DNA of 64,000 nt from an uncultured Clostridia bacterium. GTDB taxonomy: Bacteria > Bacillota > Clostridia > Oscillospirales > Acutalibacteraceae. The DNA lies in contig CANQVS010000001.1 of NCBI GenBank assembly GCA_947627345.1, forward strand, positions 62,001 through 126,000, written 5' to 3'. A model generated the notes under the pieces. It ran no database searches and was not told the DNA's origin. It saw nothing but the letters and a program-made list of their open reading frames with translations. Every line of letters begins with the position of its first letter. Position 1 is the stretch's first letter. Positions 1-64,000 of this stretch are shown here, piece after piece. A program made the position numbers and the translations under genes.

Positions 1-1
1 G

Positions 2-157
2 GCTATTTCCTTGGAGGAAGGCTGTAAAGACGGAGATTATCTTTCCATTGAAGAACTCCAAATAAAAACCAAGGCGTCAAAAACCATTATTGAACAATTA
101 AAGGAATGTGGTGCAACGGGGGATTTACCTGAAAGTGCGCAAATGTCATTTTTTTAA
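2..157 (+). CDS. polC: DNA polymerase III PolC, C-terminal fragment
   Basis: The frame is open from the left edge and stops with TAA at 155-157. The 51 visible residues (starting AISLEEGCKDGDYLSIEELQ) end in LPESAQMSFF, which resembles the usual PolC tail (an LPES..QLSLF-like end). PolC is the replicative Gram-positive DNA polymerase III alpha subunit with a built-in proofreading exonuclease. Only the extreme C-terminus is inside the window, so no catalytic residue can be checked. The assignment rests on the tail motif and the preceding helical segment. Confidence 0.75.
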   Translation, partial: AISLEEGCKDGDYLSIEELQIKTKASKTIIEQLKECGATGDLPESAQMSFF

Positions 158-206
158 ATCAATTTATTATAAATCAGCACAAATATATCAGAGAGGATGA
201 TATATA

Positions 207-1466
207 ATGAAAAAAAAATTTAATAAAATGGCAGGGATACTTATTTGCATTACCTTTGCAGTATTCTTGCTTTTTATCAAGGATAATGTTGATGTTATAT
301 GGGGTGCAATATGCAACTTTGCAACAATTCTTACGCCGTTTGTATATGCTTTCGGTATAGCGTATATCCTTAACTTTCCGTTTAGATTTATCCAAAATAA
401 ACTTTTCGGGAAAATTAAATCACGGCATTTTGAAAAAATTAAAAAGCCCTTAGCGCTTTTATTAACTTATCTTTTCTTCTTCGGTTTAATCGGATTTTTC
501 CTCGCGATTCTTATCCCACAGCTATCGGAAAACATAACAAAGCTTGTTACAAGCGTTCCGTCGTATGTGAAATCTTTTAGAGAGATAACAACCGGCATAG
601 TTACTTGGATTAACGAGAGATTCCATTTGAATTTAAGCTTTCTTGATAATATTAACGGAGCGGTTGAAAATTTCATACGTTCTCTCTCGGACATCAATAA
701 TATCGGAAGAGTGTATACGGCCGCAATGAATACCGCAGGATTTGTTTATAATTGGGTTATGGCTCTTATTCTTTCGGCATATATGCTCGGCTCAAAGGAA
801 TATCTTTGCAAACAGCTCAAAAGGCTCGGCGCCGCTTTTCTTCCGACAAAATGGCTTCCGACAATCTATCAGGTTATAAATGTTTCCGATGATAAATGCG
901 GTAAGTTTTTAGTTGGAAAAATTCTTGATTCCACAATTATAGGTCTTATGGTATTCGTATATATGACTGTCAGGGCGATTCCATACGCGCCTTTAATCAG
1001 CGTTATTGTCGCCGTTTGTAATATTATCCCGTTTTTCGGACCGTTCATCGGGGGTATTCCCAGCGCATTGCTCTTGCTATTGGTGAACCCGGCGTACTGC
1101 GTCGAATTTGTTATAATGATATTTTTATTCCAGCAGATAGACGGAAACCTTATTGGTCCGAAGATTGTCGGCTCGCAGGTTGGCTTAATCGGATTTTGGT
1201 CACTATTTTCCGTTATGGTCGCCGGAGGATTGTTCGGTATTGCGGGTATGATTTTAGGAACACCGATTTTTGCCGCTATTTATACTCTTGTCGGAAGAAA
1301 AACAGGGTCAAGAATTGATATGAAAGGTGAAAACGCAACCCGTGTTATTGAAATGAACGTTGTTAAATCATCGGGATTAACAAATATGAAGGCAAAAGTT
1401 ATTAAAAAGCCTGTTTCTAAAAGACAAAAAGACGCTGATGATGACGACTATAGTAACGAGAATTGA
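207..1466 (+). CDS. AI-2E family transporter (PerM/YdbI-like membrane protein)
   Basis: The 419-residue protein has several long hydrophobic helices, with a pair at the N-terminus (about residues 9-28 and 38-55) and a cluster in the second half. The stretch IIPFFGPFIGGIPSALL followed by GNLIGPKIVGSQVG is typical of the AI-2E/PerM family of polytopic membrane proteins. The family was named for autoinducer-2 export, but substrates differ and include Na+/H+ antiport, so no substrate is claimed. A GAGAGGATGAT-like ribosome site precedes the ATG. The C-terminus is a hydrophilic tail ending in an aspartate cluster. It lies between polC and the histidine operon, which starts with its own promoter. 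Confidence 0.85.
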   Translation: MKKKFNKMAGILICITFAVFLLFIKDNVDVIWGAICNFATILTPFVYAFGIAYILNFPFRFIQNKLFGKIKSRHFEKIKKPLALLLTYLFFFGLIGFFLAILIPQLSENITKLVTSVPSYVKSFREITTGIVTWINERFHLNLSFLDNINGAVENFIRSLSDINNIGRVYTAAMNTAGFVYNWVMALILSAYMLGSKEYLCKQLKRLGAAFLPTKWLPTIYQVINVSDDKCGKFLVGKILDSTIIGLMVFVYMTVRAIPYAPLISVIVAVCNIIPFFGPFIGGIPSALLLLLVNPAYCVEFVIMIFLFQQIDGNLIGPKIVGSQVGLIGFWSLFSVMVAGGLFGIAGMILGTPIFAAIYTLVGRKTGSRIDMKGENATRVIEMNVVKSSGLTNMKAKVIKKPVSKRQKDADDDDYSNEN

Positions 1467-1491
1467 CAAATATAATTTTATATGTTAACAT
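1463..1491 (+). promoter_or_regulatory. Sigma-A-like promoter of the histidine operon
   Basis: TTGACA at 1463-1468 and TAACAT at 1486-1491 are separated by 17 nt, with an extended TG one base before the -10 box. It overlaps the stop codon of the preceding gene. The leader before hisZ is only about 25-30 nt, which leaves no room for a T-box or a leader-peptide attenuator. Confidence 0.55.
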
Positions 1492-1521
1492 ATTAGCACA
1501 CTAAAGTGACGAGGTAATTTT

Positions 1522-2688
1522 ATGAAGAAAAATTTAAAAATAACTCCCGAGGGTACAAAGGATTATCTTTTCAAAGAATGTACCGCGGTTGATTATGTGT
1601 GCAAAAAAATTCAAAACGTATTTGATAATCATCAGTTTCACCGTGTTATTACACCCGCTTTAGAGTATTACGATTTGTTTTCAACCGATTCAAGCGGAAT
1701 ATCACCAGAGTCAATGTTTAAAACGACCGACAACAACGGAAGACTTATAGCCGTCCGTCCCGATTCCACGCTTCCGATTGCGAGGCTCGTTTCAACTCGT
1801 ATGCAGAATGAGGTTCTTCCCGTACGCCTTTACTATAATCAGGCTGTTTACAGGAACAATCCGAGTCTTACGGGCAGAAGTAACGAAATTATGCAGATGG
1901 GTATTGAACTTATCGGTTCAAGAGGAAAAAGAGCCGACCTCGAAGTAATTACTACAGCTATTCAGAGTATGCAGGCAGTATCGGACGATTTCAGAATTGA
2001 AGTCGGACACTCAATGCTGTTTAATACACTTTTGGATTCTCTTGATGCCGATGAAGAAATAAAAGAACATATCAGAATTTATATAGAAAATAAAAATTAT
2101 TCTGCTCTTAATGATATTCTCGATAAACTCAATCCGAGCGATACCGTAACGGCAATAAGAACCGTTCCGTCGCTGTTCGGCGGTGAGGAAGTTTTTGAAA
2201 GAGCCGAGAAAATTATCAATAATAAAAAAGCGTTAGACGCGATTGAATATCTTAAAAGCCTTTACAAGGACCTCTCAACTCTTGATTTGGGCGATAAAAT
2301 CATTATAGATTTAGGACTTGTCCAGCACAACGATTACTACAGCGGAATAGTTTTTACAGGCTATGTTTTGGGATACGGCGACGCAATTTTGTCAGGGGGA
2401 CGTTACGATAAAATTTTTGATGAATTTAACTGTTCTATCGGAGCGTCGGGCTTTGCCATAAATATTAATCACCTTGCCGAGCAGGCCCGCTATTATTCCA
2501 AAAGCAATATTCCCGAGGTACTTGTTTTTGCCAAGAATGACTGCGATATTATGAAAGCTATCAAATATACCTCAAAGCTTGTCGAACAAGGAACAAAAGC
2601 GCAGTTTTCGGATTTATCCGATGAATCTGAGGCGCGAGAATTTGCGGAAAAACTCGGCATAAAAAAGTTTGAGATAATAGGTGATTAA
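1522..2688 (+). CDS. hisZ: ATP phosphoribosyltransferase regulatory subunit HisZ
   Basis: HisZ is a catalytically inactive paralogue of histidyl-tRNA synthetase that joins short-form HisG to make active ATP phosphoribosyltransferase, the first step of histidine synthesis, and carries feedback control. The 388 residues show the class II synthetase-like core, with RPDSTLPIAR at residues 79-88 and a GGRYDKIF motif in the second half, followed by only a short C-terminal extension. It is directly followed by hisG, which overlaps its end. An ACGAGG ribosome site precedes the ATG. True HisS would be longer and carry an anticodon-binding domain. Confidence 0.9.
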   Translation: MKKNLKITPEGTKDYLFKECTAVDYVCKKIQNVFDNHQFHRVITPALEYYDLFSTDSSGISPESMFKTTDNNGRLIAVRPDSTLPIARLVSTRMQNEVLPVRLYYNQAVYRNNPSLTGRSNEIMQMGIELIGSRGKRADLEVITTAIQSMQAVSDDFRIEVGHSMLFNTLLDSLDADEEIKEHIRIYIENKNYSALNDILDKLNPSDTVTAIRTVPSLFGGEEVFERAEKIINNKKALDAIEYLKSLYKDLSTLDLGDKIIIDLGLVQHNDYYSGIVFTGYVLGYGDAILSGGRYDKIFDEFNCSIGASGFAININHLAEQARYYSKSNIPEVLVFAKNDCDIMKAIKYTSKLVEQGTKAQFSDLSDESEAREFAEKLGIKKFEIIGD

Positions 2689-2689
2689 T

Positions 2690-3319
2690 ATGAAACCGAT
2701 TAGAATAGCGCTTACTAAGGGCAGACTTGAAAAATCCACGGTAGAGCTTTTTGAAAAACTCGGATATAACTGTGATGAGATACATAATAAAGGACGCCGT
2801 CTTATTCTTTCCGTAGACGGAGGACAGTTCGAGGTCGTTCTCGCAAAAGCGGCTGACGTTATAACATACGTTGAGCACGGGGTTTGCGACCTCGGTGTTG
2901 TCGGCAAGGACACGATTCTTGAAAACGGAACATCCTTTTACGAACTTCTTGATTTAGGTTTTGGCAAATGTAAATTTGCGTTAGCATGTAAAAAAGGTTA
3001 TGATTTTTACCACGGATACGGCGCTAAGACCATCGCTACAAAATATCCGAAAGTTACGCGAAATTTCTTTGAGGGAAAAAATATGGACGTCCGCGTAATT
3101 AAAATCGAGGGTTCCGTAGAGCTTGCTCCCCTTGTAGGACTTGCAGACGGAATTGTAGATATTGTTGAAACAGGTTCAACTCTTAAAGCTAACGACCTTG
3201 AGGTTATAGAATATGTGACGGATATTTCCGCAAGATTAATTGCAAATACCGCAAGTTTAAAGCTTAGAAAGTACGAAATAGAGGAACTTGTACGAAAAAT
3301 GGAGGCAGAAGTAAAATGA
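2690..3319 (+). CDS. hisG: ATP phosphoribosyltransferase catalytic subunit, short form
   Basis: HisG condenses ATP with PRPP to give N1-phosphoribosyl-ATP. At about 209 residues it is the short form, which lacks the C-terminal regulatory domain and needs HisZ, encoded just upstream. LTKGRLEKS near the N-terminus and the PRPP loop region VDIVETGSTLKAN are visible. The start is taken at ATG 2690 because AGGTGAT at 2680-2686 sits at good spacing; an in-frame GTG at 2681 lies inside that ribosome site. It overlaps the hisD start by four bases (ATGA). Confidence 0.93.
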   Translation: MKPIRIALTKGRLEKSTVELFEKLGYNCDEIHNKGRRLILSVDGGQFEVVLAKAADVITYVEHGVCDLGVVGKDTILENGTSFYELLDLGFGKCKFALACKKGYDFYHGYGAKTIATKYPKVTRNFFEGKNMDVRVIKIEGSVELAPLVGLADGIVDIVETGSTLKANDLEVIEYVTDISARLIANTASLKLRKYEIEELVRKMEAEVK

Positions 3320-4608
3320 TTACTACCGTAGTTGCAAACGGTAAAGATGAATACGTTTTTATAAAAAACCTGAAAGAACGCTCAAACAGCGGGGCAAAGG
3401 ACGTCTCAGGCATTGTCAGTGATATTATTAACAATGTAAAAGAAAACGGAGATAAAGCCGTTTACGATTATACCGTTAAATTTGACGGAAAAGCCCCCAA
3501 AAAAGTTGAAATTTACGCTGATGAGATTGACAGTATTATAGCGAAATGTGATAAAGATTACATAGAAACCTTAAAAAAAGCGACGAAAAATATTGAGGAT
3601 TTTCATAAAAGACAAATTCAGCAATCTTGGCTTACCACAAAAGAAAATGGAGTAATTATGGGACAGCGCGTCAGGGGACTTGCGAGGGTAGGCCTTTATG
3701 TACCGGGCGGTACGGCGGCGTATCCTTCTTCAGTTCTTATGAACGCGATTCCGGCTAAGCTTGCAGGCTGTAAAGAAATTGTAATGACAACCCCGCCTTC
3801 AAAAGACGGAAAACCTAATCCCGATATAATAGCCGCCGCAAAAATTGCGGGTGTTGACCGAATATTTCTTATGGGCGGAGCGCAGGCGGTTGCGGCTCTT
3901 GCATACGGCACAAAACAGGTTCCGAAAGTGGACAAAATTGTCGGCCCCGGGAATATATTTGTCGCAACGGCTAAAAAGCTACTCTACGGAGTTGTCGATA
4001 TAGATATGATTGCAGGACCGAGCGAAATTCTCATTTTAGCAGATAAAAACGCTAATCCTAAATTTTTAGCGGCGGATCTTATGAGCCAGGCTGAACACGA
4101 CCGACTTGCAAGCTCGATTCTTCTAACCGATTACGCGCCTTTAGCCGATAAGGTGAAAAAGGAGATTAAAAAACAATGTGAAAAGCTTGAACGCAGGGAT
4201 ATTATTAAAGAGTCGCTTAAAAATTACGGAGCGATTATCGTATGCTCAAATATGGAACAGGCGGTTAAATTTGCGAACGATTTAGCACCCGAACATCTCG
4301 AGGTTTGCTGTAAAAATCCTATGGAATATATCGGCAGGCTTGATAATGTGGGTTCGGTATTTTTGGGAAACTTCAGTCCCGAGCCTTTAGGCGATTATTT
4401 TGCAGGGCCTAATCACGTTTTACCGACAAGCGGTACGGCGCGTTTCTTCAGTCCGCTTTCGGTTGACAGTTTTGTTAAAAAATCAAGCTTTATATATTAT
4501 ACCGAACAGGCGCTTATAAGCGATGCTGACGATATAGTCCGTTTTGCTCAGGTTGAGGGCTTAACCGCCCACGCAAATTCAATTAAAGTCAGATTTGATA
4601 ACGACTAA
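3316..4608 (+). CDS. hisD: Histidinol dehydrogenase
   Basis: This zinc enzyme catalyses the last two NAD-dependent oxidations from L-histidinol to L-histidine. The 430 residues match the family length. Recognisable blocks are YVPGGTAAYPSS, GPGNIFVATAKK (nucleotide and substrate region), SQAEHDRLAS with its metal-ligand Gln/His, EHLEV with the catalytic Glu-His, and HVLPTSGTARF near the C-terminus. It is translationally coupled to hisG by a four-base overlap. Confidence 0.95.
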   Translation: MITTVVANGKDEYVFIKNLKERSNSGAKDVSGIVSDIINNVKENGDKAVYDYTVKFDGKAPKKVEIYADEIDSIIAKCDKDYIETLKKATKNIEDFHKRQIQQSWLTTKENGVIMGQRVRGLARVGLYVPGGTAAYPSSVLMNAIPAKLAGCKEIVMTTPPSKDGKPNPDIIAAAKIAGVDRIFLMGGAQAVAALAYGTKQVPKVDKIVGPGNIFVATAKKLLYGVVDIDMIAGPSEILILADKNANPKFLAADLMSQAEHDRLASSILLTDYAPLADKVKKEIKKQCEKLERRDIIKESLKNYGAIIVCSNMEQAVKFANDLAPEHLEVCCKNPMEYIGRLDNVGSVFLGNFSPEPLGDYFAGPNHVLPTSGTARFFSPLSVDSFVKKSSFIYYTEQALISDADDIVRFAQVEGLTAHANSIKVRFDND

Positions 4609-4618
4609 GGTGATTAAT

Positions 4619-5680
4619 TTGTCTTATGAATTAAATGATAAAATTAACAATTTAATACCGTATGAGCCGATAGAGGGAGATTATTCAATCAGGCTTGACG
4701 CTAACGAGTGTACGCTCGGCTACAGCGAGGATTTTATGAAAATCGTCGATAAGGCTGTTCATAGCGTTGAGTTCAACCGTTATCCCGACCCCGTGTGCTT
4801 AAAGCTAAGAAAATCCTTTGCGGATTACTATGAAATTAATTATAAAAATGTAACGGTCGGCAACGGCTCGGACGAACTTATTTTTCTCATTGAGTCGGCG
4901 TTTTTGCAAAAAGGGGATAGGTTGTCGGTTTTATCTCCCGATTTCAGTATGTATGAATTTTACAGCGGTATAACCGAAAATCCTTGTGTTAAATTTCAAA
5001 AAAATCCCGATTTATCTATTGACGTTGACAAGCTTATCAGCCACATAAACGATAATAAAATCAGCGCTTTAATTTTTTCAAATCCCTGCAATCCGACGGC
5101 GCAGGGAATGTTAAAGAAAGATGTAATTAAACTTATAAATTCCGTTAACGCTCTTGTCGTTTTAGACGAGGCATATATGGATTTTTGGGACGAAGCAAAT
5201 TCACTTTTAAAAGATGTAGAAAGCTACTCCAATCTTATAGTTTTAAGAACCGCGTCAAAGGCTTTGGGCAGCGCGTCTATAAGGCTTGGATTTGCTGTTT
5301 CCTGCGAGAAAATAAGCAAAGCGCTGTCTGCTGTTAAATCGCCTTATAATGTTAACAGTATTTCCCAGGCAATAGGTGCACAGCTGTATAGAAATAAAGA
5401 TTTTTTAAAAAATCAGACAAAAACTATTGTTGAAAATACAAAAACCCTGTATAATGAGCTTGTAAGACTCAGTAAAATGACAGAAAACTTTTTTGTTTAC
5501 CCGACAAAGACAAATTTTGTTCTTATTAAAACGGATTTTGCGAAAGAGATTTGGGAGTTTTTAAAAACGGAATCAATTGTTGTAAGATATATGGGAGAAT
5601 ATATCCGCATAAGTACAGGTACAGAAAAGGAAATAAACGCTGTAATTTCAGCGATAGAGCAGTTTATTTCGGAGAGATAA
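4619..5680 (+). CDS. hisC: Histidinol-phosphate aminotransferase
   Basis: HisC transfers the amino group of glutamate to imidazole acetol phosphate using PLP. Visible motifs are the N-terminal RLDANECTLG, NPCNPTAQG, DEAYMDFW and the PLP-lysine region TASKALGSASIRLGF. The start is set at TTG 4619, placed just after the ribosome site AAGGTG (4607-4612); an upstream in-frame TTG at 4595 would lie inside hisD without its own ribosome site. From this start the protein has 353 residues, normal for class I/II HisC. Confidence 0.92.
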   Translation: MSYELNDKINNLIPYEPIEGDYSIRLDANECTLGYSEDFMKIVDKAVHSVEFNRYPDPVCLKLRKSFADYYEINYKNVTVGNGSDELIFLIESAFLQKGDRLSVLSPDFSMYEFYSGITENPCVKFQKNPDLSIDVDKLISHINDNKISALIFSNPCNPTAQGMLKKDVIKLINSVNALVVLDEAYMDFWDEANSLLKDVESYSNLIVLRTASKALGSASIRLGFAVSCEKISKALSAVKSPYNVNSISQAIGAQLYRNKDFLKNQTKTIVENTKTLYNELVRLSKMTENFFVYPTKTNFVLIKTDFAKEIWEFLKTESIVVRYMGEYIRISTGTEKEINAVISAIEQFISER

Positions 5681-5681
5681 A

Positions 5682-6260
5682 ATGAGATGTTCCAGTTTAA
5701 ACAGAAAAACTAAAGAAACAGATATTACTTTGAGCCTTAATCTTGACGGCGGAAATATAAATATTAACACGGGAATTGGTTTTTTTGACCATATGCTTAA
5801 TGCTTTCGCCGTACACGGAGGATTCGGACTTGAGGTTAAGGTATCGGGAGATTTGGATGTCGACGACCACCACACCGTAGAGGATACAGGAATTGTACTT
5901 GGAAAAGCTTTTAAAGACGCTCTCGGCGAGAAAAGCTCCATTGAGCGTTTCGGGAGTTTTTATGTTCCTATGGACGAGGCTTTGGCTTTTGTATCCCTTG
6001 ATATAAGCGGTCGTCCTTTTTTGGTTTTTGATGCGGATTTTCCTCAGGAAAAATGCGGAGATTATACTTCGGCATTGACGGTTGAATTTATGAGAGCGTT
6101 CGCGTATAACGCGGGAATTACTTTGCATATAAAATCAGAATACGGATATAATTCCCACCATATTATTGAAGCTATTTTTAAAGCGGTCGCTCATTCGCTT
6201 AAAATCGCAGTTAAGGAAAACGATACAGGCGTACCGTTATCAACAAAAGGAGTTCTATAA
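5682..6260 (+). CDS. hisB: Imidazoleglycerol-phosphate dehydratase
   Basis: HisB removes water from imidazole glycerol phosphate to give imidazole acetol phosphate. The 192-residue protein is the monofunctional form with no histidinol-phosphatase domain. The two metal-binding repeats are clear: DHMLNAFAVHGG with DDHHTVEDTG in the first half and YNSHHIIEAIFKAVAHSLK in the second. It begins one base after the hisC stop and its stop overlaps the first base of hisA. In many related operons hisH sits at this junction; here it is absent. Confidence 0.95.
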   Translation: MRCSSLNRKTKETDITLSLNLDGGNININTGIGFFDHMLNAFAVHGGFGLEVKVSGDLDVDDHHTVEDTGIVLGKAFKDALGEKSSIERFGSFYVPMDEALAFVSLDISGRPFLVFDADFPQEKCGDYTSALTVEFMRAFAYNAGITLHIKSEYGYNSHHIIEAIFKAVAHSLKIAVKENDTGVPLSTKGVL

Positions 6261-6982
6261 TGATTGTTTTACCCGCCATTGATATTAAAGATGGCAATTG
6301 TGTAAGATTAGTTAAAGGAGATTATTCAACAGCCTCTAAGGTTGCCGACGACCCGTATGACGTTGCTGAAAGCTTTGTAAAAGCTGGCGCAGAGTGGATG
6401 CATATGGTAGATTTAGACGGCGCAAAGGATGGCAAACGTAAAAACAGCGAGCTTATTGCGGATGTTGCAAAAAGTACGGATGTAAAGGTCGAAGTTGGCG
6501 GCGGAATAAGAGATATGGACACTATCGAGTTTTACCTCGAAAACGGCATAGACCGCGTTATCTTAGGCTCTGCGGCGGTAAAAGACCAGCATTTTGTAAT
6601 TGACGCCGTAAATAATTTCGATGACAAAATTGTTGTCGGAATTGACGCTAAAAACGGCCTTGTTTGCGCCGAGGGCTGGACAGATAAGTCAGAGCTTAAC
6701 TATATTAATCTTGCAAGGCAAATGGAACAGATAGGCGTTAAGACAATCGTGTTTACCGATATAGAGCAGGACGGTACTTTAGGCGGTCCTAATCTCATTC
6801 AGCTAAAAAAGCTTTCCGATAACGTAAGCTGTGATATTATCGCAAGCGGGGGTATATCTTCTTTGCAGGATATTATAAAACTTTCAGAATTAAATCTTTA
6901 CGGCGCTATTACGGGTAAAGCTGTTTACAGCGGTAATCTTGACCTTGAAAACGCAATTAAAATTGCTTCAAAGGTGAAATAA
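6260..6982 (+). CDS. hisA: ProFAR isomerase (phosphoribosylformimino-AICAR ribotide isomerase)
   Basis: HisA is a TIM-barrel isomerase converting ProFAR to PRFAR, the substrate of HisF-HisH. The 240 residues open with [20 protein letters not shown], containing the catalytic Asp. GIDAKNG and [13 protein letters not shown] supply the second Asp and the C-terminal phosphate region. HisF is a sister TIM barrel, but the AIDI.DG start and the DGT.GGPN block favour HisA. The expected neighbour hisF does not follow; hisI starts one base after the stop. Confidence 0.93.
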
Positions 6983-6983
6983 T

Positions 6984-7298
6984 ATGGAATTTGATAAGTA
7001 TTTTTTAAAATCCGATTTAATTCCCGCAATTGTTCAGGAGAAGTCAACGGGCGAGGTTTTAATGCTCGCTTATATGAATAAGGAATCATTAAAAAAGACT
7101 TTTGAAACAGGCTATACCTGGTTTTGGTCGAGGAGCCGTAAGGAGCTTTGGAATAAAGGGGCTACTTCGGGACATTTTCAAAAGGTTGTTGAAATTTACT
7201 CCGACTGCGACGACGACACTTTACTTGTTATTGTAGAGCAGACGGGAGAGGCCTGCCACACGGGTCATCACTCCTGCTTTTTTAAGAAAATAAAATGA
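6984..7298 (+). CDS. hisI: Phosphoribosyl-AMP cyclohydrolase
   Basis: HisI opens the adenine ring of phosphoribosyl-AMP. The 104-residue monofunctional protein carries the zinc-ligand region: [10 protein letters not shown] followed by [12 protein letters not shown], with the conserved Cys residues and the Asp cluster. [19 protein letters not shown] is the family signature. It is separate from HisE, which follows 8 bases downstream, unlike the fused HisIE of enterobacteria. Confidence 0.95.
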
Positions 7299-7306
7299 GG
7301 TAATTT

Positions 7307-7636
7307 ATGGATGATAAGGTATTAAAGGCGCTGTATGAAACGGTGCTTAACAGACGTGATAATAAAAAAGAAGGTTCTTATACCTGCTATCTTTTTGAAA
7401 AAGGCATTGACAAGATATTAAAAAAAGTGGGGGAAGAGTGCAGTGAAACAATAATCGCTGCCAAAAACTGCGATAACAGTGAAACGGTTTATGAGATTGC
7501 CGACCTAATTTATCATCTTATGGTAATGATGGTTCAACAAGGGATTGAGCTTGACGAGGTTTTATCGGAGCTTGACAAACGAAGTGAAAAGACAGGCAAC
7601 CTGAAAACATTTCATAAGGTTGATAAAAATACATAA
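7307..7636 (+). CDS. hisE: Phosphoribosyl-ATP pyrophosphatase
   Basis: HisE hydrolyses phosphoribosyl-ATP to phosphoribosyl-AMP. The 109 residues form a MazG-like helical protein with the metal-binding signature KVGEECSETIIAAKN and a later EIADLIYHLMVMM. An ATGAGGTAA-type ribosome site lies immediately upstream. It is the last gene of the operon and is followed by a strong hairpin. Confidence 0.92.
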   Translation: MDDKVLKALYETVLNRRDNKKEGSYTCYLFEKGIDKILKKVGEECSETIIAAKNCDNSETVYEIADLIYHLMVMMVQQGIELDEVLSELDKRSEKTGNLKTFHKVDKNT

Positions 7637-7646
7637 TAAAAATAAA

Positions 7647-7677
7647 GGCTGTATCAAGGCAACGCTTTGATACAGCC
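7647..7677 (+). terminator. Hairpin after the histidine operon
   Basis: The 11-bp perfect stem GGCTGTATCAA (7647-7657) pairs with TTGATACAGCC (7667-7677) around a short loop. It is A-rich upstream, but the T-tract downstream is weak (GTATTA), so it may be an inefficient terminator or partial barrier before mtaB. Confidence 0.55.
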
Positions 7678-7699
7678 GTATTAAACAGGAAAGAAAATT

Positions 7700-8992
7700 A
7701 TGAACTTTAATATAATTACTCTCGGCTGTAAGGTTAATCAATATGAATCACAGCTTATGAGAGAACTTTTGATAAAAAACGGTTTTACGCCTTCCGAGGA
7801 TAAGGATAAAGCGGATATAACTGTAATAAATACCTGTACGGTAACTGCGGTAACAGACGCGAAAAACAGAAAAATTATTCATAAAGTCCGTCGTAATAAT
7901 CCTGACGGAATTGTTGTTTTAACGGGATGTATGCCACAGGCTTTTCCCGATAGGACAGGTGATTTTGAGGATTGTGATATTGTACTCGGCAACAGGCGCA
8001 GAGCTGATTTGATTTCTAAAATTAACGAATATTTAACCTGTCGTCATCAGATTATAAGCATTGAGCCTCACGAAAGTAAAAACGCGGAATATGAGGAATT
8101 AAGCGTTAAGAATTTTGAGGGACATACAAGAGCGTTCGTTAAAATTGAGGACGGCTGTAACCGTTTCTGCTCCTATTGCATAATTCCGTATTCACGAGGA
8201 AGAGTGCGCAGTAAAAGTCCCGAAATTTTAAAAGAGGAGATAGAAAAGCTCGCTTTAAACGGCTATAAAGAAATTGTGCTTGTCGGGATAAATCTTTCCG
8301 CTTATGGTCAAGGAGAAGATTTTGATTTAGCTGACGCGGTTGATATAGTATGTCAGTTTGATGAGATAAAACGCGTCCGCTTAGGTTCTTTTGAACCTGA
8401 AATGATGTATGAGAGCCTTATAAAACGCTTTTCCGCACAAGAAAAATTTTGTCCGCAATTTCATCTTTCCCTCCAAAGCGGATGTAATGCTACGCTAAAG
8501 CGTATGCGCCGTCAGTATGATACGGATGAATATATGAAAATTGTAGAGGCATTGCGCTCAAATTTTGATAATCCGTCTATAACAACAGATGTAATGGTAG
8601 GCTTTGCGGGAGAAACAGACGAGGAATTTAATGAGAGTTTAAAATTCGTAAAAAAAGTCGGATTCTCAAAAATTCACGTTTTTCCATATTCTCAACGCAA
8701 AGGAACTTTGGCGGATACTATGGAAAATCAGGTTCCGATTAGGGTTAAAGACAAACGAAGTAAAATTATGATTAAAACTGCCGATAAATTGAGGCACGAT
8801 TTTCTTAAAACGCAAATCGGCAGAACAGAGAGCGTACTGGTTGAACGATTCAGAAAAAATGAATATTATGAAGGGTATACAATGAATTATACTCCTGTTC
8901 ATATTTACTGCGACAATAATATTACAGGTGAAATTGTTAATGTAAAAATTACAGAATACGGTGATGACTTCTGTATAGGGGAGTTAATCTAA
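7700..8992 (+). CDS. mtaB: tRNA t6A37 methylthiotransferase MtaB
   Basis: MtaB adds a methylthio group to N6-threonylcarbamoyladenosine at position 37 of ANN-decoding tRNAs. The 430 residues have the methylthiotransferase N-terminal domain with three cluster cysteines (Cys10 in LGCKVNQYES, Cys46 in NTCTVT, Cys77 in TGCMPQ). The radical SAM triad Cys153-Cys157-Cys160 lies in CNRFCSYC. LQSGCN and the C-terminal TRAM-like region follow. MiaB and RimO are paralogues, but the LGCKVNQYES start favours MtaB. Its 3' end overlaps the convergent gene by nine bases. Confidence 0.9.
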   Translation: MNFNIITLGCKVNQYESQLMRELLIKNGFTPSEDKDKADITVINTCTVTAVTDAKNRKIIHKVRRNNPDGIVVLTGCMPQAFPDRTGDFEDCDIVLGNRRRADLISKINEYLTCRHQIISIEPHESKNAEYEELSVKNFEGHTRAFVKIEDGCNRFCSYCIIPYSRGRVRSKSPEILKEEIEKLALNGYKEIVLVGINLSAYGQGEDFDLADAVDIVCQFDEIKRVRLGSFEPEMMYESLIKRFSAQEKFCPQFHLSLQSGCNATLKRMRRQYDTDEYMKIVEALRSNFDNPSITTDVMVGFAGETDEEFNESLKFVKKVGFSKIHVFPYSQRKGTLADTMENQVPIRVKDKRSKIMIKTADKLRHDFLKTQIGRTESVLVERFRKNEYYEGYTMNYTPVHIYCDNNITGEIVNVKITEYGDDFCIGELI

Positions 8993-10186
8993 TATTTCGA
9001 CAAGGTTGCTTACCTCTTTTGCGGCCTTTTCACTTTCTAAATTTTCAAAACTGTAGAACATAAAACCTTTCAGTTTCTTTTTCCTGACGAGCTTTACTTC
9101 CTCCTGAAGAATTTTATCGGAATACGACCATGTGCCTGCGTCTAAGTCCGTTCCCGTTTTATATCCCGCAATTCCTATATAAAGAGAAACATCTTCGTTA
9201 TATTCAAGAGATGTCCAGTTTTTGAGCGCTCTTTCAAAGGTTAAAGCAGGATTTTTTAAACTGTAGTAAAGTTGAGGACATATATAATCTATATATCCCG
9301 ATTTTGAGCACCAGCTTTTAACGTCCGCGTACATTTTATAATCATTCTCGATATTTCCCTGCGGTGATATTCCGAAAACTATATCTTTACCTGTATTATG
9401 AATTACCGTGTAACATTCCGCAATCAGTATATTAACATTTGCAATTCTCCAGTCTTTAAGAGAAATCGCCTTATCATATCCGACATTTTTGCAGTATTTT
9501 TTGTACTGTTCTTCATCAAAGCTTTTTTTAGACGTAGGGTAAAAATAATCGTCAAACTGTATCCCGTCTACGTCATAATTATTTATTATTTCCTTAATTC
9601 CGTTTTCAATAAGCTTGCGTACACCTGAAAGCGCCGGGTTGTAATAAATTCCGTCGTCAACCTTTACACCGAGGTTTTTATTGTTTTTATAGGGATTATT
9701 TTCGGAAAGCTTCAAATCGCTTGTACTTCTTACTCGGTACGGGTTAATCCAGGCGTGGATTTTTAGTCCGAGTTTGTGGGAATACGCGCACATATATTTA
9801 AGCGGGTCATAACCCGGATTTTTACCCTGCGCACCTGATATTATATGTGAATAAGGATAATATGAGGATTCATACAGCGCGTCTGAAAAGGGCCTTACTT
9901 GAACAATTAATGTATTAAATTTTTTATCTTTTGCCTTGTTTGCAATATTTTTAAATTTTCTTTTAAAGCTGTTGTAGCTCCTGTCCGTTCCGTACATATC
10001 CAAATCCATATATGTAACCCAGACTCCGCGCATTTCCGTATCTATTTTCAGACTGCTTGTCTTTACCGCTTTTTTGTTGATTGTTATTTTTTTGTCAGAT
10101 GTTTTGGTATTTGTGCTTGAAATCGCGATAACGCCTATAAGAGCTATTATGCTTAAAAATATCGGAATTTTTTTAATTATTTTCAT
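8984..10186 (-). CDS. Secreted family-10-like glycosyl hydrolase (GHL10)
   Basis: The 400-residue protein starts with a lysine-rich segment and one hydrophobic helix (about residues 7-24), a signal peptide or membrane anchor without a lipobox Cys. The body is a GHL10 TIM barrel: MRGVWVTYMD, VQVRPFSDALYESSYYPYS, INPYRV and DGIQFDDYFYP are its conserved blocks. The family is usually surface exposed and linked to cell-envelope glycans, but no substrate can be stated. It is convergent with mtaB (9-bp overlap) and divergent from the DUF1294 gene. Confidence 0.85.
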   Translation of the reverse strand: MKIIKKIPIFLSIIALIGVIAISSTNTKTSDKKITINKKAVKTSSLKIDTEMRGVWVTYMDLDMYGTDRSYNSFKRKFKNIANKAKDKKFNTLIVQVRPFSDALYESSYYPYSHIISGAQGKNPGYDPLKYMCAYSHKLGLKIHAWINPYRVRSTSDLKLSENNPYKNNKNLGVKVDDGIYYNPALSGVRKLIENGIKEIINNYDVDGIQFDDYFYPTSKKSFDEEQYKKYCKNVGYDKAISLKDWRIANVNILIAECYTVIHNTGKDIVFGISPQGNIENDYKMYADVKSWCSKSGYIDYICPQLYYSLKNPALTFERALKNWTSLEYNEDVSLYIGIAGYKTGTDLDAGTWSYSDKILQEEVKLVRKKKLKGFMFYSFENLESEKAAKEVSNLVEILD

Positions 10187-10210
10187 ATTACCATCCCTCG
10201 GAGTTTATTT

Positions 10211-10486
10211 ATGTTTCCTGAATTTTGCGTCATTTATTTTGTTTTAATTAATCTTATTTCGGTTATTATAACTGTTTACGATAAATACTGCGCGGTTAAT
10301 AACAAATGGAGAGTGAAGGAGTTTACCCTTCTTTTGTTTTCCGCTTTGGGCGGAAGTATATCAATGTATATAACTATGCAGATTATCCGTCATAAAACAA
10401 AAAAGCTGAAATTTATGCTTGGAATACCAATTATAATCATTTTTCAATTTGTTATTTATCATATGGTGAATTGCTATGTCGTCTAA
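10211..10486 (+). CDS. DUF1294 small membrane protein
   Basis: The 91-residue protein has an N-terminal hydrophobic helix, the block YDKYCAVNNKWRVKE, then a second hydrophobic region with GGSISMYITMQIIRHKTKK and a final helix. The DK....WR(V/I) E and GG..G.......RHKT.K pattern is the DUF1294 signature. Its function is unknown. The last codons overlap the start of the pseudouridine synthase gene by 11 bases, so the two are probably cotranslated. Confidence 0.8.
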   Translation: MFPEFCVIYFVLINLISVIITVYDKYCAVNNKWRVKEFTLLLFSALGGSISMYITMQIIRHKTKKLKFMLGIPIIIIFQFVIYHMVNCYVV

Positions 10487-11345
10487 AAATCTTATATTTA
10501 TCGTACCGAATGAATGTGACAAAGTTATCGCAAAAACATTTTTACGAAAGCATTGCGGTGTATCTGCCCGTATGATAGCACGTTTAAAGCGTGAAAAAGA
10601 CGGAATTTTAAGAGATAATAAAATTCTTAAGACAATAGATATTTTAAATGCGGGAGATATTATTGTCCTCAATCTTCCTGAAGATAAAAATGAAATTGCA
10701 CCCGTAAAAGGGGATTTGAAAATTCTATTTGAAGATGAATACATCATTGTTATTGATAAGCCTGACGGTGTTGCTGTTCACCCGACTAAAATTCATCAAA
10801 AAGACACCTTGGCAAATTTTTTAGCCTACAGACAAAAACAGCTCGGCGAGAGTTACACATTCCGCGCCGTTAACAGGCTTGATAAGGATACATCGGGAAT
10901 AGTAGTTGTTGCAAAGGACAGATATACCGCTTCAAATCTTTTTAAGACAATTAATAAAAAATATATTGCCGTATGTGAGGGGATAATTGAAAATTCCGGA
11001 ACAATAGATAAACCGATTAAAATTCTTGAGGGTCATACGATTCAACGCGTCTGCGCCGACGACGGAGTAAAATCTGTTACACACTATAAACCCATTTCGG
11101 TATATAAAAACCATACTATGCTTGAAATTACTCTTGAGACAGGGCATACTCATCAGATAAGATGTCACTTTTCCTCAATAGGACATCCGCTTGCGGGTGA
11201 CGATATGTACGGAGGCTCGCCCGAATTTATTAAGCGTCAGGCATTGCACTGCGCCTTTGTAAGCTTTATTCATCCTATTACAAAGGAAAAAATTAATATA
11301 AACAGTAAATTACCAAAGGATATAGAAAAGCTGACTTTGAGATAA
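10476..11345 (+). CDS. RluA family pseudouridine synthase
   Basis: This enzyme converts uridine to pseudouridine in rRNA or tRNA. Its 289 residues have an S4-like N-terminal RNA-binding part (about residues 18-70), then the catalytic domain with IIVIDKPDGVAVHP and NRLDKDTSG (133-141), where Asp136 is the predicted nucleophile. TGHTHQIRCHFSSIGHPLAGD is the family's C-terminal block. The sequence cannot tell RluC, RluD or YlyB specificity apart. The terminator overlaps its stop codon. Confidence 0.88.
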   Translation: MSSKNLIFIVPNECDKVIAKTFLRKHCGVSARMIARLKREKDGILRDNKILKTIDILNAGDIIVLNLPEDKNEIAPVKGDLKILFEDEYIIVIDKPDGVAVHPTKIHQKDTLANFLAYRQKQLGESYTFRAVNRLDKDTSGIVVVAKDRYTASNLFKTINKKYIAVCEGIIENSGTIDKPIKILEGHTIQRVCADDGVKSVTHYKPISVYKNHTMLEITLETGHTHQIRCHFSSIGHPLAGDDMYGGSPEFIKRQALHCAFVSFIHPITKEKININSKLPKDIEKLTLR

Positions 11346-11357
11346 AGTCAGCTTTTT
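11327..11357 (+). terminator. Rho-independent terminator of the pseudouridine synthase gene
   Basis: AAAGCTGACTTT (11327-11338) pairs with AAAGTCAGCTTT (11344-11355) around GAGAT, and the 3' arm runs into a T5 tract. The stem includes the final codons and stop of the gene. Confidence 0.85.
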
Positions 11358-11369
11358 CTGTAATAATAT

Positions 11370-11786
11370 TTATTTAAATTTTACTTTTTCTTTTTTGTTA
11401 ACCCCAATTACTGCTCCAAGAGTTGAAAAAACAAGCAAAACCATAATTTTAAATAATATCAGAGGGGAAAAACTGCCCGTAAAAGAGTTTATTCCTGCCA
11501 AGAAAACTATAATAAACATTATAAATCCTGTAACAAGACCGATAAAAAGACCCGAACTTTTGTAAATTCTGCCGCCTATATATCCGCCGATATAACCACC
11601 CGCGGCGAGAAGCCCCAAAGTAATGTATTCCAAAGCTCCGTCGGGAAGCCTGCCCATAGAAATAATTATAAGCGAGCAAATTATTGTAAGTATAATAGTA
11701 ATCAGTGTTCCGACCAATGAGCCGAAAATTACGCTCTTAATTGCTTTTTTATTTATAGAATCAAATTTTGAGTTTATCGCTCTCAT
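11370..11786 (-). CDS. TIGR04086 family membrane protein
   Basis: The 138-residue protein is largely hydrophobic, with four predicted membrane segments and the glycine-rich repeat GGYIGGYIGGRIYKSSG in the middle. Its length, its topology and its position directly downstream of yajC match the TIGR04086 family of clostridial membrane proteins. The function of the family is unknown; the link to yajC hints at protein secretion or membrane biogenesis. Confidence 0.75.
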   Translation of the reverse strand: MRAINSKFDSINKKAIKSVIFGSLVGTLITIILTIICSLIIISMGRLPDGALEYITLGLLAAGGYIGGYIGGRIYKSSGLFIGLVTGFIMFIIVFLAGINSFTGSFSPLILFKIMVLLVFSTLGAVIGVNKKEKVKFK

Positions 11787-11839
11787 AAAAATTCCCCCGA
11801 ATATAATTCCTAAAAAATTATATTCGGAGGAGCGTTTAA

Positions 11840-12229
11840 TTATTCACCTTTTTTAAATTTTGAGAAAAAGCCTTTTTTCTCTGTGGTTTCTTCATTTGTT
11901 GGTTCTTTTAAGGTATTGATAGATGAAATTGACCATTTTTTCATTTTCATTTTATTTCTGTCAGAGCCTGTCTCTATAATAATCGAATCCTCATCTTCTT
12001 TAATAGCGACTACTCTTCCGATGATACCGCCGATTGTGGTAATTTCATCACCGATTTCAAGGCTGTTTCTAAGCTCTGCTTCTTCTTTCCTTTTTTTTGA
12101 GTTAGGTCTTATTAAGAAGAAATACAGAGCCGCAAAAATCGCGGCGTAAATTAAAATCATAAAAATAAAAGAATTTCCTCCGCCCGGCGCCGCAGGCTGT
12201 GCTGCGTCTAAAAGGGGTAAACTGTGCAT
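11840..12229 (-). CDS. yajC: Preprotein translocase subunit YajC
   Basis: YajC is an accessory subunit of the SecDF-YajC complex. The 129-residue protein has one N-terminal transmembrane helix (about residues 20-42), then the family signature FLIRPNSKKRKEEAELRNSL and IGDEITTIGGIIGRVV. The C-terminus is a charged cytoplasmic extension. Transcription probably starts at the promoter at 12263-12291, so yajC and the TIGR04086 gene form a unit distinct from queA-tgt. Confidence 0.92.
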   Translation of the reverse strand: MHSLPLLDAAQPAAPGGGNSFIFMILIYAAIFAALYFFLIRPNSKKRKEEAELRNSLEIGDEITTIGGIIGRVVAIKEDEDSIIIETGSDRNKMKMKKWSISSINTLKEPTNEETTEKKGFFSKFKKGE

Positions 12230-12262
12230 ATTGATTTTCCTTTCTTTTTTAATCCATATCGT

Positions 12263-12291
12263 AGTATAACAGATATTTCCTGTACTTGCAA
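12263..12291 (-). promoter_or_regulatory. Sigma-A-like promoter for yajC
   Basis: On the minus strand TTGCAA (12286-12291) is followed after 17 nt by TATACT (12263-12268). The expected start lies about 25-30 nt before the yajC ATG. Confidence 0.5.
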
Positions 12292-12340
12292 GATTTTTAT
12301 TTGTTTTAAAATAAACATTTTGAATATTTTGCAGGATAAT

Positions 12341-14505
<2,165 letters not shown>

Positions 14506-14538
14506 ATTTTTCCTTTCGTATAAATTTTTAATTTATAA

Positions 14539-14567
14539 TTGACATTAAATTCTTATAATGGTATATT
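14539..14567 (+). promoter_or_regulatory. Sigma-A-like promoter of the asd-dapA operon
   Basis: TTGACA (14539-14544), a 17-nt spacer, then TATATT (14562-14567). It leaves a leader of roughly 100 nt before asd. I see no lysine riboswitch core in that leader; it is too short and AT-rich. Confidence 0.65.
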
Positions 14568-14672
14568 ATAGGGTAGACAGTTATGGTTTAACTCATATAC
14601 TTGTATATAATAACTTATTTTATTTAAAGTTACAACCATTTTTAAAAAATTGTAATATTGTGGAGGGCCAAA

Positions 14673-15752
14673 ATGAAAAAATACAAAGTAGGCGTAATCG
14701 GCGCTACAGGAATGGTAGGACAGCGCTTTCTTCTCTTGCTCGATAAGCACCCTTGGTTTAATATAACTACATTAGCCGCAAGCTCAAGGAGCGCAGGTAA
14801 AAAGTACGGGGAGCTTATGGAAAAACGCTGGCTTCTTTCAGAACCTATGCCCGAGCAAGTTAAGGATATGACAATTCTTGACGCGTCAAATATCGAGGAA
14901 GTAGCAAAAACGGTTGATTTTTGCTTTTGCGCGGTAAATATGCCTAAGGAAGATATTAAAGCTTTGGAAGAAGCGTACGCAAGGGCGGAGTGTCCTATTG
15001 TTTCAAACAACTCTGCTCATCGTTTTACCCCCGATGTACCTATGGTTATTCCGGAAATTAATGCCGACCACATTGAAATAATTAAGTATCAGAGAAAACG
15101 TCTCGGTACAAAAAAAGGCTTTGTTGCGGTTAAATCCAACTGTTCTCTGCAGAGCTATGTGCCTGCTATTCATCCGCTTAAAAAATTTGGAGTTAATAAG
15201 GTTCTCGCTTGTACTTATCAGGCTATTTCGGGTGCGGGAAAAACATTTGAAACCTGGCCTGAAATGGTAGATAATCTTATCCCGTATATCGGCGGAGAAG
15301 AGGAAAAATCCGAAAAAGAGCCTCTTAAAATTTGGGGTTCAATTGAAGACGGGAAAATTGTTGATAATAACGATATTGCAATTACATCACAATGCCTTAG
15401 AGTTCCCGTATCGGACGGACATACGGCGGCGGTATTTATGTCATTTAAGGATAAAGCCCCGTCTGTTGACGAGGTAATTAAAACTTGGGAATCTTATGAG
15501 GGCAGAGCGCAGCAGCTCAAACTCCCCAGCGCTCCTAAACATTTTCTGCATTATTATACAGAGCCCGACCAGCCCCAGATTAAAAGTTCAAGAGAAGTAG
15601 AGGGCGGTATGGCTGTTTCAGTAGGACGTTTAAGAGAAGATACACAGTATGATATGAAATTTGTTTGTATGTCGCACAATACCCTGCGAGGCGCGGCAGG
15701 CGGAGCTGTACTTTTAGCCGAGCTCCTTTGTGCAGAGGGTTATATAGACTGA
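14673..15752 (+). CDS. asd: Aspartate-semialdehyde dehydrogenase
   Basis: Asd reduces aspartyl phosphate to aspartate semialdehyde, the branch point to lysine, threonine and methionine. The 359-residue protein shows the NADP-binding start KVGVIGATGMVGQRF and the catalytic cysteine in SNCSLQSYVPA. Its length and the blocks NNSAHRFTPDVP and AISGAGK place it in the branch known from archaea, yeast and some bacteria, not the short B. subtilis type. The start is ATG 14673, since GGAGGG at 14662-14667 is well spaced; an upstream TTG at 14658 would precede this site. dapA follows 22 bases later. Confidence 0.92.
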   Translation: MKKYKVGVIGATGMVGQRFLLLLDKHPWFNITTLAASSRSAGKKYGELMEKRWLLSEPMPEQVKDMTILDASNIEEVAKTVDFCFCAVNMPKEDIKALEEAYARAECPIVSNNSAHRFTPDVPMVIPEINADHIEIIKYQRKRLGTKKGFVAVKSNCSLQSYVPAIHPLKKFGVNKVLACTYQAISGAGKTFETWPEMVDNLIPYIGGEEEKSEKEPLKIWGSIEDGKIVDNNDIAITSQCLRVPVSDGHTAAVFMSFKDKAPSVDEVIKTWESYEGRAQQLKLPSAPKHFLHYYTEPDQPQIKSSREVEGGMAVSVGRLREDTQYDMKFVCMSHNTLRGAAGGAVLLAELLCAEGYID

Positions 15753-15774
15753 AATAATTGATTTGGAGGTTATT

Positions 15775-16677
15775 ATGAATAAGCCAATTTTTACAGGTTC
15801 GGGTGTTGCTCTTATAACACCGATGAATGATGACTTGACAGTAAACTATGACGCTTTGGAAGAACTTTTGGAGTTCCATATAAAAAACGGTACCGACGCG
15901 ATTATTGCCTGCGGTACAACAGGAGAAGCGGCAACGCTTTCAGAGGAAGAACACAGCGAGGTTTTGAGATTTGTTGCCGAAAAGGTTAATCACAGAACTG
16001 TTGTAATCGGAGGAACGGGCAGCAACGATACAAGAACAGCCGTTAAGCTATCAAAAGAGGCTGAAAAGTCGGGCGTTGACGCTCTGCTTTGCGTAACTCC
16101 TTACTATAATAAAACATCTCAACAGGGGCTTGTAAAGCATTTTAACACTATAGCCGATTCGGTAAATATTCCGATTATTCTCTACAATGTTCCCTCACGT
16201 ACGGGATGTAATATTAAACCCGAAACATACGCGGAGCTTTGCAAACATCCTAATATTAAGGCCTGCAAGGAAGCGAGCGGAGATATTTCGCAGGTTGCGT
16301 TAATTCGTTCGCTTTGCGGTGATAATCTTGACGTTTATTCGGGCAACGATGACCAGACAGTTCCGTTTATGTCGCTTGGGGCTCTCGGCGTTATCTCTGT
16401 ATTTGCAAATATTTGTCCTAAGGAAATGCACGATATTTGCAAGCTTTGTCTTGACAATAATTTTGCAAAGGCAAGAGAGCTTCACTTCCACTATCTTGAG
16501 CTTATGAACATTATGTTTAGTGATGTTAATCCTATTCCCGTTAAGACAGCTATGAATCTTTTCGGATATAACGCAGGAGAATGCAGACTTCCTCTTGTTC
16601 CTATGAATACTGTCGGCTATCATAACCTGAAAGATTGTATGACAAAGTACGATTTAATTAACAAGTACAGTAAATAA
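15775..16677 (+). CDS. dapA: 4-hydroxy-tetrahydrodipicolinate synthase
   Basis: DapA condenses pyruvate with aspartate semialdehyde. The 300-residue TIM barrel contains GTTGEAATLSEEEH, the active-site Tyr region LYNVPSRTGCN and the Schiff-base Lys in KACKEASGD. The ATG at 15775 follows a GGAGG site; the upstream in-frame TTG at 15763 overlaps that site. A hairpin after the gene partly separates it from dapB. Confidence 0.94.
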   Translation: MNKPIFTGSGVALITPMNDDLTVNYDALEELLEFHIKNGTDAIIACGTTGEAATLSEEEHSEVLRFVAEKVNHRTVVIGGTGSNDTRTAVKLSKEAEKSGVDALLCVTPYYNKTSQQGLVKHFNTIADSVNIPIILYNVPSRTGCNIKPETYAELCKHPNIKACKEASGDISQVALIRSLCGDNLDVYSGNDDQTVPFMSLGALGVISVFANICPKEMHDICKLCLDNNFAKARELHFHYLELMNIMFSDVNPIPVKTAMNLFGYNAGECRLPLVPMNTVGYHNLKDCMTKYDLINKYSK

Positions 16678-16705
16678 TATATAAATAAAGCGTAAGCATA
16701 AAGTA

Positions 16706-16738
16706 AAAAGAGGCAATTGATATTTCGTTGCCTCTTTT
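16706..16738 (+). terminator. Hairpin between dapA and dapB
   Basis: AAAAGAGGCAA (16706-16716) pairs with TTGCCTCTTTT (16728-16738). A short T run ends the 3' arm. It lies just upstream of the dapB ribosome site, so it may reduce dapB expression or allow partial read-through. Confidence 0.65.
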
Positions 16739-16757
16739 CACTAAAGGGGACGTAAAA

Positions 16758-17522
16758 ATGACTAATATAATATTATGCGGATGTAACGGAAAAATGGGAC
16801 GTGTTGTAGTTAATTCGGTATCAACAAATGAGGAGTGCAAAATAGTTTGCGGAGTTGATGCGTTTGGTGAAAATAATTATAATTTTCCTACCTATAAGGA
16901 TTTTTCGGATATAAGGGAAAAAGCGGATGTTATAGTAGATTTTTCAAATCCGTCTTTGATTAATTCACTCCTTGATTTTTCATTAAAAAATGAAATGTCT
17001 GCTGTAATATGTACAACTGGCTACTCTCCCGAACAGGTTGAAAAGATAAAATCAGCATCAAAGAAAATCCCCGTATTTTATTCGGGAAATATGTCGCTTG
17101 GCGTTAATCTTTTGATTGAGCTTGCCAAACAGGCTGCAAAAGTTTTAAAAAATGATTTTGATATTGAGATTATTGAAAAACACCATAATCAAAAGGTCGA
17201 CGCACCTTCGGGAACAGCGCTTATGATAGCAGACGGAATCAGTGAAGAGCTTGAAAAAGAACCGCAATATGTCTTTGACCGCCATACTTACCGTAGAAAG
17301 CGTTCAAAAAATGAAATTGGTATCCACGCTATAAGAGGCGGTACAATAGTAGGCGAGCATGATGTTATTTTTGCGGGTCACGATGAGGTCGTAACAATTT
17401 CTCATCAGTCGCAGTCTAAGGAGCTTTTTGCAACAGGGGCAATTAATGCCGCAATTTTCATAAAAGACAAACCATACGGTATGTATAATATGAGCCAGAT
17501 GCTTGCGGATAAGTTGAAATAG
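16758..17522 (+). CDS. dapB: 4-hydroxy-tetrahydrodipicolinate reductase
   Basis: DapB reduces the DapA product with NAD(P)H. The 254 residues start with the dinucleotide-binding block IILCGCNGKMGR and include FYSGNMSLGVNLL, EKHHNQKVDAPSGTAL (catalytic His/Lys region) and IHAIRGGTIVGEH. ATG 16758 follows AGGGGAC; the in-frame upstream codons lie in the preceding hairpin. It closes the asd-dapA-dapB set; later pathway genes such as dapL or dapF are not in the window. Confidence 0.94.
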   Translation: MTNIILCGCNGKMGRVVVNSVSTNEECKIVCGVDAFGENNYNFPTYKDFSDIREKADVIVDFSNPSLINSLLDFSLKNEMSAVICTTGYSPEQVEKIKSASKKIPVFYSGNMSLGVNLLIELAKQAAKVLKNDFDIEIIEKHHNQKVDAPSGTALMIADGISEELEKEPQYVFDRHTYRRKRSKNEIGIHAIRGGTIVGEHDVIFAGHDEVVTISHQSQSKELFATGAINAAIFIKDKPYGMYNMSQMLADKLK

Positions 17523-17585
17523 ATATATTATTTTTATTCCTGTAGGCTCTATTTGTTACCCAACTTTTATTTTTAGCAGATTTTT

Positions 17586-17615
17586 ACAGCGTGATTTTTC
17601 GGTCACGCTGTTTTT
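17586..17615 (+). terminator. Rho-independent terminator after dapB
   Basis: ACAGCGTGA (17586-17594) pairs with TCACGCTGT (17603-17611) and runs into TTTTT. Clear GC-rich stem with T-tract. Confidence 0.85.
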
Positions 17616-17676
17616 CTTTATAAATTGCACCATATAAATTTTTTAGCATATTCTGTTACTAAATGAGGTGAAAGAA

Positions 17677-17889
17677 ATGGACAACTTACTAAGATTGCCC
17701 TCGGTAACTCAGGCTATGAGAGCAAGAGATATACTGAGGTCATACGGTATAAATTCAAAATTACAACGAATACCGGCAGGCAGGGGACACACCTCTTGCA
17801 GTTACGGTCTTTTAATTAATAACAACATTTCGCGTGCTGTTGAAATATTAAGAAAAAACAATATAAAAGTGTTAGGACGAGCATTATGA
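17677..17889 (+). CDS. DUF3343 protein (putative Se/S carrier-like)
   Basis: The small protein (about 70 residues) starts at ATG 17677 behind GAGGTG. It reads as a DUF3343 domain: a hydrophobic-polar start ending in PSVTQAMRARDILRS, then RIPAGRGHTSCSYGLLI with a conserved Cys. DUF3343 proteins are proposed sulfur or selenium carriers because they occur next to cysteine-desulfurase-like enzymes. Here the next gene is exactly such an enzyme and overlaps the end by four bases. The function is inferred from this pairing only. Confidence 0.75.
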   Translation: MDNLLRLPSVTQAMRARDILRSYGINSKLQRIPAGRGHTSCSYGLLINNNISRAVEILRKNNIKVLGRAL

Positions 17890-19034
17890 TATATTTAGAT
17901 AACGGTGCCACGACTTTCCCTAAGCCTCAATCTGTCATAAATTCAGTAAACCTTGCCCTTAGAAATTACGGCGCTAATCCCGGACGAGGCGGTCACAAGC
18001 TTGCAATAAAAGCGTCGGAAAAGGTTTATGAAACAAGAAAATCTCTTGCCGAATTTTTTAAAATTTCCGACCCGTCAAATGTAATATTCACCCATAACTG
18101 TACAGAAGCATTAAATTTTGTAATAAAAGGTCTTGTGAAAAGCGGAGATCATATTGTTATTTCCTCACTTGAACACAATGCTGTATCGCGTCCTGTTGAA
18201 AAACTTAAATCAAGGAACGTGTCATACACAGTTGCCGAAGTAATTGAAGGAGATAACGAGCAGACGTTAAGCAATTTCAGAAACGCTATACGTGAAAATA
18301 CAAAGCTTTTAGTATGCACCTATGCTTCCAATGTTTTCGGAATAAAGGTCCCTGTTGAGAGAATATGTGCAATGTGCCATCAATACGGAATTTTGACATG
18401 CGTAGACGCCGCGCAGGCATCGGGAATTATTCCGATAGACTTATCCGACTCATCAATAGATTATCTCTGCGTAGCAGGTCACAAGGGACTTTACGCTCCA
18501 ATGGGAACGGGAGCCCTGATAATAAACTGCGAAACGATTCCCGACAGTCTTGTCGAAGGCGGTACGGGAAGTAATTCGCAGAATTTAGTACAGCCTGAAA
18601 TTTTGCCGGATAAATTTGAAAGCGGTACTCCTAATTTTTCGGGAATAATCGGACTCAAAAGCGGAATTGATTTTGTAAACAGACGAGGTCTTTTAAATAT
18701 ATATCATCACGAAATTAATCTGATTAAACACGCTTATAACAGCTTAAAATCAATGAAAAATGTAAAATTGTATACTGATGAACCGAATATGAACTATTAT
18801 GCGCCTGTACTTTCTTTTAATATTGAGGGAAAGGACAGCGAAACTGTTTCGGATATTTTAAGTACAAGATATAATATTGCTACGAGAGCAGGATTGCATT
18901 GCGCGCCGTTAGCGCATAAAAGTCTCGGTACCTTTGATATTGGTACCGTTAGGGTAGTCCCGTCTGTATTTACGACAAATAACGATATAAATTCTCTAAT
19001 TAATGCGGTTTATAGAATAAATACCAATCCCTGA
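17886..19034 (+). CDS. Cysteine desulfurase family protein (aminotransferase class V)
   Basis: A 382-residue PLP enzyme of the class V fold. It begins with YLDNGATTFPKPQSV, has NCTEALNFVIKG, SSLEHNAVSRPVEKL, the PLP-lysine region VAGHKGLYAPMGTG and the C-terminal Cys loop RAGLHCAPLAHKSLG. This pattern fits the TIGR01977-type branch, distinct from IscS/SufS housekeeping enzymes. It is translationally coupled to the DUF3343 gene, so it likely supplies sulfur or selenium to that partner. No selD, yqeB or yqeC gene is nearby to settle which. Confidence 0.82.
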   Translation: MIYLDNGATTFPKPQSVINSVNLALRNYGANPGRGGHKLAIKASEKVYETRKSLAEFFKISDPSNVIFTHNCTEALNFVIKGLVKSGDHIVISSLEHNAVSRPVEKLKSRNVSYTVAEVIEGDNEQTLSNFRNAIRENTKLLVCTYASNVFGIKVPVERICAMCHQYGILTCVDAAQASGIIPIDLSDSSIDYLCVAGHKGLYAPMGTGALIINCETIPDSLVEGGTGSNSQNLVQPEILPDKFESGTPNFSGIIGLKSGIDFVNRRGLLNIYHHEINLIKHAYNSLKSMKNVKLYTDEPNMNYYAPVLSFNIEGKDSETVSDILSTRYNIATRAGLHCAPLAHKSLGTFDIGTVRVVPSVFTTNNDINSLINAVYRINTNP

Positions 19035-19061
19035 ATAACAAAGAATAGTATAAATAATCTC

Positions 19062-19090
19062 TTGAATAAGCCATACGATTATGATATAAT
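19062..19090 (+). promoter_or_regulatory. Sigma-A-like promoter of cdaA-cdaR
   Basis: TTGAAT (19062-19067), 17-nt spacer, TATAAT (19085-19090), with an AAGGAGG ribosome site just before the cdaA ATG. Confidence 0.7.
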
Positions 19091-19120
19091 TAATCTGTAA
19101 ACTTATGTAAGGAGGTTATT

Positions 19121-20008
19121 ATGAATATATTATTAGAGTTATTTAATAATATTCTCGCAGTTTTTCGTACAATTCAGGTTAAAGACGTTGTCGATATTAT
19201 TGCGATTACATTTATCATATTCAGCCTCTTTAAACTTGTAAGGGAAACAAGAGCGGAACAGCTTTTAAAAGGAGTTGTTGTGCTTTTAGCAGTTTACCTT
19301 ATTTCTTCGGTTTTCGGTTTAACAATGATGACCGGTTTGATGAGGCTGCTTTTTGAGTTTTCTGTTCTTATAATCGCTATAATTTTCCAGCCGGAAATCA
19401 GAAAAGCGCTTGAACGTATAGGACAAAGCAACCTTGGAAAACGCTATTTTTCTTTTATTTTTAATAAAGGTAAGACGGACGAGGAAGTCAAAGCAATTAA
19501 AAGGTCTATAATAAATGTTGCAGACGCGGCAACTGTTTTTTCAAGCTCTAAAACAGGTGCTCTCATTGTATTTGAGCGTGATGTCAAGCTTTCTGATATT
19601 GCGGATACGGGAACTATTCTTGACAGCGAGCCCTCGGTAGCCTTGCTTGGAAATATTTTTTTTAACAAAGCGCCTCTGCACGATGGAGCAACAATAATCA
19701 GAAACGGAAAAATATATGCTTGCGGTTGCATACTTCCCTTAACAGATAATAAAAATGTTGACATTAACCTTGGCACACGCCACCGTGCCGCTTTAGGAAT
19801 GACTGAAATTTCCGATGCCGCGATTGTTATAGTCAGCGAGGAAACAGGCAATATTTCAATTGCGGTAAACGGTAAACTTACAAGAGATTATAACCGTGAA
19901 ACTCTTATCGCACAACTTGAAAATCTTCTTATAGATGATACAAAGGTTTATGTTAAAAAATCATCAAGATTTTCCTCGAAAAGAAAGGAGAATGAAGATG
20001 AAGAATAA
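19121..20008 (+). CDS. cdaA: Diadenylate cyclase CdaA
   Basis: CdaA makes cyclic di-AMP from two ATP and is membrane bound. The 295-residue protein has three N-terminal hydrophobic helices (about residues 20-90), then the DAC domain with the DGA motif at residues 188-190 and RHR at 220-222. It is followed by its regulator cdaR, which starts inside its last codons. In B. subtilis the third gene is glmM; here it is not present. Confidence 0.93.
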   Translation: MNILLELFNNILAVFRTIQVKDVVDIIAITFIIFSLFKLVRETRAEQLLKGVVVLLAVYLISSVFGLTMMTGLMRLLFEFSVLIIAIIFQPEIRKALERIGQSNLGKRYFSFIFNKGKTDEEVKAIKRSIINVADAATVFSSSKTGALIVFERDVKLSDIADTGTILDSEPSVALLGNIFFNKAPLHDGATIIRNGKIYACGCILPLTDNKNVDINLGTRHRAALGMTEISDAAIVIVSEETGNISIAVNGKLTRDYNRETLIAQLENLLIDDTKVYVKKSSRFSSKRKENEDEE

Positions 20009-21263
20009 ACAACATTTCAGTATTTCCAGACTTTTCAGGAACAACAAATTTGTACTCATAGTGTCTGCTATGATAGCCGTATCTATTTGGGTGCTTATGA
20101 GTTTGAGCAATACAAACGAATCCGACAGGGTTATAAGCAATATTCCGATTCAAATTAATTTATCAGATGAGGCGGTAAAAAACGGTCTTGAAATTTTCTC
20201 GGGAAATGACCAGACCGCGTCGGTAACCGTTAAGGGTAACCGTGTAACTCTTGGTTCAATTTCAAGCGATGATATTGTTGTATCGGCTCAAACTGCGGGT
20301 TCAATTTCAACGTCGGGAACCTATGCGCTTTCTTTAACAACGCGAAAGGCTAACAGCGCAGATAATTTTGAAATTATTTCAACCGCAACACCCTCGGTTA
20401 TTACTGTTTATGCAGATTATCCGAAAGAGGCACAGTTTGATATTGAAAACAAAATTAAATATTCTGTTGCTGAAAATTATCATGCCGATGTTACCCTTTC
20501 TGCAGATGAAATAAAGGTCAACGGACCTCAATCCGAAGTTTCCAAAATTGCGTCTGTCGCTATTGAGGGAACCATCGGAGGGGAAATGCGCGAGGATAAA
20601 TCCTCTGAATTTGATGTAAAACTTTATGACAGTCTGGGTTCCGAGATTTCCAACGGTATGATAGATTTAAGTGAAAAAACCGTCACAGTTAATTTCTCCG
20701 TTCTTCCCGAAAAAGAAGTTCCAATTAAGCTTGCATATAAAAATAAGGCAAAAGGGCTTAATGTTGACAGTTTTGCAAGTGTTTCACCAAATAAAATTCT
20801 TGTATCAGGACCTGCGGATGTGCTTGAAAATCTTGAATATGTTTCTACTGAAGCGATAGACTTCACAAAACTATCCAATAAGAGAGAAAAACTTGATTTA
20901 GCTTTAGATTTACCTGATAAGGTTGTAAACCTGAGTGAGAATGACAGTATAAGAGTAAATTTGGACCTTCGTTCATACAGAACTAAAACAATAAGGGTTT
21001 CTAAGGACCATTTTATTGTAAGAGGACTTGATGCTTCCTATTCTTATACTTTTTCCACAGATGAACTTAATGTTGTTTTAAAAGGGTCGAAAAGCAAGTT
21101 GGATGATATTAAAGCGTCAAATATAACTTGTAAAATTAACGCCTCCGATATAGACGGAACGACAGGCTCAATATCTCTTCCTGTTAGTATTACATTTGAT
21201 GGTGTAGATTCCTGTTGGGCATACGGAGATTATAATGTGAATATTATAGTTACTAAAAACTAA
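19998..21263 (+). CDS. cdaR: YbbR-domain protein, CdaA regulator CdaR
   Basis: CdaR binds and modulates CdaA. The protein has an N-terminal membrane helix (FVLIVSAMIAVSIWVLM) and then several extracytoplasmic YbbR repeats of about 80 residues, recognisable by phrases such as VSPNKILVSGP and the earlier DEIKVNGPQSEV. ATG 19998 is chosen because AAAGGAG (19984-19990) sits 7 bases upstream; it overlaps cdaA by 11 bases. From this start it has 421 residues. Confidence 0.85.
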   Translation: MKNKQHFSISRLFRNNKFVLIVSAMIAVSIWVLMSLSNTNESDRVISNIPIQINLSDEAVKNGLEIFSGNDQTASVTVKGNRVTLGSISSDDIVVSAQTAGSISTSGTYALSLTTRKANSADNFEIISTATPSVITVYADYPKEAQFDIENKIKYSVAENYHADVTLSADEIKVNGPQSEVSKIASVAIEGTIGGEMREDKSSEFDVKLYDSLGSEISNGMIDLSEKTVTVNFSVLPEKEVPIKLAYKNKAKGLNVDSFASVSPNKILVSGPADVLENLEYVSTEAIDFTKLSNKREKLDLALDLPDKVVNLSENDSIRVNLDLRSYRTKTIRVSKDHFIVRGLDASYSYTFSTDELNVVLKGSKSKLDDIKASNITCKINASDIDGTTGSISLPVSITFDGVDSCWAYGDYNVNIIVTKN

Positions 21264-21267
21264 AAAT

Positions 21268-21340
21268 CCACCGGTTGATGATATGCACCCCAAAAGTGTC
21301 TAAACTTTGGGGTGCACTTCATATGTCGGTGGTTTTTTTT
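21268..21340 (+). terminator. Two-tier terminator structure after cdaR
   Basis: The outer stem CCACCG (21268-21273) pairs with CGGTGG (21327-21332), followed by a run of eight T. Nested inside is a long stem TGCACCCCAAA (from 21284) with TTTGGGGTGCA (to 21316). The inner arms resemble the ends of IS3-family elements, see findings. Confidence 0.7.
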
Positions 21341-21361
21341 AAATGTTTCTGTTATGTGATT

Positions 21362-22531
21362 TTAAATTTTCGCTCTGCTTTGACTTCCAAGCCTTATTTT
21401 TGCCTTATCCATATCTTCCTCCTGATTATAAAGCACAGATTGAACAAGTCCTATACTAATCATCATACTCATAACCGAGGTTCCGCCCGAACTGAAAAAC
21501 GGGAGGGTAATTCCTATAACAGGAATAATTCCAAGCACCATGCCGATATTTATAATCACTTGTGAGGTAATCATCGTAAAAACTCCGTAGCAAATATAAG
21601 AGCCTTTTAAATCGTAAGCATTTTTGGCGTTTATAAGCACTCTTATAACTATTACAAAAAGAATAGCCAAAAGCGCCACACAGCCGATAAATCCAAATTC
21701 TTCTCCCGCAACGGTAAATATAAAATCGTTTTCCTGCTCGGGAACTATTCCAAACTCAACTCTTCTTCCGTTGTAAAGCCCCGAGCCGAAAGTTTGTCCC
21801 GACGCGATTGAAACTTTTCCCTGATATTGTTGCCAACCGTAGTTAGTAAGAGCATTTCCGTCAAGGTCAAACAGAGCAAGTATTCTGTTTCTGTGTTCAT
21901 CGTTTAGGAAAAAACTCCAAACTATAGGAAGTCCTACTGCAAGACATCCCCCGAGTATAGCAAAATACTTTGTCGGAACTCCTGCGAGAAAAGCCATACC
22001 TATTGCCATAATAAGAAATATAAGTACAGCGCCGTCGTCACCCTGCATATGAATTAGTATAATCGGAACGCAAACGTGAATTATAAGGCTTATGATTCCT
22101 CCGAGCGATTTAATTTTATCCTTATCATTAAGCACACATAAATGCTTTGTAAATGTAATAATAAAGCATATTTTCATAAATTCCGACGGTTGAATTGTAA
22201 ATCCGCCCGGTAGTTGAATCCACGCTGTATCATCCGTTCCCGAAACTGTTACGCCGAATAAAAATACAAGTCCCGCAAGTCCGATTCCTATTATAGCAAA
22301 GAGCCACCAAATTTTAACGATAAAATTATAATTGAAAAGGGAAATCAGAACCGCGGCAATAATTCCTGCAAATATCGCAATAGTTTGTGTAAAAAGGTAA
22401 TTATAATTGCCTGCGCGTTGCATATCGCTTATAAGAAGCAGACTGTAAACTGTAGCAAGCGCAGTAAAAATCCAGAGAATATAGTCGGTTTTACTAAAAT
22501 AAGTTTTTAAATTGTCTAAAATTTTCCCCAA
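21362..22531 (-). CDS. rodA: FtsW/RodA/SpoVE family protein, probably RodA
   Basis: This SEDS glycosyltransferase polymerises lipid II during cell elongation or division. The 389-residue protein has about ten membrane segments. PSEFMKICFIITFTKH contains the conserved SEDS block, followed by QPSE-like context, GDDGAVLIFL and GIIPVIGITLPFFSSGG near the C-terminus. The absence of a long C-terminal tail and the isolated locus fit RodA better than FtsW, but the subfamily is not certain. A promoter lies upstream at 22564-22592. Confidence 0.82.
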   Translation of the reverse strand: MGKILDNLKTYFSKTDYILWIFTALATVYSLLLISDMQRAGNYNYLFTQTIAIFAGIIAAVLISLFNYNFIVKIWWLFAIIGIGLAGLVFLFGVTVSGTDDTAWIQLPGGFTIQPSEFMKICFIITFTKHLCVLNDKDKIKSLGGIISLIIHVCVPIILIHMQGDDGAVLIFLIMAIGMAFLAGVPTKYFAILGGCLAVGLPIVWSFFLNDEHRNRILALFDLDGNALTNYGWQQYQGKVSIASGQTFGSGLYNGRRVEFGIVPEQENDFIFTVAGEEFGFIGCVALLAILFVIVIRVLINAKNAYDLKGSYICYGVFTMITSQVIINIGMVLGIIPVIGITLPFFSSGGTSVMSMMISIGLVQSVLYNQEEDMDKAKIRLGSQSRAKI

Positions 22532-22563
22532 ATTTTCACCGCCTTTTTGGTATTTCTTATCTT

Positions 22564-22592
22564 ATTATATAAAATTATCCTCTTAATATCAA
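22564..22592 (-). promoter_or_regulatory. Sigma-A-like promoter for the rodA-like gene
   Basis: On the minus strand TTGATA (22587-22592), 17-nt spacer, TATAAT (22564-22569). A GGCGGTGA ribosome site lies just before the start. Confidence 0.6.
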
Positions 22593-22677
22593 GTATATTT
22601 TCAAATAAGAATATTTGTTATATATATTTATGATAGAATAAATTCACGACTGTTATATTATGGAGGTGTATTTCAAT

Positions 22678-24342
22678 ATGCTTACAGATATTGAAATTGC
22701 TCAACAGGCAGAACTTTTGCCTGTAAAAGAAATCGCAAAAAAATTAGACATTAAAGAAAATGAATTGGAGCCTTACGGCCACTATAAGGCTAAACTTTCC
22801 GACAGCCTTGCAGAAAGGCTAAAAAATAAGCCTGACGGTAAGCTTATTTTAGTTACCGCAATTAATCCTACTCCGGCAGGAGAGGGTAAAACAACAACGA
22901 CAGCAGGACTTGGACAGGCTATGGCTAAGATAGGAAAGAACGCTGTTATTGCTCTTAGAGAGCCGTCGCTCGGACCCGTTTTCGGAATTAAGGGCGGAGC
23001 CGCGGGAGGCGGATATGCTCAAGTTCTTCCTATGGAGGATATTAATCTTCACTTTACAGGTGATATGCACGCGATTACAGCCGCCAATAATCTTTGCTGC
23101 GCTATGCTTGACAATCACATTCAGCAGGGTAACAGTCTTGGAATTGACCCAAGACGTATTCTTATTAAGCGTTGTCTTGATATGAACGACAGAGCGTTAA
23201 GAAACGTAATTGTCGGTCTCGGCGGAAAGATTAACGGAGTTCCGCGTGAGGACCATTTCATTATAACTGTTGCTAGCGAGGTTATGGCAATTCTTTGCCT
23301 TTCCAATGATATAGATGATTTGAAGAAAAGGCTTGGAAATATCCTTGTGGCTTACAATTACAGCGGAGAACCTGTATACGCTCGTGATTTAAAGGCGGAC
23401 GGCGCGATGACCGTACTTTTAAAAGACGCCATTAAACCTAATCTTGTTCAGACTCTTGAAGGAACTCCCGCTATTATGCACGGAGGTCCGTTTGCCAATA
23501 TAGCCCATGGCTGTAACTCCGTAAGAGCTACAAAGCTTGCTTTAAAGCTTGCGGATTATTGTATTACAGAGGCGGGATTCGGTTCTGATTTGGGCGCGGA
23601 AAAATTCCTTGATATAAAATGCAGGTTTGCTGGTCTTAAACCAAATGCAATAGTTGTTGTTGCTACTGCGCGCGCATTGAAATACAACGCGGGTATTCCT
23701 AAGACTGAGTGCGGAGAAGTTAATCTTGAGGCGCTTAAAAAGGGAATAGTTAATCTGGGTGTTCATATTGAAAATATGAGAAAATATAATGTTCCCGTGG
23801 TAGTCGCAATAAACCGTTTCCTTACCGATTCAGATGAAGAATTAGAATATATCAAACAGTATTGTATGGAAAAGGGCGCTGATTTTGCGCTTTCCGATGT
23901 ATTCGCAAATGGCGGAGATGGTGGTGTCGAGCTTGCTGAAAAGGTTGTCGAGGCAGTAGAAAAACCGTCTGATTTTGCTCCGATTTATTCTCTCGATTTA
24001 ACATTGGAAGAAAAAATCAAGGCTGTTGCAACAAAGATTTACGGCGCGAAAGATGTTGCGTACACAACGCAGGCGCTTAAGGCGATAAAAGAAGTGAAAG
24101 CCCTCGGCGCGGATAACCTTCCCGTTTGTATAGCGAAAACACAGTATTCACTTTCCGATAATCCTGCGCTTTTAGGAGCGCCGAAAGATTTCACGATTAC
24201 CGTTAGAAATGTTTCTCTTTCCAACGGAGCGGGATTTGTTGTCGTTTATACGGGTGATATTATGACAATGCCGGGACTTCCTAAAGTTCCTGCGGCAGAG
24301 AAAGTCGATATTAAAAATGATAAGGTTGTTGGTTTATTTTAA
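22678..24342 (+). CDS. fhs: Formate-tetrahydrofolate ligase
   Basis: Fhs activates formate to 10-formyltetrahydrofolate with ATP, feeding purine synthesis and one-carbon metabolism. The 554-residue protein has the P-loop [16 protein letters not shown] (about residues 63-78), [21 protein letters not shown] and [14 protein letters not shown]. The start is ATG 22678 after GGAGG; the in-frame ATG at 22660 overlaps this site. The gene is followed immediately by tsaE (stop and start overlap by one base). No other Wood-Ljungdahl genes are present, so it need not indicate acetogenesis. Confidence 0.95.
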
Positions 24343-24758
24343 TGGATGATTTTTTATCAAAATCAGTTGAAGAAACTGAAAGATTTGCGGAAAATTTCAG
24401 CAAACATTTGACAGGCAACGAAATAATCGCGATGTACGGAGGCTTAGGTGCAGGAAAAACTGCCTTTACAAGAGGACTTGCAAAGGGTTTGGAGGTTGAA
24501 GACAGCGTTTCAAGCCCGACATTCGCCATTGTAAACGAGTATTCGGGAGTTTATCCTCTTTATCATTTTGATATGTACCGTATTGAAAATTGGAACGATC
24601 TTGAATCTATCGGATTTTTCGATTACATTGACAACGGAATTGTTGTAATTGAGTGGAGCGAAAATATCGAGGGAGCGTTGCCGAGCGATGTAATTAAAGT
24701 GTATATTGATAAAACTGACAACGAAAACGAGAGAATTATAAAAATAGAGGGAATATAA
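24342..24758 (+). CDS. tsaE: tRNA threonylcarbamoyladenosine biosynthesis ATPase TsaE
   Basis: TsaE is the ATPase that drives the TsaD-TsaB complex making t6A37 in tRNA. The 138-residue protein shows Walker A GGLGAGKT at residues 33-40, VSSPTFAIVNEY and the Walker-B-like YHFDMYR. It begins in the fhs stop region and is followed directly by tsaB. MtaB, encoded at 7.7 kb, modifies the product of this pathway further. Confidence 0.93.
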   Translation: MDDFLSKSVEETERFAENFSKHLTGNEIIAMYGGLGAGKTAFTRGLAKGLEVEDSVSSPTFAIVNEYSGVYPLYHFDMYRIENWNDLESIGFFDYIDNGIVVIEWSENIEGALPSDVIKVYIDKTDNENERIIKIEGI

Positions 24759-25469
24759 TTGAAAATTCTTGCTGTTGATTCATCTGCAAAATCCTGTTCC
24801 ACGGCAGTCATTGAGGACAAAAAAATTATCGGAAGCTTTTTTATAAATACTGCGTTAACCCATAGTCAGACACTACTTCCTATGATTGACGCATTATTAA
24901 ATAATATAGGTGAAGAAATCAACTCAATCGACGCATTCGCAGTTTCCGCAGGACCCGGCTCATTTACAGGAGTCAGAATCGGGGTTGCCGCCGTTAAGGG
25001 TTTGGCAGTTCCGCTTGATAAACCTTGCATTGCGGTTTCTACCTTGGAGGCTATGACGTATAATCTCATTTCAGAGGATTGCACGGCCGTTTGTGTTATG
25101 GACGCGCGGTGCGGACAGGTATATAACGCTTTGTTTGAAATAAAAAACGAAAATATTAACCGTCTTTGCAAAGACAGAGCCGTTTCAATTGAAAATTTAG
25201 CTGATGAACTGCAAAAAATTAAGGGTAAATTAATTCTTGTCGGTGACGGAGCAGAGCTGTGTTATAATTCATATAAAGAATTATTGGACAAGATTTATAT
25301 TGCTCCTGAAAATAGCAGATATCAAAACGCTGTCGGAGTTGCTTTATCCGCTTTAAATAAGAAAAAGATTACGGCTCAAGAGCTTATGCCGTCTTATCTG
25401 CGTTTGCCGCAGGCTGAAAGAGAATTGAATAGGAGAATGGGGAGTAAAAATGATTGCGATAGGTTGTGA
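24759..25469 (+). CDS. tsaB: tRNA threonylcarbamoyladenosine biosynthesis protein TsaB
   Basis: TsaB is the non-catalytic partner of TsaD in t6A synthesis. The 236-residue protein has the ASKHA-fold start ILAVDSSAKSCSTAV, THSQTLLPMIDALL and SAGPGSFTGVRIGVAAVKGLA. Translation starts at TTG directly after the tsaE stop. tsaD and rimI, often next in line, are absent; rpiB overlaps its end by 20 bases instead. Confidence 0.92.
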   Translation: MKILAVDSSAKSCSTAVIEDKKIIGSFFINTALTHSQTLLPMIDALLNNIGEEINSIDAFAVSAGPGSFTGVRIGVAAVKGLAVPLDKPCIAVSTLEAMTYNLISEDCTAVCVMDARCGQVYNALFEIKNENINRLCKDRAVSIENLADELQKIKGKLILVGDGAELCYNSYKELLDKIYIAPENSRYQNAVGVALSALNKKKITAQELMPSYLRLPQAERELNRRMGSKNDCDRL

Positions 25470-25905
25470 CCACGGTGGAATAAATTTAAAAACCGCTGTA
25501 ATGAAATACCTCGATGATAAGAATATCGAATATAAAGATTTCGGTTGTTACAGTGAAGAAAGCGTAGATTATCCGATTTATGCTTATAAGGTTGCAAAAG
25601 CGGTTTCAAACGGGGATTTTAAATTCGGAATACTATGTTGTGGTACGGGAATCGGAATTTCCATTGCAGCAAATAAGGTTAAAGGTATCCGCGCCGCTGT
25701 TGTAAGCAACGAATTCGGCGCGGAGATGACTCGACGTCATAATGACGCAAATATTATTTGTATGGGCGGCCGTGTGACAAGTGAGAAAGACGCTGTAAAA
25801 TTTACTGATATTTTCCTTAATACTCCGTTTTCAAACGACGAGGAACGCCACATTCGCAGAGTTAAGATGTTAAGCGACATAGAAAATGGCAATTTTGAGG
25901 TGTAA
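25450..25905 (+). CDS. rpiB: Ribose-5-phosphate isomerase B
   Basis: RpiB interconverts ribose 5-phosphate and ribulose 5-phosphate. The 151 residues begin with IAIGCDHGGINLK and contain the catalytic-Cys region CCGTGIGISIAANKV (Cys64), followed by SNEFGAEMTRRHNDANIICMGGR. It overlaps the tsaB end, with a GGAG site inside tsaB. The related galactose-6-phosphate isomerases LacA/LacB are less likely since there is a single subunit and no lac context. Confidence 0.92.
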   Translation: MIAIGCDHGGINLKTAVMKYLDDKNIEYKDFGCYSEESVDYPIYAYKVAKAVSNGDFKFGILCCGTGIGISIAANKVKGIRAAVVSNEFGAEMTRRHNDANIICMGGRVTSEKDAVKFTDIFLNTPFSNDEERHIRRVKMLSDIENGNFEV

Positions 25906-25937
25906 ATAAGACAAAATACTTAAATATTTCAAAATAT

Positions 25938-25974
25938 ATTACAAATATTAACTTTAATAAAACTTATTTGTAAT
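25938..25974. repeat. AT-rich inverted repeat upstream of the XRE gene
   Basis: ATTACAAATA (25938-25947) and TATTTGTAAT (25965-25974) form a perfect 10-bp inverted repeat with a 17-nt loop, about 50 bases before the -35 box of the downstream promoter. It may be an operator, or a weak terminator of rpiB without a T-tract. Confidence 0.4.
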
Positions 25975-26023
25975 AAAGAATAACAAAAAATTTCATTTTT
26001 TTAAATTTATTTACAAAAAGCAC

Positions 26024-26052
26024 TTGTTTTTTTTCTCTATTAGTATTATAAT
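26024..26052 (+). promoter_or_regulatory. Sigma-A-like promoter of the XRE regulator
   Basis: TTGTTT (26024-26029), 17-nt spacer, TATAAT (26047-26052). The leader to the ATG at 26112 is about 50 nt with a GGGAGAT ribosome site. Confidence 0.6.
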
Positions 26053-26111
26053 AATCTCACATTGTTTTAAAAGAATTATTTAAATGAATTAAAATGTTAG
26101 GGAGATAGAAA

Positions 26112-26360
26112 ATGAGATTAAGAAAACAAGAATTAGGTGATCGTAATCTGGTAGGACATCGTGTCGAATCCGTTAGAAAGAAAAAGGGTATGAAGCAGAA
26201 AGAACTTTTAGCCCAGCTTCAGGTTAACGGAGTAGATATGAACGCATCGGGATTATCAAAGCTTGAGGGACAGATTAGATTTGTAACAGATGTAGAGCTT
26301 GTAGCTCTTGCGGATATTTTAGAAGTTTCTGTAGATTATCTCCTTGGCAGAGAAAAATAA
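26112..26360 (+). CDS. XRE-family helix-turn-helix regulator
   Basis: The 82-residue protein is essentially one HTH domain. VGHRVESVRKKKGMKQKELLAQLQ is helix 1-2, NASGLSKLEGQIRFVTDVELVALAD the recognition region, and VSVDYLLGREK the standard C-terminal end. It has its own promoter and terminator. No target can be read from the context, although the inverted repeat just upstream makes autoregulation plausible. Confidence 0.85.
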   Translation: MRLRKQELGDRNLVGHRVESVRKKKGMKQKELLAQLQVNGVDMNASGLSKLEGQIRFVTDVELVALADILEVSVDYLLGREK

Positions 26361-26365
26361 AATTT

Positions 26366-26398
26366 GGCAGTGGATAAACCACTGCCTTTCTTATTTTG
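26366..26398 (+). terminator. Terminator between convergent XRE and MocR genes
   Basis: GGCAGTGG (26366-26373) pairs with CCACTGCC (26379-26386) around ATAAA, followed by TTTCTTATTTT. The A-rich left flank may allow it to work weakly on the other strand as well. Confidence 0.75.
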
Positions 26399-27722
26399 TA
26401 AGATTGTAAATTTTCTCTATACCTTTTTCGATAAGCCCGCTTTCTATTTGTGAAAAATTAAGTCTTAGTATTTTATCTGTAGATGTGTTCATAAGTTTAA
26501 TTAAACTTTTTTCGCACTTTTCAATAATATTTTTTTCATCAATAGGAATTTCAACATACATTGCCGTTTCATTAAAAATATATTTATTAAAATATTTTTT
26601 TACGGTACTTAAAAAAAGCTCGCTTTTAACTAAATAATATTTTCTTGATTTTCTCAAATGTTTTTCAAGTTTTCCGTCCGAAATATATTTTGAAAGGGCA
26701 AGCTGTTCTATTTTTGATGTAGTTTGATTATAATTTTCCTTAATTTTACTGTATTTTTTAATTAAAGCTTTGGGCAAAACCATATAACTTATTCTGACAG
26801 ACGGTAAAAGTATTTTTGAAAACGAGCCTATATAAATGACCTGCTCGCTTGAATAGCTCTGTATGCAGGCTTTAGCGTGTGTGGTGTATCTTAATTCACC
26901 GTTGTAATCGTCCTCAATAATTATGCAGTTGTTATTTTTTGCCCAGTTTAAAATTTCAATTTTTCTTGAAATCGGCATTGTTAATCCGTTTTTACTGTTA
27001 TAATTCGGATTTAGAATTATAATATCAGGTTTAATTTCATTTAAGGATTTAACTGTAATCCCTTTGTCATCGTTTTCTGTATAAAAAATTCTATAGTTAA
27101 AATCTTTAAAAACCTGTTCGGCTTGCGGGAATGAGTTTTTTTCAATCGCAACAGTTTTATTAATTCCGAACATTCCGCATAGAATAAAAATAAGAGTCTG
27201 CGAACCTGAACCGATTATAATATTATTATAGTCGGCGTTAACTCCTCTTGTTGTAAAAGCGTATTTTGAAATAGACTTTCTTAATTCTTCTTCGCCTTGA
27301 TTTTCGCTGTATGTGTTTAAAAGATATTCCTTATTCAGAATATCCTTAACATATTTACGCCATTCTTTAATGTTTGAACAGTTTTTATCTATTCCCTTTC
27401 CCGAAAAATCATATTTATATTGCTTTTTTGTGCTATCTTCATCAGCTTTTACAGAAACAGGTTTGTCTATGTAAAGCCCCTTTTCAACGTAATATCCTTT
27501 CTGCGGAGCGTTAATAATATATCCGTCCGCCAAAAGCAGTCCGTAAGCGTTTTCAACTGTAGTTTTTGATATATATAAATCGGCGCTGAGTTTTCTGACT
27601 GAAGGAATTTTTTCATTTTCTTTAATATTACCGTTTTCTATGGCGTTTTTTATCTCGTTGTAAATCTGAATATATATAGGTTTATTTGATTTTTTATCAA
27701 TATTTATAAAATCGGAAATCAT
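26391..27722 (-). CDS. MocR/PdxR-type transcriptional regulator (GntR HTH plus aminotransferase domain)
   Basis: The 443-residue protein fuses an N-terminal GntR winged helix (residues about 5-75: PIYIQIYNEIKNAIENGNIKENEKIPSVRKL in two short blocks) to a class I aminotransferase-like domain. NPNYNSKNGLTM, EDDYNGELRY and the PLP-lysine region GSFSKILLPSVRISY are visible. Such proteins sense PLP or amino acids and often control a divergent neighbour. Here the divergent neighbour is murD, 111 bases away. No pdxST or GABA genes are present, so the target is unknown. Confidence 0.85.
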   Translation of the reverse strand: MISDFINIDKKSNKPIYIQIYNEIKNAIENGNIKENEKIPSVRKLSADLYISKTTVENAYGLLLADGYIINAPQKGYYVEKGLYIDKPVSVKADEDSTKKQYKYDFSGKGIDKNCSNIKEWRKYVKDILNKEYLLNTYSENQGEEELRKSISKYAFTTRGVNADYNNIIIGSGSQTLIFILCGMFGINKTVAIEKNSFPQAEQVFKDFNYRIFYTENDDKGITVKSLNEIKPDIIILNPNYNSKNGLTMPISRKIEILNWAKNNNCIIIEDDYNGELRYTTHAKACIQSYSSEQVIYIGSFSKILLPSVRISYMVLPKALIKKYSKIKENYNQTTSKIEQLALSKYISDGKLEKHLRKSRKYYLVKSELFLSTVKKYFNKYIFNETAMYVEIPIDEKNIIEKCEKSLIKLMNTSTDKILRLNFSQIESGLIEKGIEKIYNLTK

Positions 27723-27768
27723 ATAATCACCGTATCTATAATAACATATTTTAAAAATGAATTAAAGG

Positions 27769-27797
27769 TTGATATTTGCGATATTTTTAAGTATAAT
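27769..27797 (+). promoter_or_regulatory. Sigma-A-like promoter of the murD operon
   Basis: TTGATA (27769-27774), 17-nt spacer, TATAAT (27792-27797), then an AGGAG ribosome site before ATG 27834. Confidence 0.65.
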
Positions 27798-27833
27798 AAA
27801 GAATTGGAAATAAATGGCTCAAGGAGAAGCAAT

Positions 27834-29222
27834 ATGAATAAAATTGATAGTTTTTTTGAAAGTGTAAAAGGGAAAAAGGTTTGCTTTGTTGGAATAGGCA
27901 CAAGCAACCTTCCTTTAATAGAGCTTTTTTCTAAAAAAGGCGCTTTAGTTTCTGCGTGTGACAAACAGAGCTTTGAGTCCCTCGGTGATAATGCGATTCG
28001 TGCAGAAAAAGCGGGCGCGAGGCTCATTTTAGGCGATGATTATCTTAAAAATATTGATACTGATATTCTTTTCAGGAGCCCGGGAACACCTTTTTACAGA
28101 CCTGAACTTGAGGACGCTAAGAAAAAAGGAGTAATTGTAACCTCTGAAATGGAAGTTTTTTTTGATTTGTGTCCGTGCAAAATAATTGCTGTAACAGGTT
28201 CAGACGGAAAAACCACTACCACTACAATTATTTCCGAACTTTTGAAAGCGGAGGGCAAAACTGTTCATCTCGGCGGTAATATCGGAACGCCTCTTTTACC
28301 GATTATTGAAGATATAAAAGAAGATGATTACGCTGTTGTTGAGTTATCAAGCTTTCAGCTTATATCAATGAGGAAAAGTCCCGATATTGCTGTTGTCACT
28401 AATCTTGCGCCCAATCATCTCGACATACATAAGGATATGGACGAGTATGTAGATTCAAAGCGAAATATAGTTTTACATCAAAACGCATTTTCAAAAGCTG
28501 TTTTAAACCTTGACAATAAAATTTCTGATAATTTTTCAAGTGATGTTCGCGGAAAACTCGCTAAATTTTCACGGAGAAATTCAGTAAAAAACGGCGCTTA
28601 TCTTGATAATGATACAATTTTCTACAACGATTACGGAAAAATAACTGAAATTATGAATATTAAAGATATAAAGATACCTGGAATGCACAATGTTGAAAAC
28701 TACCTTGCCGCAATTTCTGCCGTATGGGGGATAGTCAGCGTTGAAAATATTGTAAAAGTCGCTGAATCCTTTAACGGTGTGGAGCATAGGGCTGAATTTG
28801 TACGTAAGCTTGACGGCGTTGAGTATTATAATGACTCAATCGCCTCCAGTCCCACAAGAACAGCTATGGGTACTTTATCCCTTTATGAAAAAAAGATTAT
28901 TATAATTGCAGGCGGTTATGATAAACATATACCTTATGAGCCGTTAGGACCTGTAATCTGCGATAAGGTTAAGGTTTTGGTTCTTTTAGGCGACACTGCT
29001 CCTAAAATTGAAAAGGCAGTTAAAAATTCGGCAAATTACAGAGAAAATAATCCGATTATTATTAAGGTAAATAATATGGAAGAGGCAGTAAATGCGGCAC
29101 GAAAAAATGCTGTTGAGGGCGATATAATTTCACTTTCACCCGCAAGCGCCAGCTTTGGACTATACAAGAATTTTGCTCAACGCGGAAATCATTTTAAAGA
29201 AATAGTAAACAATTTAAAGTAA
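27834..29222 (+). CDS. murD: UDP-N-acetylmuramoyl-L-alanine--D-glutamate ligase
   Basis: MurD adds D-glutamate to the peptidoglycan precursor. The 462-residue protein has an N-terminal nucleotide-sugar domain, the ATP loop TGSDGKTTTTTII, the carbamylated-lysine region and the C-terminal block HRAEFVRKLDGVEYYNDSIASS (read in two halves). ATG 27834 follows AAGGAG; the longer open frame from 27804 lacks a ribosome site. It lies outside a division-cell-wall cluster, at the head of a row with peptidase genes. Confidence 0.92.
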   Translation: MNKIDSFFESVKGKKVCFVGIGTSNLPLIELFSKKGALVSACDKQSFESLGDNAIRAEKAGARLILGDDYLKNIDTDILFRSPGTPFYRPELEDAKKKGVIVTSEMEVFFDLCPCKIIAVTGSDGKTTTTTIISELLKAEGKTVHLGGNIGTPLLPIIEDIKEDDYAVVELSSFQLISMRKSPDIAVVTNLAPNHLDIHKDMDEYVDSKRNIVLHQNAFSKAVLNLDNKISDNFSSDVRGKLAKFSRRNSVKNGAYLDNDTIFYNDYGKITEIMNIKDIKIPGMHNVENYLAAISAVWGIVSVENIVKVAESFNGVEHRAEFVRKLDGVEYYNDSIASSPTRTAMGTLSLYEKKIIIIAGGYDKHIPYEPLGPVICDKVKVLVLLGDTAPKIEKAVKNSANYRENNPIIIKVNNMEEAVNAARKNAVEGDIISLSPASASFGLYKNFAQRGNHFKEIVNNLK

Positions 29223-29229
29223 GGTTAAT

Positions 29230-30249
29230 ATGGAAGAATTAATTTTTGATTTATTAGAACATAGAGGAATATCAGGAGATGAGGGCGGTATAGCAAGGTA
29301 CTGTGAAAACCGTTTAAAAATTTTTTCTGACAATGTTAAAATTAATTTCAATAATAATGTTGTTGCTGTTTTAGGTAATGAAAACGCAGATTATACCTTT
29401 CTTCTTGACGCTCACATCGACAGAATAGGTTTTATTGTAACCGAAATTGACGACAGCGGTTTTATCAAGGTTGATAAGGTCGGCGGTGTTGATTTGCGGA
29501 CGATTCTTGACGCTCCCGTAACCGTACACGCAAAAGAGGATTTAAACGGAATTGTTTGCTGTATGCCTCCGCATCTTTCAGACGGCAACGAGGACAAAGC
29601 CGTTAGTATTGATAATGTTTGGATTGACGTTGGACTGCCTGCAGAAAAAGTTAAAGGAGCTGTAAGCCTTGGCGACAGCGTAACCATCTTTTCTAAACCA
29701 AAAGAACTTATAAACAACAGGATTTCTTCCGCGGGACTTGACAATATGGCAGGCGTTTGTTCACTGTTAAAGGTTGCTGAAAAATTATCCCGCAAAAAAA
29801 TAAATTCAAGGGTAATTATTCTTTTATCCTGTCAGGAGGAAACCTTTGCCACAGGCGCAAAGACCGTGCCTTTTAGCTACAAAATAGATGAATGTATCTG
29901 TGTTGACGTGAGTTTTGCCTCTCAACCCGATATTAATGACCAGTATTCAAGAATTAAGCTCGGAGAGGGACCGATACTATGCGTTTCACCTAATTTGAAT
30001 AAAGATATTTTCAACAAGCTGAAAACTACGGCAGATAAATTAAACCAAGATTGTCAATTTGAAATATGCAATGGAAGAACAGGTACAAATGCCGACCATA
30101 TTGTTGTAAATAAATCGGGTATAAAAACGGCTGTTATTTCGATACCTGAGAAGAATATGCACACACAGGCTGAAATAATTGATATGAACGATATTGATAA
30201 AACAGCCGAATTAATAAGCGAATATATCTTATGCGGAGGTGTAAAATGA
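29230..30249 (+). CDS. M42 family metallopeptidase (first copy)
   Basis: A 339-residue cytoplasmic aminopeptidase-like protein of the glutamyl-aminopeptidase/endoglucanase M42 family. Metal-binding motifs are seen as DAHIDRIGF, the bridging-Asp region GLDNMAGVCSL, SCQEETFATGAK (catalytic Glu pair) and IPEKNMHTQAE at the end. The bridging-Asp block DNMAG differs from the more usual DDRAG seen in its neighbour, so its substrate range may differ. It overlaps the next gene by four bases. Confidence 0.85.
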   Translation: MEELIFDLLEHRGISGDEGGIARYCENRLKIFSDNVKINFNNNVVAVLGNENADYTFLLDAHIDRIGFIVTEIDDSGFIKVDKVGGVDLRTILDAPVTVHAKEDLNGIVCCMPPHLSDGNEDKAVSIDNVWIDVGLPAEKVKGAVSLGDSVTIFSKPKELINNRISSAGLDNMAGVCSLLKVAEKLSRKKINSRVIILLSCQEETFATGAKTVPFSYKIDECICVDVSFASQPDINDQYSRIKLGEGPILCVSPNLNKDIFNKLKTTADKLNQDCQFEICNGRTGTNADHIVVNKSGIKTAVISIPEKNMHTQAEIIDMNDIDKTAELISEYILCGGVK

Positions 30250-31274
30250 ATAATTTAGACCTTCTTAAAAAGCTCTGTACCGCAAACGGAATTTCAGGTG
30301 ACGAAGACTCTGTGAGAGAGATAATTATAAATGAAATAAGAGATTATGTAAACGAATATAAAATTGATAATTTAGGCAATATAATTGCCTTTAAAAAGGG
30401 CAGGAATAAAGCGGTAAAAAGGCTTATGGTATCCGCTCATATGGACGAGGTTGGATTTATAGTAACAGATATAACATCTGACGGACTTATTAAGTTTGAT
30501 ACAGTAGGCGGTATTGACAGACGTGTTATACTCGGAAGAAGCGTCCTAATCGGCGGAAAAATAAACGGAGTTGCGGGTGTAAAACCGACACACCTTTGTG
30601 ATGCGGACGAGGGCAGTAAAATTCCTGAAATAAATTCTATGTATATTGACATAGGCGCCGATACAAAAGAGGACGCTGAAAAGTTTGTCAGCTTAGGGGA
30701 CAGTATAACCTTTGAGGCTATGTATGAAGACAACGGATATTCAATAAAATCAAAGGCAATTGATGACCGTGCAGGTTGTTTTATGCTCATACAAATGATA
30801 AAATCCGAGCTTGAATACGACGCATATTTCACCTTTGTTGTTCAGGAGGAAGTCGGACTTCACGGAGCAAAGGTTGCTTCATATTCAGTTGACCCCGATT
30901 TTAGTATTGTTCTTGAATCAACGACCGCGGCTGATATTCCCGAGGTTTCAGACTCAAAACAGGTTTGCAATGTCGAAAACGGCGCTGTAATCGGATATAT
31001 AGATAAACGAACCTTATACGATAAGGGTATGATTAACCGCGCTGTATCTCTCGCTGAGAAAAATAATATAAAACTGCAGTTTAAGCGTTCGGTTGCAGGC
31101 GGTAATGACGCGGGAGTAATTCACGAATCAAGAGAAGGAGTGCGGACAATAGCAATTTCTCTACCTTGCCGTTATCTTCATTCGCAGTTATCATTGATTT
31201 ATAAATCGGATTTAGACGAAACCTATAATCTCGCCTGTATGCTCGCAAGCGATGTGGCAGGCGGTAAGCTATGA
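30246..31274 (+). CDS. M42 family metallopeptidase (second copy)
   Basis: The 342-residue paralogue carries the canonical M42 residues: SAHMDEVGFIVTD, IDDRAGCFMLIQM, QEEVGLHGAKVAS and PCRYLHSQLS. ATG 30246 overlaps the upstream stop (ATGA) and follows GGAGGTG. M42 enzymes remove N-terminal residues from short peptides in large dodecamers; whether the two copies mix is unknown. It overlaps the next gene by four bases, so the trio is cotranslated. Confidence 0.88.
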   Translation: MNNLDLLKKLCTANGISGDEDSVREIIINEIRDYVNEYKIDNLGNIIAFKKGRNKAVKRLMVSAHMDEVGFIVTDITSDGLIKFDTVGGIDRRVILGRSVLIGGKINGVAGVKPTHLCDADEGSKIPEINSMYIDIGADTKEDAEKFVSLGDSITFEAMYEDNGYSIKSKAIDDRAGCFMLIQMIKSELEYDAYFTFVVQEEVGLHGAKVASYSVDPDFSIVLESTTAADIPEVSDSKQVCNVENGAVIGYIDKRTLYDKGMINRAVSLAEKNNIKLQFKRSVAGGNDAGVIHESREGVRTIAISLPCRYLHSQLSLIYKSDLDETYNLACMLASDVAGGKL

Positions 31275-32026
31275 TAAAAATTGCTGACAGAGATTTCTCT
31301 GTAAAAGAACATATTGACTTATTATCCGTAAATAATCCGTTTGGTTGCAGAATAAAAGCGCTTTATAACACCTATGATTATACTCTTGCTTTTGTGGATT
31401 TTTGGGTTCAGCTTGTTAATAATATCCCCGTTTCATTAATAGCGAGACTTGAAACTGCCTTTATTCTTTTATTAACCGATAAATCCGATTTGGAAGAAAT
31501 GAGCGCGTTCATAAGAGTTTCGGGAGCAGAAAATATAATTTGTGACGGGAAATATGAACTTGACTGCCCGATGAAAAAAGTTACAGGACCGATTCTTGTA
31601 AGTGAAAGCATTATGCACAACGAGCGTAATTTCAGCGTTTTTCGCCCTCATATAAAAGATGTTTACAATCTTATTAACAAATGCCGAAGTGAAAATTTTG
31701 CTGTTCCGTCTTATGAAAGCTTCGCTCTTGATGTAGCGCATAAAATAAGTCAAAAAACTGTCAGAATTTACGGGATAGGAGATTCAAAGCTTATATCCTG
31801 CATTATGACATTAGCCGAAACAGACGACGGAGCAGTGCTCGGCGCATTGGCGACTGACAGTGATTTTCGCCGTCTCGGTCATGGAGCATTTCTGATAAAG
31901 TACATAAATAACATATTAGTTAATGAGGGGAAAAGGGTTTTTCTCCACCGCGCCCCGAATGAAAACATTGAATTTTACAATAAACTTGGATTTAAACAGT
32001 ATGGACTGTGGTCCGAGTATTCTTAA
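31271..32026 (+). CDS. GNAT family N-acetyltransferase
   Basis: The 251-residue protein has a C-terminal GNAT domain: GALATDSDFRRLGHGAFLIKYI provides the acetyl-CoA loop, and NENIEFYNKLGFKQYG the final strand-helix. The N-terminal 120 residues have no clear family. It is cotranslated with the M42 gene upstream (ATGA overlap), which suggests but does not show a role with peptides or amino acids. Confidence 0.75.
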   Translation: MIKIADRDFSVKEHIDLLSVNNPFGCRIKALYNTYDYTLAFVDFWVQLVNNIPVSLIARLETAFILLLTDKSDLEEMSAFIRVSGAENIICDGKYELDCPMKKVTGPILVSESIMHNERNFSVFRPHIKDVYNLINKCRSENFAVPSYESFALDVAHKISQKTVRIYGIGDSKLISCIMTLAETDDGAVLGALATDSDFRRLGHGAFLIKYINNILVNEGKRVFLHRAPNENIEFYNKLGFKQYGLWSEYS

Positions 32027-32038
32027 AGGAAAGATAAA

Positions 32039-33295
32039 ATGAATAGATTTTTTGATATTTCCGAGGAAATACATAACGCGTCAAAAAAAGCTATGGAACT
32101 TTGCGCGGATAAACTTAAAGAAATCGATGAAATTCAGGAATACAACCAACATAAAATGATAAAAGCCTTTCAAACCGCTAAGATAAGTGAAAGCCATTTT
32201 GTCGGCTCAACAGGTTACGGTTACGGCGACAGAGGACGCGACGCTCTTGATGAGGTTTATTCATATGTTTTTGACGCAGAGGACGCTCTTGTTCGTCATA
32301 ATTTTGTCAGCGGAACTCATGCTTTAACAGTAGCTCTTTTCGGAGTTTTAAGACCGAATGATAAAATGCTTTGCGTTACGGGAACGCCTTATGATACTTT
32401 AAGAAGCGCAATCGGAATTGAGGGTAACTACTCAGGCTCTTTGATTGATTTCGGTATTAAATATGAGGAAATTGATTTAAAGGCGGATGGAACTGTTGAT
32501 GTTGATGAAATTAAGAAAAGGCTTGATAACAGTTATAAAATGGTATATATTCAGCGCTCCCGCGGTTACAGTTTAAGACCAACGCTGACTTGCGACGACA
32601 TTGAAAATATTGTTAAAGCAGTAAGAGAGAAAAGTAAAGACGTCATAATTATGCTTGATAACTGTTACGGAGAGTTTGTTGAAAAAAAACAGCCTCTTTC
32701 TGTCGGCGTTGATTTAATGGCAGGTTCGCTTATTAAAAATCCCGGAGGAGGAATTGCTCCGACAGGCGGATATATCGCGGGAAAAAAGGATTTAGTAGAA
32801 ATGTGCTCGTACCGTTTGACAACGCCCGGAACAGGTAAGGAGCTCGGAGCCACATTAAACGTGTCACGAGAGCTTTTTTTAGGAGCGTACCACGCTCCGT
32901 ACGCAACGGGCGAGGCTCTAAAAACAGCGATATTTGCCTCGGCTTTATTTAAAATTTTAGACTATAAAGTTTCCCCTGAATATAATGAAAAAAGGGGAGA
33001 TATTATTCAGGTTATTGAGCTTAAAAGTCCTCAGGCTCTTGAAAAATTTTGTCTTGGTATTCAGCACGCTTCGGCTGTTGACAGTTTTGTTACTCCGTAT
33101 CCCGATGATATGCCGGGTTACGAGGATAAGGTTATTATGGCGGCGGGCGCCTTTACTTTGGGTTCATCAATTGAACTTTCAGCTGACGCTCCGTTAAGAG
33201 AGCCTTACGCGGTATGGATGCAGGGAAGTCTGAACTTTCATTCGGGAAAGCTTGGAATTATGCTTGCAGCAAACGAAATTTTAAATGATAAATAA
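32039..33295 (+). CDS. Methionine gamma-lyase family protein (YnbB-like)
   Basis: The 418-residue PLP enzyme matches the family once called aluminium resistance protein. STGYGYGDRGRDALDEVY, FVSGTHALTVALFG, DNCYGEFVE and the PLP-lysine block GSLIKNPGGGIAPTGGY are diagnostic. The natural reaction of this branch is not established. It lies 12 bases after the GNAT gene and ends at a clear terminator. In Bacillus the homologue is near glnR, which is not seen here. Confidence 0.85.
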   Translation: MNRFFDISEEIHNASKKAMELCADKLKEIDEIQEYNQHKMIKAFQTAKISESHFVGSTGYGYGDRGRDALDEVYSYVFDAEDALVRHNFVSGTHALTVALFGVLRPNDKMLCVTGTPYDTLRSAIGIEGNYSGSLIDFGIKYEEIDLKADGTVDVDEIKKRLDNSYKMVYIQRSRGYSLRPTLTCDDIENIVKAVREKSKDVIIMLDNCYGEFVEKKQPLSVGVDLMAGSLIKNPGGGIAPTGGYIAGKKDLVEMCSYRLTTPGTGKELGATLNVSRELFLGAYHAPYATGEALKTAIFASALFKILDYKVSPEYNEKRGDIIQVIELKSPQALEKFCLGIQHASAVDSFVTPYPDDMPGYEDKVIMAAGAFTLGSSIELSADAPLREPYAVWMQGSLNFHSGKLGIMLAANEILNDK

Positions 33296-33314
33296 TAATT
33301 TATTATTTAAAAAA

Positions 33315-33342
33315 GGGAAGATTAGTTAAATCTAATCTTCCC
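33315..33342. terminator. Terminator between convergent YnbB-like and malic enzyme genes
   Basis: GGGAAGATTAG (33315-33325) pairs with CTAATCTTCCC (33332-33342). A-rich and T-rich flanks on both sides suggest bidirectional use. Confidence 0.75.
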
Positions 33343-33362
33343 GATATATTTTTTATTGATAT

Positions 33363-34535
33363 TTATTTTCTCGCGACGCCCGTATCTTTAGCGGCTTTTA
33401 CAACTGCTTTTGCAACAGCCTGTCCTACTCTTTTATCAATTGCGTCGGGAATTATATAATCAGGCGAGAGCTCTTTATCGGAAACCAATTCAGCAATTGC
33501 ATAGGAAGCCGCGACTTTCATTTCCTCGTTGATTTCAGTTGCCCTGCAATCTAAAGCGCCTCTGAACATTCCGGGAAAACATAAAACATTGTTAATCTGA
33601 TTTGGAAAGTCCGAACGGCCTGTACCGACAACGACCGCGCCTGCTTTTTTAGCCAAATCGGGCATTATTTCAGGAGTAGGGTTAGCCATTGCGAAAACAA
33701 TTGGTTTATCGGCCATAGAACGCACCATTTCTTCGGAAACAATACTCGGAGCGGAAACTCCCAAAAATACATCGGCGCCGACCATAGCGTCTGCTAAAGT
33801 GCCTTTTTTATGCTCTCTGTTAGTAATAGTAGCCATATAAGCCTGCTCAGAGTTAAGCGTGTCCAATCCCTCGCAAACTATGCCTTTGCTGTTTACAAGG
33901 GTAATATTTTTAACACCGATATTCATAATATGCTTGGCGATAGCAATACCCGCTGAGCCGGCACCGCTTATGACAACATTAATTTCGTCAATTTTTTTAT
34001 CTACGATTTTAAGAGCGTTCATAAGAGCCGCCGCGACAATTACTGCTGTCCCGTGTTGGTCGTCGTGAAAAACAGGAATATCGCATACTTCTTTTAGCTT
34101 TCTCTCAATTTCAAAGCATCTCGGAGCGGCAATATCCTCAAGATTAATTCCGCCGAAGCTTCCGCTTATAAGGTATATTGTCTTTGCTATTTCGTCAACG
34201 TCTTTACTCCTTACACAAATCGGAAAAGCGTCAACATCAGCAAATTCCTTAAATAAAGAGCATTTACCCTCCATAACAGGCATTCCAGCTTCGGGACCAA
34301 TATCTCCTAACCCCAAAACAGCCGTTCCGTCCGTTACGACCGCAACAAGATTTTTACGTCTTGTAAGTTCAAAGCTTTTATCGTAGTCGCGGTTAATTTC
34401 CATACAGGGCTCCGCAACACCGGGAGTATATGCAAGAGAAAGGTCCTCTTTGTTATTTATCGGTACTCTTGAGACAACTTCAATTTTGCCGTCCCATTCA
34501 TAATGTTTTTTAAGCGATTCCTGTCTGATATCCAT
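33363..34535 (-). CDS. NAD(P)-dependent malic enzyme
   Basis: This enzyme oxidatively decarboxylates malate to pyruvate. The 390-residue short bacterial form shows LAYTPGVAEPC, GDIGPEAGMPVMEGK, FHDDQHGTAV and the nucleotide-binding block ISGAGSAGIAIAKH. There is no phosphotransacetylase domain. Cofactor choice cannot be decided from the sequence by eye. It has its own promoter, divergent from rnpB. Confidence 0.92.
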   Translation of the reverse strand: MDIRQESLKKHYEWDGKIEVVSRVPINNKEDLSLAYTPGVAEPCMEINRDYDKSFELTRRKNLVAVVTDGTAVLGLGDIGPEAGMPVMEGKCSLFKEFADVDAFPICVRSKDVDEIAKTIYLISGSFGGINLEDIAAPRCFEIERKLKEVCDIPVFHDDQHGTAVIVAAALMNALKIVDKKIDEINVVISGAGSAGIAIAKHIMNIGVKNITLVNSKGIVCEGLDTLNSEQAYMATITNREHKKGTLADAMVGADVFLGVSAPSIVSEEMVRSMADKPIVFAMANPTPEIMPDLAKKAGAVVVGTGRSDFPNQINNVLCFPGMFRGALDCRATEINEEMKVAASYAIAELVSDKELSPDYIIPDAIDKRVGQAVAKAVVKAAKDTGVARK

Positions 34536-34565
34536 AAAATTACTCCTTAATTAAAATTCGATAAT

Positions 34566-34594
34566 ATTATACATTTATTTTTATTTTTGTTCAA
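34566..34594 (-). promoter_or_regulatory. Sigma-A-like promoter of the malic enzyme gene
   Basis: On the minus strand TTGAAC (34589-34594), 17-nt spacer, TATAAT (34566-34571), with an AGGAG ribosome site before the start. Confidence 0.65.
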
Positions 34595-34616
34595 GTATTA
34601 AGTAAAATTAATTTGT

Positions 34617-34645
34617 TTGACAATTAAATAAAAAGATATTATAAT
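34617..34645 (+). promoter_or_regulatory. Consensus sigma-A promoter of rnpB
   Basis: TTGACA (34617-34622), 17-nt spacer, TATAAT (34640-34645), a perfect consensus. The predicted start seven bases later coincides with the first base of the RNase P RNA P1 helix. Confidence 0.85.
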
Positions 34646-34651
34646 ATTCGG

Positions 34652-34993
34652 GCGAGTAAATTGAACAGTCGCGGGATTATTTTGAAAAGAATTTTCCCGA
34701 GGAAAGTCCGGGCCCCATAGAGCGATAACAACGGCTAACGGCCGCCGAGGGTGACCTTAGGGATAGTGCAACAGAAAATAACCGCCGATTTATCGGTAAG
34801 GATGGAAAGGTGAGGTAAGAGCTCACCGCTGATGCGGAGACGCATTTGGCGTGTAAACCCTGTTTGGAGCAACACCGTGGAGGGATATTATGCCTGCTCG
34901 GCAATCCCGTGGAGGTGGCGTTGAGCAAGTCGGCAACGGCTTGTCAAGATAGATGACTGTTCACGACAGAACCCGGCTTACAGATTTAGTCGC
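34652..34993 (+). ncRNA. rnpB: RNase P RNA, class A
   Basis: This is the catalytic RNA of RNase P, which trims the 5' leaders of tRNAs. Conserved core blocks are present in order: GAGGAAAGTCCGGGC near the 5' end, ACAGAAA, GGATGGAAAGGTGAGGTAAG in the middle, and AGATAGATGACTGTT plus ACAGAACCCGGCTTACAGA near the 3' end. The ends GCGAGTAAAT and ATTTAGTCGC close helix P1 with one mismatch. The ~342-nt length and the arrangement fit ancestral class A, not the Bacillus class B form. Exact ends are inferred from P1 and the promoter. Confidence 0.95.
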
Positions 34994-35000
34994 AATATGA

Positions 35001-35027
35001 AAAACTCCACCGCGCAGGTGGAGTTTT
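35001..35027 (+). terminator. Terminator of rnpB
   Basis: AAAACTCCACC (35001-35011) pairs with GGTGGAGTTTT (35017-35027) around GCGCA, followed by further T residues. Confidence 0.9.
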
Positions 35028-35032
35028 TCTTC

Positions 35033-35959
35033 TTATATTTGTATTTTCCCAAATTCTTTAAGATAAAGTAAATTTTTTATTATAAGATTGGATTTCCACC
35101 AATTTGCACTTATTTCAAACTCCTTATAATCATTATGCCATTGCCAGGTAATAGGGTAGGAACCGTCTGACAATTGTTGAGTAAGTAACATATTTGCCTC
35201 TTTTTCAGCAAGACTACGGTCTATGCTGTTAAAAATATTAGCATTAATTCCGTAAAATACAGACGGTTTACATACATAGTCGGTAAACCATTTTTCGGGT
35301 TCGTTGCAGACAATTTTATTAACTTGTGAAATTAATTTATTACTAAATGAGTTTAGGTCAAACAAATCAAAATTAACAATTTCTTTACAATAGCTTAAAA
35401 GTTCCGCAAAACATCTTAAGGTGTGAAATTCATCTGTAGGATTAACCATAAAATTATCATACGCTTCTACTGCAATTTCACTTGCTTTATGGTACAGACT
35501 ACTGCCTTTGTTTGAAAATCTCAGTACAAACCCCGCGAGACTTACGGTGGGATTATCATGGGGAGAACCAACATTATCACTGCATTCCCACCATACTGCA
35601 TGAGGATAGTTATTATTACTTGCAACGGTGTTAAACCATTTTCCATTGATAAAATCTTTGCCGCTGTTGAGATATTTTAAAATTCCTTTAATAATTGGAT
35701 GTGATGAATCGGCAAAACCGATTTCTTTAAGTTTTTCGGTAGCCGCCCAAGTAGCAACAGGTGTTGAATTTACATTCCAGAAGTCCGGCTCAATAGCGTG
35801 CGCAAATCCGCCGTCCTCATTCTGATATGCAGAAAGTATTTTTAATACATCTTCTGCACCGCCGTTTTCAAAATGAAACTTCCAAATTGCAAGGTCCAAA
35901 GGACGGGAATTCCTATAAACAAAATTTTTCGCTTTCTCAAAAATATCTGATGTAATCAT
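35033..35959 (-). CDS. Prenyltransferase/terpene-cyclase-like alpha-toroid protein
   Basis: The 308-residue soluble protein contains repeats seen in squalene-cyclase and prenyltransferase alpha-alpha barrels: LKILSAYQNEDGGFAHAIEP near residue 40, and LLTQQLSDGSYPITWQW near the C-terminus. Family members of this size are mostly annotated as hypothetical. No DxDD cyclase motif is seen, so a catalytic role is not supported. It is 18 bases from the following FAD-enzyme gene on the same strand, which may mean cotranscription. Confidence 0.55.
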   Translation of the reverse strand: MITSDIFEKAKNFVYRNSRPLDLAIWKFHFENGGAEDVLKILSAYQNEDGGFAHAIEPDFWNVNSTPVATWAATEKLKEIGFADSSHPIIKGILKYLNSGKDFINGKWFNTVASNNNYPHAVWWECSDNVGSPHDNPTVSLAGFVLRFSNKGSSLYHKASEIAVEAYDNFMVNPTDEFHTLRCFAELLSYCKEIVNFDLFDLNSFSNKLISQVNKIVCNEPEKWFTDYVCKPSVFYGINANIFNSIDRSLAEKEANMLLTQQLSDGSYPITWQWHNDYKEFEISANWWKSNLIIKNLLYLKEFGKIQI

Positions 35960-35977
35960 ATTTGTGTATGCCCCTTT

Positions 35978-37570
35978 TTACGATGATAATATTTTTTCCG
36001 CGCATTTTATTCCGTCTACTGCCGCCGAAACAATTCCTCCTGCATATCCCGCTCCTTCTCCGCAGGGATAAAGTCCGCTTAAGCTTATTGATTGTAATGT
36101 TTGGCTGTTTCTTGAAATTCTGACAGGAGAGGAGCTTCTCGTTTCAGCCCCTGTTAAAACCGCGTCAGGACTTGCAAAACCTTTTAACATCTTGTCCATT
36201 TCAATTATTGCCTCACGCATACTATCGGTAATATAATCAGGCAGAAAACTATCAAGCTTAGCAAAGTTATATCCTCTTTTATAACTGGGTTTTACTTCAC
36301 CGATAAATGATGAATTTCTGTTTTTTAGAAAGTCCTCAACTCTTTGAACAGGCGCTGAGTATCCGCCTCCGCCAAATTTAAAGGCGTTTTTTTCAATTTT
36401 TCTTTGAAATTCAATTCCTGCCAAGGGATTTTCGCTTTTATAATCGGAAGGGAAAACGCTTACCAAAAGTGCGGAATTTGAATTTACCGCATTTCTTTTA
36501 AACTCGCTCATACCGTTAGTGCAGACCATACCGACTTCGCTTGTTGCAGGTACAACCTCGCCTCCGGGACACATACAGAATGTATAAGCTCCGCGTCCGT
36601 TTTTTGTTTTAACATTCAGCTTATACGGCGCAGAGCCTAAAATTTTGTCGCCCGCGTATTTTCCATACTGGCTTTTATCGATATTTTCACGCAAATGTTC
36701 AATTCTCGCGCCCACGGAAAAGGGTTTTTGCTCCATAACAATATTGCTTTCATAAAGCATTTTTAATGTATCTCTTGAACTGTGACCGATTGCCAAAATT
36801 ATATTGTCGGTTTCAATAATACTATCTCTGTTATTTTCTTTAACAACCGCGCCCTTTATTTTATGTTCAGACGTTTTGATGGAAATTAATTTTGTATTAA
36901 ATCTCACTTCACCGCCGAGCTTTATGATATGTTCTCGTATATTTTTAACTACCCGTCTTAAATTATCTGTTCCGATGTGGGGTTTTGCATTGTATAGAAT
37001 TTCTTCGGGAGCGCCGTGATTTACAAACTCAATAAGAACCTTTCTTGCGCGAGTATCCTTAGTTCCCGTGTTCAGTTTCCCGTCCGAGAATGTTCCCGCT
37101 CCGCCCTCGCCGAACTGAATATTTGAAGTTGTATTAAGATTTCCCGTGGCAATAAAATTCTCTATATCCTTAACTCTGCTGTCGCAGTCCTTGCCTTGTT
37201 CAATTATAATGGGGTTTGCTCCGCTCATAGCAAGTATCAATCCGGCAAACATTCCCGCAGGACCAAAACCTATTACGAGAGGTCTTGTATTTAACTTTTT
37301 AGTTGCGTGCAATTTATATTCGTACGGGTCGGTTATTTTTGCATTGTTCGACTTAGCTTTAGAGAGAACTTTGTTTTCATTAATATTAAGAGAAACGTCA
37401 ACAGAAATCAAAAAATTTATATAATTCTTGTTTCTTGCGTCAATTGAACGCCTGAATAAAGAAATTTTTTCAATAGAATTTTCGTCAATTCTTAACTCTT
37501 TTGCAACTCTTTTTTTAAGCAGTTCGTCGTTGTAATCAATCGGGAATTTTAAATTATTTATTCTTATCAT
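35978..37570 (-). CDS. FAD-dependent dehydrogenase of the COG2509 type
   Basis: The 530-residue protein has an N-terminal ~90-residue ferredoxin-like part (IRINNLKFPIDYNDELLKKR region), then the FAD-binding block VIGFGPAGMFAGLILAMSG and a second-strand acidic end IIIEQGKD. FGEGGAGTFSDGKLNTGTKD and FCMCPGGEVVPATSE are hallmarks of this family. The C-terminus SGLYPCGEGAGYAGGIVSAA closes the FAD fold. The substrate is unknown. It overlaps the upstream flavoprotein gene by four bases. Confidence 0.82.
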   Translation of the reverse strand: MIRINNLKFPIDYNDELLKKRVAKELRIDENSIEKISLFRRSIDARNKNYINFLISVDVSLNINENKVLSKAKSNNAKITDPYEYKLHATKKLNTRPLVIGFGPAGMFAGLILAMSGANPIIIEQGKDCDSRVKDIENFIATGNLNTTSNIQFGEGGAGTFSDGKLNTGTKDTRARKVLIEFVNHGAPEEILYNAKPHIGTDNLRRVVKNIREHIIKLGGEVRFNTKLISIKTSEHKIKGAVVKENNRDSIIETDNIILAIGHSSRDTLKMLYESNIVMEQKPFSVGARIEHLRENIDKSQYGKYAGDKILGSAPYKLNVKTKNGRGAYTFCMCPGGEVVPATSEVGMVCTNGMSEFKRNAVNSNSALLVSVFPSDYKSENPLAGIEFQRKIEKNAFKFGGGGYSAPVQRVEDFLKNRNSSFIGEVKPSYKRGYNFAKLDSFLPDYITDSMREAIIEMDKMLKGFASPDAVLTGAETRSSSPVRISRNSQTLQSISLSGLYPCGEGAGYAGGIVSAAVDGIKCAEKILSS

Positions 37571-38784
37571 AAATTTTCTCCGGCAATAATTCCGCTTGCA
37601 AACGCGAAATAAAGGTTATATCCTCCGCAGTCGCCGACAATGTCAACACATTCTCCGAGAATATAAAGATTTTTTACAATTTTACTCTCCATAGTAAGAG
37701 GATTAATTTCCTTTCCGATTACGCCTCCTGCGCAGGCTTGTGATTTACCTAAATCATTATCTTTATAAGCTTGAAATTCCCAATTTCTTATTATACTTGT
37801 GAGTTTGTTAATTTCGTTTTCTTCTAAACTTGATACTTTTCTTGATAACGGATAAATTTCAGCCGTTTTAAAAAGAGCGATACCAAGCTTTTTTTGAAAA
37901 ATTCCCGTAAAATAATCTTCAAGCGTTCTGTCGGAAAATATTTTTTTATTTTTGTTGAGTATTTCTTTTAAAAGGTTTTCGGAAAAATCGGGCATCAAAT
38001 TTACTTTTAAATACGGATTTTTCACTTTATTAAGATATGTGCTTAAATTAAATACACAAATTCCCGATAAAGCCTTTTCAGCAAACTGTATTTCTCCCTT
38101 TTCCTCTCTGATAAGTTTTTTACCGTCAAAGAGAGAAACTTTCCCCTGAACCCTAAGCCCTTTAAGCAAAGTTAAAATATCGCTTTTAACCTTTATAGGG
38201 GAGAGAGCGGGATAAAATTTACAGACGTTGTGACCGAGTGTTTTAAGAAAATTAAGGCCGTTTTCTGTACCGCCAAGCTTTGGAGATGCGGGAGAGCCTG
38301 TAGCCAAAACCACTTTTTCGGAATGGAATTTCTTGCCGTCAGTGATTATTTCAAAATTATTTTTTATTTTTTTTATGTTTTTGACAGTAGTTTCACATAT
38401 TATTTCTACGTCTAAAAACTCAAGTCTGTATCTTAAAACGTCTAATACCGACGACGCGTGATTGGATATTGGATAAATTCTGCCTTCTGCCTCTGTTTTT
38501 GTCAAAAGTCCTAAAGAAAAAAATTCGTCTATAATTTTTTGGGGAGGAACATTTTCAGCGAATTTATCAAAATATTCGGCAAAAGAACCGTGAAAATCAC
38601 TTTTACTGCATTGTTCATTACATAGATTACATCTTCCGTTGCCTGTTGAAAGTATCTTTCTTCCTATTCTGCCTTGCTTTTCAATAATGACAACGCTTTT
38701 TTTAGGGTTATTTTCTTTTGCCTTAATAGCGCACATCATACCCGACGCTCCGCCGCCGACTATAATAATATCCCTGTAAATCAT
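37567..38784 (-). CDS. HI0933/YhiN-like NAD(P)/FAD-dependent oxidoreductase
   Basis: The 405-residue flavoprotein starts with DIIIVGGGASGMMCAIKAKE and an adjacent IIEKQGRIGRKILSTGNGRCN, the signature of the HI0933/aminoacetone-oxidase-like family. GGYNLYFAFASGIIAGE ends the FAD fold. Its physiological substrate is not known. Coupled translation with the COG2509-type gene (4-bp overlap) suggests a linked redox task. Confidence 0.85.
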   Translation of the reverse strand: MIYRDIIIVGGGASGMMCAIKAKENNPKKSVVIIEKQGRIGRKILSTGNGRCNLCNEQCSKSDFHGSFAEYFDKFAENVPPQKIIDEFFSLGLLTKTEAEGRIYPISNHASSVLDVLRYRLEFLDVEIICETTVKNIKKIKNNFEIITDGKKFHSEKVVLATGSPASPKLGGTENGLNFLKTLGHNVCKFYPALSPIKVKSDILTLLKGLRVQGKVSLFDGKKLIREEKGEIQFAEKALSGICVFNLSTYLNKVKNPYLKVNLMPDFSENLLKEILNKNKKIFSDRTLEDYFTGIFQKKLGIALFKTAEIYPLSRKVSSLEENEINKLTSIIRNWEFQAYKDNDLGKSQACAGGVIGKEINPLTMESKIVKNLYILGECVDIVGDCGGYNLYFAFASGIIAGENL

Positions 38785-38804
38785 AATTTCACGTCCTAAA
38801 AGTA

Positions 38805-38825
38805 TAGGGCGAACAAGTCGCCCTA
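38805..38825 (-). terminator. Hairpin after the small multidrug export gene
   Basis: TAGGGCGA (38805-38812) pairs with TCGCCCTA (38818-38825) just beyond the 38832 stop. The downstream minus-strand T-tract is weak, so termination is uncertain. Confidence 0.4.
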
Positions 38826-38831
38826 AAAAAT

Positions 38832-39305
38832 TTAAAATAATGCTCCGATTGCACCGAAAAGTCCCATACTTGCCAGCGCCATAATTATTCCCGCAAGAAC
38901 AACTCCGCCCATACAGGCGAGAACGCTTTTCTTAAAGTCCATATCAAGAAAACTCGCGGCTAAGGTTCCTGTCCAAGCGCCTGTACCGGGGAGGGGAATA
39001 CCTACAAAAAGAAGTAAAGCTATGTAAAGTCCCCTGCCTGCTTTATTTTGGAGTTTTTTTCCGCCCTTTTCGCCTTTCTCATAACAAAAGGTAAAGAATC
39101 TTCCGATATATTTTTTATCCTTACCCCATAAAAGAATCTTTCTGGCAAAGAAATAGATAAATGGAACGGGTATCATATTTCCGATACAGCAGACTATATA
39201 ACATTGCCACGCAGGAATACCCATTCCTATTCCTATAGGCAACGCGCCTCTGAGTTCAACAATAGGTACCATTGAAACTAAAAAAACAATTAAATATTTA
39301 AGCAT
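38832..39305 (-). CDS. Small multi-drug export protein (COG2426-like)
   Basis: The 157-residue membrane protein starts with VFLVSMVPIVELRGALPIGI and contains IPVPFIYFFARKIL and GIPLPGTGAWTGTLAA, the signature of the Sm_multidrug_ex family (PF06695). Four or more hydrophobic segments are present. The transport function in the name is poorly supported in general, so the role is open. Confidence 0.82.
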   Translation of the reverse strand: MLKYLIVFLVSMVPIVELRGALPIGIGMGIPAWQCYIVCCIGNMIPVPFIYFFARKILLWGKDKKYIGRFFTFCYEKGEKGGKKLQNKAGRGLYIALLLFVGIPLPGTGAWTGTLAASFLDMDFKKSVLACMGGVVLAGIIMALASMGLFGAIGALF

Positions 39306-39387
39306 AAAATACTCCGTTTATATGAAATTTTATAATTTATAACTAAAATATTATAAACTATAATGTAAATTTTTTCAACCTATAAAT

Positions 39388-39416
39388 TTGACTTATAAAA
39401 AAAATAATTGTAAAAT
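39388..39416 (+). promoter_or_regulatory. Sigma-A-like promoter of the vanZ-like gene
   Basis: TTGACT (39388-39393), 17-nt spacer, TAAAAT (39411-39416). It probably drives the VanZ-like and MATE genes. Confidence 0.5.
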
Positions 39417-39445
39417 AATATGGATAATGTTATGAGGTATAAAAA

Positions 39446-39916
39446 ATGAGTAAAAATATGTCAAAAAAACATCATATTTATCCTGTTGTTATGCTAATCA
39501 TTACGGCTTTATACATATGTTTTATATGGTGGCATTCAACACTAAACGCAGACCAGTCGACAATAGAAAGCACAGGTGTTTTGTTAGCTGTTCAGAACTT
39601 TTTAAAAGCAGTTGGTTTAAACGCACATTTAACAGATTATATTATTAGAAAATCCGCGCATTTCTGCGAGTTTGCCCTGCTTGGATGTTTAAGTATGTGG
39701 ACTTCATACTCACATAATAAAAAAATTATAAAAAATCTTATGCCCTGTGGGTTTGTATGTCTTTCCACAGCTGTAGCGGACGAGCTTATCCAAATTGCCT
39801 CAAAGGGCCGTTCTGCGGAAGTTTTGGACGTTGCTCTTGATTTTTTTGGCGCTTTATCGGGAGCATTGTTTTTTATTGTTATAATTTCAATAATTAAATT
39901 AGTTAAATACAGATGA
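39446..39916 (+). CDS. VanZ family membrane protein
   Basis: The 156-residue protein has four hydrophobic segments. IRKSAHFCEFALLGC and DELIQIASKGRSAEVLDVALDF are VanZ-like blocks (K-H-x-x-E-F and the D-E-x-x-Q...R...D..D pattern). VanZ proteins are linked to teicoplanin resistance only in van clusters; outside them the role is unknown. It is followed after 9 bases by a MATE exporter. Confidence 0.85.
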   Translation: MSKNMSKKHHIYPVVMLIITALYICFIWWHSTLNADQSTIESTGVLLAVQNFLKAVGLNAHLTDYIIRKSAHFCEFALLGCLSMWTSYSHNKKIIKNLMPCGFVCLSTAVADELIQIASKGRSAEVLDVALDFFGALSGALFFIVIISIIKLVKYR

Positions 39917-39925
39917 GGTAATTTT

Positions 39926-41302
39926 ATGAGCGATAATGTAAAATTAAACGAAAACAAAATGGGATATGAAAAAATGTTCCCTCTGATTATGTCAATGGCA
40001 TTACCCGCGATATTTTCAATGACTGTTATGGCGCTTTATAATATCGTAGACAGTATTTTTGTAGGCCATCTCTCGGACGGTGATATAGCTTTGGAGGCTA
40101 CATCTTACGCTTATCCTCTTCAAATGCTGATGGTAAGTTTTGCTGTGGGTACTGCTGTCGGTACTAATTCACTGATTTCACGCAGACTCGGAGCGGGCAA
40201 TCAAAAAGAAGCTGACCTTGCCGCCACGCACGGCATCATTCTTGCAATATTTACTTGGATTCTTTTTATCATAATCGGAATATTCGCAGTCAAGCCGTTT
40301 CTGTTAGTTTTTGGCTGTAAAGGAGCCACACTTACATACGGAATACAGTATCTTTCTATCGTTCTGACGCTTTCGGGATTTAGTATGATACAGGTCAGTA
40401 TCGAGAAGTCCTTACAGGCGACAGGCGATATGATTTATCCTATGCTTTTCCAACTTGTCGGAGCGCTTACAAATATTATTTTTGACCCACTGCTTATTTT
40501 CGGAATAGGACCTTTCCCCGAAATGAAAGTTATGGGAGCGGCTATTGCGACCGTTTTCGGGCAGTTTGTCGGAATGGTATTCTCTTTGATTGTTATTTTT
40601 AAGAAAAAGAATAAAATACACGTTTCCTTTAAAAACTTTAGACTAAACGGTAAAACAGTCAAAGATATTTACGCCGTAGGCTTTCCCTCAATAATTATGC
40701 AGAGTATAGCGTCATTTATGATATTCGGTATGAACGCTATTTTGTCTGCGTATAAATCCGCCGTAACCGTACTCGGTATTTACTTTAAACTTCAAAGCTT
40801 TGTATTTATGCCTTGCTTTGGACTTAACCAAGGTATTCTCCCCGTTATGGGTTTTAACTATGGGGCTAAGAATAAAAAAAGGCTTTATTCCGCTATGAAA
40901 TGCGGTATATTAATAGCTTTGGTAATTATGGCTATCGGAACAGCGCTATTTTTAACTATTCCCGATAAGCTGATTGCTCTGTTTAACGATAAAGAATATC
41001 TTATAGCGACAGGAGTTCCCGCATTCAGAACAATCTGCCTTTGCTTTATGCCTGCCGCGGTCGGTATAATATTTATTTCTCTGTTTCAGGCAACGGGCAA
41101 GGGAATAAGAGCGCTTATAATTTCATTTACTCGTCAGCTTATATTTATATTGCCTGTAGCGTTTATACTTTCTCGTTTCTTTGAGTTAGATACCGTATGG
41201 CTGTCATTTCCGATTGCCGAAATCAGCTCGTTAATTTTAGCTGTAATTCTCTTTCTTCAGCTTGCTAAGACTGATTTTAAAAAACTTGACAATAACGGTT
41301 AA
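39926..41302 (+). CDS. MATE family efflux transporter
   Basis: The 458-residue integral membrane protein has about twelve helices. MALYNIVDSIFVGHL at helix 1-2, GVGTNSLISRR-like text (VGTNSLISRRLGAGN) and the second-half repeat FGLNQGILPVMGFNYGAKN are classic for the DinF/NorM-type MATE superfamily. It uses an ion gradient to export cationic compounds; the substrate cannot be predicted. The Na+- or H+-coupled nature is not decided. Confidence 0.9.
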   Translation: MSDNVKLNENKMGYEKMFPLIMSMALPAIFSMTVMALYNIVDSIFVGHLSDGDIALEATSYAYPLQMLMVSFAVGTAVGTNSLISRRLGAGNQKEADLAATHGIILAIFTWILFIIIGIFAVKPFLLVFGCKGATLTYGIQYLSIVLTLSGFSMIQVSIEKSLQATGDMIYPMLFQLVGALTNIIFDPLLIFGIGPFPEMKVMGAAIATVFGQFVGMVFSLIVIFKKKNKIHVSFKNFRLNGKTVKDIYAVGFPSIIMQSIASFMIFGMNAILSAYKSAVTVLGIYFKLQSFVFMPCFGLNQGILPVMGFNYGAKNKKRLYSAMKCGILIALVIMAIGTALFLTIPDKLIALFNDKEYLIATGVPAFRTICLCFMPAAVGIIFISLFQATGKGIRALIISFTRQLIFILPVAFILSRFFELDTVWLSFPIAEISSLILAVILFLQLAKTDFKKLDNNG

Positions 41303-41343
41303 ATAATTAAATCATCTCGCATACAATTTGTTGAGGTGATATT

Positions 41344-41682
41344 ATGGACAATCCCGAAACATTAATTTTCAAGGATGATTGGAAACCCGTTTATAATCCC
41401 GTACATTATGAAAAACCTGTTTACGAGGAAGAAAACACGCCTAAAAAGACAGAAAAGAAAGAAAAGAAAAAATCGGAAAGCAAACCGCTTTTGATTATTA
41501 TTCAGCTTATACTCTGTATAATCGCGCTTTTTTCTCTCTATCTTTTAAAAATATTCGGCGGAGATTTTTATGCTCAAATTTACAGTTGGTATGATAAAAA
41601 TCTTAATAATGAAATTATAATGTCTGAAACTTTTGAGAATTTCAATATAGATAATCTTATAAATGCGGTTCAGAATAAATAA
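41344..41682 (+). CDS. Single-pass membrane protein upstream of an M50 protease
   Basis: The 112-residue protein is not recognised by family. It has a charged N-terminus with an E/K-rich stretch (residues about 30-47), one transmembrane helix (LLIIIQLILCIIALFSLYLL) and a short outer part of about 43 residues. It overlaps the M50 protease gene by 20 bases. By position and topology it resembles the membrane part of SpoIVFA, the partner of SpoIVFB, but it has no LytM/M23 domain. That link is inference. Confidence 0.6.
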   Translation: MDNPETLIFKDDWKPVYNPVHYEKPVYEEENTPKKTEKKEKKKSESKPLLIIIQLILCIIALFSLYLLKIFGGDFYAQIYSWYDKNLNNEIIMSETFENFNIDNLINAVQNK

Positions 41683-42250
41683 TTTTTTATTAACTATTTC
41701 TTTTCCCGCGCTTGCTATTGCCGCTTTTGTCGTTATAAACAGTAATTTTTCAAAATATTTTCTATGTTTTATTGCGATAATAATTCACGAAATCGGACAT
41801 TTCTTTGTAATGAAACTTCTCGGCCTTGCTCCGAAAGGAATTGAAATAAAAGTGTTTAATATTAAAATTATTGAAAGTTCAAGATATAATACAAGCTTTT
41901 CTAAAGATATTGCCGTAATTTTAGCAGGCCCTTTGCTAAATATAATATTTTATTTAATATTTATTAATATTTATGCTGAATTTGCATATATAAATTTATT
42001 CATCGGTCTTTTTAATTTGCTCCCCGCGACATCTTTAGACGGGGGACAGTTTATATATCTTATTTTACTTAATTTCTTTTCCTCGGAAAAATCGGCAAAA
42101 ATAACGGATATTATAACAATCATAACTTCATTACCGCTTTTTTTCTTTGGGATTTTAATTTTACTTAATTCTAAATATAATTTTTCAATGCTTTTTATAG
42201 GAATATATCTTGTCTTAACTTTATTCATCAGAGAGGAGAAGTATCTCTGA
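41663..42250 (+). CDS. Site-2 protease family membrane metalloprotease (M50, SpoIVFB-like)
   Basis: The 195-residue membrane protein carries the zinc motif HEIGH in IAIIIHEIGHFFVMKLL (about residues 41-45), a glycine-proline helix VILAGPLLNI, and the third-ligand motif NLLPATSLDGGQ. This is the intramembrane protease fold that processes pro-sigma-K in spore formers. It is shorter than B. subtilis SpoIVFB and lacks a CBS domain. Other site-2 protease roles remain possible. Confidence 0.8.
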   Translation: MRFRINNFLLTISFPALAIAAFVVINSNFSKYFLCFIAIIIHEIGHFFVMKLLGLAPKGIEIKVFNIKIIESSRYNTSFSKDIAVILAGPLLNIIFYLIFINIYAEFAYINLFIGLFNLLPATSLDGGQFIYLILLNFFSSEKSAKITDIITIITSLPLFFFGILILLNSKYNFSMLFIGIYLVLTLFIREEKYL

Positions 42251-42260
42251 CGGAGGAATT

Positions 42261-44105
42261 ATGATTAATAAGGAAGTTGAAAAAATACTGCTTAAGGTTC
42301 AAAAACCCGGCCGTTATGTCGGAGGAGAGCTAAACTCAGTCATAAAAGATAAAAAGGACGTGGACGTAAGATTTGCATTCTGTTTTCCCGATACATACGA
42401 AATAGGAATGTCGCATCTCGGAATGAAAATTCTCTACAGTATTTTTAATAAAGTTCCCTATATCTGGTGCGAAAGAGTATTTGCTCCGTGGCTTGATATG
42501 GAAGAATTAATGATTAAAAAAAATATTCCCCTGTTTGCGCTTGAAAGCGGAGAAGCTATAACTGATTTTGATTTTATAGGATTTACTCTTCAATACGAGT
42601 TAAGCTTTACAAACGTTTTAAATATGTTAAAACTTGCAAATATTCCCGTTAAATCAAGGGACAGAAAAGAGCTGAAACAGGTTGTTGTGGCAGGAGGTCC
42701 CTGTACCTGCAATCCCGAGCCTTTAGCCGATTTTATTGATATTTTCTTTATCGGCGAGGGCGAGGAAGTTGACCTTGAGGTTATTGAGTTATACAGAAAA
42801 TGTAAAAAAGAAAATAAAACAAAAGCTGAATTTTTAAAGCTTGCGTCAAAGATTAAAGGCGTGTATGTTCCCGCGCTTTATGATGTTGAGTATAACGATG
42901 ACGGAACAATAAAAAGCTTTACTCCTAAGGATAATGCCCCGAAAATTGTTGAAAAACGCATTATAACGGATATGGATAATAGCTATTATCCCGATAGTTT
43001 TGTAGTACCGAATATTGAAATTGTTCACGATAGAGCCGTTTCCGAAATATTCAGAGGTTGTATACGGGGCTGTCGTTTCTGCCAGGCAGGATTTTTATAC
43101 AGACCTGTCCGTGAAAAATCTATTGACGTTATAAATGAGCAATGTCACACCCTATGTAATAATACAGGCTATGACGAAGTTTCTTTATCGTCTTTGAGCT
43201 CTAGTGATTACACGCAGATTACAGACTTGCTTGAAAAATTAAACGGCTGGGCAAAAGAAGAAAAGGTAAGCCTGTCTCTGCCGTCGCTTCGCGTCGACGG
43301 GTTTTCTGATGAAATTCTCGATAAAATAAAGACCGTAAGAAAAAGCGGTTTAACCTTTGCGCCCGAGGCTGGTACGCAGAGATTAAGAGATGTTATCAAT
43401 AAAAATGTATTCGAGGACGAGCTTATAAAAACCTGTTCAAAAGCCTTTAATGCAGGTTGGAATAAGGTTAAGCTTTATTTTATGATTGGACTACCGACAG
43501 AAACTTACGAGGATGTTGAGGGAATAGCAAATCTTGCTCAAAAGGTTGTTGATACTTATTATAGATGTGAAAACAGAGCGAAAGGCAAGGGCGTTACCGT
43601 TACAATCTCAACCGCCTCTTTTGTTCCAAAGCCTTTTACTCCCTTTCAATGGTACGCGCAAAATTCGGGCAAAACCCTTCAAGACAAGCAACAACATTTA
43701 AAGGAAACAATTTCTACAAAAAAGATTAATTATAATTATCACGACGCTGACACAAGCTATATTGAGGCTGTCTTTGCACGAGGCGACAGAAAGCTCTGCA
43801 AGGTTTTGGAAAAAGCGTACGAAAAGGGTTTTCACTTTGACGGGTGGGGAGATTGTTTTTCGCTTGAAAATTGGCTTAATCTTTTTGATGAATGTGGAAT
43901 CGACCCCGATTTTTACGCGTGCAGAGAAAGAGGTTTTGATGAAATTCTGCCGTGGGATTTTCTTGATTACGGCGTCAGTAAAAAATTTCTTATAAAAGAA
44001 TGTGAAAAGGCGTATCAGAACACTACAACACCGCATTGCCGTTTAAAATGCAGTAATTGCGGAGCGGTAAAATATGGGGGAGGCGTGTGTTTTGAAAGAC
44101 GTTAG
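42261..44105 (+). CDS. TIGR03960 family B12-binding-domain radical SAM protein
   Basis: The 614-residue protein has an N-terminal B12-binding-like region (ending around residue 170 with GEGEEVDLEVIEL), then the radical SAM triad Cys267-Cys271-Cys274 in CIRGCRFCQAG, and SLPSLRVDGFSDEIL. A C-terminal cysteine set CRLKCSNCGAVKYGGGVC closes it. This is the TIGR03960 type, nearly always paired with the TIGR03936 gene that follows here. The reaction is not known; the pair usually precedes ribosomal-protein L21/L27 genes. Confidence 0.88.
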   Translation: MINKEVEKILLKVQKPGRYVGGELNSVIKDKKDVDVRFAFCFPDTYEIGMSHLGMKILYSIFNKVPYIWCERVFAPWLDMEELMIKKNIPLFALESGEAITDFDFIGFTLQYELSFTNVLNMLKLANIPVKSRDRKELKQVVVAGGPCTCNPEPLADFIDIFFIGEGEEVDLEVIELYRKCKKENKTKAEFLKLASKIKGVYVPALYDVEYNDDGTIKSFTPKDNAPKIVEKRIITDMDNSYYPDSFVVPNIEIVHDRAVSEIFRGCIRGCRFCQAGFLYRPVREKSIDVINEQCHTLCNNTGYDEVSLSSLSSSDYTQITDLLEKLNGWAKEEKVSLSLPSLRVDGFSDEILDKIKTVRKSGLTFAPEAGTQRLRDVINKNVFEDELIKTCSKAFNAGWNKVKLYFMIGLPTETYEDVEGIANLAQKVVDTYYRCENRAKGKGVTVTISTASFVPKPFTPFQWYAQNSGKTLQDKQQHLKETISTKKINYNYHDADTSYIEAVFARGDRKLCKVLEKAYEKGFHFDGWGDCFSLENWLNLFDECGIDPDFYACRERGFDEILPWDFLDYGVSKKFLIKECEKAYQNTTTPHCRLKCSNCGAVKYGGGVCFERR

Positions 44106-44751
44106 AGTTTGGTTCACAAAGGACTTTGAATGTAAATATATTTCACACTTAGATTTAAACCGTTGTATGCTGAGAGCCTTGCATAAAAGTAAAATTCCTA
44201 TCTGGCATACAGAGGGGTTTAACGTTCACCCGTACGCAACGTTTCCGCTACCGCTTTCCTTAGGTTTTAAGGGCGAAAGAGAATGTATGGATATACGTCT
44301 TGTTGAAGATTACAGCTACGATTTAATCAAAGACAAGCTTAACGAGAGCCTGCCGAGAGGAATAAAAATTTTTGATGTAACCGAGCCGAAAATGAAGGCG
44401 AAAGAGATTGCGTACGCTGTTTTTAAAATAAGAATATCATCTGATAAAATTACGGCGGACAAGCTTTATAAAACTGTTTATGAACTTTTTAACAAAGAAG
44501 AAATTTCAGTTGAGAAGAAAACTAAAAAAAAGGGCGTTAAAGAAATTAATATAAAACCTTATCTCGATAATTATAAGCTTGAGAAAAATATAGAAGACGT
44601 AATTTTATACATTACACTTCCTGCAGGAAGCGTTACAAATATTAATCCGCTCCTTATACAAAAGACGATTGAAAAGTATTATATTATTGATGCGTATTTT
44701 GATGTCACTAAAACGGACACGCTTGATAAAAATTTAAAAAGTTTTAAATAA
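44092..44751 (+). CDS. TIGR03936 family radical SAM-associated protein (DUF2344)
   Basis: The protein of about 219 residues contains VRVWFTKDFECKYISHLDL, RALHKSKIPIWHTEGFNVHP and SLPLSLGFKGERECMDI-like text, the DUF2344 hallmark. The TTG at 44092 is preferred because GGGGGAGG at 44076-44083 is a strong ribosome site; the ATG at 44074 would be inside it. It overlaps the end of the TIGR03960 gene. Its partner role is unknown. The usual downstream rng-rplU-rpmA group is missing. Confidence 0.85.
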   Translation: MKDVRVWFTKDFECKYISHLDLNRCMLRALHKSKIPIWHTEGFNVHPYATFPLPLSLGFKGERECMDIRLVEDYSYDLIKDKLNESLPRGIKIFDVTEPKMKAKEIAYAVFKIRISSDKITADKLYKTVYELFNKEEISVEKKTKKKGVKEINIKPYLDNYKLEKNIEDVILYITLPAGSVTNINPLLIQKTIEKYYIIDAYFDVTKTDTLDKNLKSFK

Positions 44752-44754
44752 AAC

Positions 44755-44783
44755 TTGATTTTTTACGTCTCTTGCTATATAAT
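44755..44783 (+). promoter_or_regulatory. Sigma-A-like promoter of tRNA-Ser(GGA)
   Basis: TTGATT (44755-44760), 17-nt spacer, TATAAT (44778-44783). The expected start lies about ten bases before the tRNA. Confidence 0.65.
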
Positions 44784-44798
44784 ATTCAAGGTCGTTAT

Positions 44799-44891
44799 GC
44801 AGAGATGTCCGAGCTGGCCGAAGGAGCATGATTGGAAATCATGTATACGGTGAACGCCGTATCTGGGGTTCGAATCCCCATCTCTGCGCCA
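44799..44891 (+). tRNA. tRNA-Ser (anticodon GGA)
   Basis: A class II tRNA with acceptor stem GCAGAGA/TCTCTGC, discriminator G and encoded CCA (44889-44891). The anticodon loop TTGGAAA reads GGA and decodes UCU/UCC. A long variable arm (TACGG..CCGTA) is typical of serine tRNAs. The T-arm is GGGGTTCGAATCCCC. A terminator follows within four bases. Confidence 0.95.
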
Positions 44892-44894
44892 AAA

Positions 44895-44924
44895 AAAGAC
44901 ACCGAAAGGTGTCTTTATATTTTT
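44895..44924 (+). terminator. Terminator of tRNA-Ser(GGA)
   Basis: AAAGACACC (44895-44903) pairs with GGTGTCTTT (44908-44916) around GAAA, followed by ATATTTTT. A second copy of the tRNA 3' end and this hairpin is found at 45060-45096. Confidence 0.9.
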
Positions 44925-44925
44925 G

Positions 44926-44941
44926 GAGATGGGGATTCGAA
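44926..44941 (-). repeat. Inverted copy of the tRNA-Ser(GGA) T-arm
   Basis: GAGATGGGGATTCGAA is a perfect 16-bp reverse complement of the tRNA segment at 44869-44884 (T loop, 3' T stem and acceptor start). It lies just beyond the terminator, so the inverted repeat encloses the tRNA 3' end and the terminator hairpin. Confidence 0.85.
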
Positions 44942-45032
44942 ACCGAGGGTTAAGAAAATGTCCCTGCGGGACATTTTTACCGAGGAGCGTTGATGAAACA
45001 TTTCCCCAAAACGTGAACACAAGGTGCGAGAT
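44942..45032 (+). repeat. tRNA-linked structured repeat, copy 1
   Basis: This 91-nt segment aligns without gaps to 61639-61729 on the other strand (78 of 91 bases equal). It holds a stem AAAATGTCCC-TGC-GGGACATTTT, an outer GG/CC pair set, and a conserved 3' half containing GAGGAGCGTTGATGAAACAT and ACGTGAACACAAGGT. It sits between an inverted T-arm and a second copy of the tRNA 3' end. Long reading frames crossing it on either strand are chance products of the tRNA and repeat sequence. Confidence 0.8.
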
Positions 45033-45059
45033 GAAGTTTTCTTTAAAAACAAGGTACCC

Positions 45060-45096
45060 TCTCTGCGCCAAAAAAGACACCGAAAGGTGTCTTTTT
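45060..45096 (+). repeat. Second copy of tRNA-Ser(GGA) 3' end and terminator
   Basis: TCTCTGCGCCA (45060-45070) repeats 44881-44891 exactly and is followed by the same GACACC-GAAA-GGTGTC hairpin with a better T5 tract. A trace of the inverted T-arm (GATTCGA) follows at about 45104-45110. It is a partial tRNA end, not a functional tRNA. Confidence 0.85.
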
Positions 45097-45233
45097 ATTT
45101 TTAGATTCGAGTAAATTTAATATTTCCTTATTAATTATGCTTGCATTATACAACGTTATTGTCTATATGCTCCATATACGGATTGCCATTATAAATGCTG
45201 TAAAGATTATTTTTGTACCACTCAAAATCTTCT

Positions 45234-45811
45234 TTAAAACACATTAGTTTCTTTGTTGCTGTTCCAAATATATTCTATATCATTTGCAATTTGATTAGCT
45301 TTATCTTTTCCAAATAAGTCGCTGATAAATCCAAGGGCCATATCCATTCCTGCCGATACTCCCGAAGAAGTATAATATTTTCCGTCAGCTACCCAACGAG
45401 CGTTCCTAATCCATTTTACATCATTAGAGATGGATCTAACCCATTCAAAAGCTTTTTTATTAGATGTAGCGTTATGGTTATCAAGCAACCCCGTTTTTGC
45501 TAATAAGCTGATCCTGTACAGATAGATAGTACAAATTCCGCATCTTGACAAAGTGTTTTTATCACAGAAATAAATCTGTCATTATTGATTAAAGAACGTG
45601 TTCCTAAACCACCGGGTATTACTAAAACACATTTTCTATTAATGGTCGAGATAGAGGTTGTCTGTACTTCATAGCCTTGAACGCTTTTAATAAATCCGCC
45701 TTGTAATGAGATAAAATTAAGTTGAGCGTTATCAATTTTTGACAGAATTTCAATCGGTCCGAAAATATCAAGTGTTTCAAAATCCTCAAAGAAAAGAAAA
45801 TTAATATACAT
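45234..45811 (-). pseudogene. DJ-1/PfpI family protein, frameshifted
   Basis: Two overlapping frames together give one DJ-1/PfpI-like protein. The first, from ATG 45811 behind AGGTGAT, runs INFLFFEDFETLDIFGPIEI, VIPGGLGTRSL and LSICTGSA; the second continues LLAKTGLLDNHNATSNK and SSGVSAGMDMAL. The switch falls at GCTTATTA where GCTTTATTA would keep frame, so one T appears lost right after the nucleophile Cys motif. Downstream of the second stop, another frame reads on to about 45146, perhaps a second shift. Either a pseudogene or a sequencing error. Confidence 0.8.
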
Positions 45812-45840
45812 ATAAAAATCACCTATAAATTGACATCTAA

Positions 45841-45869
45841 ATTGTATCATAAAACCGTCATTATGGCAA
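45841..45869 (-). promoter_or_regulatory. Sigma-A-like promoter of the PfpI-like gene
   Basis: On the minus strand TTGCCA (45864-45869), 17-nt spacer, TACAAT (45841-45846), about 30 bases before the start codon. Confidence 0.5.
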
Positions 45870-46087
45870 CTATTTTGTAGGTTCTATGGAGTTTCTAATA
45901 ATCTTGTTTTTGCTCGGAAAAAGTAAAAACAGACGTTATATCTAAAGTAATATCATATAAGGAGTTTTTTATTTTAGAGACTGAAATTTCAAAAAGTTTA
46001 AAATAAATAATTGGAATACCTTGAAACTTTTTTCTGATTTTTTTACACTATAATAATAGATATATCAATAGATAGGAGATTATTGCG

Positions 46088-46596
46088 ATGAAAAAAATAA
46101 TAAATATTTTATCTATTTTAATGTTATCCATATTTATTTTAATAGTTCTTTTCGGATGCAATAATTATAATAAACCACAACAAACAGATAATTTGTAAAT
46201 AAAATCTACACCTTTTTATTCCAATGGAGAGGAAAGCGTTTTTAATACATTCAGTAGTTATAAATTAAAAAAATTGGAGGTTTATAAAAATAATAAAAAA
46301 TAAAGTTCAAAAGACGGTGTTTTATACAATAGCAAAAAAACACAACTTATTATATATCCTTGTAGGAAGAAAACAAAGGTTTTTATTGTTCCCAATAGTG
46401 TGAAAATTGTAGATTATTTTAATGGAAATAATATAAAATTTCTCAAAAAAATGATATTTGGGAAAATATCAAAGAAATAAATATGTATGGCGATAAATAC
46501 AATGCAATAAGTTTGAATACAATTGAGGGTTATAAAGGAACTGTTGCCGAAAAGTATGCTAAAAAGAATGCATTTAAATTCATAGCAAAGGAATGA
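46088..46596 (+). pseudogene. Decayed lipoprotein with BspA-type leucine-rich repeat remnants
   Basis: ATG 46088 follows an AGGAG site and encodes a lipoprotein signal peptide ending in VLFGC at a lipobox, but a TAA stops it at 46196-46198 after 36 residues. Further on, one frame reads DGVLYNSKKTQLIIYPCRKK and VPNSVKIVDYF, and the last one reads GYKGTVAEKYAKKNAFKF before TGA 46594. These are the standard DGVLYN...L..YP, P.SV..I and G..GS.AE.YAKKN..F blocks of BspA-like LRR proteins. Several stops and frame changes separate them. It is AT-richer than its neighbours. Confidence 0.7.
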
Positions 46597-46610
46597 ATCT
46601 TTAAAGCTAA

Positions 46611-46636
46611 AAAACCTCCGACAAAGATGTCGGAGG
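46611..46636 (-). terminator. Terminator of the rubrerythrin gene
   Basis: CCTCCGACA (46615-46623) pairs with TGTCGGAGG (46628-46636); on the minus strand the stem is followed by a T-run (46609-46614 region). It may also end the decayed gene on the plus strand. Confidence 0.8.
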
Positions 46637-46650
46637 CTAATGATTTTTTA

Positions 46651-47202
46651 TTAATAATTTTCTTCGTGAATTTCAAAGAAACTCTGCGGATGAGCGCATA
46701 CGGGGCATACTTCGGGAGCCTTTGTTCCTACAACAATATGTCCGCAGTTACGGCATTCCCAGACCTTAACTTCGCTCTTTTCAAATACCTGAGCGGTTTC
46801 TACATTCTTTAACAGCGCTCTGTAACGCTCCTCGTGTTGTTTTTCAATTTCCGCAACGGCTCTGAACTTGAACGCAAGCTCGGGAAAACCTTCTTCCTCG
46901 GCGGTTTTGGCAAATTCGGCATACATATCTGTCCATTCGTAGTTTTCACCGTCTGCCGCTGATGAAAGGTTTTCGGTAGTTGTTCCGATACCCTGAAGCT
47001 CCTTAAACCATATTTTAGCGTGCTCTTTTTCATTATTGGCTGTTTTCAGAAAGAGAGCGGAAATTTGCTCATAGCCCTCTTTTTTAGCGACAGAGGCAAA
47101 ATATGTGTATTTGTTTCTCGCCTCTGATTCACCTGAAAAAGCGGCCATAAGGTTTCTTTCTGTCTTTGTACCTGAGTACTTATTTTTCTTTACATCCGGC
47201 AT
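46651..47202 (-). CDS. rbr: Rubrerythrin
   Basis: Rubrerythrin reduces hydrogen peroxide in anaerobes. The 183-residue protein has a ferritin-like diiron domain with [36 protein letters not shown] and [14 protein letters not shown]-terminal rubredoxin-like centre follows: CRNCGHI and [11 protein letters not shown] give the four Fe ligands. It lies 24 bases downstream of the TIGR01212 gene on the same strand. The expected electron partner (a rubredoxin or reductase gene) is not adjacent. Confidence 0.95.
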
Positions 47203-47226
47203 TTTAAAAATCCTCCTTAAATTTAT

Positions 47227-48141
47227 TTATTGACTATTGTCAAAATTTATTCCTTGAATTATACATCTCTTGTCAAGCTCTTTGTTAATGAAGTTCAGCA
47301 CGCGTTTTTTGTCCGCGCTCCACATAGGAGCTATAAGTGCGCGTTTATCTCCGTCGCCCGTAATGCGATGTATTACAACATTTTCAGGCAAAAGTTCAAT
47401 AGCCCTGCAAATGATGTCCGTATATTTTTCAAGCGTTAAAACATCAAATTTTTTGTTTATAAATTCAGTTTCCAAATCTGTATCTTTTATGATATGCAAA
47501 AGCTGTAATTTTATTCCATCTGTACGTTTTCCAACATATTTAACTGTATCAAGAATCATTTCTTCGCTTTCAAACGGAAGTCCGATTATAACGTGGGTAA
47601 CGACATCAATATTCTCTTTATGTAAGTTTTCAACGGCTTTATCATATATATCCAAGCTATAGCCCCTGCGGATATATTCTGCCGATTTATTGTGGATTGT
47701 CTGAAGTCCGAGTTCAACACTAACGGGTTTTATTTTATTTATTTCGGAAAGAAGTTTTAAAATCTTTTTATCTAAGCAGTCGGGCCTTGTAGCAATGGAC
47801 AGACCGACAATATAATCAGGCTTAATCGCTTTATAATAAATATCGCGTAGATATTCACATTCTTCGTAAGTATTTGAATACGGCTGGAAATAGGCGATAT
47901 ATAAATTGTCATTAGTTTTTTTCTCTACACGTTTCTTTGCGTTTTCAAGCTGTTTTTCTATATCAAAGCTAAATTCTGTTGAGAATTCACCCGAACCGCC
48001 TTTACTGCAAAATATACAGCCTCTTGTATCAATTTTGCCGTCACGGTTCGGACAAGTCATTCCGCCGTTTATTGAAAGTTTATAAATTTTTTTGCCGTAT
48101 TTATTAACATAATATTCGTTTAATGAATTATAATGCTTCAT
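47227..48141 (-). CDS. TIGR01212 family radical SAM protein (YhcC-like)
   Basis: The 304-residue protein begins with YNSLNEYYVNKYGKKIYKLS and carries the cluster cysteines Cys30, Cys42 and Cys45 in MTCPNRDG and GCIFC. IAYFQPYSNTYE, SIATRPDCLD and ELGLQTIHNKSAEYIRRGY are family blocks. The role of the family is not firmly known. Its start is divergent from the DUF3783 gene. Confidence 0.88.
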   Translation of the reverse strand: MKHYNSLNEYYVNKYGKKIYKLSINGGMTCPNRDGKIDTRGCIFCSKGGSGEFSTEFSFDIEKQLENAKKRVEKKTNDNLYIAYFQPYSNTYEECEYLRDIYYKAIKPDYIVGLSIATRPDCLDKKILKLLSEINKIKPVSVELGLQTIHNKSAEYIRRGYSLDIYDKAVENLHKENIDVVTHVIIGLPFESEEMILDTVKYVGKRTDGIKLQLLHIIKDTDLETEFINKKFDVLTLEKYTDIICRAIELLPENVVIHRITGDGDKRALIAPMWSADKKRVLNFINKELDKRCIIQGINFDNSQ

Positions 48142-48194
48142 AGCTTATTTGACATTAATAGTTATTTTTTTTATAATAAAATTGGTGATTATAT

Positions 48195-48572
48195 ATGCAG
48201 GAATTACTGCTCTATAACATTGAAATTAAAAAATCAATTAAAATTAAAAACATCTGTCGCTCGCTGAATATAAGCTATAATGACGTAAAAAAAGAGAATT
48301 ACGGATATAAGCTTGAATATCTTTTAAATTTAAGCAAAGACGAAACGAAGAGTGAGGGAGAGGATTTTAACAGCGAAATGCTGTTTATAGCAGGTTTAAA
48401 TGAAAATACGCTCGAACGTTTTCTATCAATGCTTAATAAAAAGAAATGCAAGGTTGAGCTTAAAGCTGTTTTAACAGATACAAACCGTTTTTATAATTCC
48501 TATGAACTTTATAAAGAAATATCAGCCGAGCATACCGCTATGAAAAAAGGTGAAAAACTGCATCAAGCGTAA
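48195..48572 (+). CDS. DUF3783 domain protein
   Basis: The 125-residue protein starts with an RNA/nucleotide-free small alpha-beta pattern. MLFIAGLNENTLERFLSMLNKK and LKAVLTDTNRFYNSYELYKEI are the DUF3783 blocks. The function is unknown. It converges with the next gene and overlaps its end by ten bases. Confidence 0.7.
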   Translation: MQELLLYNIEIKKSIKIKNICRSLNISYNDVKKENYGYKLEYLLNLSKDETKSEGEDFNSEMLFIAGLNENTLERFLSMLNKKKCKVELKAVLTDTNRFYNSYELYKEISAEHTAMKKGEKLHQA

Positions 48573-49243
48573 GTTCTTACATATTCCATAAATTTTCTGT
48601 AAATTCTACCCTCGGTTTCTTCGGCGTCTTCATCTATTCCGCCGTTAAAGAAAAGTTGGTTGTGAGCGCTTAACGCTCTGTACATTGAAATTATATATCC
48701 TCTTATTTTATCCTGTAACTTATCGCTTAGCTCATTTCCGTTAGAAAGTCCCATATAAAGATTTCCGTTATGTATTTGTAGAGGCATAATAGCCTTTATA
48801 TCAGCAAATCTGTTCGTATTTTTTACTTCCTTATAAAAATCCCTGACAGAAAATTCGTTTCTTTTCTCAATGTCGGTATTTTTATCTATAATTTCCTCGC
48901 ACTTTTTGAGGTCGAAATACTCGTCAGTCATATATTTATAAAGATTGTTTTTATTGATTTTAAGGACATTGAACAGTCTTATGTTATATAGAGCGTTTTC
49001 AAGACAAGAAAGAGAGGAAAAAAACATATTGTTGTCAAGCTGAGCCATCATATTAAAAATATTCTGATAAATACTTTTGTTTAAAAGAATCAAAGTTAGT
49101 TTTTCCTGTTCCTTATATTCCTCCATAAGCGTGGGATTTATAAGAAATTTTGCGGTAAATCCGTAAAGACTGCGTACATAATTCTTCAACTCCTGATAGA
49201 AATCGTTTAAAAGCTCGGAGTTTTCAATTGTAAACGTAAACAT
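48563..49243 (-). CDS. Hypothetical protein, 226 residues
   Basis: I do not recognise a family. ATG 49243 follows GGTGAT; an in-frame GTG at 49252 lies within that site. The protein is soluble, rich in Asn, Leu and Lys, and mostly helical by appearance, with YMTDEYFDLKKCEEIIDKN and a C-terminal ETEGRIYRKFMEYVRTY. No signal peptide or membrane helix is seen. It is divergent from the lysozyme genes and convergent with the DUF3783 gene. Confidence 0.6.
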   Translation of the reverse strand: MFTFTIENSELLNDFYQELKNYVRSLYGFTAKFLINPTLMEEYKEQEKLTLILLNKSIYQNIFNMMAQLDNNMFFSSLSCLENALYNIRLFNVLKINKNNLYKYMTDEYFDLKKCEEIIDKNTDIEKRNEFSVRDFYKEVKNTNRFADIKAIMPLQIHNGNLYMGLSNGNELSDKLQDKIRGYIISMYRALSAHNQLFFNGGIDEDAEETEGRIYRKFMEYVRTYA

Positions 49244-49349
49244 AAATATCACCGATTAAGTAAACAAAAATATACTTGTCCATATTATATAATAAATACC
49301 TTTAAATTGCAAATTTATACTGAAAATTTTTGGTAATTTTTTATTCATA

Positions 49350-49378
49350 TTGTTAAGAAATGTAATTTAATGTATAAT
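49350..49378 (+). promoter_or_regulatory. Sigma-A-like promoter of the GH25 gene pair
   Basis: TTGTTA (49350-49355), 17-nt spacer, TATAAT (49373-49378), followed by an AGAAGGG-type ribosome site before ATG 49411. Confidence 0.6.
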
Positions 49379-49410
49379 TAAAATTGAGTTTTGGAAGAAG
49401 GGAATGAAAA

Positions 49411-50985
49411 ATGAAAAATTTTAGAAAAATTTCAGTAACATTATTGCTGATTATTATGTTGATTTTTAGCGCAATCCCCGCAAATTCAGTAGCGCTATCC
49501 TCAATAAAAAAGAATTATGATTTTCACTACGGATTGGACGTTTCAACATGGAACAACAGTCTTAATATGACTAAAATTAAAAATGCCGGTGTTGAATTCG
49601 CGTTTATACGCGTCGGCTGGTTCGACAGCGAAGGCGGTCATCTGGATGTTCGTTTTAAAGAAAATGTAAAAAAATGTGCTGAAAACGGAATTGAATTTGG
49701 AATTTATGTATATTCTTATGTTTACAAAGCGGATGATACCAAAAAATGCGCCAAATGGGTACATAAACAGTTAAGTTCTATGGGCAACTACTGTAAAAAC
49801 AAAAAGATAATTCCAGTTGCGTACGATATTGAGGACTCCGTACAATCAAAGGCGGTTTCAAAGAAAAAAATATCTAAAAACAATCTCTTAAAAAACGTAT
49901 GCAAATTCTGCGATAAAATAAAGGGATACGGATATGTTCCCGTAGTTTATTCTTTTCAAAGCTTTTTTGAAAAATATCTTGATATTTCAAAACTTCAGGA
50001 TAAGGATTATAAAATCTGGTACGCTCAATGGCCTTATTACAATCACCTCGATACTACCGTAGAAAAGGAAATGTATAACGGTGAAACTGCCGATGTTTGG
50101 CAGTTTTCCGATTATTTGACCGTTGGCGGAAAACGCTTTGATACAAATGTATGCTATGATAATTTTTACGATTACAGTAAAGAAAACTCAAATATCAAGG
50201 TAGAAGAACTAAAAGAAGTTTATTCTCTTAATAAGGAAACAGTAAAACCGTCGGCATTTAAAGTATATAACGGTTCAACTCTTCTCAAAAAGGGGAAAGA
50301 TTATAAACTCGCTTATTTTAGAAATGACAGAGCGGGAACAGCAAAGCTGAAAGTTATAAGATATAAAAATTCAAAGTACCTTGAAACAAAAACGTTTTTC
50401 TTTGATGTTAAGCCGAGAACTCCGCAAAATATTGAAACCGAAAGCTACCTCAATAAGGTAGGTATAAGCTGGGATAAGTCAAAGGGAGCAAGCTATTATG
50501 AAATATATCAGCTTGATGAAAACGACGGAAAATATAATTTAATTGACACGGTAAAAACCAACTCATATACAAATTCAGACGTACAGTCAGGCACAATGTA
50601 TGATATGAAAATACGCGCTGTTTACGATAAAAATGGCAAGAAATATTACAGTAAGTACACCGCGTTTTTAGGTCATACAAAATATCCAAAATTAACAATT
50701 GATTACGTCACATCGAACGCAAAAAAATCAGTTACTGTAAAATGGGTGTCTAAAAAAGAAAACTGTACAGGATATGAAATACAATATGCCACAAACAGCA
50801 GTTTCAAAAAGGCTAAAAAAAGAATAATTAACGGAATAACCAGAAAGCGCTCGACATTCAGTAAATTAAAATCAGGCAAGAAGTATTATTTTAGAGTACG
50901 CGCATTTAACGAGATGGACGAAGATATTAATTTAGATAAAGTTTACAGCACGTACAGTAAAGTTTTAAACGTAAAGGTAAAGTAA
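49411..50985 (+). CDS. Secreted GH25 lysozyme with fibronectin type III domains (first of two)
   Basis: The 524-residue protein has a signal peptide (residues 1-28) and a GH25 domain up to about 245. YGLDVSTW holds Asp43; VAYDIEDS supplies the catalytic Asp139/Glu141; DVWQFSDY closes the barrel. A bacterial Ig-like segment (about 255-330) is followed by two fibronectin-type repeats, each with S-W-D or V-K-W and YYFRVRAF-type ends. It likely cuts peptidoglycan outside the cell. Its paralogue starts 11 bases downstream. Confidence 0.9.
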   Translation: MKNFRKISVTLLLIIMLIFSAIPANSVALSSIKKNYDFHYGLDVSTWNNSLNMTKIKNAGVEFAFIRVGWFDSEGGHLDVRFKENVKKCAENGIEFGIYVYSYVYKADDTKKCAKWVHKQLSSMGNYCKNKKIIPVAYDIEDSVQSKAVSKKKISKNNLLKNVCKFCDKIKGYGYVPVVYSFQSFFEKYLDISKLQDKDYKIWYAQWPYYNHLDTTVEKEMYNGETADVWQFSDYLTVGGKRFDTNVCYDNFYDYSKENSNIKVEELKEVYSLNKETVKPSAFKVYNGSTLLKKGKDYKLAYFRNDRAGTAKLKVIRYKNSKYLETKTFFFDVKPRTPQNIETESYLNKVGISWDKSKGASYYEIYQLDENDGKYNLIDTVKTNSYTNSDVQSGTMYDMKIRAVYDKNGKKYYSKYTAFLGHTKYPKLTIDYVTSNAKKSVTVKWVSKKENCTGYEIQYATNSSFKKAKKRIINGITRKRSTFSKLKSGKKYYFRVRAFNEMDEDINLDKVYSTYSKVLNVKVK

Positions 50986-50996
50986 GAGGATAAATT

Positions 50997-52559
50997 ATGA
51001 AAAAAGGAAAAAAATTACTTTCAATCGTTTCGGTCGTTTTGGTAACGCTGATTTTAGTTTCTTCAATAACGGTTGGGGCTACAACATTCAAGTCAATAAA
51101 GAAAAATAATGATTTTCACTACGGAGTAGATGTTTCTACATTTAACGGCGAGCTCAATTTTGATAAAATCAAAAAAGAGGGCGTTGAGTTTATGTTCATA
51201 AGGCTCGGTTACTACAAGGAAGACGGAGGCCATCTTGACGTAAGATTTATAGAGAATATAAAAGGCTGTGTTGAAAACGGTATTGAGTTCGGCGTTTACG
51301 TTTATTCTTATGTATATGATACAGAAGACGTTAAAGATTGCGCTGAATGGACAAATTCAGAGCTTGAAGCCTTGGGCAATTATTGTAAAGATAAAAATAC
51401 AATCCAAGTTGCTTATGATATTGAGGACCAGTCGCAAAAAGACGCAATAGCAAAAGGATATATTACAAAATCGGACCTTAATAAAAGCGTTAAGAAATTC
51501 TGCTCAAAAATAAAAGACTATGGATATATTCCCGTTGTTTATTCGTCCTTAAACTATTTTAAAAACCATCTTAATCTTACCGATTTACAAAATAACGGAA
51601 TAAAAATCTGGTATGCGCAGTGGCCCTATACGAGCTCGCTTAATACTACAGTAAAAAAGCGTATGTTCAATAATACATATGCTGATATATGGCAGTTTTC
51701 ATCTTCATTAACTTTAAACGGTAATGTCTTTGATACGAATGTATGCTATAATAATTTTTATGATTATAAAAAAGAAGATTCAAAGCTTACTGCAAAGGGC
51801 CTAAAAAAATCTTATGAATATACCGGCTCTGCAATAAAACCCGATTTTAAAATTTATGACGGTAAAACCCTGATGAAAGAAAATACTGATTATAAAACCT
51901 TTTATTATAAAAATAAAAAGCAGGGAAGAGCAACCATTAAAATAGTTCGTTTTGATGAAAACTCAAATTATCTTGAAACAAAAACATTCCAATTTATCAT
52001 AAAACCCGCTAAAGTTACTTCTCTTAAAGTTTCCAAAGGTTATAATTACGCAAAACTAAGCTGGAATAAATCGAAGGGAGCAACAAAATATATTATTTAC
52101 AAAAAAACGGGCGACAATTATAAAAAGGTGTCAAGCACAATTTCAACCAACTACAAAATAAATTCACTTAAACAGGGAAAAAAGTACACCTATGCGGTAA
52201 GAGCATATGGAATTGTAAAGAATAAAGGCTACTACAGTGGATACGATGATACAACTTTCTATACAAAATATAAAAAAGTGGAAATAAAAAAAGCCGTATC
52301 AAATTCAAAGGCAAGTGCGACTGTAAAATGGACAGCAAAAAAATCTAAAACCAAGGGATATGAGGTTCAGTATTCAAGAAAGAAATCCTTTGCTAACCCG
52401 AAAACTGTAACCGTTAACTTTAAAGGAAAGAGCAAAGTAAAAATTAAAGATTTAAAATCGGGCAAAAAATATTATTTCAGAGTTCGTTCATTTAATACGG
52501 TTGATAAAAAAACAATTTACAGTGTTTACAGCAACAGTGTTTACACAAAAGTGAAATGA
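50997..52559 (+). CDS. Secreted GH25 lysozyme with fibronectin type III domains (second of two)
   Basis: The 520-residue paralogue shares the layout of its neighbour: signal peptide (1-28, ending VGA), GH25 domain with HYGVDVSTFN (Asp45) and QVAYDIEDQ (Asp141, Glu143), Ig-like part, then two fibronectin type III repeats (SWNKSKGATKYIIYK; VKWTAKKSKTKGYEVQYS). The C-terminal region is very lysine rich, which may favour binding to anionic wall polymers. It is followed by a bidirectional terminator. Confidence 0.9.
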   Translation: MKKGKKLLSIVSVVLVTLILVSSITVGATTFKSIKKNNDFHYGVDVSTFNGELNFDKIKKEGVEFMFIRLGYYKEDGGHLDVRFIENIKGCVENGIEFGVYVYSYVYDTEDVKDCAEWTNSELEALGNYCKDKNTIQVAYDIEDQSQKDAIAKGYITKSDLNKSVKKFCSKIKDYGYIPVVYSSLNYFKNHLNLTDLQNNGIKIWYAQWPYTSSLNTTVKKRMFNNTYADIWQFSSSLTLNGNVFDTNVCYNNFYDYKKEDSKLTAKGLKKSYEYTGSAIKPDFKIYDGKTLMKENTDYKTFYYKNKKQGRATIKIVRFDENSNYLETKTFQFIIKPAKVTSLKVSKGYNYAKLSWNKSKGATKYIIYKKTGDNYKKVSSTISTNYKINSLKQGKKYTYAVRAYGIVKNKGYYSGYDDTTFYTKYKKVEIKKAVSNSKASATVKWTAKKSKTKGYEVQYSRKKSFANPKTVTVNFKGKSKVKIKDLKSGKKYYFRVRSFNTVDKKTIYSVYSNSVYTKVK

Positions 52560-52570
52560 TTAAAAAAATA

Positions 52571-52613
52571 GGGAAGACAGAATTAATGCAAATTAACTGT
52601 CTTCCCATTTTTT
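52571..52613. terminator. Bidirectional terminator between GH25 and V-ATPase operons
   Basis: GGGAAGACAG (52571-52580) pairs with CTGTCTTCCC (52597-52606). T-rich on the right (ATTTTTTA) and A-rich on the left, so it can end both convergent operons. Confidence 0.8.
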
Positions 52614-53271
52614 ACTGTTTGCCTGAATAATTATGAGCCTTGTCCAAAAGCATATCTTTAACTTTCATAAGCCTTGTTCGACTGCTCCTGTCATTTTCTT
52701 CAAGCTTCATAGCAATGTATTTAATTGTGTCCTGATATCGTGGTATCATAACGTGTTCAAGAGAATTAACCCTTCGTCTTGTTTTTTCAATTTCTGCCGA
52801 CATAAGCTCACAGCTTTTTTCAAACTGAGCAAGCTTTATCATATCGGGTAAAACATTGTTAAGAGATGTAACAGCGTCATCAAGCTCAAATGAGGTGAAA
52901 GCAAATCCGTACGGAAACATATCGCCCTCATCGCTTGTCCGTGCGCTGTACTCATACTCGGGTATCTCAACGCTCATAACATTTTTTGTTTTAACCTCAA
53001 TATTAATGCGCTGTTTGGGCGACATAAGCGAGGCGTCTAAGGCTTCCTTGGACATAACGGCGCTTGCGTTTACAAAATGGGAGTTGCAATTTTTAAGCTC
53101 TCTTTCAACCTTGTTTCGTAAATCCCGTGTTTCTCTCACGAGGTCAAGAAACTGTCGCATAAGCTCATCACGCTTATCTTTTAACATTTTGTGTCCGCGC
53201 ACAGCAGTGGTAAGTTGTTTTTTTAGCTTGGTAAGCTGCATTCGCGTTGGATTAACATTCATTACTGCCAT
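52612..53271 (-). CDS. ntpD: V-type ATP synthase subunit D
   Basis: Subunit D is the central rotor shaft of the V-type ATPase. The 219-residue protein starts with VNPTRMQLTKLKKQLTTAVRGHKMLKDKRDEL in the N-terminal helix and has RRVNSLEHVMIPRYQDTIKYI in the C-terminal helix, the two coiled-coil arms of the family. It is the last gene of the operon, 15 bases behind ntpB. Confidence 0.93.
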   Translation of the reverse strand: MAVMNVNPTRMQLTKLKKQLTTAVRGHKMLKDKRDELMRQFLDLVRETRDLRNKVERELKNCNSHFVNASAVMSKEALDASLMSPKQRINIEVKTKNVMSVEIPEYEYSARTSDEGDMFPYGFAFTSFELDDAVTSLNNVLPDMIKLAQFEKSCELMSAEIEKTRRRVNSLEHVMIPRYQDTIKYIAMKLEENDRSSRTRLMKVKDMLLDKAHNYSGKQ

Positions 53272-53286
53272 AATAGCACCTTCAAC

Positions 53287-54660
53287 TTATTGTTTGCCGT
53301 AAAATTCATCGAGCATATCGTCCTTAATACGTTTAAGCTCACTTCTCGGTAAAATTTCAAGTAATTTCCAGCCTATATCAAGAGTTTCTTCGATAGTGCG
53401 GTTAACGTCATATCCCTGCGACACGTACTCTTTCTCAAACGCTTCGGCAAATTCAGCGTATTTTTTATCCATTTCAGTAAGCGCCGCCTCACCGAGAATT
53501 ACCATAAGTTCTCTTGCGTCTTTACCTCTTGCGTAAGCGGCGAAAAGCTGGTTCATTGTTGCAGCGTGGTCTTTACGCGTACGCTCGGGACCTATACCCT
53601 TATCTTTAAGTCTTGAAAGCGACGGCAGAACATCGATAGGCGGTATAACGCCTTTTCTGTAAAGCTCACGAGATAAAATAATCTGTCCCTCTGTTATATA
53701 TCCTGTGAGGTCGGGAATGGGGTGAGTTTTATCGTCCTCAGGCATAGTAAGGATAGGAATAAGTGTAATTGAACCGTCTTTTCCTCTTAATCGTCCCGCA
53801 CGTTCATATAGGGTCGCAAGGTCTGTATACATATATCCCGGGTATCCTCTGCGTCCGGGAACCTCCTTGCGCGCCGCGGAAACCTCACGAAGAGCGTCGG
53901 CGTAGTTAGTAATATCAGTCATAATTACCAGAACATGCATACCCAAATCAAAAGCTAAATATTCAGCCGCGGTAAGCGCCATTCTCGGAGTTGCAATACG
54001 TTCAATAGCAGGGTCGTTGGCGAGGTTTACGAACATAACTGTTCTGTCAATTGCCCCCGTTTCTTTAAACGACTCTATAAAATAATTAGATTCCTCAAAG
54101 GTTATACCCATAGCTGCGAAAACAACAGCGAACTGCTCATTCTTTCCTCTAACGGTAGCCTGACGCGCAATCTGTGCGGCGAGTTGCGCGTGGGGAAGAC
54201 CAGACGCGGAGAAAATTGGCAGTTTTTGGCCTCTTACAAGCGTATTAAGTCCGTCAATTGCCGAAACACCCGTTTGTATAAATTCCTGCGGATAATTTCT
54301 TGCCGCGGGGTTCATAGGCGTTCCGTTAATATCAAGTCTTTTTTCGGGGATAAGCGAGGGACCGTCGTCTATAGGATTACCAAGTCCGTCAAAAACTCTC
54401 GAAAGCATATCGGGCGATACGGGAAGCTGCATAGAACGTCCCAGAAATCTAACCTTAGAATCTGCGAGATTAATTCCCGAGGCTGACTCAAAAAGCTGAA
54501 CAAGCGCGTTATTGCCGTCAACCTCAAGCACCTTACATCTTCTCGTTTCTCCGCTCGGAAGTTCAATTTCACCGAGTTCGTCATATTTGATGTTCTCAAC
54601 ATCACTAACCATCATAAGAGGACCTGCTACCTCTTGTATTGTACGGTATTCTTTAGGCAT
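53287..54660 (-). CDS. ntpB: V-type ATP synthase subunit B
   Basis: The non-catalytic nucleotide-binding subunit of the V1 head. The 457 residues contain [21 protein letters not shown] at the degenerate P-loop position, [29 protein letters not shown] and the C-terminal [15 protein letters not shown]. The lack of a GxxxxGKT loop is normal for B. The stop of ntpA and the ATG of ntpB share one base. Confidence 0.95.
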
Positions 54661-56426
54661 CAGTCATCACTCCTTTTCAGAACATCATCAATATCACTGT
54701 TAAGCTGTGATTGAATTGACTCATACTCATTATCAACATTATTTTCTTCCTCATACTTAAAACGACCGATTCGTTCACGCACGGGAATATTTACAAGCAG
54801 TTCAATATCTGCGCCCTTATTAAGCGCGTCTAACGCTTTGTCATAGTAGCTTAAAATGGTTCTCATCATAAGAACCTGCTTTTTAAGCGAAGTATATGTA
54901 TCTGTAGCGTCAAAAGCATTTTGATGCAGGTAGTCCTCACGAATAGAGCGTGCGGATTCAAGCTTTAATCGGTCGGGAGCGGAAAGAGCGTCCATTCCGA
55001 CAAGGTTTACAATCTCCTCTAATTCCGCCTCGTCCTGCAATAACGCGAGCATTCTTCCTCTGAGTTCCATAAAATCGGGAGCCGCGTTTTCCTTGTACCA
55101 ATTTTCAAGCTGGTCGGTATATAATGAATAGCTTGTCAGCCAGTTAATAGCGGGGAAGTGGCGTTTATACGCGAGATTAGCGTCAAGTCCCCAGAACACC
55201 TTTACTATTCTTAAAGTTGCCTGCGATACAGGCTCTGAAATATCTCCTCCGGGAGGCGAAACAGCGCCGATAACGGAAAGCGCTCCCTCGGTATCTTCCG
55301 TACCGTTTACAATTACACGTCCCGCTCTTTCGTAAAATTGCGCAAGACGGCTTCCTAAATATGCAGGATAGCCCTCCTCGCCAGGCATTTCTTCAAGTCT
55401 GCCCGACATTTCTCTAAGTGCTTCCGCCCAACGTGATGTGGAATCCGCCATCAACGCTACAGTATATCCCATATCTCTGAAATATTCAGCAATTGTAATT
55501 CCTGTATATATGGACGCCTCTCTGGCGGCAACAGGCATATCGGAGGTGTTTGCAATTAAAACCGTACGCTCCATAAGGGAATTTCCTGTTCTTGGGTCCT
55601 TTAATTCGGGAAATTCATTCAGAACATCTGTCATTTCGTTACCGCGTTCACCACAGCCGATATAAACGATAATATCCGCTGCCGCCCATTTAGCGAGCTG
55701 ATGCTGAACTACGGTTTTACCCGAACCGAACGGTCCCGGAACAGCGGCTACACCGCCTTTAGCAAGCGGAAACAGAGTGTCTATCGGCCGCTGACCTGTC
55801 GTCAAAAGAATATCGGGGGATAATTTCTTTTTATACGGTCTGCCGTTTCTTACAGGCCAGGTAACGAACATTTTTATATCCTCTGCACCGTTATCTGTTT
55901 TAACTGTAGCAACAACCTCGTCAATTGTAAATTCTCCCTCTTTTATGCTTTCGATTGTTCCGCTTATCTTGTTAGGCACGAGTATTTTATGGAGTACAGC
56001 GCTTGTTTCCTGAACCGTGCCGATAACGTCACCCGAATTAACCTTGTCTCCGATGCTGGCAGAAGGGGTAAATTTCCATTTTTTATTATGGTCAAGCGAG
56101 GGAACATCTACGCCCCTTTTCAGGTTAGTTCCCGCAACCTTCATTATTTCATTAAGAGGACGTTGGATTCCGTCATAAATTGAGCCTATAAGTCCCGGTC
56201 CTAACTCAACAGAGAGAGGCATACCTGTGGACTCAACCTTTTCTCCCGGGCCAAGGCCCGAGGTTTCTTCATAAACCTGAACAGAAGCTCTGTCGCCGTG
56301 CATTTCTATAATTTCACCGATAAGACGTTGCTCGCTGACGCGTACAACGTCAAACATATTTGCGTCGCGCATACCCTCAGCTATAACGAGAGGACCCGCA
56401 ACCTTTGTAATAGTACCTGATTTCAA
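54660..56426 (-). CDS. ntpA: V-type ATP synthase subunit A
   Basis: The catalytic subunit of the V1 head. It carries the P-loop [31 protein letters not shown] and [20 protein letters not shown]. The frame is open to 56486, but TTG 56426 follows GAGGTG and begins the conserved [17 protein letters not shown], giving 588 residues, the usual size. The extra residues of the longer frame fall in the structured spacer and have no family match. Confidence 0.95.
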
Positions 56427-56613
56427 AGCATACACCTCAATTATTGAAGATTTAAATTGGAGCGCAACACTCTTCTTTGCCTGCAAAGAGCAGAGCTTGC
56501 GAACGATTGCAACCTGCGCAATGGAGCGTTAGCTCCTCAGACTTTCAGCAGGGATAATATCCTCCGCTGAAAGTCTGATATGGAACCCACCTAAGAGGCG
56601 GGGACATCTGCGC
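56427..56613 (-). other. Structured spacer between ntpF and ntpA
   Basis: This 187-bp gap is unusual in an otherwise tight operon. It contains a perfect 12-bp stem CAGACTTTCAGC/GCTGAAAGTCTG (56538-56549, 56566-56577) with an inner GGAT/ATCC, a small hairpin GGAGC-GTTA-GCTCC (56523-56536), a CCCGCC/GGTGGG hairpin near 56586-56602, and closing ends AGCGCA/TGCGCT. The plan resembles a 6S-like RNA: a closing stem, open middle with a side hairpin, and a terminal stem. The identity is not proved; its strand is also open. Confidence 0.45.
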
Positions 56614-56928
56614 TTAAATTATATCTGAACCGACTGCCTTTTCCACAAATGATGACAGTCGCTTTGTACCTGTGTTTTTATTTCCTTTTACACCCGGAAT
56701 AGGAATTATAGCAGGAGAAATTCTTTCCTCGTATCTTTCGCGTTCCTTCTCCGTGTGATTAAAAACTTCTTCCGTAAGATAAATAACGGAATAATTATCG
56801 CTGTCGGCAATATTTCTCAATTGATGAGAAGCCTCCTCAAAGCTGTCGCAGGGGAAAATATCAAGTCCGATTGCGGAAAATCCCTTTATGCTCTCGCTAT
56901 CGCCGATAACGGCAATATTTTTAGCCAT
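56614..56928 (-). CDS. ntpF: V-type ATP synthase subunit F
   Basis: Subunit F binds the rotor shaft D. The roughly 104-residue protein begins AKNIAVIGDSESIKGFSAIG and ends with IIPIPGVKGNKNTGTKRL-type text before FVEKAVGSD, the known pattern. ATG 56928 overlaps the end of ntpC; an in-frame GTG at 56937 is less likely. Confidence 0.9.
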   Translation of the reverse strand: MAKNIAVIGDSESIKGFSAIGLDIFPCDSFEEASHQLRNIADSDNYSVIYLTEEVFNHTEKERERYEERISPAIIPIPGVKGNKNTGTKRLSSFVEKAVGSDII

Positions 56929-57892
56929 AAATCTCACGCAACCTTTCTCTGATAATTTCTTTATCCGTTTCGGTTCTTATACCGCTTTCGATAATATGAA
57001 TAACTTTCTTTTCGGCCTCGAAACCTAAATAATAGCCGATAAGCGGTTCAGGACCTTCGCTGGCTCTTTTACAGCTTTCAACTGCAGATTTAATAAGCTT
57101 ATCATCTACAAATTTCTCAAATGAAGAAGGGGAAAGCCTGTAATTTTCTATTGCAGTTTTACAGTCGTACTCGCTGAATTTTGAAAGCTCGTCCAAAAGA
57201 TACTCGCTTCCCTTTAAAACGGCTGAAATTACACGGTCCTTTTTAAAATCATTTACATTGCAAAGAGCTTTGTTTAAAAAATCCGAGTCAACCTTAGTCT
57301 TTGAGCTTCTTATAGCAATTTTAATATTGTTATAAAATACAACTGTATTAAAATACTCTCTTAAAAATTCAGAGCCGAACTCTTTTGACAACTCCAGCAT
57401 ATGCTCCATAGCGGACCTATCAATAACAGCGTCACTTTCACGAGCGTCGGTTTTATGAGTTATAATCTCATATGCCTGTTCAGCAGACTTACTAATCCAG
57501 TCGGGGAGAAGAGTGAATTTTTTATGTTCTACCGCGTTTTTCATTATGTCGGTATCAATTGTACAGGGCTTTAGAAAAAGTTCCTCGCGTTTTCTTCCCG
57601 ACATAATACCTTTAAGAACAACCTTAAAATTATGCGCGTCGTTTTCTATAAAAAACGGATTGAATATACTGAGATCTGGGGTTATGCTTTCTAAATATTT
57701 CCAGACCTCATTTGTATGGCTTTTTAAAATTTCGTCAACTGTTTCACCGTCGCCATAGCCCTTATCGCTTAAATAACGCGCTAAATCACCTGTATTGTTA
57801 TATGATAACATCTGTTCAATATCAGATGAGTTGAGCATATTTTTTTCTTTTGCTCTTACGGAACCAACGGAAAATTCATATGATAAACCCAT
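56921..57892 (-). CDS. ntpC: V-type ATP synthase subunit C
   Basis: Subunit C joins the rotor ring to the central shaft. The 323-residue, mostly helical protein starts with SYEFSVGSVRAKEKNML and includes LARYLSDKGYG and NIKIAIRSSKTK. The C-terminus IGYYLGFEAEKKVIHIIESG is diagnostic. It overlaps ntpF by eight bases. Confidence 0.9.
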   Translation of the reverse strand: MGLSYEFSVGSVRAKEKNMLNSSDIEQMLSYNNTGDLARYLSDKGYGDGETVDEILKSHTNEVWKYLESITPDLSIFNPFFIENDAHNFKVVLKGIMSGRKREELFLKPCTIDTDIMKNAVEHKKFTLLPDWISKSAEQAYEIITHKTDARESDAVIDRSAMEHMLELSKEFGSEFLREYFNTVVFYNNIKIAIRSSKTKVDSDFLNKALCNVNDFKKDRVISAVLKGSEYLLDELSKFSEYDCKTAIENYRLSPSSFEKFVDDKLIKSAVESCKRASEGPEPLIGYYLGFEAEKKVIHIIESGIRTETDKEIIRERLREIYG

Positions 57893-57901
57893 AGAACCCT
57901 C

Positions 57902-58480
57902 CTATTTAAAAAGCTCGCGGTTTATCATATCTTCAAGTATATCGCGTTTAGACATTATAAGGGCGTCAAACGCCATATTTTCCTCTATATCACCGCTTTT
58001 TAATATAAAACCGCCAACAATATCCGCAGAATTTTTACTTACAGTTGCATTAAGTCCTGACTTTTTGATTTGCGTATCAAAATCTGACGGAAGTCTTTTT
58101 AAATCATTACTGTTTAAAAAGATAACTCCTTCTTTTCCTTTTAAGGTTTCAGCAAGCTTATATATAAATGAAAAATAATTTTTATCATCTAATTCCAATA
58201 AGTAATTTTTTATTTCATCTATAGTTTTGTCAATCTCATTTCGACGCTGTTTTAAAATTGCATTTCTGATTTCAAGCTGTGAACGGCTTTTTGACGTGTT
58301 CTTAATCTGCGTTAGTTTAACACTTGTTTTCTCAGAAACAGCTTTTGAGGATTTTTCCGCCTGTATTTCAGCTTGCGAAAGAATTTTTGAGCATTCTTCA
58401 TCTGACTTTGAAAGTATCTCATTAATTTTTTTATCGCAGTCTGCCTTAATTCGGTTTAAAATTTTTTCGCCACCGTTCAT
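57902..58480 (-). CDS. ntpE: V-type ATP synthase subunit E
   Basis: Subunit E is part of the peripheral stalk. The 192-residue protein has a long N-terminal coiled coil (NGGEKILNRIKADCDKKINE onward, rich in Lys/Glu/Ser) and a globular C-terminus with GGFILKSGDIEENMAFDAL, the conserved region near the end. ATG 58480 follows GGCGGTG; the upstream ATG of the frame (58498) is less well placed. Confidence 0.85.
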   Translation of the reverse strand: MNGGEKILNRIKADCDKKINEILSKSDEECSKILSQAEIQAEKSSKAVSEKTSVKLTQIKNTSKSRSQLEIRNAILKQRRNEIDKTIDEIKNYLLELDDKNYFSFIYKLAETLKGKEGVIFLNSNDLKRLPSDFDTQIKKSGLNATVSKNSADIVGGFILKSGDIEENMAFDALIMSKRDILEDMINRELFK

Positions 58481-58507
58481 ACAGACACCGCCTTTCATTT
58501 ATAAAGA

Positions 58508-58987
58508 TTAAATGCTTAAAGCAGGAACAGAAATAACTACAAGCAGAGATACGATAAATGAGAGCAGAGCATAAATCTCAACCAGTGTTACCGATACCAT
58601 AGCTTTAGAGAAATTCCGGTCGTCTTTAGCGCTCATCGCGATACCGGAAACTGCCGCTTTTCCCTGAGCAAATCCGGAGACCATACCGCCTATACCGATA
58701 GCAAGAGAAGCTCCTAAAAAAGCAAGTCCCTGAGCAACTGTCGGAACGGCTCCGCCTAATACACCGCAGTTAACAAGAATAAGAAATCCTACGATAAAGC
58801 CGTAAAGTCCCTGCGTACCCGGAAGAAGTGTTAAAACAAGCATTTTACCGAATTTTGAAGAATCCTCCGACAAAACACCCATAGACGCCTGAGCGGCGCC
58901 GCCAACGCCTTTTGCCGAGCCAAATCCCGCGAGCGCGGTTGCGATAGAAGCACCTACAAGCGCGAAAAACATACCATTTTCAAACAT
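58508..58987 (-). CDS. ntpK: V-type ATP synthase subunit K (rotor ring)
   Basis: The membrane rotor subunit is a 159-residue duplicated four-helix proteolipid. Residues known to bind Na+ in Enterococcus hirae NtpK seem retained: Leu55, Thr58 and Gln59 in LLPGTQGLYG, Gln108 in GFAQGKAAVSG and the essential Glu137 in LVEIYALL. The two halves share the GxGSAKGVG/GFAQGKA hairpin pattern. Spacing to ntpI is one base. Confidence 0.93.
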   Translation of the reverse strand: MFENGMFFALVGASIATALAGFGSAKGVGGAAQASMGVLSEDSSKFGKMLVLTLLPGTQGLYGFIVGFLILVNCGVLGGAVPTVAQGLAFLGASLAIGIGGMVSGFAQGKAAVSGIAMSAKDDRNFSKAMVSVTLVEIYALLSFIVSLLVVISVPALSI

Positions 58988-58988
58988 T

Positions 58989-60968
58989 TTATTTGTCCTC
59001 CTTAATTTTTATATATTTACTTTTAAGCGAAAACGGCTCAAATTCTTCTCCGCCGCCCTCGTAAAACTTACTGAACATTTCAACATATTGAAGTCTCATT
59101 GTGTGTACATATGAGCCTAAAGCGTTAAGTCCTATATTTATTGCGTGACCTATAATAAGAATAATAACCATTATTACACTGCCTGCAATGTTTGTTCCGA
59201 ACATTGTGGCGAGCATATTGAACACCTGCGCCATAACGCCGGTAGTAAGTCCTAAAGCCAAAAGTCTTGAATAGCTTAAAAGGTCGCTTATATAGCTTGT
59301 TATATCATAAAGAGATGCCAAACCTCCGATAACCTTTCCAAAACCTTTTTTACTTCTGCCTTGAGTAAGAACAAGTCCTACAGCGCAAGCGATAGCAATT
59401 CCTGCGCCGATGTAGAGAAACAGCGGTCCGACAGCAATTCCTACTGCCAGAACAGCAAGGCCCAAAAGCAAAAGCATCCATAATCCCGTATCCAAAAACG
59501 CTCCGCCGTAATCTTTCTGTTTTAAACATATGTAGAATTTACATCCCATTCCGACAAGTATATGCACAAGTCCGAACGCAATTGAAATAACCATCAGCAT
59601 AAGAGCGTCTTTCTGCGGGTCAAGCGTAGGCCACGGCAAAATATCCGTCATTGTAATATTTGCGCCTGTAAAGTGATTATAAAGCACCGCGGGAGCGTCT
59701 CCGAATATACTGCCGAATATAAGCCCCCATACAAATGTGGAAATTCCGCAGTATTGGAATAGCTTTAAATTCCTGCGCATATTATCGTCGGGTTTAAAAA
59801 TTTTAAGAACAAACCCGATTGCTATAACCATCAACAATCCGTAACCCGCGTCCGAAAACATCATACCAAAGAAAAAATAGAAAAAGAACGCAAGCAGCGG
59901 GGTAGGGTCAACGTCTGCGTGAGAGGGCGCGGCGTACATCGTAAGAATACCTTGTGCGGGAGCAGAAAATCGATTGTTTTTAAGCTTGACAGGCGCCTCC
60001 TCGTTGGCGTCCTCCGATTCAATATAACAGGTGGATACTCTGTTACAGAGAGCCTCAAGCTTATCTAAATCCTCCTCTGGAATGTATCCGTTAATAACAA
60101 AAACGTGTCTTGTATGTTCAAGCTCGTTTATGACGTTGTACTTATCCGCCCTGATTCTGAAATAATCCTGCGTTACCTTTATTTCATCACGCCTTGAAGC
60201 AAAAGAAATTATGTTTTCCTTTGCTTTTTCACTTTCCTCAAAAAGCTTTTTACTTTTAGCTTTTAAACGCTCCGTTTTTACTTTTGGAGTATGAGCGGTT
60301 AAAGTCATCGGCTTTGAAAATCCGAGATTTCTAAGAACGTCTTCAGCCATGGTCTTTTGAGAAACAGGCGCAAAAAGCACAATACAAGTCATTGTATCTT
60401 CCGTATGCTGTATTTCAAACTCAAATTCAAGCTTTGGATTTTCAGCGGTTATTTTTTGTGAAAGTTCATTTTCACTATATTTCATCGGTAAAGAACCGAT
60501 GAAAACAGCCGTTGACTTAGTATCACTTGTATTGATAGGAATATCCAGGTTTTTCCATACCTCAAGCTGAGAAAGCGAGGTGCTTATCCTAACCTGTTCC
60601 GAAGAATTTTCTATTATAGTTTTATTTAAGTCGTTTATTTTACGGCAAATTTCAATAATCTCACCTGATTTTGAGGCGATAACTCCTATATCGTCAGGGT
60701 CAATTTCTTTTCTGCCGTAAAAAGAAGAGAGCATACTTTTCTTTTCTCTCGAATAGTCGTCTAAAATTTTCAAAGCCTGCTCTGTAAGCGCAACGTTTCT
60801 TTCAAAAACCTGCATTTGAGAGGTGACGTCAACATTTGAAAAGCCCTTTTCATTTTTTTTAACTTTTTTAATCTGAATGAGCGCGCTGTCCTGAAGATGT
60901 TCAAGAAGTCTTTTTCTGTCCTCTCTCAGGGCGACAATGCGTACTCTTTTCATTTTTAATTTTGCCAA
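58989..60968 (-). CDS. ntpI: V-type ATP synthase subunit I
   Basis: The membrane stator subunit (a-subunit homologue) of 659 residues. The N-terminal half is cytoplasmic and coiled (MKRVRIVALREDRKRLLEHL), and the C-terminal half has seven or eight membrane helices with FFFYFFFGMMFSDAGYGLL, the conserved ion-path Arg region YSRLLALGLTTGVMAQ, and GHAINIGLNALGSYVHTMRL. The TTG start at 60968 follows GGTGAT. Confidence 0.93.
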   Translation of the reverse strand: MAKLKMKRVRIVALREDRKRLLEHLQDSALIQIKKVKKNEKGFSNVDVTSQMQVFERNVALTEQALKILDDYSREKKSMLSSFYGRKEIDPDDIGVIASKSGEIIEICRKINDLNKTIIENSSEQVRISTSLSQLEVWKNLDIPINTSDTKSTAVFIGSLPMKYSENELSQKITAENPKLEFEFEIQHTEDTMTCIVLFAPVSQKTMAEDVLRNLGFSKPMTLTAHTPKVKTERLKAKSKKLFEESEKAKENIISFASRRDEIKVTQDYFRIRADKYNVINELEHTRHVFVINGYIPEEDLDKLEALCNRVSTCYIESEDANEEAPVKLKNNRFSAPAQGILTMYAAPSHADVDPTPLLAFFFYFFFGMMFSDAGYGLLMVIAIGFVLKIFKPDDNMRRNLKLFQYCGISTFVWGLIFGSIFGDAPAVLYNHFTGANITMTDILPWPTLDPQKDALMLMVISIAFGLVHILVGMGCKFYICLKQKDYGGAFLDTGLWMLLLLGLAVLAVGIAVGPLFLYIGAGIAIACAVGLVLTQGRSKKGFGKVIGGLASLYDITSYISDLLSYSRLLALGLTTGVMAQVFNMLATMFGTNIAGSVIMVIILIIGHAINIGLNALGSYVHTMRLQYVEMFSKFYEGGGEEFEPFSLKSKYIKIKEDK

Positions 60969-60997
60969 TCAGTATCACCACACTTTTTAACAAAAGT

Positions 60998-61309
60998 TTA
61001 ATTCAACAGCATATTAACAGCAAGATTAATTACATTTTCTCTGTTTTTACTTGCGGTTTCAGAAATCAACAAGCACTTTTCGGAAGCCTCTTTCTTTGCG
61101 TTTTCAAGTTCTTTATCAGAATCCAAACGTGCCTTATCAAGCAATTCATCAGCTTCATTTAAAGCGTTATTTTCGGCTTTTTTAATAAGCTCGTCCGCGT
61201 CTTTCTTTGCTTTATCGATTTGTTCCTGCGCTTTTAAATTAGCATCATTTTCACGGGCTTTACATTCTTCTTCCGCATTATAAATAGCGTTTAAAATTTC
61301 CTTCGCCAT
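60998..61309 (-). CDS. V-type ATPase peripheral stalk subunit G/H
   Basis: The 103-residue protein is an uninterrupted Ala/Lys/Glu-rich coiled coil (EEECKARENDANLKAQEQID through ENAKKEASEKC), typical of the small stator partner of subunit E (AhaH/NtpG-like). It is the first gene of the operon, 30 bases ahead of ntpI, behind an AGAGGGATAA site. No sequence motif is specific to the family, so the call rests on position and composition. Confidence 0.75.
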   Translation of the reverse strand: MAKEILNAIYNAEEECKARENDANLKAQEQIDKAKKDADELIKKAENNALNEADELLDKARLDSDKELENAKKEASEKCLLISETASKNRENVINLAVNMLLN

Positions 61310-61375
61310 AAGTTATCCCTCTTAAAATGAATTTTTATAACTCATAAATTGCAAAATATAATTACAATATAAATA

Positions 61376-61404
61376 AATATACCATATTTTTACTAAATAA
61401 TCAA
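61376..61404 (-). promoter_or_regulatory. Sigma-A-like promoter of the V-ATPase operon
   Basis: On the minus strand TTGATT (61399-61404), 17-nt spacer, TATATT (61376-61381), giving a leader of about 60 nt. The rest of the AT-rich gap 61405-61550 shows no gene. Confidence 0.55.
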
Positions 61405-61550
61405 TGAAATTTAATAAAAACTTATTGAACAAATAATTAAAATTGAACACATTTTTCTAATAAATTTTATACTATATTTTTATAAATGAAATCTTATGAC
61501 AAAAAATTTTCAAAAATGACAAATTACATATCAATAATATTATTGCCGGT

Positions 61551-61616
61551 TTCGAATCTCGCCTATATAAAAACAGAACGCTAATGCGTTCTGTTTTTTT
61601 GGCGGAGACGGCGAGA
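61551..61616 (-). repeat. Distal copy of tRNA-Ser(CGA) 3' end, terminator and inverted T-arm
   Basis: This segment repeats 61730-61796 with one T/G change and one missing A. It contains the inverted T-arm TTCGAATCTCGCC (61551-61563), the ACAGAACGC/GCGTTCTGT hairpin (61573-61594) with a T7 flank, and TGGCGGAGACGGCGAGA (61600-61616), equal to the last 17 bases of the tRNA gene read on the plus strand. There is no complete tRNA here. Confidence 0.85.
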
Positions 61617-61638
61617 CATCATATAATAAAAAACCTCA

Positions 61639-61729
61639 ATCTCGAACCTTGTGTTCACGTTTTGTGGAAATGTTTCATCAACGCTCCTCCCTAAAAATCG
61701 TCCGCAGGACGATTTTCTTAACGGTCGGC
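61639..61729 (-). repeat. tRNA-linked structured repeat, copy 2
   Basis: The minus-strand reading aligns without gaps to 44942-45032. The stem here is AAAATCGTCC-TGC-GGACGATTTT, with CC/GG as the outer pairs, so the base pairs differ from copy 1 while pairing is kept. The segment from GAGGAGCGTTGATGAAACAT to ACACAAGGT is the same except for one base. It lies downstream of tRNA-Ser(CGA) and its terminator, in the same order as copy 1. Confidence 0.8.
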
Positions 61730-61742
61730 TTCGAATCTCGCC
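61730..61742 (+). repeat. Inverted copy of the tRNA-Ser(CGA) T-arm
   Basis: TTCGAATCTCGCC is a perfect 13-bp reverse complement of 61790-61802 in the tRNA gene. It encloses the tRNA 3' end and terminator, just as at tRNA-Ser(GGA). Confidence 0.85.
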
Positions 61743-61752
61743 TATATAAAAA

Positions 61753-61774
61753 ACAGAACGCTAAGGCGTTCTGT
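61753..61774 (-). terminator. Terminator of tRNA-Ser(CGA)
   Basis: ACAGAACGC (61753-61761) pairs with GCGTTCTGT (61766-61774). On the minus strand it starts six bases after CCA and runs into TTTTT. Confidence 0.85.
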
Positions 61775-61779
61775 TTTTT

Positions 61780-61868
61780 TGGCGGAGACGGCGAGATTCG
61801 AACTCGCGGGGGATTGCTCCCTAACTGATTTCGAGTCAGCCCCGTTATGACCACTTCGATACGTCTCC
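61780..61868 (-). tRNA. tRNA-Ser (anticodon CGA)
   Basis: Acceptor stem GGAGACG/CGTCTCC, discriminator G and encoded CCA (complement of 61780-61782). The anticodon loop CTCGAAA reads CGA and decodes UCG. A long variable arm is present and the T-arm reads GCGAGTTCGAATCTCGC. It has its own promoter and terminator. Confidence 0.94.
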
Positions 61869-61888
61869 GTATTCATATTACCAAATAG

Positions 61889-61917
61889 ATTTTACTTGTA
61901 AAATTTAGTTTTGTCAA
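61889..61917 (-). promoter_or_regulatory. Sigma-A-like promoter of tRNA-Ser(CGA)
   Basis: On the minus strand TTGACA (61912-61917), 17-nt spacer, TAAAAT (61889-61894). Confidence 0.65.
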
Positions 61918-61964
61918 GTGTTACTTTTTTGCATATTATAAATTGAACATAGGCGGTGATAAAA

Positions 61965-62396
61965 TTGGCATTTACAGATAGAGAATTGTTTGCCCGTTTA
62001 ATAATGTGTGAAGCGGGAGGCGAAGGAGAAGAGGGAATGCGGGCTGTTGCTTCCGTTATTATGAACAGAGTTAATGCGGAAAACGGCGAGTTTGCCCGTG
62101 TTTCAAACGGCGGAAATGTCCGTGCTATTATTTTACAGCCGGACCAATTTACCTGTACAGAAACTGAAAACAACACTCAAAACATATATAATATGAACCC
62201 TACGGATATTCATTATGAAATAGCTGACTGGGCCTTATCAGGAAACCGTTCTGCTTCTGTCGGTAATTCCCTGTTTTTCTTTAATCCTTATTCTTCCCAA
62301 TGTCCAAACTTTTTTCCGTCTAACATTGGAATTATATACAACAGGATAGGGAAGCATTGTTTCTATGCCCCTACCGAAGCCTACAAAGATACTTAA
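61965..62396 (+). CDS. cwlJ: Spore cortex/cell wall hydrolase, CwlJ-like
   Basis: The 143-residue protein is a lone Hydrolase_2 (SleB/CwlJ) domain with no signal peptide, like CwlJ and unlike SleB. LFARLIMCEAGGEGEEGMRAVASVIMNRV carries the catalytic Glu in two short blocks; QPDQFTC and SLFFFNPYSSQCPNF and HCFYAPTEAY match the CwlJ C-terminal half. TTG 61965 follows GGCGGTGAT; GTG 61956 lies inside it. CATATTATA just upstream resembles a sigma-K -10 box, but no clear -35 is seen. It is followed 11 bases on by a GerQ-like gene. Confidence 0.82.
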   Translation: MAFTDRELFARLIMCEAGGEGEEGMRAVASVIMNRVNAENGEFARVSNGGNVRAIILQPDQFTCTETENNTQNIYNMNPTDIHYEIADWALSGNRSASVGNSLFFFNPYSSQCPNFFPSNIGIIYNRIGKHCFYAPTEAYKDT

Positions 62397-62407
62397 CGGA
62401 GGTAATT

Positions 62408-63028
62408 ATGGCAGAAGAAAACAGACATACTGTAGCAAACAGAAATAACAGTATAGACCTTAATGATATTTACAACTTAAACAGATGTCTTGGAGGACAA
62501 TGTGTGAGTAATGTAATTCCCGCACCATTTCCCGCTCTGACTTATGAGGAATTTATTAACAGCCGTCCGCCTTATACAGACCCTCAGCGAAATCAGGCAT
62601 TACAGACAGCTACGAATGAGACTCCGTTCTCAAATTCAAGTCCTATAATGGGTGATATAGATGAAATGTATAAGCCGATTACGAGAGAAGAAAGTGAAGA
62701 ATATCCGACTCCGGCGGTAGTTAATCAAGAAATAGAAGAAGATGAAAGAAGAAATAATGCGATAACAGACAGAAGTGGAATCACTTCGGATTTATTAATT
62801 CCTACAGAGGTTACAAGAGAAAGTATTCAATATCTAAACGGTTTTATTAAAACACAAATCGGAAGAAGAGTTACGATTGACTTTCTTATCGGAAGCGATA
62901 ATCTTCAGTCAAAAACAGGCTATCTCTTAGCCGTTGCCCAAAACTATCTGCTTTTAAATGAAATGGACACCAACGATGTGACAGCCTGCGATTTATATAC
63001 GATGAAATTTATAAGATTTTATTATTAA
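62408..63028 (+). CDS. GerQ-like spore coat protein (tentative)
   Basis: The 206-residue protein starts at ATG 62408 behind CGGAGG. Its first 125 residues are low-complexity, rich in Asn, Pro, Glu and Thr. The last 75 (EVTRESIQYLNGFIKTQIGR to LYTMKFIRFYY) match the spacing of the GerQ C-terminal domain: a helix, G+xVxVxFxxG, a GxL..V..NYLLL strand pair, and a final Y..K(F/V)..FY. In B. subtilis gerQ follows cwlJ and is needed to place CwlJ in the coat. The call rests on this order plus the weak motif match. Confidence 0.55.
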   Translation: MAEENRHTVANRNNSIDLNDIYNLNRCLGGQCVSNVIPAPFPALTYEEFINSRPPYTDPQRNQALQTATNETPFSNSSPIMGDIDEMYKPITREESEEYPTPAVVNQEIEEDERRNNAITDRSGITSDLLIPTEVTRESIQYLNGFIKTQIGRRVTIDFLIGSDNLQSKTGYLLAVAQNYLLLNEMDTNDVTACDLYTMKFIRFYY

Positions 63029-63999
63029 ATTAATTCAGCTAAAATTGCGTTTGATACCAGAAATCCTTTAGGAGTAAAGGTAACTTTATTATCTGTATAA
63101 TTTATAAAACCCGATTCTTTATATAGATTAACTTTATTGAAGAAGCTTTTTGACAGCTTATGCCCGAAAGCTTCTTCAAATTTTTTAATATCAAGACCGC
63201 TTTTAAGCCTTAACTGAAGCATAATATATTCTTCTTCATTTCCTCCGTTTCCGTCATTTATGATAATATCGTTTTTAAAATCATTAATACTTCTTTCATA
63301 GTAAAATCTTTTTTTATCAATAAATGAATGTGCGGAAGGTCCGATTCCGAGATAATCTTCTAAGTTCCAATATTTTAAATTGTGTTTACTTTCAAATCCT
63401 TCTTTTGAAAAATTTGAAATTTCATATTGATTATATCCATTTTCATTCAGATATTTTACAGAGAACAAATATAAATCCGAAGTTAAATCATCATCGGGAA
63501 AATTGTAATTTTCTCTTTTTTTATAATAAACCGTGTTTTTTTCTATCTTTAAAATATAGGAGGAAATATGCTGTACGTCTGAATTTATACAAAAATCAAG
63601 TGTATTTTTAAGGCTCTCAATAGTTTGCGTCGGTATTCCAAGCATAACATCAAGCGAAATGTTATTTATACCCGATTTTCTAATCAACTCTATTGTATTT
63701 TCAACGTCTTTCAAAGAATGCAACCTTCCGAGTAATTTAAGCTCATCAGAATTTGCCGATTGAAGTCCTAAAGATATACGATTGACCCCGTATTTTTTAG
63801 CGTTATTAAAATCAAAAAATTTCCCCGAGGCCGGGTTTGCCTCCATAGTAATTTCAGAATTTTTATTCAACTTAAAGTTTTCGTTTATACATTGCAATAT
63901 TTCACAAATCAAATCAGAACCTATAACGCTTGGAGTTCCCCCGCCAAAATAAACTGTATCAACGGTTTTATTTATTTTTTTGCTCCAATATTTGATTTT
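63025..63999 (-). CDS. hemW: HemW-like radical SAM protein (coproporphyrinogen III oxidase-like), 5' truncated
   Basis: The frame continues from the right edge (63999) to the TAA at 63025; the amino-terminus with the CxxxCxxC cluster lies outside. VDTVYFGGGTPSVIGSD opens the visible part, followed by MEANPASG, NRISLGLQSANSDELKLLGRLHS and YEISNFSKEGFESKHNLKYW, all typical of HemW. HemW is a heme chaperone, not a true oxidase. The internal ATG at 63912 is not the start. It converges with the GerQ-like gene and overlaps it by four bases. Confidence 0.85.
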   Translation of the reverse strand, partial: KIKYWSKKINKTVDTVYFGGGTPSVIGSDLICEILQCINENFKLNKNSEITMEANPASGKFFDFNNAKKYGVNRISLGLQSANSDELKLLGRLHSLKDVENTIELIRKSGINNISLDVMLGIPTQTIESLKNTLDFCINSDVQHISSYILKIEKNTVYYKKRENYNFPDDDLTSDLYLFSVKYLNENGYNQYEISNFSKEGFESKHNLKYWNLEDYLGIGPSAHSFIDKKRFYYERSINDFKNDIIINDGNGGNEEEYIMLQLRLKSGLDIKKFEEAFGHKLSKSFFNKVNLYKESGFINYTDNKVTFTPKGFLVSNAILAELI

Positions 64000-64000
64000 T

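Follow-up and report, generated by a model that had tools for sequence, protein, structure and literature searches.

Short hairpin units matched to their host tRNA genes in Clostridia, candidate mobile elements of tRNA 3' ends

Two structured units behind tRNA-Ser genes

The window (the whole 64,000-nucleotide stretch analysed here, from an uncultured Clostridia bacterium) carries two tRNA-Ser genes that are each followed by a structured repeat unit. Behind tRNA-Ser(GGA) (44799-44891, +; ARAGORN) we found, on the same strand, a terminator-like hairpin, T1 (44892-44924, assigned from the sequence), and a segment, a' (44926-44941), that is an inverted copy of positions -23 to -8 from the 3' end of this tRNA (16 nt, 0 mismatches). 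The adjoining 91-nt core (44942-45032, delimited by alignment to the second copy) includes the hairpin P1 with two flanking pairs (44947-44981, from covariation) and the conserved box GAGGAGCGTTGATGAA of the class A unit (44982-44997; alignments A2 and A3), the conservation of which is partly imposed by the search pattern in the alignment rows that do not come from the own genome. The unit closes with a tail (45057-45070) that repeats the last 14 nt of tRNA-Ser(GGA) with one mismatch, and with a second terminator-like hairpin, T2 (45071-45102), near-identical to T1.

The second unit has the same order on the reverse strand, behind tRNA-Ser(CGA) (61780-61868, -; ARAGORN, Rfam RF00005): T1 (61745-61779), a' (61730-61742; tRNA positions -23 to -11, 13 nt, 0 mismatches), the core (61639-61729) with P1 and its two flanking pairs (61690-61724), a tail identical to the last 17 nt of the tRNA (61600-61616, 0 mismatches) and T2 (61565-61599). 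It is followed by another inverted copy, GGCGAGATTCGAA (61551-61563, -), with no core behind it, which is the remnant of a truncated second unit. At the Rfam gathering score, one tRNA and RNase P were the only matches over the window, with none over the repeats. Rfam searches over the units, run at E <= 1 for four loci and at E <= 0.1 for 12, returned weak sub-cut-off matches only; those to sX4 and isrK in locus L064 (E 0.07-0.09) overlapped the tRNA. A 101-aa reading frame antisense to tRNA and unit (44775-45080, -), which reads RDGDSNPRYGVHRIHDFQS, is very likely spurious. A short peptide behind GAGGAG..ATG was rejected by eye, its length and frame varying among copies.

The initial annotation had aligned the two cores without gaps over 91 columns with 13 differences, and our recount agreed: columns 1, 6, 7, 19, 20, 21, 29, 30, 31, 39, 40, 65 and 85 differ, ten of them forming five compensatory pairs (6-40, 7-39, 19-31, 20-30 and 21-29), and the two cores agree throughout the hairpin loop and the A/T stretch of its stem. 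Each core does adjoin a different tRNA-Ser gene, as had also been noted. The repeat proved longer than the core, which is the middle of a unit extending to both sides; that annotation did not yet include the copies, inverted and direct, of the particular tRNA, the duplication of its end, the many tRNA species involved or the cargo described below.

Across the family, units of about 0.15-0.2 kb, often in tandem, read in the order tRNA with CCA, T1, a', P1, further hairpins, tail and T2. The inverted copy a' comprises the T-loop, the 3' strand of the T-stem and often part of the acceptor of the adjoining tRNA; P1 has the internal loop GTTAAG/TA; the tail is a direct copy of the tRNA 3' end, mostly its last 14, 16, 18 or 21-22 nt; and T1 and T2, before a' and after the tail, are both terminator-like hairpins.

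Distribution, match to the host tRNA and pairing

The likeness of the two cores goes beyond chance. Blastn against the own assembly (1.83 Mb, 40 contigs) returned 24 rows, 22 of them at E <= 1e-5 and the window copies included, and a covariance model made from 39 copies and containing no tRNA gave 27 matches, 22 of them at E < 1e-15. Fifteen of these 22 strong copies lay no more than 700 nt behind a same-strand tRNA and two stood farther behind one, at 1.8 and 4.0 kb, with intervening genes; four had their upstream side within about 300 nt of a contig end, and the last (C3:26635) lay behind what appeared by eye to be a tRNA remnant. The host tRNAs in this genome were Ser(GGA), Ser(CGA), Ser(GCT), Lys, Gly, Gln, Pro (two), Leu and Met, so serine is an incidental host: the proposed linkage to tRNA genes stood, and its tRNA-Ser part did not, with 27 tRNA species among the 73 adjacent copies considered below. 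Among the own-genome tRNAs inspected, Cys, Asn, Thr (two), Tyr, Pro(GGG), Arg(CCG), Met (one), Gln(CTG) and Ala(CGC) had no unit.

Further copies were thus present in the genome, and they were present in relatives too. An exact-pattern search of a genome contig collection gave 36 stretches, 29 of them titled Ruminococcus or uncultured Clostridia and at least two of them chance matches (L029, L035), and the complete chromosome of Ruminococcus sp. FMBCY1 holds three tandem copies behind tRNA-Arg. Counting the own genome each time, matches to the covariance model turned up in 46 of the 295 order-level genomes searched (E <= 1e-3); at E <= 1e-4 the figures were 54 of 200 for the family and 22 of 291 for the class, a patchy occurrence at each level. 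Many matches outside the genus span P1 only. In a set of 29 loci from 29 other genomes of the order, 11 lay within 100 nt behind a same-strand tRNA and three at 169-244 nt behind a tRNA. Full units keep the tRNA linkage in this wider set, whereas P1 alone also occurs away from tRNAs, dispersed or in tandem and with other flanks (L205-L211 in genome G332, L212-L215 in G435, L134, L136 and L148); all seven loci fetched from G332 are dispersed repeats with no tRNA, and G435 has dispersed P1 repeats at four loci. IMG/VR searched with the exact pattern, and phage and plasmid records searched with blastn, gave no match, and no description of these elements was found in the literature searched, within the terms used.

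Two side observations belong here. At about 1500-1600 in L085 and L088, an element of P1 and P2 lies behind a gene named by its sequence as triosephosphate isomerase, and the far side of the element carries a near-copy of the 3' end of this gene. In L075 (1105-1187, -), a Gut-1 match (43.6 against a gathering score of 50 bits) sits directly behind a tRNA and terminator; this Gut-1-like RNA was rejected as a family member, being a different repeat.

A script scan of the fetched loci revealed 184 P1-like hairpins, 73 at most 130 nt behind a same-strand tRNA, 25 at 130-700 nt and 86 elsewhere, a set that is a biased sample with some chance matches because the loci were fetched for matching. After a length filter (179 hairpins), those within 130 nt behind a tRNA were on the same strand in 73 cases and on the opposite strand in one. 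For the 73 adjacent copies, the tail scored 15.7 against its own tRNA and 6.3 against tRNAs for other amino acids, the own tRNA being best in 67 of 73; the inverted copy scored 14.0 against 7.4, with the own tRNA best in 37 of 73, a lower share that is due in part to the T-loop being common to all tRNAs. Many copies have an a' that is fully complementary to the tRNA along 13-18 nt. A tail was present in 65 of the 73 and not found in eight; it started at -14 in 20, -16 in 6, -18 in 16, -21 or -22 in 14, and elsewhere in 9. The likeness to the tRNA locus ended within one base of the tRNA end in 28 of the 65 and continued 2-78 nt beyond it in 37. In each class the inverted copy spans the start of the tail. 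Compared with a library of 104 tRNA ends, a' and tail were concordant in 95 units, discordant in four (4 of 99 decidable units), undecided in 75 and too short in five. T1 and T2 were often alike, and different at several loci, for example L016 and L019.

We then evaluated the fold. RNAalifold on 33 copies, 23 of which had been picked by a pattern with fixed bases in the 3' arm of the hairpin and downstream of it, gave 15 consensus pairs, eight with both sides changed in at least one copy. True pairing of the P1 arms exceeded all 2000 between-copy permutations in each of three groups (30, 17 and 17 copies), and stem changes in the further copies were compensatory, which bears out a repeat family constrained in its pairing. 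P3, the variable hairpin abutting the tail, also exceeded the permutations in the one group tested, as did P0, the pairing of a' with the tail, in the latter case because both partners are copied from one tRNA. A long P2 stem suggested for class A by single folds was rejected (594 of 2000 in the permutation test). Consensus folds of the B and C groups are multi-stem structures closed by P0. Overall, the earlier reading of a structured, pairing-constrained and tRNA-linked repeat is supported.

The initial annotation had not chosen between an RNA and a DNA hairpin. Across the six inner pairs of P1 in 124 distinct hairpins (744 cells) we counted 722 Watson-Crick pairs, 8 G-U pairs and 14 mismatches, against 793, 50 and 4 in the 847 cells that 121 tRNA acceptor stems of these loci provided; G-U pairs were thus rarer and mismatches commoner in P1 (Fisher p 1.2e-7), with a possible selection bias, as the P1 copies came from pairing-aware searches that allowed one mismatch and counted G-U as a pair. 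RNA helices tolerate G-U pairs, and their rarity in P1 therefore favours a DNA fold; the evidence leans towards P1 acting as DNA rather than as RNA.

The same measure weighs against an account in which the unit is a structured RNA of the tRNA locus, made by read-through past T1, with the inverted copy pairing to the T-arm or the tail. Such an RNA would act as a switch that tunes tRNA maturation or be processed into a small RNA, in the manner of rtT RNA from the tyrT operon of E. coli. The fixed orientation of the units to the tRNA, the perfect complementarity of a', the covariation and the P0-closed consensus folds would all suit it. Besides the scarce G-U pairs and commoner mismatches in P1, a terminator ahead of each unit, the patchy presence between tRNAs and between close relatives, and arrays interrupted by accessory genes argue the other way, and we regard this account as unlikely.

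Insertion sites, cargo and candidate enzymes

One locus revealed an empty and an occupied site. At tRNA-Pro(CGG) in genome G457, CCTGTCACCTCGACCA is directly followed by GTATGAGTGTTCATAACGG; in the relative L026 the matching tRNA end is followed by a unit, a second TGTCACCTCGACCA and then the shared flank, so that the occupied site is set apart from the empty one by the unit and by 14 bp of duplicated tRNA end. The flanks agree at 97% over 34 bases and the tRNA 3' halves at 88%. The unit in L026 is rearranged, with a' and the 5' half of P1 absent. This was the single clean pair among 149 distinct tRNA ends compared in the fetched loci; L038 and L162, considered as a second pair, were rejected since L162 holds a unit with a damaged tail. 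At a divergent Pro/Gln tRNA pair, G000 has a unit at Pro only and G457 at Gln only. A direct repeat of the tRNA 3' end flanks the insert at the occupied counterpart of the empty site and in the adjacent copies with a tail.

A mosaic array behind tRNA-Ser(GCT) (L025, 5336-6864, -; CAMHQC010000006.1) is a single case in which the second unit combines a Ser(GCT) inverted copy with a Gln(TTG) tail starting exactly at the junction; after that tail come a Gln-like partial unit and then a 204-aa gene in a P1 loop. Joining at that junction would give such a Ser/Gln mosaic.

On balance, we lean modestly towards the units being short non-autonomous mobile DNA elements that insert at tRNA 3' ends. A recombinase acting in trans would recognise the element as a folded single strand of DNA, a proposal made because P1 varies freely in sequence yet keeps its pairing, and because it has few G-U pairs. 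The element would be joined at the junction of core and tail inside the T-arm, and its own terminator would take the place of the displaced one, so that the tRNA would stay functional. The inverted copy would pair with the tail (P0) across the junction and, spanning it, may serve as a guide or splint. Imperfect palindromes can be corrected by template switching, and this is one possible way in which the inverted copy might come to match a new tRNA.

Several observations stand against mobility of this kind: the one clean pair has a damaged occupied copy, tyrosine recombinases occur in unit-bearing and unit-free genomes alike with no enzyme found, IMG/VR searched by exact pattern and phage and plasmid records searched by blastn gave no copies, some cargo looks like separate transposons, the class A P2 stem fails its permutation test, and a' and tail disagree in four of the 99 units that could be decided. 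In 37 of 65 tailed copies, moreover, the likeness continues past the tRNA end, which also fits tandem duplication. Passive local duplication, with slippage or fold-back at terminators and T-arms and the core spread by homologous recombination with no dedicated mobility, would account for this likeness of up to 78 nt, for the frequent resemblance of T1 and T2, for a tail fold-back in L227 and for the common tandem spacing near 180-190 bp. It is less readily squared with tail starts that cluster sharply and independently of the tRNA, with T1 and T2 that are unlike at several loci, with related cores at 27 tRNA species and with the clean empty site, and we give it rather little credence.

The position of the inverted copy, which spans the insertion junction in each class and follows the tRNA, together with the multi-stem fold, would also be expected if the unit encoded a guide RNA, with the inverted copy as the guide, for a transposase of, for example, the IS110 type. 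A low G-U content speaks against RNA-guided insertion, as does the point that a guide alone would not be rewritten at a new tRNA, and we consider it improbable.

Returning to the mobile-element reading, arrays of units would work like integron cassette arrays anchored on tRNA genes. Most units are empty and contain no genes, an integrase gene included; genes lie between units in at least eight arrays. Cargo comprised an N6 DNA methylase with a type I specificity subunit (G000 C17), an AIM24 protein (G000 C6), a Fic protein (G422), an HTH protein with one protein that had no match (G264), an HTH-AAA_28-CYTH protein with another lacking a match (G480), a type II restriction-modification pair made up of an N6_N4 methylase and an MjaI-type restriction endonuclease (G153), a 238-aa protein with no match (G164) and, in the P1 loop of L025, the 204-aa protein with no Pfam match. 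No recombinase was found among nine plus five cargo proteins scanned, the remaining frames being judged by eye. Cargo occurs in both orientations, which argues against an intron.

Three loci (L232, L249 and L227) read unit, tail, T2, cargo, T1 and a'; the second unit of L249 has no core, and L228 shows no evident T1 ahead of its second unit. In L130 the cargo interrupts a unit. In L129, L229 and L025 the cargo sits in the loop of P1 or in a terminator, has imperfect inverted repeats at its borders (by eye) and looks like separate transposons. The 204-aa gene of L025, for its part, lies between the inverted repeats GGACACACT..ATAAAG, and gene and junction recur in L051; its description as an insertion sequence was dropped, the insert being this gene with inverted repeats recognised by eye. 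In L129 and L229, where the cargo is inside the unit's terminator hairpin, it is as if a gene-carrying transposon family preferred hairpin loops.

A 7.8-kb insert at tRNA-Pro(GGG) of G439 was rejected as unit cargo. It is a prophage (L251, 1900-9460) with an integrase, a repressor and a primase-like protein, gene functions assigned mostly by eye, and it has left an old unit behind the displaced tRNA end.

Regarding the enzyme, we compared eight P1-rich genomes (G000, G457, G237, G164, G153, G332, G480 and G439) with eight unit-free ones, defined as having no model match at E <= 1e-3 in the order search, for four classes at E <= 1e-5: Y1 transposase, RVT_1, Cas1 and tyrosine recombinase. G332 had been chosen by its number of model matches, and is P1-rich with seven fetched loci that hold no tRNA units. 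Y1 transposases occurred in 5 of 8 P1-rich and 2 of 8 unit-free genomes, RVT_1 in 1 (G457) and 2, and tyrosine recombinases in all eight of both; the P1-rich genomes held one Cas1 fragment. Leaving out G332, the P1-rich counts are Y1 4 of 7, reverse transcriptase 1 of 7, Cas1 fragment 1 of 7 and tyrosine recombinase 7 of 7. Reverse transcription was rejected because RVT_1 is missing from seven of the eight P1-rich genomes, and a casposase because none of them has an intact Cas1. Intact Cas1 was found in four of the eight unit-free genomes; given the small sample, this difference may mean nothing.

Y1 transposase was likewise rejected, as Y1_Tnp is absent from G237, G439 and G153 and both matches in G000 hold stop codons. 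These absences bear on a further alternative, in which the units are REP-like palindromes moved by a Y1 (RAYT/IS200-type) transposase with tRNA ends as a preferred target. P1 on its own does behave as a dispersed palindromic repeat in G332 and G435, as such palindromes would. The units nevertheless show 14-22-bp duplications, which to our knowledge Y1 elements do not leave; this alternative is already disfavoured and seems to us highly improbable.

The tyrosine recombinase is therefore the only one of the four classes present throughout, yet it is universal. The protein common to five unit-bearing genomes inspected is XerC-related and scores below the NCBIfam XerC and XerD cut-offs, and a homologue occurs in unit-free G199 as well. 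The tyrosine recombinase matches in G439 are the prophage integrase and the XerC-related protein, and those in G153 the XerC-related protein and a fragment. One XerC-related protein each in G000, G164, G153, G237 and G439 scored 80-98 bits against the integron integrase model TIGR02249, below its cut-off of 265. From these sequences, a host Xer-type protein is a possible candidate for the enzyme.

Relation to known elements

By analogy, the units would work like a tRNA-targeted mini-island or an integron cassette; we file them as neither, because the defining integrase was not found with them. They share with integron cassettes and CALIN arrays (the latter described in PMC11389934) the fixed orientation and the lack of a recombinase inside the array, and possibly the accessory genes between sites, some of which look here like separate transposons. 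As with attC, the putative recombination site of the unit is apparently kept by fold rather than by sequence. Unlike attC, it includes an inverted copy matched to the tRNA and terminates in a tail from that tRNA, and unlike integrons, the units are anchored on many tRNA genes instead of attI, are mostly empty, and come with no scanned protein that reaches the integron-integrase cut-off.

Islands and prophages that enter tRNA genes by tyrosine integrases similarly produce a direct repeat from the tRNA 3' end and keep the tRNA whole. The units differ in their size of about 0.15-0.2 kb, in having no integrase, in the additional inverted T-arm copy and in the presence of one family at many different tRNAs of one genome; the ordinary prophage of G439, with its own integrase and longer repeat, is unlike them in the same sense. 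Casposons target tRNA genes and leave duplications near 14 bp, but they are kilobase elements with Cas1, of which no intact copy exists in the eight P1-rich genomes. Tycheposons are mobile, tied to tRNA genes, kilobase-sized and equipped with their own genes, whereas the unit is gene-less. The rtT repeats of the E. coli tyrT operon, about 178 bp long, lie behind a tRNA and each contain a copy of its 3' end, as the units do; rtT is confined to tRNA-Tyr, no Rfam model matches the unit, and we know of no inverted T-arm copy in rtT.

Tycheposons are also named in PMC11389934, and MITEs are described there as elements of ca. 300 nt without genes. The units resemble MITEs, REP and BIME sequences in being short, gene-less, multi-copy and palindromic, and in the dispersal of P1 away from tRNAs. 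They differ in that their tRNA-matched ends change with the host tRNA, in duplications of 14-22 bp at fixed tRNA positions and in the absence of a matching transposase from the searches made. With regard to MITE-type terminal repeats, the unit ends can pair (P0) but are tRNA-derived, and no autonomous copy occurred among the fetched loci. The inverted copy, which spans the tail start, also recalls the guide of a group I intron spanning ligated exons, as a resemblance only.

We put forward more tentatively, as something we doubt more than we believe, that the units represent a separate class of mobile gene-cassette system, with folded single-stranded sites, a guide-like inverted copy across the insertion junction, a recombinase acting in trans that reads both fold and guide, and many tRNA loci per genome as landing sites for defence and other accessory genes across Clostridia. 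Transfer RNA genes are long-known hot spots for mobile DNA, and an element that enters one particular tRNA usually depends on an integrase dedicated to that sequence. One family that matches many tRNAs of one genome needs a new targeting rule or a rewriting of the matching part. The unit, the empty site and the junction are defined substrates with which to seek the enzyme, and such a system could give gut Clostridia a cassette-like way of gaining genes, for example restriction-modification sets.
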